A stretch of DNA of 64,000 nucleotides from positions 1 through 64,000 of the forward strand of contig NZ_BATM01000007.1 in the NCBI RefSeq assembly GCF_000467185.1, in the 5' to 3' direction. The translations under genes and the position numbers were made by a program. Source of the DNA: Vibrio ezurae NBRC 102218. GTDB taxonomy: Bacteria > Pseudomonadota > Gammaproteobacteria > Enterobacterales > Vibrionaceae. Of this stretch, positions 1-64,000 are shown in pieces (the stretch's first letter is position 1; each line of letters begins with the position of its first letter). Below the pieces are notes generated by a model, which worked only from the letters and a program-made list of their open reading frames with translations, had not been told where the DNA came from and did no database searches.

Positions 1-275
1 TTGATCGCTGTTTTGTAAACCTCATTCCGCTCTCGTTTACCGACAGCAACAACGGATACAATAATTTGCTCATCACGCACTTCATAGACCAGTCGGTAGC
101 CCGCACTACGTAATTTTATCTTGTAACAGTTAGGCATGCCGTTCAGTTTTGCCGATGGTACGTGTGGATTTTCCAAGCGAGATGCGAGCTTTTTCTTAAA
201 CTGATCTTTTACTGTTGAGTCGAGTTTTTTCCATTCCTTTTGTGCCTCAACTTTAAACGTCAGCTTATAGCTCAT
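1..275 (-). CDS. RelE/ParE-type toxin, partial (runs off the window)
   Basis: This is a reading frame of at least 91 codons starting with ATG at 275 on the minus strand and still open at base 1. The translation begins MSYKLTFKVEAQKEWKKLD and continues with KLNGMPNCYKIKLRSAGYRL and a VVAVGKRERNEVY segment. These are the basic core and the C-terminal KR-x-R-x-x-VY motif of RelE-superfamily mRNA interferases, which cleave mRNA on the ribosome and are about 95 residues long, so very little is missing. Its start overlaps the stop of the upstream antitoxin by 11 bases, the usual translational coupling of such pairs. No long frame covers it only because it is cut by the window edge. The family call is firm; the exact substrate specificity cannot be read here. 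Confidence 0.85.
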   Translation of the reverse strand, partial: MSYKLTFKVEAQKEWKKLDSTVKDQFKKKLASRLENPHVPSAKLNGMPNCYKIKLRSAGYRLVYEVRDEQIIVSVVAVGKRERNEVYKTAI

Positions 276-516
276 CTAGCGTCACCTCAATCTCAGGTGA
301 GTTCAGTCGCTCCTTAACAATCTGCGCAAGCTCTATATCTTCCAGTTTATCCATCAAAAGCTCATAAGCTTCTGCTGGGACACAATAAAAAGCAGGTTGA
401 TTACGATTTAATACAGCAACAGGAAAGCCATCTGCGCCTTCCACAACAGCCATCGGATTTTTCTTTAGTTCACTGATACTCGTAGAATTATCAGCAAGAA
501 TAGGTCGAATACTCAT
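265..516 (-). CDS. Phd/YefM/RelB-type antitoxin
   Basis: A protein of 83 residues that should neutralise the adjacent RelE-like toxin and autorepress the operon. The N-terminal half (MSIRPILADNSTSISELKKN followed by PMAVVE) is the Phd/YefM fold that binds operator DNA. The acidic C-terminal tail (LEDIELAQIVKERL onward) is the toxin-binding segment. A GTG nine bases upstream (525) would add MIV, but the family normally starts MSIRPI, so the ATG at 516 is preferred. It is the first gene of a two-gene operon with an 11-base overlap. The solitary pair next to an HNH nuclease gene suggests accessory DNA. Confidence 0.85.
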   Translation of the reverse strand: MSIRPILADNSTSISELKKNPMAVVEGADGFPVAVLNRNQPAFYCVPAEAYELLMDKLEDIELAQIVKERLNSPEIEVTLDEL

Positions 517-525
517 AACAATCAC

Positions 526-870
526 ATCTCACATAACCTAGTAACAGTACCAATTATAGGTCACATGATTGCAGTGCTCAACTAAAAAGACCTGTTAAAT
601 GGTCTTTTGTCGTTATTAGATTAAAAGAGGGCAAAACAGAACAATCTGGGAAAATTCGACTGTTTGGTGTGATTTATTCTTAATAAGGTGCACTGTGAAA
701 AATGATAACACGCGAACTCATTTTCATGTGATGGCAGAACGTAGATTATGATGTATATGCTTTATTTTTTATTGACTTATGGTAGGTTAATTGAAGCTTA
801 GATCGTCAGGGAAAAGGGCTTGGCAATTATTTTTACCGCTTAACAAGACGTTGTTGTCTGTGAGGATTCG
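526..870. other. Intergenic region between the antitoxin and the HNH gene
   Basis: 345 AT-rich bases between divergent genes. It must hold the promoter of the toxin-antitoxin operon and the promoter of the HNH gene. I see no strong hairpin, RNA gene or further reading frame. A short ACAA/TTGT mini-hairpin near 848-862 precedes the HNH start and is too weak to call. Confidence 0.5.
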
Positions 871-1482
871 ATGATAAAATTTGAAAAAGAGTTTATAGAA
901 TACCTAATGAGCAGGCATAAGGCTGTAAAAATAGATACGGCTTGTAGTTACCTTAGTTATTTAAGAAGAGTTGATAAGCAACTATACGGCATAAATTTCC
1001 ATACAGAAGTTACGTGCTTAGATGATATTAAAAACTTGGTTTTGGGTTTGCGTGCTACTGGCATGCCTGAACGTTCAATAAATAATTGTGATGTTGCAAT
1101 GCGAGCTTACCTGAATTTCATCGATGTGGTTATAAATAGTGAGAAACTGTTTCCTGAAGAATCAAATATCTATGTGGAGGGAACAACGGTAAGTGTAAAA
1201 GTAAATCGCTTTGAGCGAAACTTGAAAGCTAGGGTCGCATGTATTGGTCACCATGGAGTAACTTGTAAAGTATGTGATATTAACTTTAATTACACTTACG
1301 GTAGGATCGGAACTGGTTTTATACATGTCCATCACGTTAAACCGTTAAGTGAAATTAATCAGGAGTACATTGTTGACCCAGTAAATGATCTCGTGCCTGT
1401 ATGCCCAAATTGTCATTCAATGCTTCATCGAAAAACACCGCCATATACGATATTGGAATTGAAGAAAATCATGGCGAAATAG
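871..1482 (+). CDS. HNH endonuclease (McrA-like, COG3183-type)
   Basis: 203 residues. The C-terminal third carries a complete HNH/beta-beta-alpha-metal nuclease: CKVC around residue 131, then HVHHVKPLSEI, DPVNDLVPVCPNCHSMLHRK. The two CxxC pairs would hold a structural zinc, and the HH pair and the late N and H would form the active site. The N-terminal 110 residues are helical and basic, resembling a DNA-binding or target-recognition part, but I cannot assign a family. An ATG at 871 is preceded by GAGGA five bases upstream. It is monocistronic, with no methylase or helicase partner beside it. It could be a modification-dependent restriction nuclease or a selfish or phage-derived HNH enzyme; the nuclease domain is certain, the biological role is not. 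Confidence 0.82.
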   Translation: MIKFEKEFIEYLMSRHKAVKIDTACSYLSYLRRVDKQLYGINFHTEVTCLDDIKNLVLGLRATGMPERSINNCDVAMRAYLNFIDVVINSEKLFPEESNIYVEGTTVSVKVNRFERNLKARVACIGHHGVTCKVCDINFNYTYGRIGTGFIHVHHVKPLSEINQEYIVDPVNDLVPVCPNCHSMLHRKTPPYTILELKKIMAK

Positions 1483-1830
1483 GCAATTAACAAACGTGCA
1501 TGCCTTTAAGATCTAAATATTGGCAATATTTCCTATCCTTGAAATATTTTGAAGTAGGATGTTTTTAGCGTGATATCTAGGGCAAGAGCAGTGACACTCA
1601 CAACACATTTTTAAGAAGATACTTGAGTATCTAAAGCCGCACTCTAGCCCCAACCCACAGTAAAGCCTAATACCTTACATCATTTCCCCATCCACCTAGA
1701 CACTTTTAATAAACAAGACTAACTTTATCAATGGGTTGGCGTCTGTGGGCGCGATATGTTTATTACCGTTTGAGCGAAGAGCACTGACTATCGGAATGGT
1801 CGACGCTGTGTGCTGACAAGGATGTACTGT
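1483..1830. other. Intergenic region upstream of the secretion-like operon
   Basis: 348 bases between the HNH gene and the first gene of the HlyD/M50/SecA-like operon. It must contain that operon's promoter. One reading phase is open for about 38 codons up to a stop just before the operon start, but it has no start codon, so I do not call a gene. No clear terminator or repeat is visible. Confidence 0.45.
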
Positions 1831-3657
1831 ATGACGCAACAAGTCGAAGCTGCGCCAGAGCAAACGCCGCACGATGCGGCAACGCAACAAAATGATTATT
1901 ATCAGGAGTGGCTTGCCAAGCACAAAGCGGTGATTCCCGGTTTGCAGTCGGCGGTGATTTACCTTCCAATCAATGGCGAGTTAGTGCCTATTGCGGATTT
2001 TGAGCCGCAGCAAGCGGCTTTTAATCAGCTTAATGAATTGCTCGATAATCATAAAACCATCATCCAACCGCAAGTCACTCGACTGGCCACTATTTCTCCT
2101 GAGGGGGAAGCGTTTGGTCTGATTTATCCTATGTTAGATAAGCAAGGTGAGCTGATTGCTCTGGCTGGATTTGCGGTGCAGGTGAAAACGCAAACCGAAC
2201 TTACCCAAGCTTTAACTGTATTGCAGTGGAGCGCCGCGGGAATTGAAGTGGCGGAGCATCAACTGCGTGCTCAGCAAGCGTTAGATGAACAAGAATCCTA
2301 TTCCACTCGGGTTGAGCTTTTAGCGCGAGTATTGTCTGAATCCAGTTATGGCGCATCCGCTACCCGCGCCGTCACCGAAATTGCAGTACTGCTTAACTGT
2401 GACCGAGTTAGTCTTGGGCAGTATCAAAAAAATCGTTGCCGCCTAAAACACCTTTCGCACAGCGCCCAATTTGGCAAGAAAATGAACCATGTGCGCCAGA
2501 TTGAACGGGTGATGGATGAGTGTATTGATCAAGGTAAGATCATCCACTTCCCTGAAAGTGATATCGATGAACACGCCATTACCCAAGCACACCAAACTTT
2601 ATCTGAGTCGCAAGGCGATATTGGAGTGATGTCGGTGCCTTTGTATCTGCGCGGAGAAATTTATGGGGCTTTAGTGGTGGAAGGTAAGCCCGACCAAGTG
2701 TGGAGTAAATCAGAGTCGGAGTTTTGCCAAAGCATCTTTAGCCTGATTTTGCCCACGCTAGAAGATAAACGCCTCAACGATAGACCTTGGTATCGTAAAT
2801 TATTTGATGGCACGCGACGTCAATTAGCTCGATTGTTTGGGCCTAATTACCTAGGCAGGAAACTGTTTATTCTTGGCGCGCTGATCATCGGCTATTTACT
2901 TGCCACCGTGACGGGCGAATATAAATTATCTGCCAATGCTCAAATAGAAAGTGCGGTGCAGCGAGCCATTGTTGCCCCTTATGACGGCTATATAAATCAA
3001 GCTTTGGTAAGGGCAGGCGATCGAGTGGCCCAAGGCGAGTTATTAGTACAGATGGACGACCGAGATTTACGTCTAGAGCGTCTTAAATGGCTCAGTGAAG
3101 AGAGCAAATTAGTGCGCCAGCGTCTAGAGGCATTATCGATTCGTGACCGCGCCAAAATCAATATCTTAAATGCCCAAGAAAAGCAGGTGCAAGTACAGCT
3201 GTCCTTGGTTGAAAGTCAGCTTCAGCGCGGTCAATTACTGGCCCCTTACGATGGTGTGGTGGTCAATGGCGACCTTAGCCAACGCTTGGGCAGTGCGGTC
3301 AGTAAAGGTGAATTATTACTTGAAGTGGCGCCCCTTGATAGTCATCGCATTAAACTGCAAGTGGCGGAAGACCAGATCGCGGAGCTTAAATTAGGACAGG
3401 CAGGCACCTTGTATTTATCGGCACTTCCAGAGCAAGGTTTTGAGTTTGTGATTAGCAAATTAACGCCCGTGACCGAAGCGGTCGATGGCGCCAGTTATTT
3501 TATTGTAGAGGCGCAATTACAGACGTTTTCTCAACAATTGCAACCGGGCATGGAAGGCATAGGTAAAGTCGCCATTAATGAGCAATTGCTGTTTCATATT
3601 TGGACTCGCGAAATGGCGCAGTGGTTAAGATTGCAGGCGTGGTCTTGGTGGGGGTAG
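1831..3657 (+). CDS. GAF domain - transmembrane - HlyD adaptor fusion protein
   Basis: 608 residues counted from ATG 1831, chosen because AAGGA lies eight bases upstream; GTG 1810 and ATG 1822 are in frame but lack such a site. Residues about 155-320 form a GAF-like sensory domain (SESSYGASATRAVTEIAVLL; later GDIGVMSVPLYLRGEIYGAL). One hydrophobic segment at about 345-363 (LFILGALIIGYLLATV) crosses the membrane. Residues 370-600 are an HlyD/biotinyl-lipoyl adaptor (VAPYDGYINQALVRAGDRVAQGE; a coiled coil; then LLAPYDGVVVNGD). This puts GAF in the cytoplasm and the adaptor in the periplasm. It is first of four tightly packed genes, six bases before the next start. I infer a regulated inner-membrane component of a dedicated exporter. 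Confidence 0.8.
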   Translation: MTQQVEAAPEQTPHDAATQQNDYYQEWLAKHKAVIPGLQSAVIYLPINGELVPIADFEPQQAAFNQLNELLDNHKTIIQPQVTRLATISPEGEAFGLIYPMLDKQGELIALAGFAVQVKTQTELTQALTVLQWSAAGIEVAEHQLRAQQALDEQESYSTRVELLARVLSESSYGASATRAVTEIAVLLNCDRVSLGQYQKNRCRLKHLSHSAQFGKKMNHVRQIERVMDECIDQGKIIHFPESDIDEHAITQAHQTLSESQGDIGVMSVPLYLRGEIYGALVVEGKPDQVWSKSESEFCQSIFSLILPTLEDKRLNDRPWYRKLFDGTRRQLARLFGPNYLGRKLFILGALIIGYLLATVTGEYKLSANAQIESAVQRAIVAPYDGYINQALVRAGDRVAQGELLVQMDDRDLRLERLKWLSEESKLVRQRLEALSIRDRAKINILNAQEKQVQVQLSLVESQLQRGQLLAPYDGVVVNGDLSQRLGSAVSKGELLLEVAPLDSHRIKLQVAEDQIAELKLGQAGTLYLSALPEQGFEFVISKLTPVTEAVDGASYFIVEAQLQTFSQQLQPGMEGIGKVAINEQLLFHIWTREMAQWLRLQAWSWWG

Positions 3658-3663
3658 CGGACT

Positions 3664-5805
3664 ATGTCGCAAACGCTATTTAGCCCCGCTTGGTATAAAG
3701 TCGCTGACCTTAAGGTGCGCATTCGTAAACACGCTGATATTCATCGGCATGTGTACCGAGGCAAAGTGTGGTACGTATTGCAAGACCATGTCACAGGGCA
3801 GTTTCAGCGTTTTACTCCGCAGGCGTATCAATTAATTGGTTTAATGAATGGCGAGCGCACCCTACAACAAATTTGGGATATTGCCTGTCAGCAGTTAAAA
3901 GAAGAGTTACCAAGCCAAGATGAGGTGATCAATTTGGTTGGGCAACTCAACAAAGCCAACGTCATGCAAACCGATGTATTGCCGAGCATCAAGCATTTGT
4001 ATCGTCGCGGTGAAACCGAGCAAAAAAAGAAGCTCCTGCAACAGCTCAAATCACCACTAAGTGTGCGTATTCCTCTGCTCGACCCTGAACGTTTTTTGTT
4101 TGCCACGCGCTTTATCGCTCGGGCTATATTTTCCTTCGGCGGAGCTTTGCTTTGGCTAGCGATTGTCATTCTAGGCATTGTGCTGGCTACGCTACACTGG
4201 ACAGAGCTTACCAACAATTTAAGTGACCAAGTGTTGGGGCTTGAGAATCTCGTGTTGATGGCGCTGGTGTATCCCGTCATCAAATTGGCGCATGAATTGG
4301 GCCATGGCTGGGCGGTCAAACGTTGGGGTGGGGAAGTGCATGAAATGGGCGTGATGCTGCTTATTTTTATTCCTGTGCCTTATGTCGATGCGTCAGCGGC
4401 TTCCTCGTTTAGCAATAAATATCAACGCATGATTGTTGGCGCAGTGGGCGTATTTGCGGAACTGTTCATTGCCGCACTGGCAATGTTGGTGTGGGTGTTA
4501 GTTGAGCCGGGAGTGGTGCGTGCCCTTGCGTACAACGTGATGCTAATTGGCGGTGTATCGACGCTACTGTTTAATGGTAATCCACTCTTAAGGTTTGATG
4601 CCTATTATGTATTGGCAGATTTTCTGGAAATCCCTAATTTAGCCGCGCGTGGTAATGCGCAAGTTGGCTATTTAGTGAAACGCTATCTGTTTCGAATTAG
4701 TGCGGTGCGCAGTAATGCCTACAGCACGTCAGAATCTTTTTGGTTGGCGCTGTATGCGGTGACTTCCTACATCTATCGCTTGTTTGTGATGGTGGCAATC
4801 TCGTTATTTGTCGCCAGTAAATACTTCTTCATCGGTATTATATTGGCCATTTGGTCGGTGATGAGCAGTTTGATCATTCCTATAGTTAAAGCCATAGCTA
4901 AACCACGACAAGACCCTCTTATGCGAAGAAAAAGTCCCTATATTTATCTCGGTGGCGCTGCGGTTATTACTGCTATCGCCTTTTTACTGTTGTATGTGCC
5001 TGCGCCCTATAAAACTTATGCGCAAGGGGTGATTTATGTGCCGCAAAACGCCTACATAAGAGCGCAAACTAATGGCTTTGTTCGACAAGTCTTCTTAGAA
5101 GGCGGTGCGCAGGTAGAGCAAGGTACGGCTCTATTACAACTTGATGCGCCTGATTTGCAGGCCAAAGCTGAAATTTTAAAAGGGCAATTTGCAGAAGCAA
5201 AGCTTCGATATGACGCGAGCGTGAATAATCGCACCGAATCTGAAATCTTACTGCAAGAGCTCAAATATCTAGGGCAGGAATACCAAGACGTGCAAAGGCG
5301 TCTGCAACACCTTGATGTAATTAGCCCAGCCGCAGGTCAGCTTATTTTTGCCCAAAGGCATTTACAAGAAGGGCACTATTTTCATCGCGGTGAAATCATT
5401 GGCTATGTGGTTGATGTTGAGCATTTACCCATTGCGGCGATGATCTCTGAGGATGATATCGATAGAGTCAGCAACCAAACTCATGCGGTGTGGTTAAAAC
5501 TGGCCTCACAGCTTGAGCCTGAATATGCCAGCGCCATTATTCGCCAAGCCCCTTCCTCTACGCATCTATTACCAAGCTCAGTGCTAAGCACCGATGGTGG
5601 CGGTTTGATTGTATTAGATCCTAATCGCACCACAGAACTAGAAAGCTACAAAAGTTATTTTCGGGTAGAACTGGACAGTTCAAATGCGCCCATTCAGCGT
5701 TATGATGAACGGGTGCATGTGCTGTTTGAGCATGACGCAGAGCCTATCGCTTATCGTTGGTATCGCTCTGTGAGGCGCTTATTGTTGAGGCAGTTTGATG
5801 TATAA
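3664..5805 (+). CDS. PqqD-like / M50 site-2-type metalloprotease / HlyD fusion membrane protein
   Basis: 713 residues. Residues 1-115 resemble PqqD-type peptide-binding modules (VWYVLQDHVTGQFQRFTPQA, then LMNGERTLQQIWDIA). A multi-spanning membrane region of about residues 140-425 contains the zinc-binding HELGH at about 210-214 and a second motif NPLLRFDAYYVLADFLEIPN near 305, which together match the two active-site elements of M50/YydH-type proteases. After a last membrane segment near 445, residues 460-640 form a lipoyl/HlyD adaptor (YVPQNAYIRAQTNGFVRQVF; coiled coil; DVISPAAGQLIF). The second motif has A where G is common, but its Asp is kept, so activity is plausible. It overlaps the SecA-like gene downstream. 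The role is inferred: membrane hub that processes or threads a secreted peptide. Confidence 0.82.
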   Translation: MSQTLFSPAWYKVADLKVRIRKHADIHRHVYRGKVWYVLQDHVTGQFQRFTPQAYQLIGLMNGERTLQQIWDIACQQLKEELPSQDEVINLVGQLNKANVMQTDVLPSIKHLYRRGETEQKKKLLQQLKSPLSVRIPLLDPERFLFATRFIARAIFSFGGALLWLAIVILGIVLATLHWTELTNNLSDQVLGLENLVLMALVYPVIKLAHELGHGWAVKRWGGEVHEMGVMLLIFIPVPYVDASAASSFSNKYQRMIVGAVGVFAELFIAALAMLVWVLVEPGVVRALAYNVMLIGGVSTLLFNGNPLLRFDAYYVLADFLEIPNLAARGNAQVGYLVKRYLFRISAVRSNAYSTSESFWLALYAVTSYIYRLFVMVAISLFVASKYFFIGIILAIWSVMSSLIIPIVKAIAKPRQDPLMRRKSPYIYLGGAAVITAIAFLLLYVPAPYKTYAQGVIYVPQNAYIRAQTNGFVRQVFLEGGAQVEQGTALLQLDAPDLQAKAEILKGQFAEAKLRYDASVNNRTESEILLQELKYLGQEYQDVQRRLQHLDVISPAAGQLIFAQRHLQEGHYFHRGEIIGYVVDVEHLPIAAMISEDDIDRVSNQTHAVWLKLASQLEPEYASAIIRQAPSSTHLLPSSVLSTDGGGLIVLDPNRTTELESYKSYFRVELDSSNAPIQRYDERVHVLFEHDAEPIAYRWYRSVRRLLLRQFDV

Positions 5806-7795
5806 GCGCCCGCAAAGAAGACCTAACTCGGTATTAGAGCGGCCGCAACGAGTATTGGATACGCAAAAACGTATGCAGCGCTGGTGGCGCACGTTAACCG
5901 CGTTTGGCAGTCGTCCGCTGCGCGCATCTATCTGGTTATATAAACCCTTGTTATGGCGCATTAAAGGCCGTGATAAAGCCTACCGAAAATTATCAGAAAG
6001 TGAGTTAGATCAGCAGATCAAAACCGTCCAACAATCGCTATTGCGCTTTGGGCTGACCAATGCTCTGACCGTTGAGGTCTTTGCGCTAGTACGAGAAGTC
6101 GCTGGGCGTGAATTGGGCATGTGGCACTTTGATAGTCAGTTATTGGGTGGGCTGGCGATTTTGCATGGCAATATCGGGCAAATGCAAACGGGCGAAGGTA
6201 AAACATTAACTGCAACTTTGCCGGTTGCAGCGGCTGCGCTTGCGGGTATTCCTACCCATGTTGTGACGGTGAATGATTATTTAACTGAGCGAGATGCGCA
6301 GTTGATGCTACCTGTTTATCAGCGTTTAGGCTTGAGCGTTGGGGTTGTGATACAAGGTCTGGACTTGAATGAGCGTAAACAAGAATACGCCCGCGATATC
6401 GTGTATTGCACAAATAACGAACTGGCTTTTGATTACCTCAAAGATGCGATTGCCCTTGAACAACATTCAGATGCTTTGCACTTGCACGCCCTGCGAAGTT
6501 TGCCATCACATCGCTCCGAGTTGCTGGATAGCTTGATGTTAAGAGGGCTTCATTTTGCAGTGGTTGATGAAGCTGATGGCGTATTTATGGATGAAGCGAT
6601 TACGCCACTGGTGATCTCGGGTGATAGCGCGCCTAATCCTGATCAGCAGCAGTTATATTTACAAGCCTTTGAGATAGGGCAAATGCTACAACTTGACGTG
6701 GATTTTATGATTCGCCTGCCTTCTAAACAGATTGAGTTTACGCCACTGGGTGAGGAAAACATCGAACGACAAACGCAAGGATTAGGGGCGTTGTGGCAAG
6801 CAAGGTTAAGACGTTTAGAACTGGTGAAACAAGCCCTGACAGCCTTGCATTTGTTTATTCGAGATAAACACTATTTAGTAGATGAGGGCAAAGTGGTCAT
6901 CATTGATGAGCACACCGGACGACGCATGCCCGATAGAACGTGGGAGCAGGGCTTACATCAATTAATTGAAATTAAAGAGCAGTGCGAACTTAGCGATCCA
7001 CGGGTGACGTTAGCCAGTATCAGTTTTCAAAACTTTTTCCGTTTTTATCATCACTTGTCAGGCATGACCGGTACTGCCGATGAAGTGAAAAGTGAGTTCT
7101 GGCGCGTGTATGAACTGCCGGTGGTGGATGTGCCCACTCATAAAGCCAGTCAGCGCCGTCAATTTCGGCCTACGATTTTGCGCACTGAACAGCAAAAGTG
7201 GCAGTGCGTAGTGAGCAAGATTAAACAATTTCGTGAGCAGGGAGAGCGCCCAATATTGGTCGGTACACAATCGCTCAAGGACTCTGAATCCCTGTCTCAA
7301 TTATTGTTAGCCCGCGGTATTGAGCATCAAGTGCTTAACGCTAGGCAAGATGAGTCTGAGGCGGAAATTGTCAAACTGGCCGGGCTGGCATCGAAAATTA
7401 CGATAGCGACGAGTATGGCAGGTAGGGGCACCGACATTAAATTAGACAGCCAAGTGGAAGCGCAAGGCGGGCTACATGTGATGGTGACAGGTTTGCATGA
7501 TTCTTCACGAGTAGATAGGCAATTAGAAGGTCGCTGTGCTCGGCAAGGGGACAGAGGCAGCGTCGAATTTATTCTGTCATTAGAAGAAGAACTGATTACC
7601 GCTAAGTGGGCAAAATTATTGGCGTTAATAAATCTAATTCCAATGCCCAACAGTTTGAAAAGTAAACTATTATTTAATGGCATTCGGCAGTGTCAAAAGC
7701 GCATTGAACGTCAGCAAGACCAGAGCCGTAAGCAATTGCTAAAACACGATGAACAACAGCAGGAAGTGTTGTCTTTCTCTCAAAATCAGGTGTAA
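5798..7795 (+). CDS. SecA-like ATPase, shortened form
   Basis: 665 residues from ATG 5798 (GAGG seven bases upstream; an in-frame TTG lies at 5795). The DEAD-motor core of SecA is complete: Walker A MQTGEGKT near residue 128, HVVTVNDYL, the DEAD-type Walker B VVDEADGVFMDEAITPLVIS near 255, GMTGTADE, ATSMAGRGTDI near 540 and RQLEGRCARQGD near 575-585. After the helical-scaffold trace RKQLLKHDE near 644 the protein ends. The wing, two-helix finger and zinc-binding SecB tail of the roughly 900-residue housekeeping SecA are therefore absent. It overlaps the M50 fusion gene by eight bases and sits two bases before the last HlyD gene. It is most likely an accessory ATPase dedicated to this locus, not the cell's essential SecA. 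Confidence 0.88.
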   Translation: MYKRPQRRPNSVLERPQRVLDTQKRMQRWWRTLTAFGSRPLRASIWLYKPLLWRIKGRDKAYRKLSESELDQQIKTVQQSLLRFGLTNALTVEVFALVREVAGRELGMWHFDSQLLGGLAILHGNIGQMQTGEGKTLTATLPVAAAALAGIPTHVVTVNDYLTERDAQLMLPVYQRLGLSVGVVIQGLDLNERKQEYARDIVYCTNNELAFDYLKDAIALEQHSDALHLHALRSLPSHRSELLDSLMLRGLHFAVVDEADGVFMDEAITPLVISGDSAPNPDQQQLYLQAFEIGQMLQLDVDFMIRLPSKQIEFTPLGEENIERQTQGLGALWQARLRRLELVKQALTALHLFIRDKHYLVDEGKVVIIDEHTGRRMPDRTWEQGLHQLIEIKEQCELSDPRVTLASISFQNFFRFYHHLSGMTGTADEVKSEFWRVYELPVVDVPTHKASQRRQFRPTILRTEQQKWQCVVSKIKQFREQGERPILVGTQSLKDSESLSQLLLARGIEHQVLNARQDESEAEIVKLAGLASKITIATSMAGRGTDIKLDSQVEAQGGLHVMVTGLHDSSRVDRQLEGRCARQGDRGSVEFILSLEEELITAKWAKLLALINLIPMPNSLKSKLLFNGIRQCQKRIERQQDQSRKQLLKHDEQQQEVLSFSQNQV

Positions 7796-7797
7796 AC

Positions 7798-8583
7798 ATG
7801 ACAAGCTGTAAAACATGGAAGTTCGAGCAAACACATTTTGGCAAACGGGCACTAGCAAGCATATTGCTGCTGGCCTCTTTTACCTCTTATGCCAATAACG
7901 CAAACGATGCCAGCCATCCGCTGATTTCTCCTTTTAGCTGTTTACTCGAACCCAGCTCAGAGGTTGAGCTTAGCAGTGAAGTGCAAGGAGTTATCAAAGA
8001 GCTTAGGGTTAACCGAGGCGATAAAGTTAAGAAAGGGCAGGTAGTGATGAAACTGAACTCTACCGTTGAAATTGCCGCTGTGAATACGGTTAAGGCAAGG
8101 CTAGATTTTGCCAGTCGTAAGGTAGAGCGAAATGCTGATTTGTATCGCAAGAGTCTGATTTCTGACAATGAGCAAGACGAGATGTTGACCGAACAACGCT
8201 TGGCGGAGTTTCAGCTGAAAGAAGCTAAGGTTCGTTTAAGCCAAAGGCAAACCCGCAGTCCTATTTCTGGGGTGGTGATTGAGCGTATTAAAGATCCTGG
8301 TGAATTTGTCGACGAAGAACCGTTTTTGCGCATCGCGACCTTAAATCCTATCCATGCAGAAGTGGTGTTACCTGCTGAGCTGTATGGCAAAATCAGTAAA
8401 GGACAACAGGTGAATCTGTCGGCGCTAGGTAAAGATGCCACCTATCAAGGTAAGGTCTCGATTATCGACCCGATTATTGATGCTGCCAGTAATACCTTTG
8501 CAGTGACTGTGTCACTGAATAATGACTCGCAGAGTTTATTTGTAGGACAGCGCTGTGATGTTGAGTTTATCAGTGGTAGCTAG
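7798..8583 (+). CDS. Periplasmic HlyD/RND-type adaptor protein
   Basis: 261 residues. A basic start, the hydrophobic run ASILLLASFTSYA and a likely cleavage after residue 33 form a signal peptide, so the protein should be soluble or tethered in the periplasm. The mature part has the order lipoyl half (VELSSEVQGVIKELRVNRGD), short coiled-coil hairpin (residues 90-140), lipoyl half (TRSPISGVVIERIKDPGEF) and beta-barrel (GQQVNLSALGKDATYQGKVS), the layout of membrane-fusion proteins that connect an inner-membrane machine to an outer-membrane TolC-like channel. It is last of the four-gene operon, two bases after the SecA-like gene. It faces rlmF, whose stop is 14 bases away. No TolC homologue is present in the window. 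Confidence 0.85.
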   Translation: MTSCKTWKFEQTHFGKRALASILLLASFTSYANNANDASHPLISPFSCLLEPSSEVELSSEVQGVIKELRVNRGDKVKKGQVVMKLNSTVEIAAVNTVKARLDFASRKVERNADLYRKSLISDNEQDEMLTEQRLAEFQLKEAKVRLSQRQTRSPISGVVIERIKDPGEFVDEEPFLRIATLNPIHAEVVLPAELYGKISKGQQVNLSALGKDATYQGKVSIIDPIIDAASNTFAVTVSLNNDSQSLFVGQRCDVEFISGS

Positions 8584-8597
8584 GCTCTAAAGCACGA

Positions 8598-9566
8598 CTA
8601 ATATCGCCATGCGATAAAGCGGCTGATTTTTTGCCCTTGTGACATTTCAACGACTTTGATCTCTTTGACTTTCAAGCTAGTAAGCTTCTTCTTCATGCTA
8701 GAGACGTTTTCTTTTTTAGAGATTAAAGTGCTAAACCAGCCTACTTGATCTTTAAATAACGCGCTTTCATTGGCCATGTTTTTGATGAAGGCTTCTTCTC
8801 CGCCGGGACACCATAGCTCGGCTTTTTGTCCGCCAAAGTTAAGCCCTTTTTGCTGAGGTTTTAGTGCAGAGGCTTTAGCATTCATGCTTTGAGCGCCACG
8901 TTTCACTCGGTTTTTGGCAAGGTTGCTGGCTTTTCTTTGCGTGCCTAACTGCGCCTCTTTTAGTGATTTATGAAAAGGAGGGTTACACATTGTTAGGTGG
9001 TAATACTCACCCTCTTTAATGACACCTTGGAAAATATGTTTAGCGTCGGTTTGCAATCTGGGCGTGATCTTTCCTGATAAATGTGGATTTTGCGCCACAA
9101 TCTCACTGGCAACTTTAATTGATACTGGGTCGACATCACTGGCGGTAAAATGCCACTGATAATCGGTTGCGCCAATGATCGGGTAGATACAGCTGGCACC
9201 AGTGCCAATATCAAGCACCTTAATGGTCTCTGTCGTCCTTTCTAGCAGTTCGGCGAGGCGATGTACATAATCAGCACGGCCGGGGATAGGCGGGCATAAA
9301 TAGCCTTGCGGAATATCCCAAACACGCACTTGATAGTGTAATGCCAATAGCGCTTTGTTGAGCATAAGCACCGAATCAGGATCGCTAAAATTAACGGTTT
9401 TCTCACCCTTTGGATTTAAAACAATTTTACTCTTTAGCGCAGGTAGTGCTTTAACTAACGCATCAATATTGTATCGACCATGATGTTTGTTTTTAGGGTG
9501 TAGCCCAGCTTTAACTGCATGCTTTGGTGGATGTGCTTTGTTTTTGTTCAAGGTGTCGATACTCAA
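8598..9566 (-). CDS. rlmF: 23S rRNA adenine(1618)-N6 methyltransferase
   Basis: 322 residues. The enzyme methylates N6 of A1618 in 23S rRNA using S-adenosylmethionine. Diagnostic stretches are GLHPKNKHHGRYNIDALVKA, QGYLCPPIPGRADYVHRLAE, the SAM-binding VLDIGTGASCIYPII and the N6-adenine motif NPPF in TMCNPPFHKSLKEA. The length fits the family (E. coli YbiN about 308). The frame opens at a TTG (9566), with an in-frame stop four codons upstream and no ATG nearby, so a TTG start without a strong ribosome site is likely. It is monocistronic and convergent with the secretion-like operon. Confidence 0.93.
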   Translation of the reverse strand: MSIDTLNKNKAHPPKHAVKAGLHPKNKHHGRYNIDALVKALPALKSKIVLNPKGEKTVNFSDPDSVLMLNKALLALHYQVRVWDIPQGYLCPPIPGRADYVHRLAELLERTTETIKVLDIGTGASCIYPIIGATDYQWHFTASDVDPVSIKVASEIVAQNPHLSGKITPRLQTDAKHIFQGVIKEGEYYHLTMCNPPFHKSLKEAQLGTQRKASNLAKNRVKRGAQSMNAKASALKPQQKGLNFGGQKAELWCPGGEEAFIKNMANESALFKDQVGWFSTLISKKENVSSMKKKLTSLKVKEIKVVEMSQGQKISRFIAWRY

Positions 9567-9725
9567 TATTAGGTGTTAGTCCAGCAGGGCATACCTTAAC
9601 ATAATGAGCCTATCGCATAAATGAGCGCAGATCTCTGTTTGCGTACTTGTCATACAAATTGGATTTATTCGCTAAACACTGGTATCTTCGCGCGTCTTTT
9701 GTTGGTTGTTATCTGTTAAGGTTCT

Positions 9726-10598
9726 ATGCGCATTAATAATGTCTCTCAGGCAATTTTACTCTTAGTATTTGCTAATTTTTTAGCCTCATTGTCTGATGTC
9801 TCACTGAAAGTGCTCAATGGCGAAGTGCCGACGTTTCAATACGTCTTTATTCGTCAGGTGATGAGCTTGTTGATTATTGCGCCGTTATGGTGGCGACTGC
9901 CCAAAACAGAGCGTATGCAAGGGTGTGGCAAGATTAACTTTTGGCGCGCGCAGTTCATTTTAATTGGCAGTGGTTGCGCTATGGTAGCGATTACTCACTT
10001 AACCTTAGCCACAGCCAATGCGATGTTTTATGTCGCACCTTTGATGATGCTGCCTTTGTCGGTGGTGTTTTTACAAGAAGTACCACTGCTGAAAAAAATC
10101 ATCGCCACAGGTATTGGCTTTTTAGGTGTGCTGGTGGTGTTAAGGCCTGAACATTTTCATTGGGCGGCGATTATTGCTTTAGGCAGTGCGCTGGCAATGG
10201 CGGTAGGTAATATTTTAATTAAGCGTTTACCCAAACAGCAGTCGGTGGTTTCGACGCTGTTTTGGACTACGGCATTAACGATACCGGGCGCTTTGTTATT
10301 GGCGTTGCCACAATGGTCTGAAATTCATATGCGTCATATCTTTTGGATCACTGCCATTAATGTGTTTGTGCTCAGCTACCATGCATTAGTGGTGATTGGT
10401 TATCGAAAAGCGCCTGCAAGCCAAATTGCATTGGCTGAATACTCAGGCTTAGTGTTTGTGACTCTGTTTGGCATTATGTGGTTTGATGAAATCCCCGATA
10501 CCCTTACTGCCATTGGCATCGCAATGATTGTGGTGCCTTTAATGCCAATTCGTTGGAAAAGAAAAGCCAAGCCATTGGATGTAGTTTCTGAAGTCTAG
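9726..10598 (+). CDS. EamA/DMT-family membrane transporter
   Basis: 290 residues with about ten hydrophobic helices arranged as two EamA repeats (first from ILLVFANFLASLSDVSLKVL, second from AAIIALGSALAMAVGNILIK). This is the drug/metabolite transporter superfamily, in which substrates range from amino acids to drugs, so the cargo is not readable. The motif EYSGLVFVTLFGIMWFDEIP near the C-terminus is typical of the second repeat. AAGG precedes the ATG. It is a single gene, followed by a hairpin shared with the converging membrane-protein gene. Confidence 0.85.
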   Translation: MRINNVSQAILLLVFANFLASLSDVSLKVLNGEVPTFQYVFIRQVMSLLIIAPLWWRLPKTERMQGCGKINFWRAQFILIGSGCAMVAITHLTLATANAMFYVAPLMMLPLSVVFLQEVPLLKKIIATGIGFLGVLVVLRPEHFHWAAIIALGSALAMAVGNILIKRLPKQQSVVSTLFWTTALTIPGALLLALPQWSEIHMRHIFWITAINVFVLSYHALVVIGYRKAPASQIALAEYSGLVFVTLFGIMWFDEIPDTLTAIGIAMIVVPLMPIRWKRKAKPLDVVSEV

Positions 10599-10627
10599 CT
10601 TGAGGCTATTGAGCGTAAAAAATAACA

Positions 10628-10650
10628 AGGGCCCTAATTTATAGGGCCCT
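10628..10650. terminator. Hairpin between convergent genes
   Basis: AGGGCCCTA (10628-10636) pairs with TAGGGCCCT (10642-10650) around a five-base loop. It lies between the converging DMT transporter and membrane-protein genes. There is no long T-run on either side, so it may be a weak bidirectional terminator or an mRNA-stabilising hairpin. Confidence 0.6.
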
Positions 10651-10670
10651 AAATGTATCACTCTATCGGG

Positions 10671-11561
10671 TTATACCACTGAGATACGACGAATCAATCC
10701 CCAATACAAATTCTTCAATAGCAACAAAAAGCCAATCGGTATCAAAATCGTTTTTAATACGAACATAGCAATCAGCTTTAATAGGTTGACCACTAAAGAT
10801 TCAGTTTTCACTTTTAGCTCATCAAATTTATGTTGCAGATCTTTTTTAGTATCAGAGAAGCCATTGGTTACGCTGTCCCAGGTGTGCTTTACGCTGCCCA
10901 TAAAGCTGTCGTCTTGTTCTGTGGTATCAGAAGAGGTACCGCTCATTAGATCTTGATTAAATTGATGTAAATCAGTGGCGATAAAGTCCGTTTGTTGCGT
11001 GATTTGCTCGGTCTGTTCATTGAGAAACAAGGTATCGGCCATGCTATTGAGGAGCAATGTGCCTACCAATAAAAAGCGCGTAAAACACAAAATAAAAAAC
11101 GTTGGCTGGGTGTATTTGGTAAAGCGCGCCATTGGCACAACCCACAGCGTGACTAGGTAACTAATTGCACTTAACGCAATAGTGATGTTGACGATTTTAT
11201 TGGTAAATACATCCAACAAAATACGTTGCAAGCCAAGGGAGGCAAGGGCTGTGGTGAGCACGCCGGAAGTTGATTGCAGTATCTCTGTGGCAGGCGAGAG
11301 GATTTCACCGACGCTTAGCGTTACCACGGGTACATTAATTTCTGTGCCTTGTAGCACTGAAATAATGGCGTGAATACTACGTACCGAAGCAAAGGCAATC
11401 AGCCCTTGGTCGATAGACTCATCGAGTTTGAGCAGGGTGTAGTGATCGGCAAGATTAAAGATAGCAACCAGAGTCAGAGCCACGGCAATAATACTCAGTA
11501 AAATGCGATGTGACTTAGCAGAAATGGGCGCAGGTGGCGGTAGGCTGATAGCGTTACTCAT
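10671..11561 (-). CDS. Integral membrane protein of unknown function
   Basis: 296 residues, no family recognised. Hydrophobic segments lie near residues 20-38, 126-148, 156-176 and 255-285. Between the third and fourth is a hydrophilic stretch of about 75 residues rich in Gln, Asp and Lys with coiled-coil character (TDTKKDLQHKFDELKV-like region). A leading PPPAPIS segment is probably cytoplasmic. It is transcribed away from the aldo/keto reductase direction's end with a short intergenic gap. I see no enzymatic motif. The frame, codon use and ribosome site near 11575 support a real gene. Confidence 0.7.
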   Translation of the reverse strand: MSNAISLPPPAPISAKSHRILLSIIAVALTLVAIFNLADHYTLLKLDESIDQGLIAFASVRSIHAIISVLQGTEINVPVVTLSVGEILSPATEILQSTSGVLTTALASLGLQRILLDVFTNKIVNITIALSAISYLVTLWVVPMARFTKYTQPTFFILCFTRFLLVGTLLLNSMADTLFLNEQTEQITQQTDFIATDLHQFNQDLMSGTSSDTTEQDDSFMGSVKHTWDSVTNGFSDTKKDLQHKFDELKVKTESLVVNLLKLIAMFVLKTILIPIGFLLLLKNLYWGLIRRISVV

Positions 11562-11621
11562 GAATAAATCTCGTGTAAAGGCTGGGCGTACCCAGCCATT
11601 CGGGTATTAATGGATAGGGAT

Positions 11622-12674
11622 TTAATAAGGTGCAGGAAACTGTTTAATGACCTGCGTAATACGGGCTAGTGCTTGCTCATCAAGGGTAATATCAAACGCA
11701 GCAATGTTCTCTTTTAACTGAGACAAGTTAGTCGCGCCAATGATGCTTGAAGTCACGCCTTGCACGCTGTTACACCATGCCAGCGCCAACTGTGCGGGAG
11801 TGATATTTAAATCATGTGCAATTTGGCTATATTGCGCCACAGCTTGATGGGCAAGGTCGCTGCTTCGATAAATGCTGCTTGGGTTCATTAAGCTCCAGCG
11901 AGAGCCATCAGGGCGAGCGCCATTGGCATATTTGCCTGATAAAAGCCCAGTAGCCAGCGGTGACCAAGGTAAATAAGCGACATCATTGTGATGACAATGC
12001 TCAATTAAATACGGCCAGTCTTTTTGGCACAGTAAGCTAAATTCATTTTGAATAGAGACCATTTTTGGCAGGCTGTGCTGTTTGGCAAGCTCCAAATAAG
12101 TGCTGATTCCCCAAGGGGTTTCATCAGACAATCCGCAATGACGAATCTTACCTGCGCTGACACACTCTTGCAGGGCTTGTAAAATCTCCAACATCTGCGA
12201 ACGCTGCGCGGTTACGTCTACTTCATCAAAGCTAAAGGTATTTGGCCACTGCTTGCCAAAGTGCGGTGAGGTGCGGTTTGGCCAGTGTAGTTGATAAAGG
12301 TCGATATAATCGGTTTGTAGGCGTTGTAGAGACTTTTCTACCGATTGAATCACCGCCTCTGCGGTGATTGGGCCGCCATCTCTTACCCAATGCATACCTG
12401 GGCCTGCCACTTTAGTGGCAATGATGGTGTTTTGGCGCTGCGCTTGATGACGTGAAATCCAGTCGCCAATAATAGTTTCTGTTTTACCGTAGGTGTCAGG
12501 GGTAGCAGGAATGGCATACATTTCTGCGGTATCGATAAAATTAATGCCTTGTTCTAGCGCATGGTTAATTTGCAGATCGGCGTCTTGTTGATTGTTCTGC
12601 ACGCCCCAAGTCATGCTGCCTAAGCAGACACGTGATACTTGCAGGTCACTATGGCCAAGTTTGGCATACTCCAT
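11622..12674 (-). CDS. Aldo/keto reductase, Tas-like
   Basis: 350 residues. This is a soluble NADP(H)-dependent oxidoreductase of the aldo/keto reductase superfamily, (alpha/beta)8 barrel. The first strand and cofactor region read LGSMTWGVQNNQQDADLQIN, the catalytic Asp/Tyr pair lies in INFIDTAEMYAIPA, the Lys in TIIATKVAGPG and the His in LYQLHWPNRT. The C-terminal IIGATNLSQLKENIAAF binds cofactor phosphate. The sequence follows E. coli Tas closely across its whole length. Its physiological substrate is unknown. It is divergent from the EEP-family gene with about 40 bases between starts, so the two promoters overlap. Confidence 0.88.
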   Translation of the reverse strand: MEYAKLGHSDLQVSRVCLGSMTWGVQNNQQDADLQINHALEQGINFIDTAEMYAIPATPDTYGKTETIIGDWISRHQAQRQNTIIATKVAGPGMHWVRDGGPITAEAVIQSVEKSLQRLQTDYIDLYQLHWPNRTSPHFGKQWPNTFSFDEVDVTAQRSQMLEILQALQECVSAGKIRHCGLSDETPWGISTYLELAKQHSLPKMVSIQNEFSLLCQKDWPYLIEHCHHNDVAYLPWSPLATGLLSGKYANGARPDGSRWSLMNPSSIYRSSDLAHQAVAQYSQIAHDLNITPAQLALAWCNSVQGVTSSIIGATNLSQLKENIAAFDITLDEQALARITQVIKQFPAPY

Positions 12675-12715
12675 TTCGATCTCTCCTTATCCTGTTTATC
12701 TATTTAAGATACTCC

Positions 12716-13750
12716 ATGAAACTCGCTGAAACCAGTAACTTGGGTTATCGTGAAGGTATGCGTTGTGCTTACCACATGGACAAAGACACTTTGGCATTAC
12801 ATCAATTCAAGATCAGCACCTTTAATTTGTTCAATTATCTTAGCCCGCCGGGGGCATATTACGATTTTGAAAATATCTACAGTACTGAGCAATGGCACGC
12901 GAAACAGCGTTGGACGTCTGAACAAATTACCCTTAGTGACGCGGACATCGTTGGGTTTCAAGAGATTTTTAGTCCAGCTCAATTGCAAGCACAGCTGGCA
13001 GAATTAGGGTACATGTATTTTGCGGTTGTCGATGAACCTAAAATAGAAAATGATTATATTTATTCCGATCCTATTGTTGGAATTGCGTCACGTTACCCGA
13101 TAGTAAGCGCTAACCCAGTCGTTGGAGATAGGCTGGCGAGCGAAGAGCTTGGATTTGAGTTTAGTCGTGCCCCTCTTCATGCGGTGATTGAGTTGCCCGT
13201 TGTAGGAAAAGTAGATGTGTTTGTTGTGCACTTTAAATCTCAAAGGCCAAAACCACTGAGCATTGATAATACGCAGCTACTTGAAATAGAGCGCTGGCGC
13301 TCCACTATGCAGCGAGGTCTCGAAGCCCGTTTCTTAGGGGCATGTATGGCAGAGCGAAAATATCAAATGGGTTACCCCCAAATCTTGCTAGGGGACTTTA
13401 ATCGCGAGCTTAATAGTGCCGAATTTTCAAGTTTGACTTGCAATGTGCCGTTGCAGGATAGCCTTGGCCACCCGAACATGACTTCTTTAAGCAATGCATA
13501 TCTGCAAGATGCTAAGCAATTGTTACCTGCACCAATCTTACCTACGCCCACCCATTATTATGGGGCGAAAGGCAGTGTATTGGATTATGTGCTGTTATCG
13601 CACGAGTTTGACTACAACAGCGCCTCTTGTCTTTATGAGGTCACTGAGTATTCAGTGTCCGATAGCCATCTCATTAATCCTATTTATGCGATAGACCGCA
13701 TGGCCAGCGATCACGCTGTAGTCACGATTACATTGACTCAAAAGCAGTAA
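12716..13750 (+). CDS. Endonuclease/exonuclease/phosphatase (EEP) family hydrolase
   Basis: 344 residues from ATG 12716; later ATGs at 12758 and 12776 are possible because ribosome sites are weak. The EEP (DNase I-like) fold is shown by ISTFNLFNYL, VGFQEIFSP (the metal-binding Glu), VFVVHFKSQRP (catalytic His), ILLGDFNREL (GDFN motif) and MASDHAVVTI (SDH motif). No signal peptide is visible, so action in the cytoplasm is likely. Family members cut nucleic acids, sphingomyelin or phosphoinositides, and the substrate cannot be settled. It stands alone and is followed by an inverted repeat and then the fluoride riboswitch. Confidence 0.82.
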   Translation: MKLAETSNLGYREGMRCAYHMDKDTLALHQFKISTFNLFNYLSPPGAYYDFENIYSTEQWHAKQRWTSEQITLSDADIVGFQEIFSPAQLQAQLAELGYMYFAVVDEPKIENDYIYSDPIVGIASRYPIVSANPVVGDRLASEELGFEFSRAPLHAVIELPVVGKVDVFVVHFKSQRPKPLSIDNTQLLEIERWRSTMQRGLEARFLGACMAERKYQMGYPQILLGDFNRELNSAEFSSLTCNVPLQDSLGHPNMTSLSNAYLQDAKQLLPAPILPTPTHYYGAKGSVLDYVLLSHEFDYNSASCLYEVTEYSVSDSHLINPIYAIDRMASDHAVVTITLTQKQ

Positions 13751-13820
13751 TTCTATTGGAAATGGGTCAATGCTGTTATTTTGGTGTTTTTATCCTATTG
13801 ATAATTAAGGGCTTTAATTG

Positions 13821-13844
13821 AAAGTTTGTTTAAGCGCAAACTTT
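13821..13844. repeat. Inverted repeat AAAGTTTG/CAAACTTT
   Basis: Eight-base arms AAAGTTTG (13821-13828) and CAAACTTT (13837-13844) enclose eight bases. It lies after the EEP gene and about 85 bases before the riboswitch aptamer. It could end the EEP transcript or be an operator near the promoter of the riboswitch transcript. Confidence 0.45.
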
Positions 13845-13930
13845 AGTGAAACTCTCTTTTCATACCAGTAATGTTAGGTTGCATGTGAATTTGTTGTGAT
13901 CAAGCGCACCTTGACCTAGATTAATTGCAC

Positions 13931-13986
13931 AGGTGATGGGGTTCCACCTACTTAACCGCCAAATCATTGGCTGATGACTCCTACTA
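13931..13986 (+). ncRNA. Fluoride riboswitch (crcB motif) aptamer
   Basis: The sequence fits the fluoride aptamer base for base where it matters. P1 is AGGTG (13931) with CACCT, enclosing the conserved ATGGGGTTC loop. P3 is GCCA with TGGC around AAATCAT. The 3' end is CTGATGACTCCTAC. The loop GGGGT pairs with ACTCC to form the pseudoknot helix that builds the fluoride/Mg pocket. It is in sense orientation about 150 bases before the IscU-like gene, with no other gene between. The expression platform (13987-14135) shows no clear terminator, so the output mechanism is not resolved. In known cases fluoride binding turns the gene on. Confidence 0.93.
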
Positions 13987-14135
13987 AAATCGAAAGCAGT
14001 GACGTATTTATCTTAGGATAATTGTAGCTAGTACTATTATGGTGCTCGGTTTGGTAGGGTGTATCTTCAATTCTCATTCTGCCCATTCTTCACTGTTTTC
14101 CCAAGCTTAATTCATTTGTTAGAGCGGAAAACACT

Positions 14136-14828
14136 ATGCATTACACAAACGAAATTCAATCAATGTGCCCAATTCAACGTGGCGACCTACATGCTTCTTC
14201 TCCAATCCCAGTAGAAGGCCGCATGATTAACCCTAAAGAAGTTATTGCAATTTCTGGCCTAAGCCACGGTGTGGGCGGTTGTGCTCCACAACAAGGCGCT
14301 GCAAAACTAACTTTAAACGTTAAAGAAGGCATCATTGAAGAAGTGCTAATCGAAACTATCGGTTGTTCAGGCATGACTCAATCAGCAGCTATGGCGTCTG
14401 AAATTCTTACAGGCAAAACAATTCTTGAAGCAATGAACACTGACTTAGTGTGTGATGCAATTAACGTAGCAATGCGTGAAATCTTCCTTCAGTTCACTTA
14501 CGGTCGTACTCAATCTGCATTCTCTGATGGCGGTCTAGAAGTGGGTGAAGCGCTAGAAGATCTAGGTCAAACACTACGTAGCCAAGTGGGTACAAGCTAC
14601 TCAACTAAAGCTAAAGGCGTTCGTTACATGGAAATCGCTGAAGGCTACGTGACTAAAATGGGTCTTGATGAAAACGATGAAGTTATCGGTTATCAATACA
14701 TGAACCTAGGCAAGTTCATGAAAGCACTTGATGCTGGCGTTGATGCAGAAACTGCACTAGCTCAAGCAAGTGGTCAATACGGCCGTTTTGCAGAAGCTGT
14801 TAAAACTATCAACCCACGTCAACAGTAA
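14136..14828 (+). CDS. IscU/NifU-like Fe-S scaffold family protein
   Basis: 230 residues. The first half resembles the IscU/NifU N-terminal scaffold fold: GCAPQQGAAKLTLNVKEGII, then the cysteine-centred ETIGCSGMTQSAAMASEILT, and EAMNTDLVCDAINVAMREIF. Cys residues near 48, 80 and 107 are placed like the cluster ligands of IscU. The C-terminal part (residues 150-230) is specific to this family. It is co-transcribed with the GGGtGRT gene 17 bases downstream and sits behind a fluoride riboswitch. Codon choice is strongly biased (CGT, GGT, CTA), which suggests high expression. Cluster binding is inferred from the fold; the biological target is not known to me. Confidence 0.8.
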   Translation: MHYTNEIQSMCPIQRGDLHASSPIPVEGRMINPKEVIAISGLSHGVGGCAPQQGAAKLTLNVKEGIIEEVLIETIGCSGMTQSAAMASEILTGKTILEAMNTDLVCDAINVAMREIFLQFTYGRTQSAFSDGGLEVGEALEDLGQTLRSQVGTSYSTKAKGVRYMEIAEGYVTKMGLDENDEVIGYQYMNLGKFMKALDAGVDAETALAQASGQYGRFAEAVKTINPRQQ

Positions 14829-14845
14829 GCGAAGAGGACTGAATC

Positions 14846-15829
14846 ATGAACAACGCAACTCAAGCTCTATTAGCAGAAATGAACTTAAAATCTTTAGAAG
14901 AAGCGGCTGCTTATTGTAAAGAATTCGGCATTGATACCCGTGAACAAGTCATGGAAACTCAGCCTATCGCTTTTGAAAGTGCAGTAGACGCGTACACACT
15001 AGGTACGGCTTACGCATTATTCACAGACAGCAAATCTTCTATCGAAGCGGCAAATGCTATCGGTAAAGGTCTACAAGCATCTTGTAAACCAGGTAGCGTT
15101 GCTGACCAACGTCAAGTTGGTATCGGTCACGGTGCTCTAGCGGCTCGTCTTCTTGACGAAAAAAGCACATGTTTTGCTTTCCTAGCAGGTCACGAATCAT
15201 TTGCGGCTGCTGAAGGTGCAATCAAAATCGCACTTAACGTAAACAAAGCACGTACTACTCCATTAAAAGTTATTCTAAATGGTCTAGGTAAAGATGCGGC
15301 TTACCTTATCTCTCGTATCAACGGTTTCACTTACGTGAGAACTCAATTTGATTACGATACTGGCGAGCTAAAAGAAGTAGAACGTCGTCGTTTCTCTCAA
15401 GGTCCTCGTGGCGAGATTGATTGTTACGGTGCGGATGATGTACGTGAAGGTGTGGCTATCATGCGTAACGCTGGTGTTGACGTAAGTATCACTGGTAACT
15501 CAACTAACCCTACACGTTTCCAACACCCGGTTGCTGGTATCTACAAATCAGAATGTAACCGTGACGGTAAATCATACTTCTCTGTAGCTTCAGGTGGCGG
15601 TACTGGTCGTACTCTACACCCAGATAACGTAGCCGCAGGTCCTGCATCTTACGGTATGACAGATACTATGGGTCGTATGCACGCTGACGCTCAGTTTGCT
15701 GGTAGCTCTTCTGTACCTGCTCACGTAGCGATGATGGGCTTCATCGGCATGGGTAACAACCCAATGGTAGGTGCGTCAGTAGCACTTGCTGTAGCAGTAG
15801 ATGAAGCACTTAAAGCGAAACGCGCTTAA
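14846..15829 (+). CDS. GGGtGRT family protein
   Basis: 327 residues. It carries the family-naming motif SGGGTGRTLHPDNVAAGPASYG near residue 250 (the GGGTGRT heptad) and the Gly-rich HVAMMGFIGMGNNPMVGASV near the C-terminus. Further conserved parts are GKGLQASCKPGSVADQRQVG, and GHGALAARLLDEKSTCFAFLAGHESFAAAEGA, given here only by their key residues G, H, C and E. The family is conserved but its reaction is not established as far as I know. It is always worth reading with its partner, the IscU-like gene 17 bases upstream. GAGGA precedes the ATG, and codon use is again highly biased. It is presumably controlled by the same fluoride riboswitch. Confidence 0.88.
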   Translation: MNNATQALLAEMNLKSLEEAAAYCKEFGIDTREQVMETQPIAFESAVDAYTLGTAYALFTDSKSSIEAANAIGKGLQASCKPGSVADQRQVGIGHGALAARLLDEKSTCFAFLAGHESFAAAEGAIKIALNVNKARTTPLKVILNGLGKDAAYLISRINGFTYVRTQFDYDTGELKEVERRRFSQGPRGEIDCYGADDVREGVAIMRNAGVDVSITGNSTNPTRFQHPVAGIYKSECNRDGKSYFSVASGGGTGRTLHPDNVAAGPASYGMTDTMGRMHADAQFAGSSSVPAHVAMMGFIGMGNNPMVGASVALAVAVDEALKAKRA

Positions 15830-16097
15830 GCAAAAAATTCTGGAGGCTAGCAACTCTATACCTCTTATTTGTGTCATGGCATTGCGATGATACATGGCTA
15901 GCTTCTGGTTTAACGTCAATTTGGTTTATGAACTTATCCAAATTGACTATATGCCCAAATTTATAAGTGGATTTCTATCGCCGGATTGATACTTGTAATA
16001 ACGGTTGGCTAATCACTACCTCCATACAGGGATAGTATTTAGTCAGCATTATGGATAAAAAGTGATACCGCTCATTACTTTTTACCTGTGGGCATTC
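15830..16097 (+). ncRNA. Structured intergenic/3' untranslated region, possible RNA element
   Basis: The region between GGGtGRT and argO is dense in potential stems. 16007-16044 folds as a long imperfect hairpin (GGCTAAT with ATTTAGTC, and ACTA with TAGT around a 14-base loop). 16056-16063 TAAAAAGT pairs perfectly with 16077-16084 ACTTTTTA. ATGCCC near 15952 can pair with GGGCAT at 16090-16095 to close them. A factor-independent terminator follows directly. It may be the 3' end of the upstream transcript, a leader of argO with attenuation, or a processed small RNA. I recognise no known family. Confidence 0.4.
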
Positions 16098-16137
16098 AGA
16101 GCAAACTCATAGTCTTGGGTTTGCTCTTTTTCTTTTC
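16098..16137 (+). terminator. Rho-independent terminator
   Basis: AGAGCAAAC (16098-16106) pairs with GTTTGCTCT (16119-16127), followed by TTTTCTTTT. It ends the riboswitch/IscU-like/GGGtGRT transcript, or attenuates argO 80 bases downstream. Confidence 0.85.
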
Positions 16138-16218
16138 TAGAGCCACCCTTCTTAAAATTGCCATTTATGCACTTGAACTGTAAAGTTACCCACCATTTTT
16201 ATTGTTGTGGATACGGTC

Positions 16219-16818
16219 ATGTCGCCTTTTTTCTCAGGTCTTGCTATCGGCTTTTCTCTTATTTTGGCTATTGGTGCACAAAATGCCTTTGTGATTAAAC
16301 AGGGCTTAATGCGTCAGCATGTCTTTTGGGTGTGCTTGGTCTGCGCATGCTCAGACGCGCTGCTGATTTTTGCCGGTGTTGCGGGCTTTTCAGTGGTGGT
16401 AAACGCCTACCCGCAAGTAGAAGACATTGCCCGTTATGCCGGTGCCTTGTTTTTAGTCGTGTATGGGCTAAGCAGTCTTTGCTCGGCGGTTCGTAATAAA
16501 CACACTCTTGACCCTACTGCAAAAGCGCCATCCTCGTTAGCGAAAACATTAGCCGTTTGTTTGGCATTCACTTGGTTAAACCCACATGTTTATCTCGATA
16601 CCTTAGTTTTTCTAGGTTCTGTGTCTACCCAATATGGCGTAGATAAATATGAATTTGGCGCAGGCGCTGTGTGCGCTTCTTTTATTTTCTTCTTTGGTTT
16701 GGGTTATGGCGCAAGATTATTAACCCCTTACTTTAAAAAAGCCCATACTTGGAAGGTACTTGAAGGCGTAGTCGGGGTGACAATGCTACTGCTCGCCTTT
16801 GAATTATTGAGAAACTAA
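16219..16818 (+). CDS. argO: LysE/ArgO-family amino-acid exporter
   Basis: 199 residues from ATG 16219; an in-frame GTG lies at 16207. It has six hydrophobic helices. The family signature is at the start (GLAIGFSLILAIGAQNAFVI, KQGLMRQH), with WLNPHVYLDTLVFLGSVS in the middle, exactly where ArgO/LysE exporters have it. The E. coli ArgO protein (211 residues) pumps arginine out of the cytoplasm. Arginine against lysine specificity cannot be separated by eye. It stands alone after a terminator; an ArgP-type regulator gene is not in the window. Confidence 0.85.
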   Translation: MSPFFSGLAIGFSLILAIGAQNAFVIKQGLMRQHVFWVCLVCACSDALLIFAGVAGFSVVVNAYPQVEDIARYAGALFLVVYGLSSLCSAVRNKHTLDPTAKAPSSLAKTLAVCLAFTWLNPHVYLDTLVFLGSVSTQYGVDKYEFGAGAVCASFIFFFGLGYGARLLTPYFKKAHTWKVLEGVVGVTMLLLAFELLRN

Positions 16819-16910
16819 TACTGAACGTGCGTAACCGGTCATGCTAGCGGGGAAACCTACTTGATGGCGGCGTTACTGTGGTTGGTAAAAGCACAGACCA
16901 AGGAGTGACG

Positions 16911-18383
16911 GTGGCAGAGCAGGAAGCGAAGTTCGTACAAGGTTCGACAATGAAGCACATACTGACTATGTCAGGTGCGGGTTCCATTGGACTCATGTCT
17001 TTATTTATTGTCGACCTGCTCGATATGATGTTTATCAGTATGCTCGGGCAGGTGGAACTGGCAGCAGCTGTGGGGTTTGCAGGGACCTTAATCTTTTTCT
17101 CAACCTCTATTTCTATTGGTACTTCCATTGCCATGGGGGCGTTAGTTTCAAAAGAACTTGGCGCAAAAAAGAGGCAAGGTGCCAAGCATCTAGTGATCAA
17201 TATATTGGTGACTGCTTTTCTGGTCAATGCCGTTATTACTGGCATTATGACCTATTACATTCCTGAATTGCTGACGTTAATCGGTGCTAAAGGCGCGGCC
17301 TTTGAGCACGCTAAAGATTACATGTACATTTTACTGCCTAGCACCCCCTTAGTTGCCTTAGGTATGGCAGCAGGAGCGGCGCTACGTGCGGCAGGGGATG
17401 CCAAACGTTCCATGATGGCTACCATTTGGGGCGGGGTCGTCAACGCCATTTTAGACCCCATCTTTATCTTCGTATTTATGTGGAATGTTGAAGGCGCCGC
17501 ATTAGCATCGGTGATCTCCCGCGCGACCGTATTAACCTTTGCTTTAGCTCCTTTGATTCGACAACACAACCTTGTTGGACGTTTTAACTATCGTCATTGG
17601 CTATTGAGTCAACGAGCTATCTTCGCTATTGCACTACCTGCCATTTTTACCAATATTGCGACGCCAGTAGGCAACGCCATTGTGACGAGTGCTATTGCAC
17701 AATATGGTGAAGACTTTGTCGCTGGGTTTGCGGTAATGGGGCGATTAACGCCTGTAGTGTTTGCCGCTATTTTTGCTTTGTCAGGAGCGGTAGGTCCCAT
17801 TATTGGACAAAATTATGGAGCCGTGCGCATCGACAGAGTGAAAGAAACGCTACGTAATTCGTTGCTGGTGGTGACGGTGTACTGTCTTTTGGTCAGTGTA
17901 GCGCTGTTCTTTTTGCAGTCGCAAATTGTAAATGCCTTTAATCTCACCGGTGATGCGGATCTGCTGGTTCGAACATTTTGCACTTACATTGCAATTACCT
18001 TTTTGTTTAATGGTGCGCAATTTGTCGCAAATACCTCGTTTAATAATCTGGGTAGACCTTTGTATTCCACCGCATTAAATGTGGGTAAAGCGACCTTGGG
18101 CACCATTCCTTTTGTCTATTTAGGTTCTTCGCTATTTGGCGCACTTGGGGTTTTGTACGGCCAAGCACTGGGGAATTTAGTGTTTGGTTTAATCGCCTTG
18201 GTCACTTTAAGATTTCATCTACAACAATTAGATACTGAAGTACCCATTGAGCAAAAAGAAAGTCTTGATGATGAGCTTGAAGAAGGATTGCATTGCATCA
18301 ACATGCAGCCGTTTTGTACTCATGACGCGGTGGCAATGGAAGAGCTGGTGAAAAATGATGAGTTGCTAGCTGAGAAAAAATAG
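16911..18383 (+). CDS. MATE-family multidrug efflux transporter
   Basis: 490 residues from GTG 16911, selected because AGGAG ends five bases upstream; the frame itself extends back to 16878. About twelve membrane helices form two MatE halves: IGLMSLFIVDLLDMMFISML near the start, ALGMAAGAALRAAGDAKRSM between, and PVVFAAIFALSGAVGPIIGQ in the second half. Such proteins exchange Na+ or H+ for cationic drugs. The C-terminal 55 residues are acidic, cytoplasmic and unusual in length. The gene is convergent with sulP and shares a hairpin with it. Confidence 0.88.
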   Translation: MAEQEAKFVQGSTMKHILTMSGAGSIGLMSLFIVDLLDMMFISMLGQVELAAAVGFAGTLIFFSTSISIGTSIAMGALVSKELGAKKRQGAKHLVINILVTAFLVNAVITGIMTYYIPELLTLIGAKGAAFEHAKDYMYILLPSTPLVALGMAAGAALRAAGDAKRSMMATIWGGVVNAILDPIFIFVFMWNVEGAALASVISRATVLTFALAPLIRQHNLVGRFNYRHWLLSQRAIFAIALPAIFTNIATPVGNAIVTSAIAQYGEDFVAGFAVMGRLTPVVFAAIFALSGAVGPIIGQNYGAVRIDRVKETLRNSLLVVTVYCLLVSVALFFLQSQIVNAFNLTGDADLLVRTFCTYIAITFLFNGAQFVANTSFNNLGRPLYSTALNVGKATLGTIPFVYLGSSLFGALGVLYGQALGNLVFGLIALVTLRFHLQQLDTEVPIEQKESLDDELEEGLHCINMQPFCTHDAVAMEELVKNDELLAEKK

Positions 18384-18397
18384 CCGCTAAAAAGAAC

Positions 18398-18429
18398 AAT
18401 GCCGATAGCACTCAAGTGATATCGGCATT
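18398..18429 (-). terminator. Terminator hairpin between MATE and SulP genes
   Basis: AATGCCGATA (18398-18407) pairs perfectly with TATCGGCATT (18420-18429). Read on the minus strand the stem is followed by GTTCTTTTTAG, so it should end the sulP transcript; on the plus strand the T-run is missing. Confidence 0.7.
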
Positions 18430-18447
18430 ATGTAGGGTTGCTAAAGT

Positions 18448-20007
18448 TTAACCGGCAAGAACATCGGTCGCGACTTTGTAGCTAGGATCTTCTTTAACGT
18501 TGATTTCAACTAGGCTACCGGCTTTGTCCAATAGTGCGCGGCAATCTTGGCTTAGATGACGAAGATGTAAGGTTTTACCTTCGGTGTTGTAGCGCTCTGC
18601 AAGGGTTTCGATAGCTTCGATGGCCGAGTGATCGGTCACGCGAGAATCCGCAAAATCAACAATCACATCATCAGGGTCATTCTTCGCGTCAAATAGCTCT
18701 AGGAAGTTCGCGACCGAGCCGAAGAATACAGGGCCGTGTACTCGGTATACTTTAGATCCTTCTTCGTTGACTTGGCTGCTGGCGTAGATGTGTTTAGCAT
18801 GCTGCCATGCAAACATCAGTGCAGAGGCAATCACGCCGACTGCCACCGCTACCGCAAGGTCGGTCAGTACCGTGACAACCGTGACGAGTACGATGACAAA
18901 GAAATCTTGTTTTGGTACGCGACGAGCCAGTTTAAAGGTCGCCCATTCAAAGGTACCAATGACCACCATAAACATAACTCCAACCAGTGCAGCAAGTGGG
19001 ATCATTTCGATCAAACCTGAGGTAAACAAGATGAACATCAGTAGCGCCAGAGCCGCCACAATACCGGAAAGTCGTCCACGCCCCCCGGAGTTTATGTTGA
19101 TCATTGATTGACCAATCATGGCGCAACCACCCATAGCGCCAAATACTGAACAACTAAGGTTGGCAATGCCTTGACCAACACATTCACGGTTACTCTTTCC
19201 GCGAGTATTCGTCATTTCATCTAGAACTGTTAGCGTCAGCAGTGATTCTATCAGGCCAATCGCCGCTAAAATAATCGCGTAGGGAAGGATGATTTTTAAG
19301 GTCTCGAGAGTCAGTGGCACTTGCGGAAGCGAGAAGCTAGGAAGTGAGCCTGCTAAGGTGGCGTTAGCATCTCCTGACATGGAGCGTAAGAAGTCAACAA
19401 CGGTACGGGTATCTAAGCCGAAGAAGTGAACAATAAGCGTTACACTGACAATCGCAACCAATGAAGAAGGTATGGCGGTGGTGATCTTAGGAAGAAAGTA
19501 GATGATAGCCATAGTTAGCGCTATTAAAGCAAACATCACCGTCATTTGATCGCTTGGTAACCAAGTCATGACTCCTGCCACATCTGGCGCTTTAAATTGA
19601 CCGAGCTGCGCGAGGAAGATAACAATGGCAAGACCGTTGACGAACCCTATCATGACCGGATGGGGAACAATTCGTATAAATTTACCTAGCTTAAAGACAC
19701 CAGCTAATATCTGTAAAAGCCCGGTCAGCATAATAGTGGCAAAGAGGTACTGCACCCCATGCACTGCGACTAAGCTGACCATTACCACAGCCATTGCCCC
19801 AGTAGCACCAGAGATCATGCCTGGTCGCCCGCCAAAGATAGAAGTTATCAAGCCTACAATAAAGGCGGCATATAGCCCAACCATAGGATCGACTCCGGCC
19901 ACGAAAGCAAAAGCAACGGCTTCAGGTACTAAAGCCAGTGCTACGGTAAGTCCGGACAAAACGTCATTTTTGACGCTTTGCGCTGAAAACTGAGGAGATT
20001 CAAACAT
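18448..20007 (-). CDS. SulP-family anion transporter with STAS domain
   Basis: 519 residues. The membrane part starts [20 protein letters not shown] and carries [20 protein letters not shown], the classic SulP signature, with about ten to twelve helices up to residue 395. Residues 415-510 are a cytoplasmic STAS domain ([20 protein letters not shown], then [20 protein letters not shown]). Family members carry sulfate, bicarbonate or dicarboxylates, often with Na+. The [18 protein letters not shown] segment is shared by bicarbonate-type members, but I cannot fix the substrate. It lies in the same direction as rne but behind rne's terminator, so it has its own promoter. Confidence 0.88.
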
Positions 20008-20112
20008 AGAAGGTTAATTTTTTCTTACAATTGTTAACAAGTCGCAGAATCCTAACGGAAACACGGATGAAGTGCAATTAATCGATAAGACGTAAAGTGC
20101 ATAATTATACTC

Positions 20113-20140
20113 ATCACACTAAGCCAGTGATCAGAAATAG
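20113..20140 (-). repeat. Copy of a dispersed intergenic repeat
   Basis: 28 bases whose reverse complement matches 38889-38916 at 26 of 28 positions (CTATTTCTGATCAC, then CTTAGTGTGAT). It lies upstream of sulP. Other family copies are at 35373-35420 and possibly 54920-54975. Confidence 0.6.
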
Positions 20141-20257
20141 TACAGGGGAAATGCTGAGAACAAGCTGGTATTTTCGGTAAGTCGTTATTTTATAATCAAA
20201 AATTCTAACGCAGTTATCGAGAACGATTGGTATTGGCTATCTTCTAAATATAAAAAA

Positions 20258-20283
20258 AGAGCCAACCTAAATAGGTTGGCTCT
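20258..20283 (-). terminator. rne terminator
   Basis: AGAGCCAACCTA (20258-20269) pairs perfectly with TAGGTTGGCTCT (20272-20283) with a two-base loop. On the minus strand it is followed by TTTTTTT, the end of the rne transcript. The plus-strand side also has CGATTTTTT, so it may work both ways. Confidence 0.92.
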
Positions 20284-20305
20284 CGATTTTTTACAACGAA
20301 TTAAA

Positions 20306-23300
20306 TTAGAAATTCGGTTTCGTTGTCACAGCTGACGCTTGGTGAGTAGCGGCTTGGCTACCCGCTGCACGTCCTGCAAAAGGTTCATTACGGAAGCTTG
20401 CAGCATTGACCGTAATTTCCTGTACTTGCTGTGGACCAGGAGCGCTTGTCATTCCAGATTGCGCGTGGCCTTTAAAGCTCACTTTTGCAACAGGTTGTAC
20501 TTGCGGTGCAACTTCTTCCACAACCGGTTCAGTGGTGGTTGCTGGTTCAACTTCAATCGTTGCCTCAACAGCAGCTTGCTCTGTGGTTTCTTCAACAACA
20601 GGGCTCACAACTTCAGGAGCAGTTGCTACGACTTTCGTTTCTGGCTGCGCAGTTTCAACAACTGGAGTTTCAGATACAGTTTCAGTCGTTTCAACTTTTG
20701 GCGTCTCAACAGCTGCCGGTGCTGCCACGGCCACTTCAGGAGTCGCTACAACCTCAGGTGTTGCTACAGCTTCAGGAGCGATCACTTCAGGAGCCATCAC
20801 TAACGCAGGTTCAACAGCTTTCATGATGATCACTTTACCCATCGACATTTCAGGGAATGCAACACCGCTGGTGATACCTGTCGCAATGACTTCTTCAACC
20901 ACACGTTGCTTTCTCTTAGGCTTAGGCAAGTCATATTTTGGCATTACTTTACCCATTGCCATCTCAGGAGAGGCAACACCGCCTTTGCGTAGACGGAAAG
21001 GGTTTGGTCTGCGATCGCGACCGCGACGACGACGTTGTCCACTGGCTCGTAGGTGACGAGGTGAGCGACGATTACGACGTTGCTGTTGTGGCGCTTCGTT
21101 TTGTTCAGACTTGTCCGCTTGTTCAGTTGCCGCAGTCTCAGTAGAAACTTGGCCTTTCGGTTGTTGTTTCTTAGCTGGCTTTTCAGCAACAGGTTTAGCC
21201 GCTTTAGCAACGTCAACATTTTGTTGGTTTGCATTCGCTTGCTGGTCTTTAACGCGCACCTGTTTTTTCATCTGACGACGTTGGCGACGTTGTTTAACCT
21301 GACTTGTCTTAGTTTCTTTTTCGCTCTTAGCAGTAGCTTCAGGCTCTTGCTGAGCTTGCTCGGCGATTTTCTTACCTTGTTCTTCTACCTTATTCGGTGT
21401 CTTTCTTTCTTTGCGAGGTTTGCGCTTGTTCTCTTTACGAGGCGCATCTTGCTGAGAAGACGGTGAATTCGAGGTATCTGCTGCAGTCTCATCGCGCTCA
21501 GTGTTGTTGCGGTTAGAGCGGTTATTGTTTCTGCGGCGATTGTCACGATTATTACGACGACGGTTGTCATTGCGATCGCGACGTTGTGGTTTTGGCTTTT
21601 CTTCAACAACAGGCTCTTCTTTCACTTCTTCTGAGTTAAAGAATTTACCGATAGCAGCAAAGATACGAGAGAATAACCCCGGTGCTTTTGGTGCCGATGT
21701 TGTTGGCTTAGCCGCTGCTGTAGGAGCTGCTTTAGGTGCAGGTGCTGCTGATTGCGTTGGAGAAGCAAAACCTTGTAGTACAGGCTCTTCGATGCGTTTT
21801 GGCGCAACTTCTACTTCACCCGCTTCGCGAGCTTCTGCTTCTTTCATTGCATCTAGCTTTTTAGGCAATAGGTATGAAAGTAGGCTTTGTTCTTCACCTT
21901 CACGAACACGAACGATTTCGTAGTGAGGCGTTTCCATATCAGAGTTAGGAACAATAAGTACCTTAACTTCTTGGCTACGCTCAATATGATTAACGCTGCG
22001 GCGTTTTTCGTTGAGTAAGTATGATGCGATAGGTACAGGCACAACCGCCAGCACTTGCGCAGTGTTGTCTTTTAACGCTTCTTCTTCGATAAGACGAAGA
22101 ACAGACAGTGCTAGAGATTCGTTATCACGAACCACGCCTGTACCTGAACAGCGAGGACAAATATGGTGGCTAGCTTCAGCAAGAGACGGGCTCAAGCGTT
22201 GGCGAGACATTTCTAGAAGACCGAAGCGTGAAATGCGACCAATCTGTACGCGGGCACGATCTAAACGAGCGGCTTCACGTAAGCGGTTTTCCACTTCACG
22301 TTGGTGACGAACAGGGGTCATATCGATGAAATCGATAACCACTAGACCACCAAGGTCACGTAGACGTAGCTGACGAGCAATTTCATCGGCTGCTTCTAGG
22401 TTAGTGTTAAGAGCGGTTTCTTCGATATCACTGCCTTTGGTTGCGCGGGCAGAGTTAATATCGATAGACGTTAGTGCTTCTGTTGGGTCAATAACAATTG
22501 AGCCACCAGAAGGTAAGCGTACTTCGCGTTGGAACGCAGAGTCGATTTGAGTTTCAATTTGGTAGTGACTAAATAGTGGCACTTCACCGTCGTATTTTTT
22601 AACACGATTGACGAAGTCAGGACGTACCAATTGAATGTGTGCTTGAGCACGTTCAAAAATAGTGTTGCTGTCGATCAGGATCTCACCAATATCGCGACGT
22701 AAGTAGTCACGAATAGCTCGAACGATAACGTTACTTTCTTGGTGGATAAGGAAAGGTGCTTGATTTGCATCAGCCGCTTCTTTTACTGCTCTCCAGTGAT
22801 TAAGTAGAACATTTAAGTCCCACTCAAGCTCTTCAGCGCTTTTACCCACACCCGCTGTACGAACAATTAAACCCATGCCTTGTGGTAGCTCTAAAGTGCT
22901 TAGTGCTGCTTTAAGTTGAGTGCGTTCGTCACCTTCGATACGACGTGAAATACCGCCAGCTCGAGGGTTGTTAGGCATTAATACTAAGTAGCTACCTGCA
23001 AGAGAGATGAAAGTAGTAAGAGCTGCGCCCTTGTTACCACGTTCTTCTTTCTCAACTTGAACAATAACTTCTTGGCCTTCTTTAAGCACTTCTTTAATGC
23101 TTGGACGACCTTGGTAGGTGTAGCCTGCAGGAAAGTAATCGCGTGCTACTTCTTTAAGAGGGAGGAATCCGTGTCGTTCTGCGCCATAGTCAACAAATGC
23201 TGCTTCCAAGCTTGGCTCAATGCGAGTGATACGTCCTTTGTAGATATTCGCCTTCTTTGATTCGTGGCCAGGACTTTCGATATCTAAATCGAACAGTTTC

Positions 23301-23365
23301 TGTCCATCAACGAGGGCGACACGCAACTCTTCTTTTTGAGTTGCGTTAATTAACATTCTTTTCAT
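20306..23365 (-). CDS. rne: Ribonuclease E
   Basis: 1019 residues. This essential endonuclease starts mRNA decay, matures rRNA and tRNA, and scaffolds the degradosome at the inner membrane. The catalytic half shows [20 protein letters not shown], an S1 domain ([20 protein letters not shown]), the catalytic Asp region [20 protein letters not shown] and the Zn-link CPRCSGTG near 404. The segment [17 protein letters not shown] near 565 is the expected amphipathic membrane anchor. Then follow Arg-rich RNA-binding stretches ([20 protein letters not shown]), an Ala/Pro/Glu/Val-rich disordered region, and a C-terminal segment ([17 protein letters not shown]) resembling the PNPase-binding tail. Two PEM[AS]MGK boxes recur near residues 808 and 842. 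A long leader suggests autoregulation. Confidence 0.97.
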
Positions 23366-23967
23366 TCGAATTCTCGTCGTGTTTCTCTGATTATTTTATT
23401 TGTGATTGTCGCAATTGTTCCTATCAATGGTGCCTGATCCCATGGTCGATCGGTGCAGCCTCACGGCTGGAAGGGATGCTCGGGGACACTTTAGCCATCA
23501 CATTTTCCTCTTCAAGAAAACGTGATCTGCGAAAATTTTGCAGTCGAACTCTGCATTGATAGGTAAAAGTTGTGCGACATGCTTGTTCAGAATCAATGTC
23601 TTATGCCTTACGCTGCATGGAATAATGAACAATCAACTTTCATTTCTTGTCAATTTGCGCCCTAGTTAAGTGTAAAAAACAACCAAGGGAACACATTGAT
23701 TGACGAACTATAACAGTGTCACTAATACACAGCAATCAACAAACAGATAAAGGATACAAAAAAAACTAAAAAACGGCGTCTTAAGACAGTTAATTGTATG
23801 ATTATCTTGAATTTAATTAATGTGAACAAAAATTACAAAACTGTGACTGCACAATGTTGTACACAGGTTCTTAAATCCTTAGTGAACAAAAGTCGTTCAT
23901 AGTCGACTTAACTAGTGTAGAGCAGAAATATGTGATTTAGAACACTTTAGAATGTTACACTAGGCAA
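23366..23967. other. Long rne/rluC divergent intergenic region with rne leader
   Basis: 602 bases between divergent rne and rluC. The rne-proximal 150 bases are GC-richer and structured, consistent with an autoregulatory 5' leader as known for E. coli rne. The remainder (about 23600-23960) is very AT-rich with several candidate -10 boxes and must contain the promoters of both genes. TTACACT shortly before the rluC start is a possible -10. No further gene is seen. Confidence 0.55.
23456..23469 (-). promoter_or_regulatory. rne leader hairpin
   Basis: On the minus strand CAGCC-GTGA-GGCTG forms a five-pair stem with a GNRA tetraloop in the rne leader, about 90 bases before the start codon. E. 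coli rne autoregulation uses a leader hairpin (hp2) that RNase E recognises; this is a positional analogue, not a sequence match I can prove. Confidence 0.5.
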
Positions 23968-24909
23968 ATGAGTGAAATTAGAACCCCAGTCCAGTTTGTC
24001 GATATTGATTCTGACATGGCCGGACAGCGCATCGATAACTTTCTGCGCAACCAATTAAAGGCTATTCCGAAAAGTATGGTGTATCGCATCATACGTAAGG
24101 GAGAAGTGCGCGTGAATAAAAAGCGCATCAAAGCCGAATACAAACTTCAAGCCGGTGATCTGGTGCGTATTCCGCCAGTGACCATTCCTGCAACTGAAGA
24201 AACACCTGCGTTAAGTACCAAACTGAATAAAGTGTCAGAACTTGAGCACTGCATTTTGTATGAAGACGATCATCTGCTTATTTTGAACAAACCGTCGGGT
24301 ACGGCTGTTCATGGTGGCAGTGGTTTGAAGTTTGGTGCTATTGAAGCGCTGCGAGCTTTACGACCAGAGGCAAGGTTTTTAGAACTTGTGCATCGCATTG
24401 ATAGAGACACTTCCGGTATTTTATTAGTCGCCAAGAAACGCTCGGCATTGCGTCATCTACAAGCGCAGTTTCGCGAGAAAACCGTGCAGAAGTATTATTT
24501 TGCCTTGGTGATGGGGGAGTGGAAGAACAGTATTCGTAAAGTGACTGCGCCACTTCTTAAAAATGAAGTGAACAGCATTGTACGTGTGAACCCAAATGGT
24601 AAGCCGTCAGAAACGCGCTTTAAAGTGATTGAGAAGTTGAATAACTCAACCTTAATTCAAGCAAGCCCAATTACTGGCCGTACCCATCAAATTCGTGTGC
24701 ACGTTCAATATACGGGTCATCCGATTGCTTGGGATGATCGTTATGGCGACCGCCGCTTTGATGCCTTTACCGCTAAAGTAGGGTTAGACCGCTTGTTTTT
24801 ACATGCCGCCAACATCAAGTTTACCCATCCAGGTACCGAAGAAGAGATGGATATCTCGGCACCTATGGAAAGTAAACTGACGCGTGCGATTGAGAAACTG
24901 CGGGTCTAG
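23968..24909 (+). CDS. rluC: 23S rRNA pseudouridine synthase C
   Basis: 313 residues. RluC makes pseudouridine at positions 955, 2504 and 2580 of 23S rRNA. An N-terminal S4 RNA-binding domain (QRIDNFLRNQLKAIPKSMVY, GEVRVNKKRIKAEYKLQAGD) is followed by the catalytic domain with LVHRIDRDTSGILLVAKK, whose second Asp is the nucleophile, and ITGRTHQIRVHVQYTGHPI. The gene is divergent from rne, the standard arrangement in gamma-proteobacteria. Confidence 0.95.
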   Translation: MSEIRTPVQFVDIDSDMAGQRIDNFLRNQLKAIPKSMVYRIIRKGEVRVNKKRIKAEYKLQAGDLVRIPPVTIPATEETPALSTKLNKVSELEHCILYEDDHLLILNKPSGTAVHGGSGLKFGAIEALRALRPEARFLELVHRIDRDTSGILLVAKKRSALRHLQAQFREKTVQKYYFALVMGEWKNSIRKVTAPLLKNEVNSIVRVNPNGKPSETRFKVIEKLNNSTLIQASPITGRTHQIRVHVQYTGHPIAWDDRYGDRRFDAFTAKVGLDRLFLHAANIKFTHPGTEEEMDISAPMESKLTRAIEKLRV

Positions 24910-24934
24910 ACGTCACATAACGGACTATTCGCGC

Positions 24935-25522
24935 TTAACCTAAGATAGAAACACCTTCATTTTCTAATAAGTCGATAAGCTCAATGAGCGGTAGACCGAT
25001 GAGGGTGTTAGGATCTTTGCCTTCGAGTGCACTAAATAGAGCGATGCCTAAACCTTCGCTTTTAAAGCTACCGGCACAATTTAATGGTTGCTCTAATTCA
25101 ACGTAACGTTTGATTTGAGCGTCGGATAATGTTTTAAAATGCACTTTAAAGGTATCGACAACGACTTGAGTGCGACTACTTTTAGTGTTGTGCAAGGCAA
25201 GTCCAGTATAAAAGGTAATGGTTTGGCCGCTTTGCTCGGTAAGCTGTTGTATCGCACCTGCTGTGGTATGCGGTTTACCCACAATGCGACCATTAACCAC
25301 ACAAACTTGGTCAGAGCCAATCACTAGGTGCTGACCATCAGGAAGAGTACAAGACTTGGCTTTTCCTTCAGCCAGTCTTGCGACAAGCTGCTCAGGTAAT
25401 TCATTATCTAGAGCCGTTTCGTCAAAGTCAGGGCTGACTTGTATAAAAGAAACCGATAATTTACGCAGAATCTCTGCTCGATAAGGGGATGTCGAGGCTA
25501 ATACAATTTGATATTCGTTCAT
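24935..25522 (-). CDS. Maf-like nucleotide pyrophosphatase (YceF type)
   Basis: 195 residues from ATG 25522, where the family start IVLASTSPYRAEILRKL follows MNEYQ; the open frame extends back to 25645 but that part overlaps yceD's start and lacks conservation. Maf proteins hydrolyse non-canonical or modified nucleotides; YceF of E. coli prefers m7GTP. Visible motifs are the SxSPxR start, DFDETALDNE, VIGSDQVC (catalytic Asp) and CAGSFKSEGLGIALFSALEG. GGA lies just upstream of the chosen start. It is divergent from yceD. Confidence 0.9.
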   Translation of the reverse strand: MNEYQIVLASTSPYRAEILRKLSVSFIQVSPDFDETALDNELPEQLVARLAEGKAKSCTLPDGQHLVIGSDQVCVVNGRIVGKPHTTAGAIQQLTEQSGQTITFYTGLALHNTKSSRTQVVVDTFKVHFKTLSDAQIKRYVELEQPLNCAGSFKSEGLGIALFSALEGKDPNTLIGLPLIELIDLLENEGVSILG

Positions 25523-25639
25523 GAATTCCAGTTCGATGTTTGAATTGTTTGGCATAGAATAATCGACGTACAAAAATTGAGTAAGTTTTTTCTGTTTTCC
25601 TTTGACTAAATTTGATTTGAGAGATAATATTCGCGCCCT

Positions 25640-26176
25640 ATGCAAAAGGTAAAAATACCGCGAACGGTTGACCCGAGTAAAGCAGCTCAGAAACGACTAG
25701 ACTATGATGGCATTATCCAAGTCAGTCTGCTCAAGCGCTTGGCCGAGTCGGTCGAAGGCGTAAAACGCAACGCAGAAGTCACATTGTCATTTGACTTAGA
25801 TGAACAACGATTGGTCGTTATCTCTGGTAAAGCTAACGTCGAAGTCGATTTAGAGTGTCAACGCTGCAATGAGAACTTCACACATTATTGTGAAGTCCAA
25901 TTCGTCTATACCCCTAATAAGGGTGAAAAGACCGAAGAGGAAGCCCCGGAAGAGTACGATTTGGTAGATCTGAACGAGTACGGTGAATGCGATCTCATAC
26001 AGTTAGTTGAAGACGAGTTCATTCTAAACTTACCTCAAGTAGCAATGCATGATGTATCTGAATGTAGCGTAAATACACATAACTTGGTTTTTGGTGACAT
26101 TCCTGAAGAAATTGAGGAAGAGAAACCAAACCCGTTCGAAGTTTTAAAAAGCTTAAAAGCAAAGACAAAGGAGTAG
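25640..26176 (+). CDS. yceD: YceD family protein (DUF177)
   Basis: 178 residues. YceD is a conserved protein encoded just before rpmF, linked to 23S rRNA or ribosome large-subunit maturation; its biochemical role is not settled. The sequence shows [20 protein letters not shown], a possible metal-binding CQRC in [16 protein letters not shown], acidic [15 protein letters not shown] and a short C-terminal tail [13 protein letters not shown]. The stop is five bases before rpmF, so the two are co-transcribed, leading into plsX and the fab genes. Confidence 0.92.
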
Positions 26177-26181
26177 GGTCA

Positions 26182-26352
26182 ATGGCCGTACAAAAGAGCA
26201 AAAAATCACGTTCAATGCGTGGCATGCGTCGTTCACACGATGCGCTAACTACAGCTGCACTATCTGTAGACGCAACTTCAGGTGAAACTCACCTACGTCA
26301 CAACGTGACTGCTGAAGGTTACTACCGTGGCAAAAAAGTAATCAATAAGTAA
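26182..26352 (+). CDS. rpmF: 50S ribosomal protein L32
   Basis: 56 residues, too short for ordinary frame listings. Translation starts [20 protein letters not shown] and ends [18 protein letters not shown], the full L32 sequence of the gamma-proteobacterial (zinc-free) type. GGAG lies upstream of the ATG within the yceD stop region. It is in the yceD-rpmF-plsX-fab operon, which ties ribosome and lipid synthesis together. Confidence 0.97.
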
Positions 26353-26361
26353 GGTTACTTT

Positions 26362-27387
26362 TTGCGAACGATTACCGTTGCACTGGATGCAATGGGTGGG
26401 GATTTCGGTCCCCATATTACAGTGCCTGCCGCCGTGCAGGCATTGTCTATTTTTCCAGAGCTAAAAGTTATTTTAGTGGGTGACGAATCCGTCCTCATTC
26501 CCCACCTCTCTACATTGGGATCTTACCCCAATGACCGCATTCACATCGAACATACTGATCGAGTGATTGCAGACACCGATAAACCCTCATCCGTTATGCG
26601 CCGTAGCGCAGGTACCTCTATGCGTCGCGCAATCGATCTGGTTGAAGAGCAGACCGCACAAGCCTGTGTCAGTGGTGGTAATACGGGTGCCTTAATGGGG
26701 TTATCTCGCTATCGCCTAAAACTTTTGCCGGGTATCGAACGACCTGCACTGGTTTCGGCATTGCCAACACGCAACGGGGAAAAAGTATGGCTACTTGATC
26801 TTGGGGCGAATGTCTCGGTCAATGCGAACACTTTGTTTCAATTTGCTGTGATGGGCTCGGCCTTGGCCGAAGAGCATTTGCATCGTTCACCACGAGTGGC
26901 GATTTTAAATGTGGGCGAGGAGGATATTAAAGGGAATGATCTGGTAAAAGATTGTGCTGAAATGCTACAAAAGACTGAATCTATTAATTACATTGGATTT
27001 ATCGAAGCAGATCAGCTATTACAAGATGAAGCAGACGTCGTTGTTTGTGATGGATTTGTAGGCAATGTCTGTTTAAAAGCATCTGAAGGGGTAGCCAATC
27101 TGTTCCTAGATAGGTTAAAACATCATATGCTGGCCTCTAAGTTTAGAGCTTGGATATCAAAAATTATATTCTCTGAGCTGTTTTCTGAGCTAAAACAACT
27201 GAACCCCGACCAGTATAACGGGGCAAGTTTGCTAGGATTGCGCGGCATTGTCATTAAAAGTCACGGAAGTGCGGATAAAACTGCTATCATCAATGCAATC
27301 ATAGAGGCAGTTCACGAGGTCAAACGTCAAGTACCCAGTCGTATAAGTGACCGTTTGGAAACCGTTTTACTCGAGAGGCAAAATTAG
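26362..27387 (+). CDS. plsX: Phosphate acyltransferase PlsX
   Basis: 341 residues. PlsX converts acyl-ACP to acyl-phosphate for phospholipid synthesis at the membrane. It starts with TTG (26362), followed by [20 protein letters not shown], the invariant N-terminus; AAGG about seven bases upstream overlaps the rpmF stop. Other marks are [50 protein letters not shown] and [19 protein letters not shown]. The rare start codon may limit its level relative to rpmF. It is six bases before fabH. Confidence 0.96.
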
Positions 27388-27392
27388 TCTTC

Positions 27393-28343
27393 ATGTATAG
27401 CAAAATATTAGGCACAGGCAGCTATCTGCCTTCCCAAGTGCGCACCAATGCAGATTTAGAAAAAATGGTTGATACTGACGACGAGTGGATTGTTGCTCGT
27501 ACTGGTATCAAAGAACGTCGTATTTCAGCACCGGATGAATCCGTTGCCGATATGGGCTTTATTGCAGCAAAAAATGCGATTGAGATGGCGGGTATCGATA
27601 AAGCCGATCTTGATCTTATTATTGTTGCCACTACCAGTGGTAGTCATGCCTTCCCATCATCTGCGTGTCAAATTCAAGGAATGCTCGACATTCCTGGCTG
27701 TGCTGCTTTTGATATAGCGGCAGCATGTACTGGCTTCGTGTATGCGTTGTCGGTCGCTGACCAGCATATCCGTTCTGGAATGTGTAAAAACATTTTGGTT
27801 ATCGGTGCTGACGCTCTATCAAAATCAGTAGATGAAATTGATCGCTCAACCGTTATCTTATTTGGTGACGGCGCAGGTGCAGTGGTATTAGGTGCCAGTG
27901 AAGAACAAGGCATCTTATCTACGCATCTTGGCGCGGATGGTCGTTACGGTGAATTACTGAGCCTTGAAATGCCAGTTCGTGGTGGTGAAGTCGATAAATG
28001 GCTACACATGACGGGCAATGAAGTATTTAAGGTAGCGGTAACTCAGCTTTCTCGCTTAGTCACTGATACGCTGAAAGCCAACAACCTACAGAAACAGGAT
28101 TTAGATTGGCTAGTACCACATCAAGCCAACCTAAGAATCATCTCTGCGACCGCTAAAAAGCTGTCGATGCCGATGGATCAAGTGGTGGTAACCCTTGACC
28201 GTCATGGTAACACCTCAGCCGCTACGGTTCCGACTGCACTTGATGAGGCGGTACGTGATGGCCGAATTAAACGCGGTCAGCTGATGTTACTAGAAGCCTT
28301 TGGTGGTGGTTTCACTTGGGGTTCTGCGTTGGTTAGGTTCTAA
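27393..28343 (+). CDS. fabH: 3-oxoacyl-ACP synthase III (KAS III)
   Basis: 316 residues. FabH condenses acetyl-CoA with malonyl-ACP to start fatty-acid synthesis. The catalytic Cys lies in [16 protein letters not shown], His in [13 protein letters not shown] and Asn in [12 protein letters not shown]. The N-terminus reads [19 protein letters not shown] as in E. coli FabH. A terminator-like hairpin follows, so the flow into fabD may be adjusted. Confidence 0.97.
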
Positions 28344-28365
28344 CCAAAACGCAAATGATTAATTT

Positions 28366-28392
28366 AAAGAAGTGCCATTGCACTTCTTTTTA
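28366..28392 (+). terminator. Terminator-like hairpin between fabH and fabD
   Basis: AAAGAAGTG (28366-28374) pairs with CACTTCTTT (28381-28389) and runs into TTTTT. It lies 18 bases before fabD inside the fab operon, so it is more likely partial or a processing/stability element than a full stop. Confidence 0.75.
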
Positions 28393-28409
28393 AATATTTA
28401 GGACGAATT

Positions 28410-29333
28410 ATGAGCAAGTTTGCAATCGTATTTCCAGGTCAAGGCTCTCAAAGCCTTGGTATGCTAGCCGATCTTGGTGAGCAATTTGATGTTGTTAAAC
28501 AAACCTTTGCTGAAGCATCAGAAGTATTAGGTTATGACCTATGGGCACTGATTCAAGAAGGCCCAGTAGAAGATTTAAACCAAACTCACCGCACTCAACC
28601 TGCATTGTTAGCGGCATCTGTTGCCATTTGGCGTGTATGGAATGAGCAAGGCCTTGCCACTCCTGAACTGGTTGCAGGTCATAGCCTAGGTGAATACTCA
28701 GCTTTGGTTTGTGCGGGCGTAATCGATTTCAAACAAGCGATTAAATTGGTTGAGCTGCGCGGTCAATTAATGCAAGAAGCGGTACCGGCAGGTACTGGCG
28801 CAATGTACGCAATTATCGGTCTAGCGGATGACGCGATTGCGAAAGCGTGTGAAGAAGCAGCGCAAGGCGAAGTCGTTTCTCCTGTGAACTTTAACTCTCC
28901 AGGTCAAGTGGTTATCGCGGGCAATAAAGCGGCGGTAGAGCGTGCGGGCGCATTATGTAAAGAAGCGGGCGCGAAACGTGCACTGCCTTTACCTGTGTCT
29001 GTGCCTTCACACTGTGCACTGATGAAGCCTGCGGCGGATCGTTTGGCTGAAGCACTGAAAGATCTTGAGTTTAATGCACCATCGCTACCTGTGATCAACA
29101 ACGTTGATGTTGCTGCCGAAACCGATCCTGCAAAAATTAAAGACGCGCTTGTACGTCAACTCTATTGCCCAGTACGTTGGACTGAAGGCGTAGTGAGCAT
29201 GCATGAGCAAGGCGTAGAGAAACTCTTTGAGTTGGGCCCGGGTAAAGTGCTGACGGGTTTGACTAAACGCATCGTGAAAAGCCTAACGGCTGCAGCAGTG
29301 AATGACACAGCATCACTAGAAGCTGCGAAATAA
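28410..29333 (+). CDS. fabD: Malonyl-CoA:ACP transacylase
   Basis: 307 residues. FabD loads malonyl groups onto acyl carrier protein. The start FAIVFPGQGSQSLGMLADLG, nucleophile motif VAGHSLGEYSALVCAG (Ser), the Arg in ELRGQLMQEAVPAGTGAMYA, and the His in LPVSVPSHCALMKPAADRL give the complete active site. GGA lies nine bases before the ATG. It is followed by fabG after 24 bases. Confidence 0.97.
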   Translation: MSKFAIVFPGQGSQSLGMLADLGEQFDVVKQTFAEASEVLGYDLWALIQEGPVEDLNQTHRTQPALLAASVAIWRVWNEQGLATPELVAGHSLGEYSALVCAGVIDFKQAIKLVELRGQLMQEAVPAGTGAMYAIIGLADDAIAKACEEAAQGEVVSPVNFNSPGQVVIAGNKAAVERAGALCKEAGAKRALPLPVSVPSHCALMKPAADRLAEALKDLEFNAPSLPVINNVDVAAETDPAKIKDALVRQLYCPVRWTEGVVSMHEQGVEKLFELGPGKVLTGLTKRIVKSLTAAAVNDTASLEAAK

Positions 29334-29357
29334 GATTCTTAACGGAGACAATAAATA

Positions 29358-30092
29358 ATGAACCTTGAAGGAAAGATCGCATTAGTGACTGGCGCTAGCC
29401 GTGGTATTGGCCGCGCTATCGCTGAGACACTAGTGGCTCGCGGCGCAACGGTTATCGGTACTGCAACGAGTGAAAACGGTGCGGCGGCTATCAGTGAGTA
29501 CTTAGGCGAGAATGGTAAGGGATTGGCACTAAATGTAACAGACCCTGCCTCTATTGAAGCGGTCCTTAAACAGATTACGACAGATTTTGGTCCTCTTGAT
29601 ATCCTGGTAAACAATGCGGGCATTACTCGTGACAACTTGCTAATGCGCATGAAAGATGACGAGTGGACTGATATCATGGATACCAATCTGACTTCAATCT
29701 TCCGTTTGTCTAAAGCCGTTCTACGTGGCATGATGAAGAAAAGATGCGGCAGAATCATCAATGTAGGTTCAGTTGTTGGTACAATGGGCAACGCTGGACA
29801 AACAAACTACGCAGCCGCTAAGGCTGGCGTAATTGGTTTTACTAAATCGATGGCGCGTGAGGTTGCTTCTCGCGGAGTAACAGTCAATACTGTAGCACCA
29901 GGTTTTATCGAAACTGATATGACAAAAGCACTAAACGATGAGCAACGTGCGGCGACACTGTCTTCTGTACCTGCTGGTCGCTTAGGTGATCCTCGTGAAA
30001 TCGCAGCTGCTGTGGCATTTCTTGCCTCTCCAGACGCCGCGTATATAACAGGTGAAACATTACACGTCAATGGCGGCATGTACATGGTGTAA
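29358..30092 (+). CDS. fabG: 3-oxoacyl-ACP reductase
   Basis: 244 residues. FabG is the NADPH-dependent beta-ketoacyl-ACP reductase of fatty-acid synthesis. It is a short-chain dehydrogenase: cofactor motif ALVTGASRGIGRAIAETL, NNAGITRDNLLMRMKDDEW, catalytic Ser in IINVGSVVGTMGNAGQTNYA with Tyr and Lys in YAAAKAG, and the C-terminal TLHVNGGMYMV. It matches E. coli FabG along its whole length. A 160-base gap before acpP probably carries a separate acpP promoter. Confidence 0.97.
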   Translation: MNLEGKIALVTGASRGIGRAIAETLVARGATVIGTATSENGAAAISEYLGENGKGLALNVTDPASIEAVLKQITTDFGPLDILVNNAGITRDNLLMRMKDDEWTDIMDTNLTSIFRLSKAVLRGMMKKRCGRIINVGSVVGTMGNAGQTNYAAAKAGVIGFTKSMAREVASRGVTVNTVAPGFIETDMTKALNDEQRAATLSSVPAGRLGDPREIAAAVAFLASPDAAYITGETLHVNGGMYMV

Positions 30093-30253
30093 TTTTGTGC
30101 ATTATTTGACGTGATCTAAGTCAAAAGTGCCATTAAAATCGGGTAAATGGAAAAATTGTGGTTTGACCAGCAAGGATGCCCTTGCAACTTTTTACCTTTT
30201 GAATAAACTACGCAAAACATCGCATTCAGCGACTTATGTATAGGAAATAAAAA

Positions 30254-30487
30254 ATGAGCAATCTTGAAGAACGTGTAAAAAAAATCATCATTGAACAACT
30301 AGGTGTTGATGAAGCTGAAGTTAAGAACGAAGCATCTTTCGTTGACGATCTTGGTGCTGACTCTCTTGACACTGTTGAGCTAGTAATGGCTCTAGAAGAA
30401 GAATTCGACACAGAGATTCCTGACGAAGAAGCAGAGAAAATCACTACTGTTCAAGCTGCTATCGATTACGTAACTAGCGCTCAGTAA
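30254..30487 (+). CDS. acpP: Acyl carrier protein
   Basis: 77 residues, very acidic. The phosphopantetheine attachment Ser is in [20 protein letters not shown], identical to E. coli AcpP; the N-terminus is [25 protein letters not shown] precedes the ATG. The 160 bases upstream probably hold the strong dedicated promoter expected for one of the most abundant proteins of the cell. A hairpin after the stop may reduce read-through into fabF. Confidence 0.98.
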
Positions 30488-30495
30488 TTCTCTTC

Positions 30496-30532
30496 TCAGG
30501 CGGTTAATTTCTTTGACCGCCTGATTCTTTAC
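30496..30532 (+). terminator. Hairpin after acpP
   Basis: TCAGGCGGT (30496-30504) pairs with ACCGCCTGA (30516-30524), followed by TTCTTT. The short, interrupted T-run suggests a partial terminator that makes acpP mRNA more abundant than the fabF read-through. Confidence 0.65.
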
Positions 30533-30588
30533 AGCTTCCTTATCGTTGTATCTCAATCTCTCATTCATCTAACCCCGGAGTAAAAATC

Positions 30589-31839
30589 GTGTCCAAGCGT
30601 CGTGTAGTTGTCACTGGCATGGGTATGTTGTCACCGGTCGGCAACACCGTAGAATCTTCTTGGAAAGCCCTGCTATCAGGTCAAAGCGGTATCTCGAATA
30701 TCGAACACTTTGACACCACCGAATTTTCAACACGCTTTGCAGGTCTTATCAAAGACTTTAACTGCGAAGAGTACATGTCTAAAAAAGATGCTCGTAAAAT
30801 GGATTTATTCATCCAATACGGCATTGCAGCAGGTATCCAAGCTCTAGATGATTCTGGCCTAGAAATCACTGACGAAAATTGCAGCCGAGTAGGTGTCGCG
30901 ATTGGTTCAGGTATCGGTGGTTTAGGTCTAATTGAAAACGGTATCCATACTATGAACGCGAAAGGCCCACGTCGAGTGAGCCCATTTTTCGTTCCATCAA
31001 CCATCGTAAACATGGTTGCAGGTAATCTTTCTATCATGCGTGGCCTTCGTGGTCCTAACATTGCTATCTCTACTGCTTGTACTACAGGTTTGCACAACAT
31101 CGGCCATGCGGCTCGTATGATTGCTTACGGTGATGCAGATGCAATGGTTGCAGGTGGCTCTGAAAAAGCGTCAACTCCAATGGGTATCGCAGGTTTTGGT
31201 GCAGCGAAAGCTCTATCAACTAACAACGAAAACCCTCAAGCGGCATCGCGTCCTTGGGACAAAGATCGTGATGGTTTCGTATTAGGTGATGGCGCGGGCA
31301 TGATGGTACTTGAAGAGTACGAATCAGCGAAAGCTCGTGGTGCAGAAATCTATTGTGAACTTGTAGGCTTCGGCATGAGTGGCGATGCGTATCACATGAC
31401 CTCTCCAAGTGAAGACGGTTCAGGTGGCGCTCTAGCAATGGAAGCCGCTATGCGTGATGCAGGTGTGACGGGTGAGCAAATTGGCTACATCAACGCACAC
31501 GGCACTTCAACACCAGCAGGTGACGTAGCAGAACTTAAAGGCGTAAAACGTGCTTTAGGTGATGCAGGTGCCGCTCAAGTACGTGTCTCTTCTACTAAAT
31601 CTATGATCGGTCACCTACTAGGTGCGGCAGGTTCAGTTGAAGCTATCATTACTGCATTGGCGCTTCGTGACCAAAAAGTTCCGCCAACAATCAACCTTGA
31701 TGAAATTGACGAGCGCGCAGAGGCGCTAGGCATTAACCTAGTACCAAACGTGGCTCAAGATGTAGAGATGGAATACGCTCTATGTAATTCATTTGGCTTT
31801 GGTGGCACTAACGGTTCATTGATCTTCAAGAAGATTTAA
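30589..31839 (+). CDS. fabF: 3-oxoacyl-ACP synthase II (KAS II)
   Basis: 416 residues, GTG start at 30589 with CCGGAG eight bases upstream. FabF elongates acyl chains and controls the palmitoleate to cis-vaccenate step that sets membrane fluidity. Active-site Cys is in [20 protein letters not shown], the two His in [19 protein letters not shown] and [19 protein letters not shown]. The start [17 protein letters not shown] and the end [17 protein letters not shown] are those of E. coli FabF. Confidence 0.97.
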
Positions 31840-31874
31840 TTATCGTAGCAACCTATAATTGGTTAAAATGTTGA

Positions 31875-31916
31875 GGTCAGACTCAGTTTCAAATGAAACT
31901 GGCTCTGGCCTTTTTT
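31875..31916 (+). terminator. fabF terminator
   Basis: Two-part stem: GGTCAGA (31875-31881) with TCTGGCC, and inside it CAGTTTC with GAAACTG around AAAT, followed by TTTTTT (31911-31916). It separates the fab genes from pabC. Confidence 0.85.
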
Positions 31917-31942
31917 ATTGTCGATGATCTTTGGAATCAAGC

Positions 31943-32749
31943 ATGTATTGGATAAATGGTGTCGTTAAGGATACGGTTCCGGTTAGTGATAGAAGCTTCA
32001 ATTACGGCGATGGTGCCTTTACCACCATCAGAACGTTAGAGGGCAAGCCGCAGCACTGGGCTGCACATCTGGCGAGAATGCAAGCCTGTTTAAGCGTATT
32101 GCAAATCACTCAACCAGATTGGTCTTTGGTTTTGCAATGGGTGGAACAGGCGGCGGTCAAAGCTGGCGTTGCGGGAATTAAACTGCATGTTAGCCGAGGT
32201 TCCGGTGGCCGAGGTTATAGCCCAGTAGGGGTACAAGACACGCAAGTGACCATCAGTGACTTTGCCTATCCTACGCATTATAGAAACTGGCAATCTCATG
32301 GCGTTGAATTAGGAATCGCAAAACCAAAACTGGGCATCAATCCATTATTAGCTGGGCATAAGCACAATAATCGTTTAGAGCAAATTCTTGTTAAAGCGGA
32401 TATAGAACAACAAGGTTATGTCGATGGCATAGTGCTTGATCTCAATGATCATGTTATTGAAACTACGATGGCAAATGTATTTTGGGTCACGAAAGGTCAG
32501 TTATATACCCCAAGCATCACTAGCAGCGGCGTTGCAGGTGTAGCGCGACGTTGGATACTTGAAGATGCGGCTCAGCGTGGCATTTCTGTTCTATCAAAAA
32601 ACTTTAACATAGAGCATTTGTTAGACGCAGACGAAGTGTTTATGTGTAATTCCATATTGGGCGTTGCACCTATTATAAAAATCACCCAAAAATGTTTTGC
32701 TATCGGTATAATGACACGCGATTTCCAGGAGAGGATTAATAGTGCTTAA
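31943..32749 (+). CDS. pabC: Aminodeoxychorismate lyase
   Basis: 268 residues from ATG 31943 (MYWINGVVKDTVPVSDRSFN); the frame also opens at TTG 31931 but the family starts at this methionine. PabC is a fold-IV PLP enzyme that splits 4-amino-4-deoxychorismate to p-aminobenzoate and pyruvate for folate synthesis. Marks are YGDGAFTTIRTLEGKPQHWA, the catalytic Lys in LLAGHKHNNRLEQILVKADI, VIETTMANVFWVTKGQLYTP and DEVFMCNSILGVAPIIKI. Its end overlaps the mltG start by eight bases, so translation is coupled. Confidence 0.94.
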   Translation: MYWINGVVKDTVPVSDRSFNYGDGAFTTIRTLEGKPQHWAAHLARMQACLSVLQITQPDWSLVLQWVEQAAVKAGVAGIKLHVSRGSGGRGYSPVGVQDTQVTISDFAYPTHYRNWQSHGVELGIAKPKLGINPLLAGHKHNNRLEQILVKADIEQQGYVDGIVLDLNDHVIETTMANVFWVTKGQLYTPSITSSGVAGVARRWILEDAAQRGISVLSKNFNIEHLLDADEVFMCNSILGVAPIIKITQKCFAIGIMTRDFQERINSA

Positions 32750-33758
32750 AAAAATAATAACCCTATGTGTTTTGTTCGTTGTGTTAGCCAGTGCTGGTCT
32801 ATTTTATGTATGGAATCAACTGAATAGCTACATGAATCAACCATTGCAGATAGAGGAGCCAACGTTAATTACTATTAAGTCTGGCACTTCATTTAATTCG
32901 TTATTACGTCAATTTGAAAATAGCCAATGGGTAGACGCGAGTGAGTTTTCACGTTTAGCAAGTCGTGCTCATCCTGAGTTGACCAAGGTCAAAGCGGGCA
33001 CATTTGAACTCCAACCAAGCCAAACGTTGCAACAAGCGTTGGTTAGCTTGGTAAATGGCTCTCAGATTGAATTTAGCATTACTTTTGTCGAAGGTAGCAC
33101 GTTTAAAGATTGGAGAGCGCAATTTGATAAAGCGCCTCATTTAATACATAGCACCAAAAATATGACAGAAGCTGACATTGCTCAGGCATTAAATATTGAT
33201 CGAGAAAAGTTAGAAGGCTTGTTCTTAGCGGAAACTTACCGCTATACGGTAGGGATGTCTGATCTGGATGTCATGCAGCGTGCTCATAAACAGCTGAACA
33301 AAGTGTTAAATGAATATTGGGCGCAGCGACAAGACGATTTACCGCTAAAAACCCCTTATCAAGCATTGACGCTCGCATCGATTATTGAAAAAGAAACAGC
33401 GGTTCCGGAAGAGCGCCCTTTAGTCTCTTCTGTATTCGTCAATCGCTTAAAAATCGGTATGCGCCTGCAAACCGATCCAACAGTCATTTATGGTATGGGC
33501 GAGAATTACGATGGCAATATTCGTAAGCGAGATTTACGAACGCCAACCCCTTACAATACTTACACCATTTATGGACTGACTCCGACTCCTATCGCCATGG
33601 TGGGTGAAGAGGCCATCGCCGCCGCCGTCAACCCTGACGACAGCAACTATCTCTATTTCGTCGCCAGTGGTCATGGTGGACATGTCTTTTCTAAGAACCT
33701 AAAAGATCACAATCGCGCTGTACAAGCATATTTAAGAAAATTAAGGGCTCAACAATAA
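32742..33758 (+). CDS. mltG: Endolytic murein transglycosylase
   Basis: 338 residues, GTG start at 32742 with AGGAGAGG upstream. MltG (YceG) is an inner-membrane lytic transglycosylase that cuts new glycan strands. One N-terminal anchor ([20 protein letters not shown]), then the YceG domain: [40 protein letters not shown] with the catalytic Glu, [13 protein letters not shown] and [18 protein letters not shown]. The stop overlaps the tmk start (TAATG). Confidence 0.96.
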
Positions 33759-34390
33759 TGAAGCAAGGTAAATTCATCGTCATTGAGGGCTTGGAAGGTG
33801 CAGGTAAAAGCACGGCAATTGCTAAGATCATGTCGCAGCTTAAAGGCGCTGGCATTCAAGATATCGTTTCGACCAGAGAGCCCGGCGGTACGCCACTTGC
33901 TGAAAAAATGCGCGCTTTGGTTAAAGAAGAGCATGAGTCTGAACCATTGCATGACACCACCGAGTTATTGCTAATTTATGGCGCGCGAGTTCAGTTGGTT
34001 GAAACAGTGATTAAACCAGCGCTCTCTAAAGGGCATTGGGTGGTGGGCGATCGTCACGATCTGTCTTCACAAGCTTATCAAGGTGGCGGTCGACAAATTT
34101 GTGCGGCTACCATGCAGTCGTTAAAACAAATTAGCCTAGGCGAGTTTAAGCCAGACTTGACCTTATATATGGATATTGAACCAAGTTTAGGTTTAGAGAG
34201 AGCTCGCGGTCGAGGTGAGCTTGATCGCATCGAAAAAATGGACATTTCGTTTTTTGAACGAGCCCGCGCGCGATATTTAGAATTGGCTGCTGCCGACGAG
34301 TCAATTGTGGTGATTAATGCAGGGCAAGCGATAGAGCAAGTCGCCTCTGACATTGAATCAGCACTGCAACAGTGGTTAGGAAAACAATAG
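33758..34390 (+). CDS. tmk: Thymidylate kinase
   Basis: 210 residues. It phosphorylates dTMP to dTDP. P-loop [16 protein letters not shown], the base-binding [16 protein letters not shown], the [17 protein letters not shown] motif (family DRY/DRH) and the lid region [15 protein letters not shown] are all present. The ATG overlaps the mltG stop and the next gene starts two bases after its stop, so mltG-tmk-holB are translated as one unit. Confidence 0.97.
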
Positions 34391-34392
34391 CG

Positions 34393-35355
34393 ATGAATAA
34401 TGTTCAATACCCTTGGTTGCAAGAAACGTGGAAACAGTTGCAATCGAGTCTAGAACAAAGGGTATTGCCCGGTGCTTTGCTCTTTAGTGCAACGCAAGGC
34501 TTAGGTGAAGACTCAATCATCAACGCATTGGTTAAAGTACAGCTGTGCAACAATAGCGACGTTGAGGCGTGCGGCTTTTGTCATAGCTGTGAATTGTTCC
34601 AAGCCGATACTCATCCCGATTTTCATCGAATTACGCCCCTTGAAGGTAAAAGTTCTATTTCAGTGGATCAAATTCGTGAAGGGAATCGCTATGCACTTGA
34701 GTCATCTCAACTTGGCGGTAAAAGAGTGATTGTCATTGAACCTGCTGAAGCGATGACAGAGCAGGCGATGAATGCCTTACTCAAAACTCTAGAGACCCCG
34801 CCAAGCAGTTGTGTGTTTATTTTAAGAAGCCATGCTCCCCACCGATTATTACCGACGATTAAAAGCCGTTGTCAGCAGTGGCATATACCAACGCCAGACC
34901 TGAAGCTCTATCAGCTTTGGTTAGCAGAAAATAACATCCATCAAGTGCCTGAGCTGTATTATCAAGTCTGTCTTGGCGCGCCGCTGACACTGAAAGAGTT
35001 TATTGAGAAAAAGCAGAATGTGGAATTTGATGCCACAATTACTGCACTGGCTGACTTTTTAGAGCTGGAGTTTAGTTTACCTAAATCATTTGTGGATGCT
35101 TGCGCAACTCAGACGTTGATCAAACTTAATCAACTCTCATTGGCGCTAATTGAGCTGCAAAAAGGGTTCTTTGTACCGCAAGCAACGGTCGATAATCATC
35201 GTGGATTAAAGCGCTTACAGTCGCTAGTGGATTATTCCGTTGCGTTTGATATGTCTCGTCGCTTAGCTAAATTGATAGAACAATTGACGATCCATACCGG
35301 ACTGAATAAAGAATTGCTATTGAGTCAGTGGTTAATAGAGTCGAAGACCTCTTAG
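34393..35355 (+). CDS. holB: DNA polymerase III delta-prime subunit
   Basis: 320 residues from ATG 34393 (MNNVQYPWLQETW); the frame also opens inside tmk at 34372. HolB is the non-ATPase clamp-loader subunit delta'. The P-loop position is degenerate (ALLFSATQGLGEDSIINALV), as expected for delta'. A zinc module CxxxxxxxxCxxCxxC is in the CNNSDVEACGFCHSCELFQA stretch, and the SRC motif appears in TIKSRCQQWHIP. A terminator follows. Confidence 0.95.
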   Translation: MNNVQYPWLQETWKQLQSSLEQRVLPGALLFSATQGLGEDSIINALVKVQLCNNSDVEACGFCHSCELFQADTHPDFHRITPLEGKSSISVDQIREGNRYALESSQLGGKRVIVIEPAEAMTEQAMNALLKTLETPPSSCVFILRSHAPHRLLPTIKSRCQQWHIPTPDLKLYQLWLAENNIHQVPELYYQVCLGAPLTLKEFIEKKQNVEFDATITALADFLELEFSLPKSFVDACATQTLIKLNQLSLALIELQKGFFVPQATVDNHRGLKRLQSLVDYSVAFDMSRRLAKLIEQLTIHTGLNKELLLSQWLIESKTS

Positions 35356-35372
35356 TTTACAAGAGGCGTTTT

Positions 35373-35420
35373 ATACCAACCGTACTCAATAACGGATCAT
35401 TGACTTAGTGTGATTGGTAT
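35373..35420. repeat. Intergenic repeat with ATACCAA/TTGGTAT ends
   Basis: 48 bases bounded by the inverted ends ATACCAA (35373) and TTGGTAT (to 35420). The interior contains CAATAACGGATCATT, shared with the element near 54920, and ACTTAGTGTGATTGGTAT, shared with 38889-38922. It looks like a small palindromic REP/MITE-type element. Confidence 0.65.
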
Positions 35421-35435
35421 TAATGAATGTTTTTA

Positions 35436-35458
35436 GCGCGCTTAATGCGCGTTTTTTT
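35436..35458 (+). terminator. Terminator before tatD-like gene
   Basis: CGCGC-TTAAT-GCGCG followed by TTTTTTT (35452-35458). It ends the pabC-holB transcript. Confidence 0.8.
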
Positions 35459-35469
35459 ATAGGTGTTAT

Positions 35470-36240
35470 ATGTTTGTAGATTCCCATTGCCATCTTGATA
35501 AATTGAACTATCAAGACTTACATACCAATGTGGCCGATGTTGTAGCCAAAGCAGAGCAAGCTAATGTAAAGCAGTTACTTTCTGTCGGAGTAACGTTAGA
35601 GGCGTTCCCAAAGATGATGGAGTTGATTGCTCCGTTCCCTCAAGTACATGCATCAGCAGGCGTACATCCTCTCGATGTTGAAAGTGATTTTGATTTAGCA
35701 CAGTTGAGCGCTTTTGCTAAGCAGGACAAAGTGGTTGCGATTGGCGAAACGGGGTTGGATTTTCATTACAAACCCGAGACAAAAGCTCTGCAAATTGAGC
35801 GATTCGAGCAACAGGTAGAATTGGCGGTCGATGTAAATAAACCATTGATTATCCACACTAGACTAGCTCGTTCTGAGACTTTGTCTATACTCAGAAATGG
35901 ACATGCAGAACGTTGTGGTGGCGTGATTCATTGTTTTACTGAAGATCGCGCGTTTGCAGAGGCCGCAATGGAGCTGGGTTTTTATATTTCCATTTCGGGG
36001 ATCGTTACTTTTCGCCAAGCAACAGAGCTCAAAGAGGTGGTCAAAACGCTGCCCCTTGAACGTTTGCTTATAGAGACAGATTCTCCGTATTTAGCGCCTG
36101 TACCGCACAGAGGTAGTGAAAATCAGCCTGCGTATGTGGTTGAAGTGGCAAGCTATATTGCTCAGCTAAAAGGGATCTCGTTAGGAGAGGTCGCAAGTAA
36201 AACGACACAAAATTTCTCGGATCTTTTTTTGAGCCGCTAA
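35470..36240 (+). CDS. TatD-family metal-dependent hydrolase (YcfH type)
   Basis: 256 residues. A TIM-barrel metallohydrolase of the TatD family, whose members have 3'-5' DNase activity. Metal ligands are in FVDSHCHLDKLNY, VVAIGETGLDFHYKPETKAL, PLIIHTRLARSETLSILRNG and LLIETDSPYLAPVPHRG. Position between holB and ptsG matches E. coli ycfH. It has its own short upstream region after a terminator, so it may be expressed separately. Confidence 0.93.
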   Translation: MFVDSHCHLDKLNYQDLHTNVADVVAKAEQANVKQLLSVGVTLEAFPKMMELIAPFPQVHASAGVHPLDVESDFDLAQLSAFAKQDKVVAIGETGLDFHYKPETKALQIERFEQQVELAVDVNKPLIIHTRLARSETLSILRNGHAERCGGVIHCFTEDRAFAEAAMELGFYISISGIVTFRQATELKEVVKTLPLERLLIETDSPYLAPVPHRGSENQPAYVVEVASYIAQLKGISLGEVASKTTQNFSDLFLSR

Positions 36241-36678
36241 ATTAGTTTTTGGTTGGAACTACTACTGAAGATTGAAAAGTGCTCCGCTCTGAGATATTTT
36301 TACTGATTATGTTGCCAGTTATTATTTGTGTTGAAAATCTGTGTCACAGAGATGAAGTAGGATAATTTCTGTTTAAAAAATAAGTGATATCTACACGGCA
36401 GCAAAATTATTTTTAAGTGTTGTCTGTGTTTTTCGTTATAAATTCAGTGGCTTAGGTTGGTTTGTGTGACATTTTTAAGAGCAATGCAAATGTGATCCAT
36501 AGCCACTTTTAGCAACTTGTATTTTGTGAGGTGAAGAAACTTACAGGGCATATCTATATATTTAGAGACGAAAAATAGAGTCGAGTTCGATTGTATTTCG
36601 AGAGTAAGGTTTATCATTTTGACTGCGGGGGTAAGTCGATAAACCTTAAAAATACTAATAAATATCAGGAGCATGAAC
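36241..36678 (+). promoter_or_regulatory. ptsG upstream region
   Basis: 438 bases without a gene. Possible CRP half-matches are TGTGACATTTTTAAGA near 36464 and TGTGATCCATAGCCAC near 36491 (consensus TGTGA-N6-TCACA, imperfect second halves). Several ATTTCG/AATTATTT stretches could be Mlc sites, but I cannot fix one. A strong leader hairpin (36606-36647) ends about 30 bases before the start codon. In E. coli ptsG is activated by CRP and repressed by Mlc; the mlc gene is in this window. Confidence 0.5.
36606..36647 (+). promoter_or_regulatory. ptsG leader hairpin
   Basis: AAGGTTTATC (36606-36615) pairs perfectly with GATAAACCTT (36638-36647), and inside it GACT pairs with AGTC around a G-rich loop (GCGGGGGT). 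It lies shortly before the AGGAG ribosome site and has no T-run, so it is not a terminator. Confidence 0.65.
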
Positions 36679-38115
36679 ATGTTTAAAAATCTTTTTGCTA
36701 GTTTGCAGAAAGTCGGTAAATCACTGATGCTGCCAGTATCCGTACTGCCAGTTGCAGGTATCCTACTTGGTGTGGGTGCAGCCGACTTAAGCTTTATTCC
36801 AGCTGTGGTTTCTTCTTTAATGGAGAAAGCGGGTGGGTCTGTATTTGATCAAATGCCACTGTTGTTTGCGGTTGGTGTCGCACTTGGTTTTACCAATAAC
36901 GATGGTGTAGCAGGTCTAGCATCCATTGTGGGTTACGGCATTATGGCCGCAACGTTGAAGGTGATGTCAGATGTGTTGGGTCTTAGTGATCCCATCAATA
37001 CTGGGGTACTTGGTGGTATCTTAATCGGTGCTTTGTCTGCATGGGCATTTAAACGCTTTTATCGCATTCAGCTTCCTGAATATCTCGGTTTCTTCGCCGG
37101 TAAACGTGCAGTACCTATCATCACTGGTTTTGCGGCTATTGTGTTGGGTATTCTTCTTTCTTTTGTATGGCCTCCAATTGGTGGTGCTATTTCATGGTTC
37201 TCACACTGGGCAGCCAATCAGAACCCACAATTAGCATTTGGTATTTACGGCGTTATCGAACGTTCATTGATTCCATTTGGCCTACACCATGTATGGAACG
37301 TACCGTTCTTCTTCGAAGCAGGTAACTGTGTTAATGCCTCAGGTGAAACGCAGCACGGAATTTTAACGTGTTACTTAGTCGCAGATGATGCGTCTCGCGC
37401 AGCAGGTCATGGTTTTGGTCAGCTTGCGGGTGGCTACATGTTCAAAATGTTCGGTTTACCGGCAGCGGCTATTGCAATGGCGCATTGTGCTAAACCTGAG
37501 AACAGAACGAAAGTCATGGGCATCATGTTGTCAGCGGCGTTAACTTCTTTCTTGACGGGTATTACTGAGCCGATTGAATTCTCATTCTTGTTTGTTGCTC
37601 CAGTATTGTACGGTATCCATGCACTACTAGCGGGTTCTGCATACGTAGTATCAAATACCCTTGGCTTTGTTCACGGTACGTCTTTCTCACACGGTTTGAT
37701 TGATTTCCTAGTGTTGTCTGGTCATGCTCAGAAAATGGGCCTAATGGTGGCTGTGGGTATTGGTTATGCGGCTATTTATTACTTTGTATTCCGTACAGTG
37801 ATTCTGGCTATGGACCTTAAAACTCCAGGTCGTGAAGACGAGACTGAAGAAGAGGGTGAAGCAATTACTGGTACAGAGCTTGCGGGTGAACTGGTTGCAG
37901 CGTTCGGTGGCAAAAATAATATCACGGGTCTAGATGCATGTATTACTCGTTTACGTGTTGCGGTTGCCGACACGGAGAATGTTGATCAAGACAAACTGAA
38001 ACAGTTAGGTGCGGCAGGTGTTGTCGTGGTTTCTGGTGGTGTGCAAGCGATTTTTGGTACTAAGTCAGATAACCTTAAGACGGATATGGATGAGTGGATT
38101 CGTAACAACGGATAA
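36679..38115 (+). CDS. ptsG: PTS glucose-specific EIICB
   Basis: 478 residues from ATG 36679, chosen because AGGAG ends seven bases upstream; the ATG at 36673 is only one base from it. The IIC membrane domain (residues 1-380) begins [20 protein letters not shown] and contains [15 protein letters not shown]. The IIB domain (about 400-478) has the phosphorylated Cys in [19 protein letters not shown] and ends [20 protein letters not shown]. It imports and phosphorylates glucose using EIIA-Glc. Compared with the E. coli protein it lacks nothing essential. A terminator follows. Confidence 0.95.
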
Positions 38116-38135
38116 GCACTTAATCTAACTCAATA

Positions 38136-38174
38136 AAAAGGCTAGGGCATAAATATGCTCTGGCCTTTTTTTTT
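38136..38174 (+). terminator. ptsG terminator
   Basis: AAGGCTAGGGCAT pairs with ATGCTCTGGCCTT (two wobble/mismatch positions), followed by nine Ts to 38174. Confidence 0.9.
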
Positions 38175-38373
38175 GAATGCGCAGTCGACTTTTTTGATGT
38201 CGGTTGTTAGTTCATACATCAAGATAGTGCTAAGTAATACAATAACCATTGTTCGCTAGAACCAAAAAATGTGTTACAAAACGCACTTCAACACATTTCA
38301 TGTTTTTTTACTGACAAAAGGGCAAAAAATCAGGGTAATATAGCCTGAGTTGCATACGGGTGAGGAGTTTAAA

Positions 38374-38799
38374 GTGAATCTTGGGAAGTTAGCGTTAGTT
38401 ACTGTTGTGCTTACCGGGCTAGCAACTTACGTGGGAGCAGCTAAAGCTGCGACTTCTAATGGCAGTGCTGTAAAGTTAGGTATGGGATTAGATCAGGGGC
38501 TGAGTGTTGTCGTCAATTTTGAAGACCGATATAACTTATCGGTAGGGAACGACGGCATGGCATTCGATTATCATTTTTCTAAAGGCAGCTTTAGTGATGA
38601 TATTCCTTTTACTTGGTTTGTAGGCGCTGGTGCATGGTATGAGTGGAACGACGATTTTGGTCTGCGTGTGCCGCTTGGCTTAGATTGGAATTTTGCACCG
38701 AATTGGAATGCTTATGGGCATATCAACCCAGAGTGGCAATTGCAACAAAAGTCCAGATTACAGTTTGGCGCGGGTATTGGTGTTACATACCGTTTCTAG
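38374..38799 (+). CDS. Small outer-membrane beta-barrel-like protein
   Basis: 141 residues from GTG 38374 (GAGGAG ten bases upstream); the frame opens earlier at a TTG but that part precedes the signal peptide. Signal peptide KLALVTVVLTGLATYVGAAKA. The mature part alternates polar and hydrophobic residues with many aromatic and Gly residues (FVGAGAWYEWNDDFGLRVPL, GLDWNFAPNWNAYGHINPEW) and ends in aromatic YRF, the classical sorting signal of outer-membrane barrels. I do not recognise a named family. It has its own terminator and sits alone between ptsG and the NSS transporter. Confidence 0.75.
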   Translation: MNLGKLALVTVVLTGLATYVGAAKAATSNGSAVKLGMGLDQGLSVVVNFEDRYNLSVGNDGMAFDYHFSKGSFSDDIPFTWFVGAGAWYEWNDDFGLRVPLGLDWNFAPNWNAYGHINPEWQLQQKSRLQFGAGIGVTYRF

Positions 38800-38842
38800 C
38801 GATAAAGAATGAATCGCATATATTATTAATTTTCGTTCTCGT

Positions 38843-38868
38843 AACCGGCCTCAAGGGTCGGTTTTTTA
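38843..38868 (+). terminator. Terminator after the small barrel protein
   Basis: AACCGGCC-TCAA-GGGTCGGTT followed by TTTTTT. Confidence 0.85.
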
Positions 38869-38888
38869 TTGCCTAATTTTTTAACACG

Positions 38889-38922
38889 CTATTTCTGATC
38901 ACTTACTTAGTGTGATTGGTAT
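38889..38922 (+). repeat. Copy of the dispersed intergenic repeat (half element)
   Basis: Contains CTATTTCTGATCAC and ACTTAGTGTGATTGGTAT. The first part matches 20113-20140 in reverse orientation and the last 18 bases match 35403-35420. Only one ATACCAA/TTGGTAT end is present. Confidence 0.6.
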
Positions 38923-38954
38923 AAGTGACTACAACAGGCATTGATAAGTAGTAA

Positions 38955-38986
38955 GTAATAAAAAGCCGAGCACTAAGGCTCGGCTC
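38955..38986 (-). terminator. Terminator of the NSS transporter/metS operon
   Basis: On the minus strand AGCCGAGC-CTTAGT-GCTCGGCT is followed by TTTTATT. It lies just after the small metS-like gene. Confidence 0.85.
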
Positions 38987-39006
38987 TTATACATAGCTAA
39001 CTATGC

Positions 39007-39105
39007 TTATTGTTGTTTCTTCATTGCCTTACGGATACAGATAGCTGCGCCACCCCAAGTAATCCCAAGACCAAGAACCATCATAATGATTGCGCTAGTA
39101 GTCAT
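39007..39105 (-). CDS. MetS-like small subunit of NSS transporter
   Basis: 32 residues (begins MTTSAIIMMVLGLGITWGGA and ends RKAMKKQQ). One hydrophobic helix with a basic C-terminal tail, the pattern of MetS-family small proteins that accompany neurotransmitter:sodium-symporter type amino-acid carriers (MetPS of Corynebacterium imports methionine and alanine). The start lies two bases after the transporter stop, so it is translated from the same mRNA. It is too short for standard gene callers. The partner helps argue that the large subunit is a methionine/alanine carrier. Confidence 0.85.
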   Translation of the reverse strand: MTTSAIIMMVLGLGITWGGAAICIRKAMKKQQ

Positions 39106-39107
39106 AA

Positions 39108-40577
39108 TTACGCTTCCTTCTTGCTTAGTACGTTGATTGCAACACCGATAACGATAAGTAGAGCCAATAGTCCCCAACCTAACATCAGTAGATCAGATTG
39201 TGCGTAACCGCCGTAGCCATCTGTTAGTGTGGTTTTCAATGTATTGAAAAGAGTAATCGCTAGAATTGCAGGGCTTACTACTTTCAGACAAAGGTCATAC
39301 CAAATGCCAATTTTGAAATCTGATACAGAGTTAACATAGTTACGAATCGTTGCCGCTTTAACCACCCAGACGATAAGCAGTACTTCAATGAAGCAGCTTA
39401 GAACGATACCAATTTGGTTGGTAAAGTAATCGACCAAATCAAGCAGTAATAAACCGCCGTTTGTCGCAAATGCCAGAGAAACAATTGCACCGATACCACA
39501 AACTAGAGTTGCCGCTTTCTTACGACCAACCTTAAATTTATCAATGATTGCAGATGTTACCGCTTCAATGATTGAAATATGAGAACTTAGACCTGCGATA
39601 GTCAGCGCAAGGAACAACAGTGGGCCAAGAATGTATGGCGCTGGTAGTTCGTTAATTGCTGCTGGCAAAGTAACAAAGGCAAGACCGACACCCGCTGAAA
39701 CAACATCAGTCAGTTCTTTACCCTGCTGATGAGCCATAAAGCCAAGCACAGAGAAGATCATGATACCCGCTAGGATTGAGAAACCACAGTTAATCAATAC
39801 CGTCATAAAGGCGTTGTTGTTGATATCTGATTTCTCAGGCAAGTAGCTTGAGTACGCGAGCATGATGGCAAAACCGATACTTAGGGTAAAGAAGATCTGG
39901 CCGTATGCTGCAGCCCAAACTTTCATATCCATGATTTTGCTAAAGTCTGGTTCAAACAGGTAGTTCACACCGTTCAACGCGCCTGGTAGGAAAACCATGC
40001 GGACGATAAGTACAATCACCATGATAAACAATACAGGCATCATGATTTTTGCAGCACGCTCAATACCAGACTTAACACCACCTACGATAGCAGCGTAAGT
40101 AATCGCCCATGCCAGAAGCATAGTACCGGCAATTTTCCATTGAATAGAACCTAAGTTAGACGGTGAGTTGTCACCTAGATTTAGGTATTGGCTAAAGAAA
40201 AATGCGTTGGTATCAGAGCCCCAACCTTGGTGGAATGACATACCAAGGTATGAAATAGACCAACCAATAACGGCTACGTAATAAACCGCGATACATGCAG
40301 CAATACCAACTTGGAACCAGCCTAACCACTCAAATTTAGGGTTAACGGCTTTAAGTGCTGCAGGTGCAGAACCACGGTATTTTTGACCTAATTTGAATTC
40401 CATAATCATAAATGGAATACCGGCTGTCAGCATGGCAAAAATGTAAGGGATAAAGAATGCGCCACCGCCGTTTTCATATGCCATATATGGGAATCGCCAT
40501 ATATTGCCTAGACCGATTGCTGAGCCTACTGCGGCCAAAATAAATCCTGTACGGGAACCCCATTGTTCTCGTTTCAT
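39108..40577 (-). CDS. Sodium-dependent amino-acid transporter (NSS/SNF family)
   Basis: 489 residues. The N-terminus WGSRTGFILAAVGSAIGLGN and IWRFPYMAYENGGGAFFIPY are the first-helix sodium and substrate site of the LeuT-fold NSS family. About twelve membrane helices are visible, with GLSSHISIIEAVTSAIIDKF in the eighth. AAGGAG precedes the ATG. It is co-transcribed with a 32-residue MetS-like subunit, so import of small neutral amino acids such as methionine or alanine is the best guess. The gene has a long structured upstream region. Confidence 0.92.
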   Translation of the reverse strand: MKREQWGSRTGFILAAVGSAIGLGNIWRFPYMAYENGGGAFFIPYIFAMLTAGIPFMIMEFKLGQKYRGSAPAALKAVNPKFEWLGWFQVGIAACIAVYYVAVIGWSISYLGMSFHQGWGSDTNAFFFSQYLNLGDNSPSNLGSIQWKIAGTMLLAWAITYAAIVGGVKSGIERAAKIMMPVLFIMVIVLIVRMVFLPGALNGVNYLFEPDFSKIMDMKVWAAAYGQIFFTLSIGFAIMLAYSSYLPEKSDINNNAFMTVLINCGFSILAGIMIFSVLGFMAHQQGKELTDVVSAGVGLAFVTLPAAINELPAPYILGPLLFLALTIAGLSSHISIIEAVTSAIIDKFKVGRKKAATLVCGIGAIVSLAFATNGGLLLLDLVDYFTNQIGIVLSCFIEVLLIVWVVKAATIRNYVNSVSDFKIGIWYDLCLKVVSPAILAITLFNTLKTTLTDGYGGYAQSDLLMLGWGLLALLIVIGVAINVLSKKEA

Positions 40578-41050
40578 AACTACTCCTTGTAGCGATTTTG
40601 TAAGAATGACATAGCTTAATTTTAGAGTGAGAGTCTCTTTCTCTGCTTTTAGTGCTAGTTGTAAACCGAAAGACTGTAATTTACTTTCTATCTAGTGGTT
40701 TACTCTGATTCTTAGTTGTTAAATAGGTGTTTTATGTTGTGTTTTTTGTTACTCAGACTCTAAAAGTAGAGGAATATTCTGAGTGATAAAGGGAGATTAC
40801 CGTGAGATATTCTGTCTGGCAAGATAAAATAAAATGGAATTTCAAGAATGAAGATCTCATTTTTTCTGGAAAATCGAAATATTCTGAACTATCTCACTGA
40901 ATATTTGTAAATATTCACCCAATTAATGTGTTTTTGGTTGATTGAGTAGTTGAAATAACTAATTGAACGGTTAAGAGCGAAAAACCAGTAATCTTTCGGC
41001 TCTTAACATTTTATGGTGATTTTATATGCTTTTTTTGTGCATATATAGAG
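40578..41050. other. Intergenic region with inverted repeats
   Basis: 473 bases between the start of the NSS transporter and the end of the barrel-protein gene. It contains an ACTCAGA/TCTGAGT stem (40751-40784) enclosing CTCTA-AAAG-TAGAG, a GTAAACC ... GGTTTAC pair near 40661-40705, and the 40970-41007 inverted repeat annotated separately. The part next to the transporter should carry its promoter. No riboswitch family is recognised and no reading frame is convincing. Confidence 0.5.
40970..41007 (-). terminator. Inverted repeat after barrel-protein gene, likely terminator
   Basis: GTTAAGAGC (40970-40978) and GCTCTTAAC (40999-41007) pair, and inside them GAAA pairs with TTTC, around an 11-base loop. 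It lies 43 bases after the stop of the minus-strand outer-membrane protein gene. The T-run is inside the stem, so termination is plausible but not certain. Confidence 0.55.
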
Positions 41051-41635
41051 CTAGAAGCTAATCGTGAAGCCTACATTGGCTTGCAGTTGATTCATCCAAT
41101 TACCCGAGAAAGCCACTTTACAGTTGCTTCCTGATGCGCTGGAATCACAAAGTGTCAAAGACTCGCTATCGACTAGCGTCCCCATGTAACGCAGCTGCCC
41201 TTGCAGAGCAAAGTACTTGGTTATCTTGTATTCTACTCCGCCGTAGACACCCAACGAGAACTTGTATTCCGTATCCGCGCCTTGAATATCAATTTGTGTA
41301 CCACCCAAGCCTAAACCTAGGTACGAGTTCCAATTATCGACAGGATAGTAGACCGCACTTTGAAAATGCAAATAACGTAACGTCGTGTCTACGTCCAGTT
41401 TATCTATGCTCGATTGCTGCTCAGAATACAGTAGACCCAGTCGACCTTTGTCCACATTGGTTTCAATAGCAAGGTTGTAGTTGACGTTTCTGTCGATATC
41501 AAAACTTTCATCGCTATCTGAATCTAACGATCCTCCCATACCATAGCCAACCATCGGAGTGATATAAATGTCTGCTTGGGATGCGGCCGAGTAACTGCAC
41601 GCTACTATTAATAGGGATAGGCATCTTTTATTCAT
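41051..41635 (-). CDS. Outer-membrane beta-barrel protein of unknown function
   Basis: 194 residues from ATG 41635 (AAGGA ten bases upstream); the frame opens at 41665. Signal peptide MNKRCLSLLIVACSYSAASQA. The mature protein is made of short amphipathic strands with Tyr and Gly (IYITPMVGYGMGGSLDSDSD, YLGLGLGGTQIDIQG, VYGGVEYKITKYFALQGQLR) and ends FTISF with the terminal Phe typical for outer-membrane barrels. Two Cys near 173 and 182 may form a disulphide in an extracellular loop. It resembles the OmpW/Opa-like eight-stranded class in size. No ligand is deducible. Confidence 0.75.
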   Translation of the reverse strand: MNKRCLSLLIVACSYSAASQADIYITPMVGYGMGGSLDSDSDESFDIDRNVNYNLAIETNVDKGRLGLLYSEQQSSIDKLDVDTTLRYLHFQSAVYYPVDNWNSYLGLGLGGTQIDIQGADTEYKFSLGVYGGVEYKITKYFALQGQLRYMGTLVDSESLTLCDSSASGSNCKVAFSGNWMNQLQANVGFTISF

Positions 41636-41866
41636 GGTGTGTCGTCCTTGTCGATCTAGAGGCATCGTGGCTCAATCTGCTACTACTTCTATAGAAGAGA
41701 AAATATGGCTTACTATTATTGTAGAGTAATTGTGACAGTAACTACATAATTCTGCACGGGTTTTCGCAAAGTCTTGAGCAAGGTATGTTCGGGTGCTAAT
41801 ACTAAATGTAGCATCGGGATTTTACTGCCAATAACAGATGCGTATCAATAGATAAAAAGGTGACTA

Positions 41867-41956
41867 ATGAATACGGAATTGAAGTTTACCCTAGTGGTGG
41901 TTGTAACCAGCCTTGCCTTACTACTTGCCTATGGTTTAGTGGCAATTTTTAGCTGA
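41867..41956 (+). CDS. YnhF-like small membrane protein
   Basis: 29 residues: a start MNTELKFTLVVVV followed by one membrane helix and the end LVAIFS. E. coli YnhF is also 29 residues and starts MSTDLKFSLV, so start, length and helix position all agree. AGG lies eight bases before the ATG. It stands between the barrel-protein gene and the patatin gene, 21 bases before the latter. The function of YnhF is unknown; it is an inner-membrane single-span protein. Confidence 0.8.
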   Translation: MNTELKFTLVVVVTSLALLLAYGLVAIFS

Positions 41957-41977
41957 TCGTTAGCAGGTGCTAATTGG

Positions 41978-43132
41978 ATGTCCAACAGTGGCTTAATTTG
42001 GAGTAGCGGCACAGCATATAATCCTGAATTGTTAGCCCAATATATAGGAGGGAAGAGTGCGCTAGTAGCGCAGGGCGGAGGACAAAGAAGTGTATTTACC
42101 GCAGGCGTATTAGATGCATTTCTGTATTCTAATTTCGACCCTTTTGATGAGTTTTATGGCACGTCAGCAGGCGCTCTTAATCTTTGCGCCTATCTATGCC
42201 GACAACCTGGCTTAGGAAAGTCATTTCTACTTGATCTTACGACTGATGATCGTTTCTTCAATTTATTCAGTTTTATCCGGCAAAAGCACTATATCGGCCT
42301 TGATTGGGCACTGAACCAAATTTGTTCTGCTCCCTATAAACTGGATATTGATATGGGACTCAGTGTCCTAAAAGACCGTGGGGCGTACGCTGCGGTCACG
42401 CGAGCCGATAACTTTCAAGATCATTACTTACCGTTATTGGGCAATAATTGGTTTGATGTCATCAGAGCCACCTGCGCAATTCCCAACTTGGTCTCAAGGC
42501 CCATTGAAATATCGGGTAAGGCATTTGTTGATGGAGGAGTATCGGCCTCTATCCCTGTACAAGAGGCTTGGAGAAGGGAAGCAAGAACCATCATAGTGAT
42601 ACGCACCGAATATCCAGAACCTACCGTAAGTGACGAACCGCTAGAGCCCATTGACAAAGCGGTGTGGTATAAGAGCCCTATAGATCATATCCAAAGTTTT
42701 TGGAGTGAGCAGATAGACAAAGGTAAAAAAAGTGTTGATGAGTTTATTGAGGAGCGATTACTGCAAAATCGCACCGATATAACGAAACAACATTTAGATT
42801 TGCTCAATGGTGGTCGTTGGCTGTTTGGGGCCGATAATGTGTATCGGTTATCGCACTTATTAGGGAACCGCCTTGATGCCGGGCTTGCGGATATGATCAT
42901 GGTGCATTATCAAACCTATGCGTTGACTCAGGAGTTTATCGCGGCACCTCCCGAAGATTGTTTTGTCTTACAAATTATTCCTGATCAACCGTTACGAAGT
43001 TCATCATTGATGAGCAACCCCGATGAGTTATTGTTTGATTATCAACAAGGATTAAATGCGGGCTATCGTTTTGTGAGTGAGTATCAAAACCTATTGGCAA
43101 TGCACTGCAAGGAAAAATCTGAGCCTTTTTAG
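41978..43132 (+). CDS. Patatin-like phospholipase (YjjU type)
   Basis: 384 residues. The patatin hydrolase fold is shown by the oxyanion loop QGGGQRSVFTAGVLDAFLYS, nucleophile GTSAG (Ser) in DEFYGTSAGALNLCAYL, and the Asp of the catalytic dyad in FVDGGVSASIPVQEAWRREA. The sequence follows E. coli YjjU, with a longer insert around residues 215-260. There is no signal peptide, so it should act on lipids from the cytoplasm. Natural substrate unknown. It may be co-transcribed with the YnhF-like gene just upstream. Confidence 0.88.
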   Translation: MSNSGLIWSSGTAYNPELLAQYIGGKSALVAQGGGQRSVFTAGVLDAFLYSNFDPFDEFYGTSAGALNLCAYLCRQPGLGKSFLLDLTTDDRFFNLFSFIRQKHYIGLDWALNQICSAPYKLDIDMGLSVLKDRGAYAAVTRADNFQDHYLPLLGNNWFDVIRATCAIPNLVSRPIEISGKAFVDGGVSASIPVQEAWRREARTIIVIRTEYPEPTVSDEPLEPIDKAVWYKSPIDHIQSFWSEQIDKGKKSVDEFIEERLLQNRTDITKQHLDLLNGGRWLFGADNVYRLSHLLGNRLDAGLADMIMVHYQTYALTQEFIAAPPEDCFVLQIIPDQPLRSSSLMSNPDELLFDYQQGLNAGYRFVSEYQNLLAMHCKEKSEPF

Positions 43133-43152
43133 TAATAATTGATTACAAATAA

Positions 43153-43166
43153 GTGAGGCGCCTCAC
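43153..43166. promoter_or_regulatory. Perfect palindrome GTGAGGCGCCTCAC upstream of mlc
   Basis: A 14-base perfect palindrome without loop, 20 bases after the patatin gene and 74 bases before mlc. The lack of a loop and of a following T-run argues against a terminator. It fits a dimeric repressor operator or a restriction-like site better. Confidence 0.45.
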
Positions 43167-43239
43167 GACATATATACACAACACTTCACATTTACTTCAC
43201 CCTGTAAAATAATAGAGTCTCTAGATTAGGGAGACTCTC

Positions 43240-44454
43240 ATGTATACCGCACAACCAAGTCACATTGATCATATTAAACAGATAAACGCCGGTAAGGTGT
43301 ATCAGCTGATTGATCAGTTTGGTCCTATTTCTCGAATTGATCTCTCTAAGTTGAGTGGTCTTGCTCCAGCAAGTATCACTAAGATTTCTCGTGAATTGAT
43401 TGAAGCACATTTGATTCACGAAACCGTGGTACAAGAAGCGACTAGCCGAGGTCGTCCAGCGGTGGGCCTACAGACCAATAATGAAGGTTGGCAGTTTTTG
43501 TCCCTTAGGCTTGGGCGTGGCTACTTAACTATTGCACTGCATGAACTCAGTGGCGAAATCATCTCTGAAAAATACATTGATATAGAAGAGCGCGATCAAG
43601 ATGCCGTGCTAGCGCGTCTACTCAAAGAGATTTATCAATTCTTTGAAGAAAAATCCGATATCCTTGAGCGTATAACCAGCCTAGCGATTACTTTGCCAGG
43701 GCTTGTCCATTCTGAAAGTGGTCTGGTTTTGCAAATGCCTCATTATGATGTGAAATACCTAGAATTAGGCCCTGCTATTTATAAAGCGACGGGCTTACCT
43801 GTCTTTATTGCCAATGACACTCGTGCTTGGGCGCTGGCTGAAAAGTTATTTGGTAACTCACAGCAAAATAAAAACTCTGTGCTTATCTCAGTACATAATG
43901 GTATTGGCGCAGGTATTATTTTAGAAGATCAGGTGCTACAAGGCCGATTAGGGAATGTGGGTGAGCTTGGGCACTTACAAATCGATCCCAATGGCCATCT
44001 TTGTCATTGTGGCAATCGTGGCTGTTTAGAAACACTGGTTAGCTCTAGTGCGCTTATTCGCCAAGCCACTGAAGCGATAGAATCAGGGGAAGAGACCTGC
44101 TTAAACTTAGAGTCACTGTCGGTGATCAATATCTGTATGGCCGCCAATCAGGGTGATCCTATTGCACTTAACATCATTCAAAATTTAGGTAAGCACTTAG
44201 GTTACGCGGTCTCACTTGTGGTGAATATGTTTAACCCTGAAAGAGTACTCATTGGGGGGGATATTAATGTGTCTAAGGGCATTATTATCCCACAGATACA
44301 AAGTTGCTTAGAGGAACAAACGTTACCTATCTATCGTAAAGATTTGGAGATTTCACCGAGTCGATTTATTAAAAATGCTACGATGCCGGGCGCTGCTTTG
44401 GTTAAGCAGGCTCTGTATGATGGGGTATTGTTGATGAAGCTTATTGAAGGTTAG
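43240..44454 (+). CDS. mlc: Mlc-type ROK transcriptional repressor
   Basis: 404 residues. The start SHIDHIKQINAGKVYQLIDQ and ISRIDLSKLSGLAPASITKI form the winged helix-turn-helix of Mlc, followed by EATSRGRPAVGL. The ROK domain has the zinc site HLCHCGNRGCLETL with its preceding GELGHLQIDPNG. Mlc represses ptsG and other PTS genes until glucose transport makes dephosphorylated EIICB-Glc sequester it at the membrane. The end LVKQALYDGVLLMKLIEG is as in E. coli Mlc. NagC is the nearest alternative, but the N-terminus favours Mlc. ptsG lies 5 kb away. Confidence 0.9.
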   Translation: MYTAQPSHIDHIKQINAGKVYQLIDQFGPISRIDLSKLSGLAPASITKISRELIEAHLIHETVVQEATSRGRPAVGLQTNNEGWQFLSLRLGRGYLTIALHELSGEIISEKYIDIEERDQDAVLARLLKEIYQFFEEKSDILERITSLAITLPGLVHSESGLVLQMPHYDVKYLELGPAIYKATGLPVFIANDTRAWALAEKLFGNSQQNKNSVLISVHNGIGAGIILEDQVLQGRLGNVGELGHLQIDPNGHLCHCGNRGCLETLVSSSALIRQATEAIESGEETCLNLESLSVINICMAANQGDPIALNIIQNLGKHLGYAVSLVVNMFNPERVLIGGDINVSKGIIIPQIQSCLEEQTLPIYRKDLEISPSRFIKNATMPGAALVKQALYDGVLLMKLIEG

Positions 44455-44488
44455 TGATAAATAGACTAATTGGAAAATAAAGAGATAA

Positions 44489-44523
44489 AAAAATACCGGC
44501 TCATTGAAAGCCGGTATTTTTAT
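44489..44523. terminator. Bidirectional terminator between mlc and metG
   Basis: AAATACCGGCT (44491-44501) pairs with AGCCGGTATTT (44509-44519) around CATTGAA, with A-runs before and T-runs after. It serves both converging genes. Confidence 0.92.
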
Positions 44524-44542
44524 ATTCAGTAGCAGTAATGGG

Positions 44543-46594
44543 TTACATTACGCGCATACCAGGTTGTGCGCCTTCGTGTGGCTCTAAAATCCAAAGATCT
44601 TTACCGCCAGGGCCTGCCGCTAACACCATGCCTTCCGACATACCAAACTTCATTTTACGAGGTTTAAGGTTGGCAACCATTACGGTATGTTTACCAATCA
44701 AATCTTCAGGGTTATAAGCCGATTTAATGCCAGCAAATACCTGACGAGTTTCGCCCCCTAAGTCCAATACCAGTCTTAGTAATTTATTTGCTTTTGGCAC
44801 AGATTCACACTCAACAATCTTCGCGATACGCAAATCGACTTTCGCAAAATCATCAAATTCGATTTCGTCAGCAATTGGCTCTTTGCTTAGCTCAGTTTCG
44901 GTTTTCGCTTGCTCGGCTTTTTCCTTCGCTGCTGCTTCGGCCGCTGCATCTTCTTTTGACGCTTCTACCATAGCTTCAACTTTTTTCGGGTCAACTCGAT
45001 TAAACAGTGCTTTGAACTTGCTGATTTCATGGTTGGTCAATGGAGTTGCTACGCCATCCCAAGTCAATTCTTGGTTTAAGAAGGCTTCGGTGCGCTCTGC
45101 TAACTCAGGCATCACTGGTTTCAAGTAAGTCATCAGTACGCGGAACAAGTTAATACCAACCGAACAGATGTCTTGTAGTGCTTGATCTTGACCTTCTTGT
45201 TTTGCCACAACCCAAGGGGCTTTCTCATCAACGTATTGGTTTGCTTTATCGGCAAGAGCGGTGATTTCACGAATCGCGCGGCTAAATTCACGAGTTTCGT
45301 AAAGCTCAGCAATACGTTCAGCGGCATCTGCAAACTCTTGATATAGAGCAGGCTCTGCAAATTCTGTAGAGAGTTGACCTGCAAAACGCTTAGTAATGAA
45401 ACCTGCGTTACGAGAGGCAAGGTTAACAATTTTGTTTACTACATCAGAGTTTACGCGCTGAGTGAAGTCTTCTAGATTTAAATCAAGATCATCAATACGG
45501 CTGTTGAGTTTCGCGGCGTAGTAGTAGCGTAGACATTCTGGGTCTAGGTGATTTAGATAAGTGCTGGCCTTGATGAACGTGCCTTTTGATTTAGACATTT
45601 TCGCGCCATTAACAGTGACATAGCCGTGTACAAAAATGTTGTTAGGCTTACGGTAACCCGCGCCTTCAAGCATTGCAGGCCAGAATAGGCTGTGGAAGTA
45701 CACGATATCTTTACCGATGAAGTGATAAAGCTCAGTAGTGCTGTCTTTTTTCCAGTATTCATCAAAGTCAAGGTCGTCACGTTTGCCACATAGGTTTTTG
45801 AACGACGCCATGTAACCTACAGGTGCATCTAGCCACACGTAGAAGAATTTGTTTTTCTCTCCAGGGATTTCAAAACCAAAGTAAGGAGCATCACGAGAGA
45901 TATCCCATTGTTGCAGCCCAGATTCAAACCATTCTTGCATCTTGTTAGCCGTTTCACTTTGCAGTGAACCAGAGCGAGTCCACTCTTTTAGCATGCTTTC
46001 AAGTTGTGGCAAGTCAAAGAAGAAGTGCTCAGAATCTTTCATTACCGGAGTCGCACCAGAAACCGCAGATTTAGGGTTGATAAGCTCTGTTGGGCTGTAA
46101 GTTTCCCCACAGTTATCGCAGTTATCACCGTATTGGTCTTCTGATTTACATTTCGGGCAAGTGCCTTTTACAAAGCGATCTGGCAAGAACATTTCTTTTT
46201 CAGGATCAAACAACTGAGAAATAGTGCGGCTAGAAATAAAGCCATTTTTTTTCAGTTCTAGGTAGATGCTTGAAGCCAGTTCGCGGTTTTCTTCACTGTG
46301 GGTGCTGTGATAGTTATCAAAGCTAATGTCAAAACCGGCAAAATCTTTTTGGTGTTCTTCACTGACACCAGCAATCATTTCTTCTGGTGTAATTCCCATC
46401 TGCTGAGATTTAAGCATGATTGGCGTACCGTGGGCATCATCAGCACAAACAAAGTTTACTGTGTTACCGCGTAGGCGTTGGTAACGCACCCAGATATCAG
46501 CTTGGATGTGCTCTAGCATATGACCTAAATGGATAGAACCATTGGCATAGGGTAGTGCACAAGTGACGAGCATTTTTCTTAATTCAGTAGTCAT
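44543..46594 (-). CDS. metG: Methionyl-tRNA synthetase
   Basis: 683 residues. Class I synthetase: the HIGH-like motif in [20 protein letters not shown], a zinc knuckle [20 protein letters not shown] near 145-160, the KMSKS loop in [15 protein letters not shown], and a C-terminal tRNA-binding dimerisation domain ([20 protein letters not shown], then [18 protein letters not shown]) from about residue 580. An Ala/Glu/Lys-rich linker (near 550-575) joins them. It is divergent from mrp, a conserved gamma-proteobacterial arrangement. Confidence 0.97.
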
Positions 46595-46832
46595 ACTTAA
46601 CTTTTCGCAGATAGGATAAATTTCTAGCCGCTAATATTACCGTAAGCTAGCGGTAACGAAAAGGATCTCGCTGATAAATCACACTGACTTTATTTTGCAA
46701 CTCGCGCAGTGGGCGGATATTGGTCGCATTTTTGTTAAATTGCCCCGGTTATTTCTGGTCATTTTCACTCATGGGTTAAACGGAGCCAACAATAACGCTA
46801 ATATGTATGCATATTAGCAAAAGGACGTATTG

Positions 46833-47897
46833 ATGAATAACGACATACACACTTGGTTGAATCAGTTTCAGCATCCACTTTTAACCAGTCAATGGGCCGC
46901 AACTCAGGGCGTGGTCACTGTGGGTCACAAAGAGAAAACTATCGATGTAGAGATCCCGTTTTTGGTGGAATCGCTCACCCAAGCCGTAGGTCATTGGATA
47001 TCTGAGAACGATGCACCGCAAGGATGGGAAGAATATACGTTTTATGTTTCAGCGCGTGTGCGTCCCCTGCAAAGTAAAATCCCTAGCACGTTGACGTCAA
47101 TTAAAAACATCATTGCAGTGACATCGGCAAAAGGTGGGGTAGGGAAATCCACCACCACTGCAAATTTGGCGTTAGCGATCGCAGCCCAAGGGGCCAAGGT
47201 AGGCATACTGGATGCGGATGTCTATGGGCCGTCCATTCCACTCATGTTTGGAACAAAAGGGCAAGCGTTAGAAGTGGTTGATAATAAATGGATGAAACCG
47301 TTACAAGCGCACGGCGTTTTTACTCAATCTATTGGCTACTTGATCTCTAGTGATGACGCAGCGGTGTGGCGAGGCCCGATGGCATCAAAAGCATTAATGC
47401 AACTATTAAAAGAAACACAGTGGCCGGAACTGGATTATTTGATCATAGACATGCCACCAGGAACGGGTGATTTGCAGCTAACGTTATCACAAGATATCCC
47501 CCTCACCAGTGCATTGGTGGTCACCACTCCGCAAGACTTGGCATTAGCGGACGCGGTGAAAGGGATTGCCATGTTTGAAAAAGCAGACGTGGGTGTATTG
47601 GGCATTATCGAAAATATGAGTTATCACATTTGCAGCCATTGTGGTTCCCATGAAGATATCTTTGGTAGTGGTGGCGCGGTTAAATTGGCCACTGAAAAAG
47701 GAATTTCAGTGTTGGCACAATTGCCACTGCACGCCAACATTCGTCGCGATATCGATTTGGGGACTCCATCGGTGGTCAATCCAGAATCAGCTGCGCAAGC
47801 ACAGGGCTATTTCGATCTTGCTGAGCAGGTCGTAAGTCGACTATTTTGGTATGGAGTGCCGCAAGCTGAGCGTATTAGTTTTGTTGAAGTAACATAA
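46833..47897 (+). CDS. mrp: Mrp/ApbC Fe-S cluster carrier ATPase
   Basis: 354 residues from ATG 46833 (AAGGA eight bases upstream; an in-frame TTG precedes it). The P-loop is the deviant Walker type VTSAKGGVGKSTTTANLALA, followed by ILDADVYGPSIPLMFG and IDMPPGTGDLQLTLSQDIP. The CxxC of YHICSHCGSHEDIFG binds the bridging Fe-S cluster in the dimer. An N-terminal DUF59-like region is shortened and divergent. It carries clusters to apoproteins in the cytoplasm. Divergent from metG. Confidence 0.94.
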   Translation: MNNDIHTWLNQFQHPLLTSQWAATQGVVTVGHKEKTIDVEIPFLVESLTQAVGHWISENDAPQGWEEYTFYVSARVRPLQSKIPSTLTSIKNIIAVTSAKGGVGKSTTTANLALAIAAQGAKVGILDADVYGPSIPLMFGTKGQALEVVDNKWMKPLQAHGVFTQSIGYLISSDDAAVWRGPMASKALMQLLKETQWPELDYLIIDMPPGTGDLQLTLSQDIPLTSALVVTTPQDLALADAVKGIAMFEKADVGVLGIIENMSYHICSHCGSHEDIFGSGGAVKLATEKGISVLAQLPLHANIRRDIDLGTPSVVNPESAAQAQGYFDLAEQVVSRLFWYGVPQAERISFVEVT

Positions 47898-48039
47898 TTG
47901 TGGGAATCGTGTGTGGCATTTGATGCATATCGTTCAATTTATGTGCAACCTTGAGAGATTGTGAGCTTATTTCTGGTATCGAAGTTTATCAATCCCTATA
48001 ATTTGGTCAGTTTAATATCTGTTTTGCTAGGATCAGTTA

Positions 48040-48681
48040 ATGTCTGAAAATAATCAATGTGTCATCATCGGTATCGCTGGTGCATCCGCATCGGGTAAGA
48101 GCCTGATTGCAAGTACTATATATAACGAACTGCGTGCTAAGGTAGGCCCAGATCAAATCGGTGTTATCACGGAAGACAGATACTACAAAGATCAAAGTCA
48201 TTTGAGCATGGAAGAGCGTGTAAAAACCAACTACGACCATCCACAGGCTTTAGATCATGATTTATTGTGTGAACATTTAAATCAACTGGTTCAAGGGAAG
48301 GCTGTTGAAGTACCTGAGTACAGTTATACTGAGCACACTCGTACCAGCAACACCAAAACAATGAACCCGAAAAAGGTCATTATTCTTGAAGGCATTTTAT
48401 TGCTGACCGATCAGCGATTGCGCGATCTTATGCATGCGAGTGTATTTATGGATACACCGCTGGATATTTGTTTACTGCGCCGTGTTAAGCGTGATGTAGA
48501 AGAGCGTGGACGTACAATGGACTCTGTGCTTGATCAATACCAAAAAACAGTACGCCCAATGTTTTTACAGTTTATTGAACCTTCGAAACAGTATGCCGAC
48601 ATCATTGTCCCACGTGGCGGGAAAAACCGAATAGCGATTGATGTGTTAAAAGCGCATATTGCTAAATTACTGAAATCTTAG
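48040..48681 (+). CDS. udk: Uridine kinase
   Basis: 213 residues. It phosphorylates uridine and cytidine in pyrimidine salvage. P-loop [40 protein letters not shown] with the base-binding Asp, [19 protein letters not shown] and [20 protein letters not shown] are family signatures; the length matches E. coli Udk (213). A terminator hairpin separates it from asmA. Confidence 0.96.
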
Positions 48682-48759
48682 TAATTTAGTTAGTAGCTGT
48701 CAGTTTTAAAAAATTATTTTGGCTGTCTACATACAAGCGCCAGATTATGGTTAAGAATT

Positions 48760-48785
48760 AAATGGCACAGAGGTGCCATTTTTTG
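48760..48785 (+). terminator. udk terminator
   Basis: AAATGGCAC (48760-48768) pairs with GTGCCATTT (48773-48781) around a four-base loop and runs on into TTTTTT. Confidence 0.85.
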
Positions 48786-48843
48786 TGTTTGGCGTTTACG
48801 TTATGGACAAATGCTGAGTCAATTAGGTTACAGGGAAGAAAAG

Positions 48844-51195
48844 ATGAAGAAGCTTTCACTATTTATTGTCACCCCTATTATTTTGGTGGTGTTAGCGGTC
48901 GTAGCGCTACTTGTGTTTGTCGATCCAAATCAGTTTAAACCTATGCTTGTCGAGCAAACTAAAAAGCAAACGAATCTTGATCTAGCCATTGAAGGGGACA
49001 TAGGTTGGCAGTTTTTTCCTTCGATAGGCTTCTCGTTAGGTAAGACGACGTTAAGTAACCCCGAAGGTTTTGGTTCGCCCAATATGGTGAAGGTAGATGA
49101 AGTCGCATTAGACATTTCGGTACTTCCTTTACTTAGCAAAGAATTACAAGTGGGCAATGTGACGTTATCGGGGGCGCATATATATATTGAAACCCGCGCC
49201 GATGGCAGCAGTAATTTAGACGCATTGACCGCAAGTACAGACTCTACTGAACAAGACACACAAACCACACCGCCAGACTCTTCAAAGCAAGACCCTACAA
49301 CCTCAGCTACAGACCAAAATAGCACCCCGTGGGTTATCTCTTTAAAAGGTGCAAACATCAAAAATGCACAGCTAGAGATCAAAGACGATAAAAATCAGCT
49401 CTATACCAAATTGGAAAAAGTGAACTTAAAAGTATCTAGCTTTAAATTTGATCAATGGACGCCGATGACATTTAGTTTCTCTGGGGTGAATAATCAGCAA
49501 AAATTTGCGCTATCGGGTAAAGCCGAGGCGAAAACAGATGCGCGCTTTACTGACTATCAAGTTAGAGACGTTGTGCTGGAAGGGAGCTTTTCTCAACCCG
49601 ACGTGGATATAGACAGCTTTGAAGTGAAAGTAGATAACTTTAAGTTGGACGCATGGTCAAATATCTCTCTATTGGCTGAAGGGCAAGTGGCCGGCAATCA
49701 ATTCGATATCACCAGCACCACCAAAGCAATGCTACAAAGTGATTTATCGACGTTTATTATTCAAAACTTAGCCTTAGCGACACCGCTAAAAGGTAAGGAT
49801 CTCAATCTTGAGTCTATCACCCTTGGTTTATCTTCATTTAGGCTAGGCCAACGCGGCGCATTCCAAGTCGCGGTTAAAGGACGTGCGTCGGATATTGATG
49901 CGAACATCGTCACCATGGGTAACTTAATGGTCGATCAGAACATTGAAAAAGTCATTGTTGATGGGTTAACGGTGAAAGGCAAAGTGGCGGGTGATGCTTT
50001 GCCACAAAATCCGATTCGTATCACTGTGGATTCGGATGTTGAATTCGATCTGCTCAAAAACAAGCTTTCTCTTTTGTGGCGAAAAGTGTCGTTTAATACG
50101 CTGCAATTTGATGGCACGACAGATGTTGAGTTAACGACCATCCCTAAAGTTCGCTTTAAAATGCACAGCCCTAATATCAATGTCGATGAGTGGAGCGGTG
50201 GCAGCAACAATGATGCCACTGACGCTAGCGCGGCAGCTCAACCATCGTCAGATTCATCTGAAGTGGCAACAGAAAGCGTGGCGAGTGAACCTGATTTATC
50301 AGTATTAAAAACGTTGGATGTCGCAGGTAGTATGAGTATCGATAAGCTACAAGCCAGTAACGCTAAGTTGCAAAAGGCGTTTGCCGATATTGCGATTAAG
50401 GACGGAGTGTTTAACTTACGTTCGCTAAAAGCCAATTTATATCAAGGCAGTATTCAGGCGAAAGCGCGAGTCAATGCTAAACAACCCGTTGCCAGTTACG
50501 ACATTGATGCCAAAGTGAATAACGTCAAGGTTGGCCCATTGCTGGTGGATGTTGCGGACAATAATACGCTAGAAGGGACCGGCAATATTGATCTTAACCT
50601 TACGGGTAAAAGCTTAATTCCTGATGAGCTTAAAAAACACTTAGCGGGCACCGTTGCCGTTAAGTTTGCCGATGGCGCCATTAATGGCATTAACGTGGCG
50701 CAGATCATTCGCACCAATTACGCCAAGTTCAAGGGTGAAAAAGTACCGGCAGAAAACGAGCCTAAAAAGACCGACTTTAGCGCTATGGATGCGTTAGTGA
50801 AATTAAATAAAGGGGTGGCTACGTTATCAAATGTTGCCGTTGCCTCGCCATTACTGCGCATTAAAGCTACCGGTAATGCCAATTATTTAAGTGAAACCAT
50901 GGACATATTATCGAAAACATCCATTGTTGGGTCCTTAGAGGGGCAAGGTGGTGGCAGTATTGATGATCTTGCCGACGTGACGATTCCTTTGCGCTTACAA
51001 GGCAGTTGGACAGACCCTAAAGTGAGTCTAGATTTAGCCGCGCTACAAAAACAAGAGCTTGAGCGCAATAAGAAAAAGCTAGAAGAGAAAGCGAAGAAAG
51101 AAGCTGAGCGAGGTTTGAAAAAACTGTTTGGTGATAATGCGAGTAATGATGACACCAAGAAAATGGCGGATTCTTTACTGAAAAAATTATTCTAG
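48844..51195 (+). CDS. asmA: AsmA-family envelope protein
   Basis: 783 residues from ATG 48844 (GGGAAG upstream). One N-terminal anchor (LSLFIVTPIILVVLAVVALL) then a large periplasmic beta-rich body of the AsmA type: VDPNQFKPMLVEQTKKQTNL, IEGDIGWQFFPSIGFSLGKT, and the C-terminal AsmA core NVKVGPLLVDVADNNTLEGT and NLTGKSLIPDELKKHLAGTV. Two low-complexity Ser/Thr/Asp/Gln linkers interrupt it, near residues 132-162 and 458-485, and the C-terminus is a Lys/Glu-rich helix. AsmA proteins are bridge-like lipid-transfer proteins that affect outer-membrane lipids. Longer than E. coli AsmA (617) mainly because of those linkers and tail. Confidence 0.9.
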   Translation: MKKLSLFIVTPIILVVLAVVALLVFVDPNQFKPMLVEQTKKQTNLDLAIEGDIGWQFFPSIGFSLGKTTLSNPEGFGSPNMVKVDEVALDISVLPLLSKELQVGNVTLSGAHIYIETRADGSSNLDALTASTDSTEQDTQTTPPDSSKQDPTTSATDQNSTPWVISLKGANIKNAQLEIKDDKNQLYTKLEKVNLKVSSFKFDQWTPMTFSFSGVNNQQKFALSGKAEAKTDARFTDYQVRDVVLEGSFSQPDVDIDSFEVKVDNFKLDAWSNISLLAEGQVAGNQFDITSTTKAMLQSDLSTFIIQNLALATPLKGKDLNLESITLGLSSFRLGQRGAFQVAVKGRASDIDANIVTMGNLMVDQNIEKVIVDGLTVKGKVAGDALPQNPIRITVDSDVEFDLLKNKLSLLWRKVSFNTLQFDGTTDVELTTIPKVRFKMHSPNINVDEWSGGSNNDATDASAAAQPSSDSSEVATESVASEPDLSVLKTLDVAGSMSIDKLQASNAKLQKAFADIAIKDGVFNLRSLKANLYQGSIQAKARVNAKQPVASYDIDAKVNNVKVGPLLVDVADNNTLEGTGNIDLNLTGKSLIPDELKKHLAGTVAVKFADGAINGINVAQIIRTNYAKFKGEKVPAENEPKKTDFSAMDALVKLNKGVATLSNVAVASPLLRIKATGNANYLSETMDILSKTSIVGSLEGQGGGSIDDLADVTIPLRLQGSWTDPKVSLDLAALQKQELERNKKKLEEKAKKEAERGLKKLFGDNASNDDTKKMADSLLKKLF

Positions 51196-51252
51196 CAAAG
51201 GCAAGGCACAACAGCCTTAGAGCCACGCTAGCCATTTAGTAGGAAGAACAAG

Positions 51253-51291
51253 AACCAGAGATAAGCAATGCTTATCTCTGGTTTTTTATTT
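51253..51291 (+). terminator. asmA terminator
   Basis: A perfect 14-pair stem (AACCAGAGATAAGC at 51253-51266 with its complement at 51270-51283, loop AAT) followed by TTTTTATTTTT. It abuts the stop of the convergent cobO gene and may serve both. Confidence 0.93.
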
Positions 51292-51888
51292 TTACCAGTC
51301 AATCCCTTTACGTGCTTTGATTCCTGCGTCAAATGCATGTTTTACATTGCGTACTTCAGACACGGTATCGGCAAGTTCAATAAGGGAGCGGTGCGCTGCT
51401 CGACCTGTGATAATTACAGATTGATGGCTAGGACGCTGGTTAAGCGCCGTCAGCAGCTCCTCTAGGTCAATGTAGTCATAGGTGACCATGTACGTCAATT
51501 CGTCCAGCAGAACCACATCTAAGTTTGGATCTTGCAGCATCTTTTTACACTCTTGCCATACTTGTTGTGCGGCATCGGTATCGGCTTGTTTATTTTGAGT
51601 TTCCCAAGTAAAACCTGTTGCCATTACATGAAAGGTCACTCCTAGCTTTTCAAGAAGGTTCTTTTCACCGTTCTCCCAAGTGCCTTTGATAAATTGCGCT
51701 ACACCACAATTAAATCCATGTCCAACGGCTCGTGCAACAGTACCAAAGCCAGAAGTGGATTTTCCTTTTCCGTTACCCGTGATGACGAGCAATAGCCCTT
51801 TTTCTTCGGTTGCGTTGGCGATTCTCTCATCGACTTGCTGTTTGAGTTTTTGTTGACGCTGTTGATGACGATCCTGATCTTGAGCCAT
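51292..51888 (-). CDS. cobO: Cob(I)yrinic acid a,c-diamide adenosyltransferase
   Basis: 198 residues (E. coli BtuR/CobA type). It adds the adenosyl group to cob(I)alamin and related corrinoids. P-loop LLLVITGNGKGKSTSGFGTV, VARAVGHGFNCGVAQFIKG, DVVLLDELTYMVTYDYIDLE and VIITGRAAHRSLIELADTVS are diagnostic. No other cobalamin gene is in the window, so it probably supports salvage of imported corrinoids. Confidence 0.94.
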   Translation of the reverse strand: MAQDQDRHQQRQQKLKQQVDERIANATEEKGLLLVITGNGKGKSTSGFGTVARAVGHGFNCGVAQFIKGTWENGEKNLLEKLGVTFHVMATGFTWETQNKQADTDAAQQVWQECKKMLQDPNLDVVLLDELTYMVTYDYIDLEELLTALNQRPSHQSVIITGRAAHRSLIELADTVSEVRNVKHAFDAGIKARKGIDW

Positions 51889-52368
51889 GATTGTTCCTAT
51901 TATTTCCCTGATAGATAACCATGATACACGCAGTGTTACCCAGACAGAAAGAGGAGATTTTCAATTAGTCACGGGAGTTAGTCACTGGAATTAATGCATT
52001 TGAGTGCATAATCTTTTATTTAAATAGAAAGGGAGTCATTCATTAATAATATTTAAATTAAGTTATGCATATGATTGTTTATATTATGCGTATACATGCT
52101 CATCTATTATAGTAAAATTATGTTGTGATGATTAAATGCATTAGTGTTGTTTTTATGATCCGTATTAATCTTAAATGTTTTTGCCTTTGGTTTGTTCGGT
52201 TAACACAATGAAATAAAGGTGTTTCCATTGAATAATAAACGACTATAAAGGTAACAAAATGAAAATTTATTATTCATAAATATATCTAAGATTGATCTAA
52301 TCCTCTTTTTAAATAGTTTAGCTTTGATAACTTAGTTGCCAAATTCGATGTTATTAAGGTTTACTAAT
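51889..52368. other. AT-rich control region upstream of dcuC
   Basis: 480 very AT-rich bases between divergent cobO and dcuC. A long-range inverted repeat lies in its dcuC side (annotated separately). No credible gene: the reading frame ATGAAAATTTATTATTCATAA near 52259 has six codons only. A TTGATCTAATC stretch near 52291 is only half of an FNR site (TTGAT-N4-ATCAA), so I do not call it. Confidence 0.5.
52229..52276. repeat. Inverted repeat upstream of dcuC
   Basis: TGAATAATAAA (52229-52239) and TTTATTATTCA (52266-52276) are perfect 11-base inverted arms, 26 bases apart, about 93 bases before the dcuC start. It may be a pair of operator half-sites or an mRNA leader stem. Confidence 0.5.
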
Positions 52369-53736
52369 ATGCTAGAGCTCCTTATTGGTTTGGTCATTAC
52401 CATAATCGTTGGTTATTTTATAATCAAAGGTTATCGAGCGGCCGGTGTTTTATTAACGGCGGGTATTTCGTTACTTTTGCTGACCGGTTTCTTAGGTCAT
52501 ACCGTATTGCCTGCGAAAGTGGCTTCGACAGGAAATACGTTTACTGATGCCCTAGAATTCGTGAAATACATGCTTCAGTACCGAGGTGGCGGCTTAGGTC
52601 TACAAATCATGTTGTTGTGTGGTTTTGCTTCTTATATGACCCATATTGGTGCTAACAATGTAGTCGTGAAACAGTTTTCTAAACCTCTTTCCTTTATTAA
52701 ATCGCCTTATATTCTATTAGTTGCAGCTTATATTGTGGCATGTTTAATGTCATTAGCGGTAAGTTCGGCAACGGGGTTAGGCGTGTTATTAATGGCGACA
52801 TTATTCCCTATGATGACGGCAATGGGTATTTCTCGCCCAGCCGCGGTTGCCGTGTGTGCATCTCCTGCCGCTATTATTTTATCTCCAACATCAGGGGATG
52901 TGGTCGTGGCAGCAGCAAAATCAAATATGCCACTTGATGTATTTGCATTTAATACGGTTTTGCCTGTTTCATTCTGCGCAATTATTGTAATGGCTGCGGC
53001 GGCATTCTTTTGGAATAAGTATTTAGATAAAAAAGAAAATACTCCGATGGAAAAAGTCGATCTTTCTGAAATGAAAGTGGATGCGCCTGCCTTTTACGCT
53101 TTATTGCCTTTCTTACCTATCTTCGGTGTCTTTGTATTTAACGGCCGTACCATTCCGGGCTTATCCCTTGATATTTATACCATAGTGGTATTGTCTATCT
53201 TTATTGGCGCTGTCGTTCACTACATTACGCGACGCTTTGACGGTAAACAGGCGCTTGAAGATCTTGAGTCGTGTTACGCGGGTATGGCGGATGCATTTAA
53301 AGGTGTGGTCATGCTATTGGTGGCAGCAGGCGTGTTTGCGCAGGGTTTAATGTCGATTGGCGCAATTGACCATCTCATTCATTTGGCCGACCACGCAGGG
53401 GCAGGTGCCATTGCATTGATGCTATTGCTCACGGGCTTAACTGTAGCAGCGGCTATTGCGACAGGTTCTGGTAATGCTCCTTTCTACGCGTTTGTAGAAT
53501 TAGCCCCCGCTCTTGCGGCAAAAATGGGTGTTAACCCAGCGTTCCTAATCATTCCAATGCTACAAGCGTCTAATCTAGGCCGTACTATTTCTCCAGTATC
53601 TGGCGTGATTGTAGCAACTTCAGGTATGGGTAAAATCAGTCCATTTGAGGTGGTAAAACGCACTAGTGTCCCTGTGCTATGTGGCTTAGCCACCGTGATT
53701 ATCGGCACCATTTATTTAGTGCCAATGACGGTTTAA
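52369..53736 (+). CDS. dcuC: DcuC-family anaerobic C4-dicarboxylate transporter
   Basis: 455 residues from ATG 52369 (AAGG nine bases upstream); the frame opens at 52336. About 12 to 14 membrane helices. It follows the DcuC family: MLQYRGGGLGLQIMLLCGFA, YMTHIGANNVVVKQFSKPL, SPAAIILSPTSGDVVVAAAK, and MLQASNLGRTISPVSGVIVA near the C-terminus. E. coli DcuC exports succinate during fermentation, but in this context its partner is a peptidase, so the family's YfcC/peptide-type substrate range should be kept open. A terminator separates it from the M20 gene only partly (59 bases). Confidence 0.85.
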   Translation: MLELLIGLVITIIVGYFIIKGYRAAGVLLTAGISLLLLTGFLGHTVLPAKVASTGNTFTDALEFVKYMLQYRGGGLGLQIMLLCGFASYMTHIGANNVVVKQFSKPLSFIKSPYILLVAAYIVACLMSLAVSSATGLGVLLMATLFPMMTAMGISRPAAVAVCASPAAIILSPTSGDVVVAAAKSNMPLDVFAFNTVLPVSFCAIIVMAAAAFFWNKYLDKKENTPMEKVDLSEMKVDAPAFYALLPFLPIFGVFVFNGRTIPGLSLDIYTIVVLSIFIGAVVHYITRRFDGKQALEDLESCYAGMADAFKGVVMLLVAAGVFAQGLMSIGAIDHLIHLADHAGAGAIALMLLLTGLTVAAAIATGSGNAPFYAFVELAPALAAKMGVNPAFLIIPMLQASNLGRTISPVSGVIVATSGMGKISPFEVVKRTSVPVLCGLATVIIGTIYLVPMTV

Positions 53737-53757
53737 TCCGTAATATCAGTCATTAAC

Positions 53758-53786
53758 AAAAGCTCTCGGTCATGGGAGCTTTTTTG
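53758..53786 (+). terminator. Terminator between dcuC and the M20 gene
   Basis: AAAAGCTC pairs with GAGCTTTT (with an inner C/G pair) followed by TTTTT. It lies ten bases before the M20 start, so it may be an attenuator. Confidence 0.75.
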
Positions 53787-53795
53787 AGGTGTAAT

Positions 53796-54920
53796 ATGAC
53801 CATTTCTGTAAATATTGAAACCTATATCGAGCAGCTTGCGAGCCTAGTCAATATTGATTGTGGCAGCCACAACCTACATGGTATTGCCAAGGTTGCTGAT
53901 GTGTTAACATCAATGTTTGAAAGCATTGGTTTTCATGTACAAAGACATACCGTACACGATGATGCTGGTCCTTGTTTAGAAATCACCAATAAGCCGAATG
54001 CGGAGCATTACGATGTGATGTTGTGCGGGCACATGGATACTGTTTTTCCTGATGGTACCGTTGCGAAGCGTCCGTTGACCCGTGATGAAGAAAAGATTTA
54101 CGGCCCAGGTGTGACGGATATGAAGTCCGGTATTTTGAGCGCATGGTATGCATTGCAAATGATCTCTGATGAACAAAAACAGAAGTTAGCCATTGTTGTC
54201 GCATTAAACAGTGATGAGGAAATTGGTTCTCGTTATTCTCGTCACTGGGTTGAATCATTAGCGTTAAAAAGCAAACGAGTGTTGGTGTGTGAAGCCTCAC
54301 GAGCCAACGGTAACTTAATTCGTTCGCGCAAAGGTAATGCAAAGTACGAGCTTACGTTTAATGGCGTGGCCTCTCATGCAGGCTCCGCGTTACAAGATGG
54401 CGTATCGGCAATTTATGAGCTAAGCCACTGGTCGTTAGCCATTAAGGATATGGTCAACCTAGAGACCGGCACAACGATGAACGTGGGGACCATAACAGGA
54501 GGGGTAGCCGTTAACGTGGTGCCTGACTTTGCTCAAGCGATTGTTGATTTGCGTTTTTGGAGCAACGAAGAAGCAGAAGCTATTCACAATACATTGCTGA
54601 AAATGGCGCAGTCCCCTTTTGAAGAGGGCGCGAGTGTCGCAGTGAAACGTCTGGCGTTTAAACCGGCCATGATTCCAACCGATGAAACCGAGCAGTTGAT
54701 CCGTCTGATCAGCGCCGAGGCTGATAAGTTAAATCTAGTGTATGCATGGGAAAATGCAGGGGGTGGCTCCGACGGTAACTTTACTGCCAATATGGGCATT
54801 GCCACTTTAGATGGCTTTGGTCCATCTGGTGCGGGGCTGCATTCGGATAAAGAATACCTATTGATTAATACCATTGCCCCTCGTCTTGAATTATTGGTGA
54901 ATGTACTTAATAGGTTCTAA
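53796..54920 (+). CDS. M20-family metallopeptidase (carboxypeptidase G2-like)
   Basis: 374 residues from ATG 53796 (GAGGTG upstream). Zinc ligands and catalytic residues of M20 are in order: LCGHMDTVFPDGT (His, Asp), GPGVTDMKSGILSAWYAL (bridging Asp), NSDEEIGSRYSRHW (catalytic Glu and ligand Glu), the dimerisation-domain SHAGSALQDG and the last ligand in PSGAGLHSDKEYLLIN. The closest subgroup is carboxypeptidase G2/glutamate carboxypeptidase, which remove C-terminal glutamate from peptides or folates. No signal peptide is seen, so it acts in the cytoplasm, perhaps on what the DcuC-type carrier imports. Confidence 0.88.
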   Translation: MTISVNIETYIEQLASLVNIDCGSHNLHGIAKVADVLTSMFESIGFHVQRHTVHDDAGPCLEITNKPNAEHYDVMLCGHMDTVFPDGTVAKRPLTRDEEKIYGPGVTDMKSGILSAWYALQMISDEQKQKLAIVVALNSDEEIGSRYSRHWVESLALKSKRVLVCEASRANGNLIRSRKGNAKYELTFNGVASHAGSALQDGVSAIYELSHWSLAIKDMVNLETGTTMNVGTITGGVAVNVVPDFAQAIVDLRFWSNEEAEAIHNTLLKMAQSPFEEGASVAVKRLAFKPAMIPTDETEQLIRLISAEADKLNLVYAWENAGGGSDGNFTANMGIATLDGFGPSGAGLHSDKEYLLINTIAPRLELLVNVLNRF

Positions 54921-54975
54921 TACCAATAGCAGTCAATAACGGGTCATTCTCGCTTGTTAAAATACGCGATAACGA
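54920..54975. repeat. Possible copy of the intergenic repeat
   Basis: Begins ATACCAATAGCAGTCAATAACGGGTCATT; the CAATAACGG-TCATT block matches 35387-35401. The right end is not the usual TTGGTAT, so this would be a truncated or diverged copy. Confidence 0.5.
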
Positions 54976-55004
54976 CTTATCGAAATATTTTGCTGATTTA
55001 ATAG

Positions 55005-55043
55005 AAAAGGCCTCTTATTCTGCGCAGAATAAGAGGCCTTTTT
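55005..55043. terminator. Bidirectional terminator between M20 and nemA-like genes
   Basis: A perfect palindrome with 18-base arms around CG (AAAAGGCCTCTTATTCTG and its complement) with A- and T-runs at the ends, between converging genes. Confidence 0.93.
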
Positions 55044-55063
55044 GTGTCAGTGCGATAAGCGTT

Positions 55064-56161
55064 TTATTCGCTAAGAGTAGGGTAATCAGTTAAGCCTTTT
55101 TCACCGCCACCAAATAAAGTATCAGGGTTGTGTTGAGCCCACTGTGCACCGGTTTTTATGCGCTCTGGTAGATCTGGATTAGCAATAAATGGGCGACCAA
55201 AACCAATCATATCGGCAAGCCCTTCTTCAATAGCCGTAGCGCCTGTTTCGGCTTTATAGCGGCCCGCGTAAATAAGCGTATTTTTAAATGCCTTACGTAG
55301 CGCAACTTTAAAGGATTTTGGTGTATCTGGAGCATCATCCCAATCCACTTCGGCAATATGAAGATAAGTAATATTGTGCGAATCGAGTAATTTTGCCGCT
55401 TCTGTGTAAGTGTGCTCAGGGTTCGCATCAACGGTACCGTTTAGCGTGGTAAGTGGTGCAAGGCGTACACCCACACGATCAGCGCCAATAGCATCGACCA
55501 ACGTACTCACCACTTCATCAAGAAAACGAAGACGATTTTCTAGGCTACCGCCGTATTCATCGGTGCGGTTATTCGATTCCGAATCGATAAACTGGTTAAT
55601 CAAGTAACCATTTGCAGCGTGTAACTCGACCCCATCAAAGCCTGCTTCCAAAGCGTTTAATGCCGCTTGATGAAACTCTTTTACTACGGCTTTGATATCG
55701 CTGGTGGTCATTTCGCGAGGTTCTGTCACTTCGACAAAACCGGGCTCATCCGTGCCATTGTCGATAAAGACTTTGACGTTTTCAGCTTTAATAGCAGAAG
55801 AAGACACAGGCTGCTCACCGCCAATGTTGTCAGGGTGTGTGACACGGCCAACATGCCAAAGCTGCGCGTAGATAGCGCCGCCTTTCGCGTGTACGGCATC
55901 GGTGACTTTTTTCCAGCCTGCAATTTGCTCAGGGCTATAGATACCCGGCGTCCAAGCATAACCTTTACCCATAGGCGAGATTTGCGTGCCTTCAGAGATA
56001 ATAAGCCCTGCTTGTGCCCGTTGAGCGTAGTAGGTTGCCATCATCTCATTGGCCACATCGCCCGGTTGTGAGGCTCTAGATCGTGTCATCGGTGGCATGA
56101 CAATACGATTTTTTAAGGTAAGGTGGCCAAGTTGGATAGATTGAAATAGTGCAGAACTCAT
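55064..56161 (-). CDS. Old Yellow Enzyme-family oxidoreductase (NemA type)
   Basis: 365 residues, a FMN-dependent TIM-barrel NAD(P)H oxidoreductase. Motifs: LGHLTLKNRIVMPPMTRSRA, IYAQLWHVGRVTHPDNI (FMN and ligand-binding), FDGVELHAANGYLINQFIDS (the His-Asn pair), RTDEYGGSLENRLRFLDEV and ADMIGFGRPFIANPDLPERI. It matches N-ethylmaleimide reductase of E. coli, which reduces activated alkenes and nitro compounds. It may be part of an electrophile response, but the usual NemR repressor gene is not here. It ends at a shared terminator. Confidence 0.92.
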   Translation of the reverse strand: MSSALFQSIQLGHLTLKNRIVMPPMTRSRASQPGDVANEMMATYYAQRAQAGLIISEGTQISPMGKGYAWTPGIYSPEQIAGWKKVTDAVHAKGGAIYAQLWHVGRVTHPDNIGGEQPVSSSAIKAENVKVFIDNGTDEPGFVEVTEPREMTTSDIKAVVKEFHQAALNALEAGFDGVELHAANGYLINQFIDSESNNRTDEYGGSLENRLRFLDEVVSTLVDAIGADRVGVRLAPLTTLNGTVDANPEHTYTEAAKLLDSHNITYLHIAEVDWDDAPDTPKSFKVALRKAFKNTLIYAGRYKAETGATAIEEGLADMIGFGRPFIANPDLPERIKTGAQWAQHNPDTLFGGGEKGLTDYPTLSE

Positions 56162-56309
56162 AGAAAACCCTTAACGGTATCTGGAAATTGAGTTCAGACT
56201 ATCAGCCCGCACTATTACAATAAAGTACAAAACAGACAAAATACTTTTGAATGTTTTGCAATAATCGACCATGTATTTTGGGCTAGCGTGCGGTATTAGA
56301 GGCGAGCAC

Positions 56310-56897
56310 TTAGCCCAAATAGCTTTGAACACCGTTTAAGAACATCTGCACTGCAATCATCAGTAGCAACATTCCCATTAATCGTTCAATCGCTTGTAGA
56401 CCTTTTTCACCCACAATGCGTTCAAACAATTCAGAGAACATCAGAATCACCGCAGATGCGAGCCAAGCGACAAATAAAGCCAATGACCAATCGAGCATTC
56501 GGCTTGGATCTTTGTGAGCGAGCAATATTAATGTGGCGATGATTGATGGGCCCGCCATTAAAGGAATCGCTAAAGGTACAATTAATGGCTCTTCACCAGC
56601 ACCAAGACTGGCCCCAAGTCCACCCTCTGGAGGAAAAATCATTTTTAAACTGATCAAAAATAAAATAATGGCACCAGAGATAGACACCGCTTCTTTATTT
56701 AAGCTCAAGAAGGTTAATATATTATCCCCGGCAAATAAGAAAAGAAACATCACTAGCAGCGCAATAACCAGCTCACGAACCAATACTATACGACGTCGTT
56801 TTTTATCTATGTGTTTTAAAAGAGAACTAAAAATAGGCAGGTTGCCCATTGGGTCCATAATAAGAAAAAGCATGACCGCAGCAGATATAGTATCCAT
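56310..56897 (-). CDS. yhgN: MarC/YhgN-family membrane protein
   Basis: 195 residues from ATG 56897 (CAGGA seven bases upstream); the frame opens at 56999. Six membrane helices. The start ISAAVMLFLIMDPMGNLPIF, then KRRRIVLVRELVIALLVMFL and AGEEPLIVPLAIPLMAGPSI, are those of YhgN (197 residues) in the MarC family. MarC proteins were once thought to confer multidrug resistance; the function is not settled. Monocistronic. Confidence 0.9.
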   Translation of the reverse strand: MDTISAAVMLFLIMDPMGNLPIFSSLLKHIDKKRRRIVLVRELVIALLVMFLFLFAGDNILTFLSLNKEAVSISGAIILFLISLKMIFPPEGGLGASLGAGEEPLIVPLAIPLMAGPSIIATLILLAHKDPSRMLDWSLALFVAWLASAVILMFSELFERIVGEKGLQAIERLMGMLLLMIAVQMFLNGVQSYLG

Positions 56898-57136
56898 TTG
56901 ATGTCCTGAAAAGAGTGGTGGCCCATGAAAGGTCGTGATTATGAAACAGGAACTTATCTTCTGTACAGAAGAATCAGTGACAATTTCCCTATACCTCACT
57001 GAATTATTAATTTTATCGGCGAATCAGCCAAAATAATCCATTATTGACACTCTTTTATCAGTATTAGTTTAAAAAATAAGCCGATGTTTATTGGAAGATT
57101 GTTCCAAGCCATAAGCTATGATAAAAAGAGGCTCAC

Positions 57137-57212
57137 GTCCCCTTAGTTCAGCTGGATAGAACAAGGACCTCCTAAGTCTTAGACACAGGTTCGAATCCTG
57201 TAGGGGACGCCA
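57137..57212 (+). tRNA. tRNA-Arg (anticodon CCT)
   Basis: Full cloverleaf: acceptor GTCCCCT with AGGGGAC, D-stem GTTC/GAAC, anticodon stem AGGAC/GTCTT with loop CTCCTAA (anticodon CCT, reads AGG), T-arm ACAGG-TTCGAAT-CCTGT, discriminator G and an encoded CCA at 57210-57212. It is the boundary between yhgN and a decayed accessory region, the usual place for island integration. Confidence 0.95.
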
Positions 57213-57547
57213 CTTCATATATACTTATCTTAAAATTCAATATCTTAGATTCTATTCTTTTCTCGATTGGGTGCTTTTGGGTGCTTTTCTCGTTTCGGCT
57301 TACTTTAACACTCTAGCCTTAATATTAGCAGTTTTTTGTCGTGCCAAATCTTTATTGTTTAGTGTTCGACCAAGAAACTAAAGGTTGTGCTTTTTTATTC
57401 CTCACTTTTTAGCCCAAAAGAGAGTCTATTATCAGCTAATCCGTAATTCTACAAACTAGCAATACCAATAGCTTATTTATGCCCCGAGGTTTGTTTCAGC
57501 GTATTCGTTCCTGAAACTAATCTAAATATCCTGTCAGGTTGTATGCG
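57213..57547. other. tRNA-proximal island edge
   Basis: 335 bases following the tRNA. GGGTGCTTTT occurs twice in immediate tandem (57269-57288), flanked on both sides by TTTTCTCG, a possible trace of an attachment site. An inverted pair GTTTCAG (57493) / CTGAAAC (57511) lies further on. No integrase gene is present and no frame is convincing. Confidence 0.45.
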
Positions 57548-57643
57548 ATGAGCAAGAACAAGTTGACCGAAAAAGAGGTGCTAGAAGGGATGACTCTTTA
57601 TAATACCCATTCAAAGTTAGACCTACTTTATTCTGAGCCTTAG
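57548..57643 (+). pseudogene. Short antitoxin-like fragment
   Basis: 31 codons from ATG 57548: begins MSKNKLTEKEVLEGMTLYNT and stops after LYSEP. The LTEKE-LLxGM-T segment resembles the start of small type II antitoxins of the AbrB/MazE-like kind, which continue for some 50 more residues. Here the homology is lost after THS, so I read it as a truncated remnant. Low certainty. Confidence 0.35.
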
Positions 57644-57983
57644 GTTCATCTGGTGATACAGATGGTTCACTCATTGAACGGTGAACTGCACTTCATACGA
57701 CTTCACGTCGCACGTCCACCTTCAAGTTAGCTTAGTTTCACCTCATTCCGTGTTGCGAAGTCTTTGATTAAGGCCCCCACAATATGTCATAGCTGTGTTA
57801 GCCCCTCCTTTTTTAGCTATCAGCTCAACCTCATATTCACTGCGCGTACTGTATTACGCATATTGTGAAATGAGCTTCCACTATATGATAGTCACTACAA
57901 TATAGTGGCGATAAGTGATTGATTTTCATCTATTATATTTTTCATTCAGTAAGTGTTAGCCATAGTATCGACATTTTGTAGCG
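57644..57983. other. Non-coding remnant region
   Basis: No gene is seen. CCACTATAT (57878-57886) and ATATAGTGG (57900-57908) form a nine-base inverted repeat with a 13-base loop, which could be an end of the deleted insertion sequence or a stray hairpin. Confidence 0.4.
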
Positions 57984-58446
57984 AGAGATCGCGGGGGCAA
58001 CTCAACTAAAATTCACTTAGTCATGGATAGTGGTGGCCTGCCGATTTACTTTGATTTATCTGAAGGACAACGCCACGATATAGTGCATGCCAAAAGTTTA
58101 GTTGAGCAACTCGATGAAGTTTATACCATCGTTTGTGATAAAGGATATAACAGTGAACCTTTCCGCTTTTTGTTAAGGAACGTGGCGGAAAAACAGTAAT
58201 TGCTAAACGCAATTACGGACAAGATATAGACAAAGGCAGTATGGATTGGTATCTATACAAGTATCGTCACTTGGTCGGAAATACCTTTGGGAGAATTAAG
58301 CATTATCGAACTATTTCAAGTAGATATGACAAGCTAGAAAGGAATGATGCCAGCATGTTATCACTGGCATTCATGTCAATGTGGCTACCTATGCATTGTT
58401 CAACGCGAAATGTACAGCAAAGATCAACACTCCCTATCATCATATA
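57984..58446 (+). pseudogene. IS5-family (IS427-like) transposase remnant
   Basis: The C-terminal part of a DDE transposase. RDRGGNSTKIHLVMDSGG carries the first-Asp region of the DDE triad, followed by LSEGQRHDIVHAKSLVEQ and the second Asp in TIVCDKGYNSEPF. Near 58174 the frame shifts by one base, after which KTVIAKRNYGQDIDKG and LVGNTFGRIKHYRTISSRYD supply the last motif, ending at a TAA at 58444. The N-terminal part (DNA-binding) and terminal inverted repeats are gone. It marks past mobile-element activity in this island. Confidence 0.8.
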
Positions 58447-58478
58447 AACTCGAGAGCTGCCTATTCTTTTATGTAGCC

Positions 58479-58518
58479 ATAAAAGATGAACAAACTCTCT
58501 GAATAGCTCATCTTTTAT
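58479..58518 (+). terminator. Hairpin after the transposase remnant
   Basis: ATAAAAGATGA (58479-58489) pairs with TCATCTTTTAT (58508-58518) with an 18-base loop. The T-run lies within the stem. It precedes the first exported-protein pseudogene. Confidence 0.55.
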
Positions 58519-58563
58519 CCCGTTTGAGTCTGTTAAGCTACCTGTTTGTGAACAGGTAAGAAA

Positions 58564-58926
58564 ATGAAAAAACTACTAGCACTGCTGAACGCTTCATCAT
58601 TAGCTCACGCTGATATCCAAATCGGTGACTGAACGGTAAGTTCAGATATCGATCCTATGACTGGTAGTTCATTTGTTACGGCTGGTGTTAATAGTTCGGA
58701 TAGAGGTGCGTGGATCTTCTCTCGTTGTACTGATAGCACGGCTAGCTTCTTCGGTAGCCTACGATCGGTGATGGAAAAGTTGCAGAAGGCGGATAAGTTT
58801 GTGTGGCGCTCAATTAACTACAGTGACGTTTCTAAAACTTACATATTCAGCCTTAAGGGTTCTTCGAAGGCACTAGGTAAAGTTCTAACAGTGTGTAAAC
58901 GCATGAAATTTACTGGTAGACCTTAA
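58564..58926 (+). pseudogene. Broken gene for a small exported protein
   Basis: ATG 58564 opens a signal peptide (KKLLALLNASSLAHA). An in-frame TGA follows at 58630 after GD, and the same frame then continues to 58926 as SSDIDPMTGSSFVTAGVNSS, RGAWIFSRCTDS and KLQKADKFVWRSINY. The pattern (Trp/Ser, DPMTG, later W-x-S and a hydrophobic KADK-VV-R-like block) recalls the small exported proteins annotated near type VI secretion (VasI-like), though part of the middle appears missing. One stop and a probable deletion make it a pseudogene. Confidence 0.55.
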
Positions 58927-59342
58927 GGCTAAGTTGGGCGAGTACCGGCCATTTGTATTTCTGCGCAATGACGAACCTATCGCCGACTTAGAAGTAATGG
59001 AAGGCGCGTACATCACCGCGCCATTCGAGAAGTTCACGATTGAACTGCGATTTTCGTTTTTTCTTCGATACCGAAAGAAAGACCAGTTGCGCGTATATGC
59101 ACGTTAAGGCCAATGTGAATTATGAATGAATAATTAAAGTGAATGATAAAAAAGTTCGATTCAATGCCACATGTACTGATTACTCAGACATATCGTAGGT
59201 TGAATTTAGCCCAAAAACTGGAGCTGGAATTCTGTTTCTTATTGACCAGTTCAGTACTAAACCTACCGTCAAGTGGAATAGATATGAGATTAGTGCCAAC
59301 GGCTTCAATGAAGCACTTAAAGATTTTGGAGAAGCATTATGA
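58907..59342 (+). pseudogene. Degenerate gene of unknown function
   Basis: The frame from 58907 reads LLVDLKAKLGEYRPFVFLRN, DEPIADLEVMEGAYITAPFE, and FEKFTIELRF, then is lost near 59060-59105. In another frame GTG 59139 onward gives VNDKKVRFNATCTDYSDIS, an in-frame TAG at 59196, and VEFSPKTGAGILFLIDQFST to KDFGEAL, ending at TGA 59340-59342. The last codons overlap the ATG of the next gene (ATGA), as in a real operon. I read it as one gene broken by a frameshift and a stop. No family recognised. Confidence 0.5.
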
Positions 59343-60448
59343 TTAAGCAAGCATTAACCCTAACTCTTGTCGCATCTTCGCTAGCTGGTTGTGGTAGTGA
59401 GAGCACGCCAACACCTAAGAAGGTAGAACTAACTAATCCAACTGGTCAGCAAGCCGTAAAAACGCTAGTACAGCAAGTGAAGAAAACCACTGAGCAAGAT
59501 AAGGCTACTACTATTGATGTATCCAGTGAAAGTTTCACAGCTACAAAGATTAGGCCTTCTACCGAAGTAGTTCAGGCAACGCTTATCGGGCCTTCTACCG
59601 AATCAATGCCAGCATCTTTAATTGCTCCATCTACTGAAAGCATCCCAGCTTCAACTATCGGCCTTTCTACTGAAACAATGCAAGCATCGCTTATTAGTCC
59701 ATCTACTGAATCAATCTCGGCTACTGCTATTCAGCCATCTAAGGTTGTACCAGAACAAATAGATACTTACTGTGTGGCTGTTAAAGACGGCGAATACTTC
59801 CAAGTTCATTCCTACAATGCGAATGCATTCCAGATTAATGAGCTAGTTAACGATAAAGGTTATGCGGATATCACTGGTATTGAATACCGCCGTGACAGTT
59901 ACGGCAACGCACTAGATTTTTGTCAGTCTTATGGCGTGAAAACTGTAGATTATCCGAAGAACGAAACCGGGTTCAATCCACTGCAATTCCACTTCGCTAG
60001 TGGTGATACCTATGATATGGATATTGTCCAGAGCTTCTACAACAATAACGACCACACGACTTATGAAACGACCTTGAACGTTGTGGGCTATCAAGATGGA
60101 GGCGCCACGGCTAGCGGTGAAGTTAATTCAGTTAATGTGACTGATGCCAATGGAATGCCTATGAGTCCAGTTAAGAAGCGTGTTAGGCAATGGCATGTTG
60201 CTTACGAAGATTACAATGGCGAAAGGAATCTAAACTTCATCCACCACGGTAACACTACTTCGGGTAGGAATGATGCCAAAGCCGATAGTAGCTGGTGCTA
60301 CCTTGCTTATTGGGAATTTTATATGCCCTACACTGGCGTACCGGGTAAGACCATGTATGAAACAATCGATACTATGTACCATACCAACCAAGTTACCTAT
60401 AGCTCAATTGAGATCGCTTATGATTTCCTAAGTTCGGAAGTTAACTAA
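59339..60448 (+). CDS. Lipoprotein with twelve-residue tandem repeats
   Basis: 369 residues. It starts IKQALTLTLVASSLAGC with a lipobox (LAGC) and Cys near 18, so it should be lipid-anchored at the envelope. Residues about 62-132 are six repeats of twelve residues of the form STESxxASLIxP, a likely extended stalk. The C-terminal 235 residues (from DTYCVAVKDGEYFQVHSYNA) are a separate domain with paired Cys and many Tyr/Asn, family unknown to me. It overlaps the degenerate gene before it by four bases and the small gene after it (TAATG). It is the only intact long gene of the island. No signal for a specific function. Confidence 0.8.
   Translation: MIKQALTLTLVASSLAGCGSESTPTPKKVELTNPTGQQAVKTLVQQVKKTTEQDKATTIDVSSESFTATKIRPSTEVVQATLIGPSTESMPASLIAPSTESIPASTIGLSTETMQASLISPSTESISATAIQPSKVVPEQIDTYCVAVKDGEYFQVHSYNANAFQINELVNDKGYADITGIEYRRDSYGNALDFCQSYGVKTVDYPKNETGFNPLQFHFASGDTYDMDIVQSFYNNNDHTTYETTLNVVGYQDGGATASGEVNSVNVTDANGMPMSPVKKRVRQWHVAYEDYNGERNLNFIHHGNTTSGRNDAKADSSWCYLAYWEFYMPYTGVPGKTMYETIDTMYHTNQVTYSSIEIAYDFLSSEVN
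59523..59738 (+). repeat. Six 36-base tandem repeats inside the lipoprotein gene
   Basis: Each unit encodes twelve residues ending in -ATKIRP, -ATLIGP, -ASLIAP, -ASTIGL, -ASLISP or -ATAIQP with STE/SSE at the start. The DNA units are similar but not identical, so the array is old. Confidence 0.85.
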
Positions 60449-60705
60449 TGACTGACCACACTATCCGAATGGCTTACCTGATTGTATTCGGCTTGCTTGG
60501 CCTAATAGCACTAGGTGTGATGATTCGTGTGTCATTCGTCCTCATTGAATTGGCTAAGCAATCACGCTAGCAAATACAGTTGATTGGGCGCGTAGTCTAT
60601 TCGCTAAGTGTCACCAATAATTTACTGGATAAGCACATCGAGCAAGCACAGGAGCAGTACATCAACTCGCAGACTTCCATGATGAACAGCACGAAAATGG
60701 TATGA
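60448..60705 (+). pseudogene. Small membrane protein gene with an in-frame TAG
   Basis: ATG 60448 overlaps the stop of the lipoprotein gene (TAATG). The frame encodes 40 residues with one membrane helix (MAYLIVFGLLGLIALGVMI) and ends at TAG 60568. Right after it the same frame stays open for 44 more codons (QIQLIGRVVYSLSVTNNLLD to MMNSTKMV) to a TGA at 60703, in coiled-coil-like sequence. Either a 40-residue protein, or, more likely, an 84-residue one broken by a point mutation. Confidence 0.5.
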
Positions 60706-60794
60706 ACCTAGTTAAGATTGCTGAGTACACAGAAGGCTTGTACAACCATCTAACGCCAAGCGGTATGAACGCCGTAAAAGCGCACCGTTTGTAG
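60702..60794 (+). CDS. Possible 30-residue reading frame
   Basis: ATG 60702 overlaps the TGA of the preceding frame (ATGA) and encodes MNLVKIAEYTEGLYNHLTPS followed by ten residues. The overlap is the same style as the neighbours, but no ribosome site or homology supports it, so it may be a remnant. Confidence 0.3.
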   Translation: MNLVKIAEYTEGLYNHLTPSGMNAVKAHRL

Positions 60795-60883
60795 TTTCTA
60801 GCAGATAGAAGCAATTCACTTAGCTCATCAGATAGTGAACGGCCGGCTAGTCACTGGGCCACCTAACGACAAGGTAAACGACC

Positions 60884-61275
60884 ATGAGAAAATTAATCCT
60901 TTTTCTAGTGTTGGTAGCTTCTACTTTAACTAGCTGTGCTAAATAAAGCGTTATTGCTCAACAAAGCCTTCAGAGCAATCTAACAATCGTTCGGGATGCT
61001 GAAGAACTTGTAGACGCTCTACGTATGCCAACTGACAAATGCACCATGTTTCACAAAGATGTTTACGTTTGGGAATTGCATCATAACGCCGGAAAGATGG
61101 AAATGGGTTTTGATGCGTTCGGTAACTTGTCACCACGTACTACTACCATTCAAGTGTCAGCACAATTTAGCTAACAACGCCAGAAGGTGAAACCAACGTT
61201 GAGCAGCGTGTATATCATGGTTCTGCTAAAGGCTGTGCTGTTTATATCCGCGAGTCAGGACGCTCGAATATCTAA
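60884..61275 (+). pseudogene. Broken small lipoprotein gene
   Basis: ATG 60884 encodes a lipoprotein signal (KLILFLVLVASTLTSCAK, lipobox LTSC). A TAA stops it at codon 21 (60944). The same frame then continues for 75 codons (SVIAQQSLQSNLTIVRDAEE, TDKCTMFHKDVYVWELHHNA, MEMGFDAFGNLSPRTTTIQV) to about 61170, where a second frame takes over without break in sense (LTTPEGETNVEQRVYHGSAK, GCAVYIRESGRSNI) and stops at 61275. One nonsense and one frameshift mutation in what was a lipoprotein of about 130 residues. Confidence 0.6.
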
Positions 61276-61407
61276 TAAAATGACCAATTTAATCAGATAC
61301 CCAAAGCTGAGTATATGAGAGCAATTGAATATTAAAAATTATCATAATGGTCTTTTGCAATAAGAGAGGGTCCATATATGGTATAACTTATACGTGATAC
61401 ATAAAAA

Positions 61408-61447
61408 ATGGCCTGCCCTATTATTGAGTAACAACAGGGCAGGCCAT
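61408..61447 (-). terminator. Alginate lyase terminator
   Basis: ATGGCCTGCCCT (61408-61419) pairs perfectly with AGGGCAGGCCAT (61436-61447). On the minus strand it is followed by TTTTTTA. Confidence 0.92.
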
Positions 61448-61465
61448 ATATCTAATAAGAATAGA

Positions 61466-62458
61466 TTACTGTTCTAAGTCAAGTTTATAAAAACTCACTT
61501 TGGCGTAATCGCCAGCCGCTAGGCCGTTATTTTTACAACCTACAGGGCCTACGTTACATTGGTTATATACACCTGCTTTGAAATGCAATACCGATTGAGC
61601 GTAACCTTCGTCATAAGTGTTGCCAAGGTAGTGACCTTTCGCAATATTCATGACAAATGTTTTCTTGACTGGTTTCGCTGAATCTAGATTTTTAGTAAAT
61701 ACTAGGTGCATTTCTTCACCCTTTACATCAATGCTATAAGCAAATTTTTCGCCTAGTTTAATACCATCAATCGGTGCTGGTTGACCGTAGCGGATTTTTG
61801 ATTTGCCGAAGACATCATGTGATATATCAAGACGTTTTGATTTATTCACACCCGTCGCATTATTCTCGTAATTCCAATAAACAGAACCGTACTCTTGATC
61901 GGGTAATTTACGATAGAAGATTTTTAGTGGTTCGTTATCTTTTGAATGAATCTGACCAATTACAACACTAAATGAATCATTGTGACGGTGGTCGCCACTG
62001 GTACTTACATGGTCAACAGACACGACAGCACTTAGTTTACCGCCCACTGCACCATAGTTTTGTGGATTGTCATGACTAGAAAGAACAAAGTTGGCACTAG
62101 GTTTAAACTCGTTGATGCCCTCTGTTGGGTCTAGCATTGCATGCAACTCAGAGCGTGCATTTTTTGAATTTGGCGTGGTCATTGCTTTGTTTGGAGCAAC
62201 AAAAACCATCGCGCCGGTTTTCTTGTCAGTATAAAACCAATCTGAATGTGTATAGCCTTTATTTAGCTGCTGTACAGAGACTTCCATCACCTGACCTTTA
62301 CGTTCAGGCTTAGTATCTTCCATAGGAACGTTCAACATCCATTTAGATAAATCAAAATTTTCAGATGGCGGCTTTTGTGGATTTAATGCTGCTGATGCTA
62401 ATGCAGAGCAAGATAAGCCAAGAATGAGAGTAAGTGCTTTTAATTTACAGTTGGACAT
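61466..62458 (-). CDS. Secreted PL7-family alginate lyase
   Basis: 330 residues from ATG 62458 (AAGGGG five bases upstream); the frame opens further out, inside the palindrome. Signal peptide KLKALTLILGLSCSALASA. The mature enzyme has the three PL7 active-site strands: ARSELHAML (R-S-E-L), VVIGQIHSKDN (Q-I-H) and LHFKAGVYNQC (Y-F-K-x-G-x-Y-N-Q, here with H for Y). It cuts alginate, the polysaccharide of brown algae, by beta-elimination. The QIH form is common among lyases acting on poly-guluronate or mixed blocks. It is the only polysaccharide gene in the window; oligo-alginate import and breakdown genes must lie elsewhere. Confidence 0.92.
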   Translation of the reverse strand: MSNCKLKALTLILGLSCSALASAALNPQKPPSENFDLSKWMLNVPMEDTKPERKGQVMEVSVQQLNKGYTHSDWFYTDKKTGAMVFVAPNKAMTTPNSKNARSELHAMLDPTEGINEFKPSANFVLSSHDNPQNYGAVGGKLSAVVSVDHVSTSGDHRHNDSFSVVIGQIHSKDNEPLKIFYRKLPDQEYGSVYWNYENNATGVNKSKRLDISHDVFGKSKIRYGQPAPIDGIKLGEKFAYSIDVKGEEMHLVFTKNLDSAKPVKKTFVMNIAKGHYLGNTYDEGYAQSVLHFKAGVYNQCNVGPVGCKNNGLAAGDYAKVSFYKLDLEQ

Positions 62459-62466
62459 GGTCACCC

Positions 62467-62512
62467 CTTTGTTTTGTATTATTTTATTACAATAAAATAA
62501 TACAAAACAAAG
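62467..62512. promoter_or_regulatory. Perfect 46-bp palindrome before the alginate lyase start
   Basis: Two 22-base arms (from CTTTGTTTTG at 62467, complement ending at 62512) flank a two-base centre. It ends eight bases before the alginate lyase start, next to the AAGGGG site. In mRNA it would be a very stable AT-rich hairpin next to the ribosome site; in DNA it would be an operator for a dimeric regulator. Confidence 0.7.
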
Positions 62513-62887
62513 AAGTGTGCCCGAGTTCACACTTCGAGATGTTCAGTGGTGGTAGTGGATATACTTTTGACAAGATTCTATGTGTACAATTTCTTATTGA
62601 GTGAAGTTATAAGGTGAGTAATAAGTAGGATGGGTAACGCGCTTTATATCTTGATAAAGCAGATCTATAACTAATTGAAATGTAAGTTTTATTGAGGTTT
62701 CTGCTTCATTTGTGCCTAACTGCGCAAATTTCACCTTTAGTCTTAGGATCTGTTTGGGTTACCTATCATGATGATAAATTCACCTATAAGGCATCATCGT
62801 AATGTTGCGAGCAACCAGAATGGCGAATCGCTGCCGAAGATCTCTGAATAATTAATGCTATTGAAGACAAGGATATTGGCTGAAACG
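62513..62887. other. Intergenic region upstream of the alginate lyase and the last operon
   Basis: 375 bases between divergent genes. It should hold the promoter of the alginate lyase (62513-62700) and of the rightmost operon. I see no further gene or clear hairpin. Confidence 0.45.
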
Positions 62888-63373
62888 ATGAACACAGAAA
62901 AAAGCACAGCCCTAAGGGTGTGGCATGGAATCAAAGTCTTTTTTAAATGGTTGTGGCTAATGACCATGTTTCTGATAGGCATTTACATCTATTTACTCGT
63001 TCCACTCGAAATGTTCGAATATTCGTATTCACTGGGTGAGCTTGATTTAATCGAGACAGCATACATCGTATTTTTGGTTGTGATTAGTTATAAATATATA
63101 AGGCTCTGTTCACGGGTTAATACATCAGTGGTAAGAAAAGTCATTACTCCATTTGTTCACCAAGCTCACCTAATGTTGCTGTTATCCGCTTTATTTCTGT
63201 TTTGTATAAAAATAGATCCTCAATTGTATTGGGATGATTTAGCTAGGGTGCCACTTTTGGATTTGATCTCATATATCTTGATAGCGGCGACATTTACCTA
63301 TAGCTATCACCGAATTGACTCGCAAAACGATGACCACACAGCAACAGTGCATGCGAAGGGAGCAGTAGAATGA
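62888..63373 (+). CDS. Membrane protein of unknown function
   Basis: 161 residues from ATG 62888; the frame also opens at 62855 without better ribosome site. Four hydrophobic segments (near 20-38, 55-75, 92-110 and 128-146) with short loops and a polar C-terminal tail. Not recognised. Its stop overlaps the ATG of the next gene (ATGA), so the two are translated together; the third gene overlaps as well. Confidence 0.65.
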   Translation: MNTEKSTALRVWHGIKVFFKWLWLMTMFLIGIYIYLLVPLEMFEYSYSLGELDLIETAYIVFLVVISYKYIRLCSRVNTSVVRKVITPFVHQAHLMLLLSALFLFCIKIDPQLYWDDLARVPLLDLISYILIAATFTYSYHRIDSQNDDHTATVHAKGAVE

Positions 63374-63723
63374 AGCCAATACATTATCTGACGGCGTTTC
63401 TTTTCATTTTTGCTCGTCCTAGCTATGCACTTGTGCATTCGGATGCCAAACCGGGCAGCGTAAAGTTTCTTATTTCTGCTTGTCAGGAGTACACAGAACT
63501 CTATAACAAAAGAGATAACTCACGATTTGGCGCTTTTCTGACTACTTCAAAAGAAGAGAGCTTTCGCGCTGGTTACTGCCTTGGTGCGATAATGCATGCC
63601 AATAGTCAATGTGCTTACCCTCGTTCACCTTCGGTTTATCGTTCGGCAGAAATCATTGCCTCGGTCAGCGTCGAACGTGCGTTTTCCGAAGCTAGGGTGA
63701 TAGAGCACGCCGTATGCCGTTAG
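63370..63723 (+). CDS. Small secreted protein, Rap1a/Tai-like
   Basis: 117 residues. A signal peptide ends near SYA in HYLTAFLFIFARPSYA. The mature part has four Cys, with ACQEYTELY, FRAGYCLGAIMHANSQC and EHAVCR. The spacing (Cys; GYC-x-GA; Cys-x-P; terminal Cys) resembles Rap1a/Tai-family immunity proteins that neutralise type VI amidase effectors in the periplasm. I did not find an effector beside it in the visible part. Translation is coupled to the membrane protein before it, and its end overlaps the next gene by ten bases. Confidence 0.6.
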   Translation: MKPIHYLTAFLFIFARPSYALVHSDAKPGSVKFLISACQEYTELYNKRDNSRFGAFLTTSKEESFRAGYCLGAIMHANSQCAYPRSPSVYRSAEIIASVSVERAFSEARVIEHAVCR

Positions 63724-64000
63724 TCACAACCAATCAAGCTGTGAAAGATCTATTTGGTATAGAAGGGAGTGAGTCACTGCGCTCCAAAGCCAATAGTTTT
63801 TTACGCAACCAAGTTATCCCATCCTCATTGATAGTCAGTGATGGGTTTAGCGACGATAGCATGGGAAAGTGGGGTAAGAAGCTATTAAAATCTAAAGCGG
63901 TAGATTGCTTGTTTAACGCGCTAGTGTTGGATGGATTTTTTAACGATACAAAGTTTGTTAAAGCCATTTTTGAACAAGCAGCCGTTAGAGCCGAGAGCGT
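63714..64000 (+). CDS. Partial gene at the right edge, unknown function
   Basis: ATG 63714 opens a frame of at least 95 codons, still open at the window end, starting MPLVTTNQAVKDLFGIEGSE and containing SLRSKANSFLRNQVIPSSLI. It overlaps the Rap1a/Tai-like gene by ten bases. Soluble and mixed in charge; I do not recognise it. Its position makes it a partner of the two genes before it. Confidence 0.55.
   Translation, partial: MPLVTTNQAVKDLFGIEGSESLRSKANSFLRNQVIPSSLIVSDGFSDDSMGKWGKKLLKSKAVDCLFNALVLDGFFNDTKFVKAIFEQAAVRAES

What the first reader, a model, noticed from the sequence alone, without database searches (positions are those of the whole stretch)
13931..15829. Fluoride riboswitch controlling an Fe-S scaffold-like/GGGtGRT gene pair
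The aptamer is a base-level match to the crcB motif (P1, pseudoknot GGGGT/ACTCC, P3, and CTGATGACTCCTAC). The only genes in line downstream are the IscU-like and GGGtGRT genes, neither being a fluoride channel, CLC-F antiporter, enolase or pyrophosphatase. This links a protein pair of unknown role to fluoride stress, which harms metal-dependent enzymes.
Basis: partly seen in the sequence, partly recalled or inferred. Interest (0 to 1): 0.78.

Follow-up and report, generated by a model that had tools for sequence, protein, structure and literature searches.

The report
Fluoride switch on iron-sulfur gene pair
A fluoride-sensing RNA sits in front of a two-gene unit of unknown function that looks like iron-sulfur machinery, and some distant bacteria place the same gene pair in fluoride-controlled operons, one together with a fluoride channel gene, which ties the pair to fluoride defence.

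Summary
Window 13923-13990 is a full fluoride riboswitch aptamer (RF01734, 62.1 bits, cut-off 34), the only one found in this genome. It leads a NifU/IscU-like gene (14136-14828) and a GGGtGRT gene (14846-15829). It is not a one-off: among 295 genomes of the order, 22 of the 45 with GGGtGRT have the aptamer 787-961 nt upstream on the same strand. The leader carries a conserved predicted translational platform: the segment that can mask the ribosome site can instead pair with a segment just after the aptamer, and the aptamer's 3' end can form a competing helix. Elsewhere GGGtGRT genes lie in fluoride operons: riboswitch-crcB-DUF190-nifU-GGGtGRT, riboswitch-dynamin GTPase-nifU-GGGtGRT, and a divergent GGGtGRT between a Na+/H+ antiporter and enolase behind a riboswitch. 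Two genomes of another class have riboswitches on both crcB and nifU-GGGtGRT. Yet 75 of 80 named GGGtGRT loci, mostly from anaerobes, showed no adjacent riboswitch, and published data link the family to iron. Best reading: an accessory iron/Fe-S module recruited into fluoride defence. Fluoride control is well supported by sequence; the biochemistry is inferred and untested.

The parts
13894..13922 (+). weak promoter-like hexamers TTGTGA-N17-TAGATT just 5' of the aptamer
   Evidence: read by eye; 8 of 12 matches, below the threshold of the scan, so not reported there
13923..13990 (+). fluoride riboswitch aptamer (RF01734)
   Evidence: 62.1 bits, E 7.7e-15; only one found in genome G000; pseudoknot covariation
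13979..13988 (+). 5' arm of competing helix H1 (TCCTACTAAA), overlaps the aptamer's pseudoknot strand
   Evidence: 10 pairs with 14050-14059; 2 of 2000 shuffled spacers reach 10
13992..14002 (+). segment A (GAAAGCAGTGA), predicted anti-anti-Shine-Dalgarno
   Evidence: 11 pairs with 14090-14100; A and B found in 22 of 24 distinct leaders
14050..14059 (+). 3' arm of H1 (TTTGGTAGGG)
14090..14101 (+). segment B (TCACTGTTTTCC), pairs with A or with the Shine-Dalgarno segment
14126..14133 (+). segment C (GGAAAACA), Shine-Dalgarno region, 8 of 8 complementary to B
14136..14828 (+). NifU/IscU-like protein, 230 aa, invariant Cys 49, 77, 106
   Evidence: PF01592 24.1 bits; IscU structures by sequence and fold; alignment A4
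14846..15829 (+). GGGtGRT protein, 327 aa
   Evidence: PF14057 554.3 bits
16098..16127 (+). intrinsic-terminator-like hairpin that may end the unit
   Evidence: consensus match only (1 found, 1.8 expected in shuffles)

Best explanation
A fluoride-ON riboswitch that most likely works on translation controls a two-gene nifU-like/GGGtGRT unit, and that unit is part of the cell's fluoride response. Without fluoride, the aptamer's 3' strand pairs with a downstream segment (H1), which traps segment A, leaves segment B free and lets B cover the ribosome site C. With fluoride the aptamer holds its 3' strand, A pairs with B and the ribosome site is free. The gene pair probably handles iron or Fe-S clusters as an accessory module, made in excess or as a bypass when fluoride hampers metal-dependent enzymes. 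Shown by sequence: aptamer, its conserved place, complementarity and co-variation of the leader, constant gene pairing, and operons shared with known fluoride genes in some relatives. Inferred: direction of the switch, translation as the level of control, and the iron/Fe-S role. My estimates: fluoride control of the pair 0.92; translational ON mechanism 0.75; iron/Fe-S role 0.55; protection against fluoride 0.6.
For: Aptamer 62.1 bits. Order sample of 295 genomes: RF01734 in 47, PF14057 in 45, both in 23 (one of these, G028, only with a sub-threshold aptamer), and in 22 of those 23 they are adjacent on one strand. Of 24 distinct leaders, 22 carry A and B; A:B runs 9-13 pairs, stays paired at columns 8 and 9 where the letters change, reaches 10 or more in 7 leaders, and no shuffle of partners matches it (0 of 5000). 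B:C is 8 of 8 in 16 of the 22 leaders and 6-7 in the six f2 leaders. H1 has 7 or more pairs in 17 of the 18 leaders outside f2 and 10 pairs in two genomes of another class. All 22 linked genomes also carry exactly one CrcB gene without a neighbouring aptamer and no CLC above 29% identity to CLC-F. In G496 and G916 one aptamer leads crcB and the other leads nifU-GGGtGRT. G1131: aptamer (64.5 bits)-crcB-DUF190-nifU-GGGtGRT, with aptamer-CLC-F beside it. G1158: aptamer-dynamin GTPase-nifU-GGGtGRT, then aptamer-Na+/H+ antiporter; G1277: aptamer-GTPase-antiporter-divergent GGGtGRT-enolase. Draconibacterium L123: crcB-DUF190-nifU-GGGtGRT-C_GCAxxG_C_C-enolase without an aptamer. GGGtGRT tree: the riboswitch label needs 5 changes, at least 4 forced by supported branches. 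Iron: B. thetaiotaomicron GGGtGRT-nifU pair 11-12.8-fold lower in iron depletion (PMC10434189, passages); C. pasteurianum GGGtGRT protein 7.1-fold higher with iron in early and 2.2-fold in late phase (PMC5395762, passages).
Against: Of the 80 GGGtGRT loci from named genomes only 5 (all marine-type Gammaproteobacteria) have an adjacent aptamer by my model, and Rfam on 50 of those 80 genomes agrees; so fluoride control is a minority arrangement and the pair's core role need not concern fluoride. My model R1 is trained on this order and may miss divergent aptamers. The window leader's predicted minimum-energy fold already has A:B formed (ON) and its stability is ordinary (z -0.92; 37 of 200 shuffles fold as well), so the model needs kinetic control. 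Columns 1-7 of A:B were chosen by motif and do not count as covariation; 8-pair B:C complementarity arises in 605 of 2000 shuffles, so it rests on conservation. The six f2 leaders have weak H1 (best duplex 5-7 pairs, some with other segments). G922, of the same family as G496/G916, has the pair without an adjacent aptamer although it has three aptamers on other genes. Of 14 genomes with PF14057 in the Thermodesulfobacteriota sample two showed an aptamer-led pair. No binding, expression or phenotype data.
Confidence: 0.75

Rival explanations
1. The riboswitch is real and controls the pair, but the pair is a general anaerobic iron/Fe-S function; fluoride is read only as a proxy (for example as a sign of acid or marine/sediment conditions), and the pair does not itself protect against fluoride.
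For: 75 of 80 named GGGtGRT loci, mostly from anaerobes, have no adjacent aptamer; published iron dependence in two phyla; apart from the pair and antisense shadow frames, no neighbour family recurs in more than 7 of the 80 named loci.
Against: Placement in one operon or cluster with crcB, DUF190, Na+/H+ antiporter or enolase in several lineages and a divergent GGGtGRT without nifU in such an operon.
Confidence: 0.3
2. The aptamer regulates by transcription termination rather than translation.
For: In many cases predicted terminators overlap crcB-motif RNAs (PMC2864571, passage seen).
Against: No terminator-like hairpin with a T run between aptamer and start codon in the window (run on the window only); the conserved feature is complementarity to the ribosome site.
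Confidence: 0.12
3. Chance adjacency or a remnant: the aptamer once served an exporter that was lost, and has no present role for the pair.
For: In the same genus two genomes have the aptamer on CLC-F instead.
Against: Conserved position and leader in 22 genomes over five families, and separate gains or losses elsewhere.
Confidence: 0.03

Closest known systems
Fluoride riboswitch (crcB motif, RF01734)
   Same: Sequence, P1/pseudoknot/P3 structure and conserved 3' strand.
   Different: Target genes. The 2010 description names mutS, K+/Cl- transport and formate hydrogenlyase genes (PMC2864571, passages); a 2024 review names exporters, Na+/H+ antiporters, pyrophosphatase, HAD phosphatases, enolase, formate hydrogenlyase and chorismate mutase, with 0 occurrences of 'iron' or 'NifU' in its main text (PMC11139923, passages and word counts).
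IscU/NifU N-terminal scaffold family (PF01592)
   Same: IscU fold in roughly the first 110 residues and three invariant cysteines.
   Different: No Asp after the first Cys (Cys-Ala-Pro instead of the recalled IscU Cys-Gly-Asp), shorter spacing to the third Cys (recalled for IscU), an extra C-terminal part of about 110 residues, far below the IscU/NifU equivalog cut-offs; the genome also has a canonical scaffold match at 182 bits.
GGGtGRT protein family (PF14057)
   Same: Full-length match, 554 bits.
   Different: Pfam's description gives no function for the family; here it is under an aptamer. No credible solved relative by sequence; the predicted model has no Foldseek match below E 0.001, and residues 102-309 resemble Rossmann-like folds only at middling Z about 9.
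Fluoride-responsive resistance operons (crcB, CLC-F, enolase, pyrophosphatase, Na+/H+ antiporter)
   Same: In some genomes of another phylum the pair sits inside such operons.
   Different: In the window the pair stands alone behind the aptamer; the fluoride channel gene is elsewhere and has no aptamer.

Membership tests
Fluoride riboswitch RF01734 | covariance-model score above the curated gathering score | tested here: met
   62.1 against 34 bits
Fluoride riboswitch RF01734 | P1, pseudoknot and P3 supported by covariation | tested here: met
   25 aptamers, 93.8% of cells paired, 36 two-sided cells against 11.7 shuffled; two of the five measures do not beat the shuffles
Fluoride riboswitch RF01734 | binds fluoride with Mg2+ | not testable with these tools
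   needs in-line probing
Translational riboswitch | mutually exclusive pairing of a ribosome-site-masking segment, conserved in relatives | tested here: met
   A and B in 22 of 24 leaders, B:C 6-8 of 8; prediction only
Translational riboswitch | ligand changes ribosome access | not testable with these tools
   needs reporter or toeprint assay
NifU_N family PF01592 | score above the gathering cut-off | tested here: met
   24.1 against 22 bits; some relatives fall below it, 18.6 bits in L175
NifU_N family PF01592 | three cluster-binding cysteines | tested here: met
   C49, C77, C106 invariant in 44 sequences; that they bind a cluster is not tested
IscU equivalog (TIGR01999) | score above the curated cut-off | tested here: not met
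   23.4 against 192.4 bits
IscU equivalog (TIGR01999) | Cys-Gly-Asp at the first cysteine (recalled motif) | tested here: not met
   Cys-Ala-Pro in the alignment
GGGtGRT PF14057 | score above the gathering cut-off | tested here: met
   554.3 against 27 bits
PLP fold-type II enzymes (considered for GGGtGRT) | same fold | tested here: inconclusive
   one weak threonine-synthase hit (19.9 bits; hhalign 18%); not among the listed PDB rows

The most novel reading that the evidence does not exclude
The nifU-like/GGGtGRT pair is an unrecognised fluoride-defence module: a dedicated, self-contained Fe-S or iron-rescue system, with a GGGtGRT protein of unassigned fold, that keeps Fe-S enzymes working when intracellular fluoride blocks normal metal handling. 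This would make Fe-S metabolism an important and so far unnoticed target of fluoride.
Probability: 0.35. Interest if true: 0.85.

Novelty: new variant of a known kind. Interest (0 to 1): 0.75.

Why it matters
The fluoride link gives a testable phenotype. It also suggests that Fe-S or iron metabolism belongs beside glycolysis, pyrophosphate and proton balance among the processes fluoride harms, and it points to a second recurring riboswitch target, a dynamin-like GTPase.

Tried and rejected
PLP-enzyme idea for GGGtGRT: a 19.9-bit threonine-synthase hit suggested a shared motif; profile comparison gave 18% probability and the structure searches did not list PLP enzymes; dropped as unsupported. 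Solved-structure search for GGGtGRT by sequence or profile: nothing credible. Neighbourhood clustering of the 80 named loci: besides the pair and antisense shadow frames over it, no family recurs in more than 7 loci; that clustering kept the pair itself in 68 loci only, because of how frames were picked. Upstream transcription-factor site: a CRP/FNR-like dyad matched a loose pattern in 16 of 29 leaders, duplicates included, too loose to claim. Energy of the leader fold is not exceptional. A transcriptional terminator in the window leader was looked for and not found. The Baker 2012 paper and its tables could not be read, so I cannot exclude that this target is listed there. Literature searches that gave no linking paper. 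Of the 9 papers that mention GGGtGRT I opened 2, as passages; the other 7 I saw as a listing only, as I did most papers. Passages on fluoride riboswitches in PMC9495176 and PMC7266159 named no such target. A 2011 Shewanella regulon study scanned Rfam and in the passages I read lists eight riboswitch families without fluoride (PMC3223726).

Errors of mine: one search translated the wrong range; the query labelled CrcB was a wrong reading frame whose hits were DUF190 genes, corrected; minus-strand loci were first read unturned and redone; one search left L095 unpaired because its GGGtGRT frame runs off the contig, and one search shows that its NifU-like gene is there. L016 and L065 lack the A/B motif and were left out of the A:B counts.

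Full report
1. The observation. The whole window scanned against Rfam gives one fluoride riboswitch at 13923-13990, 62.1 bits against a cut-off of 34, and a search of the whole genome found no second one. The next two same-strand genes are a NifU_N-like protein (24.1 bits, cut-off 22) and a GGGtGRT protein (554.3 bits). A terminator-like hairpin at 16098-16127 follows the unit and no plus-strand promoter-like site was found between aptamer and genes; both rest on simple consensus scans. The genome has a canonical scaffold match elsewhere (182 bits), so this NifU-like gene is accessory. The source looks Vibrio-like: the nearest named GGGtGRT relative is from Vibrio fluminensis (83%); I did not test the species.

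2. Conserved linkage. In 295 genomes of the order, 47 have the aptamer (44 over the cut-off) and 45 have GGGtGRT. Both occur in 23 genomes; 22 have them adjacent, with 787-961 nt between aptamer and GGGtGRT domain that hold the NifU-like gene, and the 23rd (G028) has only a sub-threshold aptamer elsewhere. The 22 come from five families. The other 23 GGGtGRT genomes are 15 of family f3 (which groups with Succinivibrio), six of one genus (f10, g11) and two others. All 22 linked genomes have exactly one CrcB gene, elsewhere and without an aptamer, and CLC proteins of at most 29% identity to CLC-F or none found. Two genomes of the same genus (G083, G209) and one of the same family (G259) use the aptamer for a CLC-F gene, and no CrcB or GGGtGRT was found in them.

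3. The leader. I compared 29 linked leaders, 24 distinct. In 22 of 24 a segment right after the aptamer (A) is complementary to a segment (B) near the start codon, and B is also complementary to the ribosome-binding segment (C): 8 of 8 positions in 16 leaders, 6-7 in the six f2 leaders. The first seven A:B columns were picked by motif; the independent evidence is that columns 8 and 9 change while staying paired and that the run extends to 10-13 pairs in seven leaders, a match that no shuffle of partners reached (0 of 5000). A third helix, H1, joins the aptamer's 3' strand to a stretch between A and B; as a nested fold it excludes A:B. Its best duplex has at least 7 pairs in 17 of the 18 leaders outside f2, and 6 in L016; the six f2 leaders have 5-7, some with other segments. 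In the window H1 has 10 pairs, reached by 2 of 2000 shuffled spacers. The two divergent leaders L016 and L065 have other hairpins over the ribosome site. This fits a switch in which fluoride holds the aptamer, blocks H1, lets A take B and frees the ribosome site. The predicted minimum-energy fold of the window leader has A:B formed, so the OFF state would have to be set kinetically during transcription; this is inference.

4. Other lineages. In a sample of 398 genomes of the phylum, 10 pass the family cut-off; the one outside the order is G496. In G496's order 3 of 248 genomes have GGGtGRT, all in one family. Two of them have the aptamer (55.9 bits) in front of nifU-GGGtGRT and a second aptamer roughly 60-110 nt upstream of crcB. 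The third, G922, has aptamers before crcB, a Na+/H+ antiporter and a dynamin-like GTPase, and none beside its pair. In the phylum of the Desulfoarculaceae genome G336, 14 of 395 genomes have PF14057 matches, one of them a fragment. Two of these carry the pair in an aptamer-led operon: G1131 with crcB and DUF190 first and aptamer-CLC-F next to it (CLC-F 52% identical to that of G209), and G1158 with a dynamin-like GTPase first and aptamer-Na+/H+ antiporter next to it. Two is a lower bound, because longer stretches were read for only six of the 14. A third, G1277, has an aptamer-led run GTPase, Na+/H+ antiporter, divergent GGGtGRT (74.5 bits), enolase, besides a normal pair elsewhere without an aptamer. 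The Bacteroidota locus L123 has crcB, DUF190, nifU, GGGtGRT, C_GCAxxG_C_C and enolase in one direction without an aptamer.

5. How often not. From 80 named GGGtGRT loci (the best 80 of 583), 5 have an adjacent aptamer by my covariance model: Vibrio fluminensis, two Shewanella, Aliivibrio sifiae, Photobacterium aquae. Rfam on 50 of the 80 genomes found aptamers in 11; 4 are marine ones with the linked arrangement, and by coordinates none of the other 7 has its aptamer beside the GGGtGRT locus. On the GGGtGRT tree the aptamer label needs five changes, at least four forced, so it was gained or lost several times.

6. The proteins. The NifU-like gene stands next to or just before GGGtGRT in all 110 loci looked at (L031-L140; 109, L095). 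The NifU-like protein has three invariant cysteines in 44 sequences; its model is of moderate confidence (pLDDT 72.6) and matches IscU structures over about 98 residues. GGGtGRT gives a confident model (pLDDT 88.4), with the motif loop 252-262 the least sure part, and no close solved relative was found. Published data tie the family to iron: lower in iron depletion in Bacteroides thetaiotaomicron (PMC10434189, passages) and higher with iron in Clostridium pasteurianum (PMC5395762, passages).

7. Reading. The riboswitch link passes the sequence tests I could make. What the pair does is inferred from its IscU-like half, the iron data and its company. I think an accessory iron/Fe-S module raised under fluoride is most likely, parallel to making more enolase or pyrophosphatase. 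The alternative that fluoride is only a proxy signal is weaker because of the shared operons, but it is not excluded. Searches for a paper joining the family to fluoride found none in the library; the 2012 paper on fluoride riboswitches and resistance genes was not held, so priority is open.

Noticed in passing
L155 1656-3059 (+), L174 11032-12693 (-), L175 2170-3834 (+): A dynamin-family GTPase follows a fluoride riboswitch in three genomes, a target not named in the review passages that I read.
   Followed up: partly
L174 8621-9649 (-): A divergent GGGtGRT paralog (74.5 bits, about 25% identical to the usual one) without a NifU partner, between a Na+/H+ antiporter and enolase behind a fluoride riboswitch.
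   Followed up: partly
L175 7235-7291 (+): nhaA-I RNA (RF03057, 40.1 bits) just after the fluoride-riboswitch-led Na+/H+ antiporter gene.
   Followed up: no
G237:C224:4436-4702 and G011:C34:175468-175629: Broken crcB remnants with in-frame stops (the second one weak, 23.5 bits) lie beside aptamer-led CLC-F genes, as if one exporter replaced the other.
   Followed up: no
window 13911-13924 and about 15-30 nt before P1 in relatives: A loose CRP/FNR-like dyad overlaps the putative promoter in 16 of 29 leaders, duplicates included, perhaps a second input such as oxygen.
   Followed up: partly
L128 9882-9959 (+): A possible weak fluoride aptamer (12.6 bits by model R1) about 3 kb downstream of GGGtGRT in a Bacteroidaceae genome; the Rfam search of that genome listed none.
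   Followed up: no
G009, G034, G055, G109, G124, G137: One genus has the pair and CLC-F (65-66% identical to that of G209), but no riboswitch and no CrcB was found in it.
   Followed up: no
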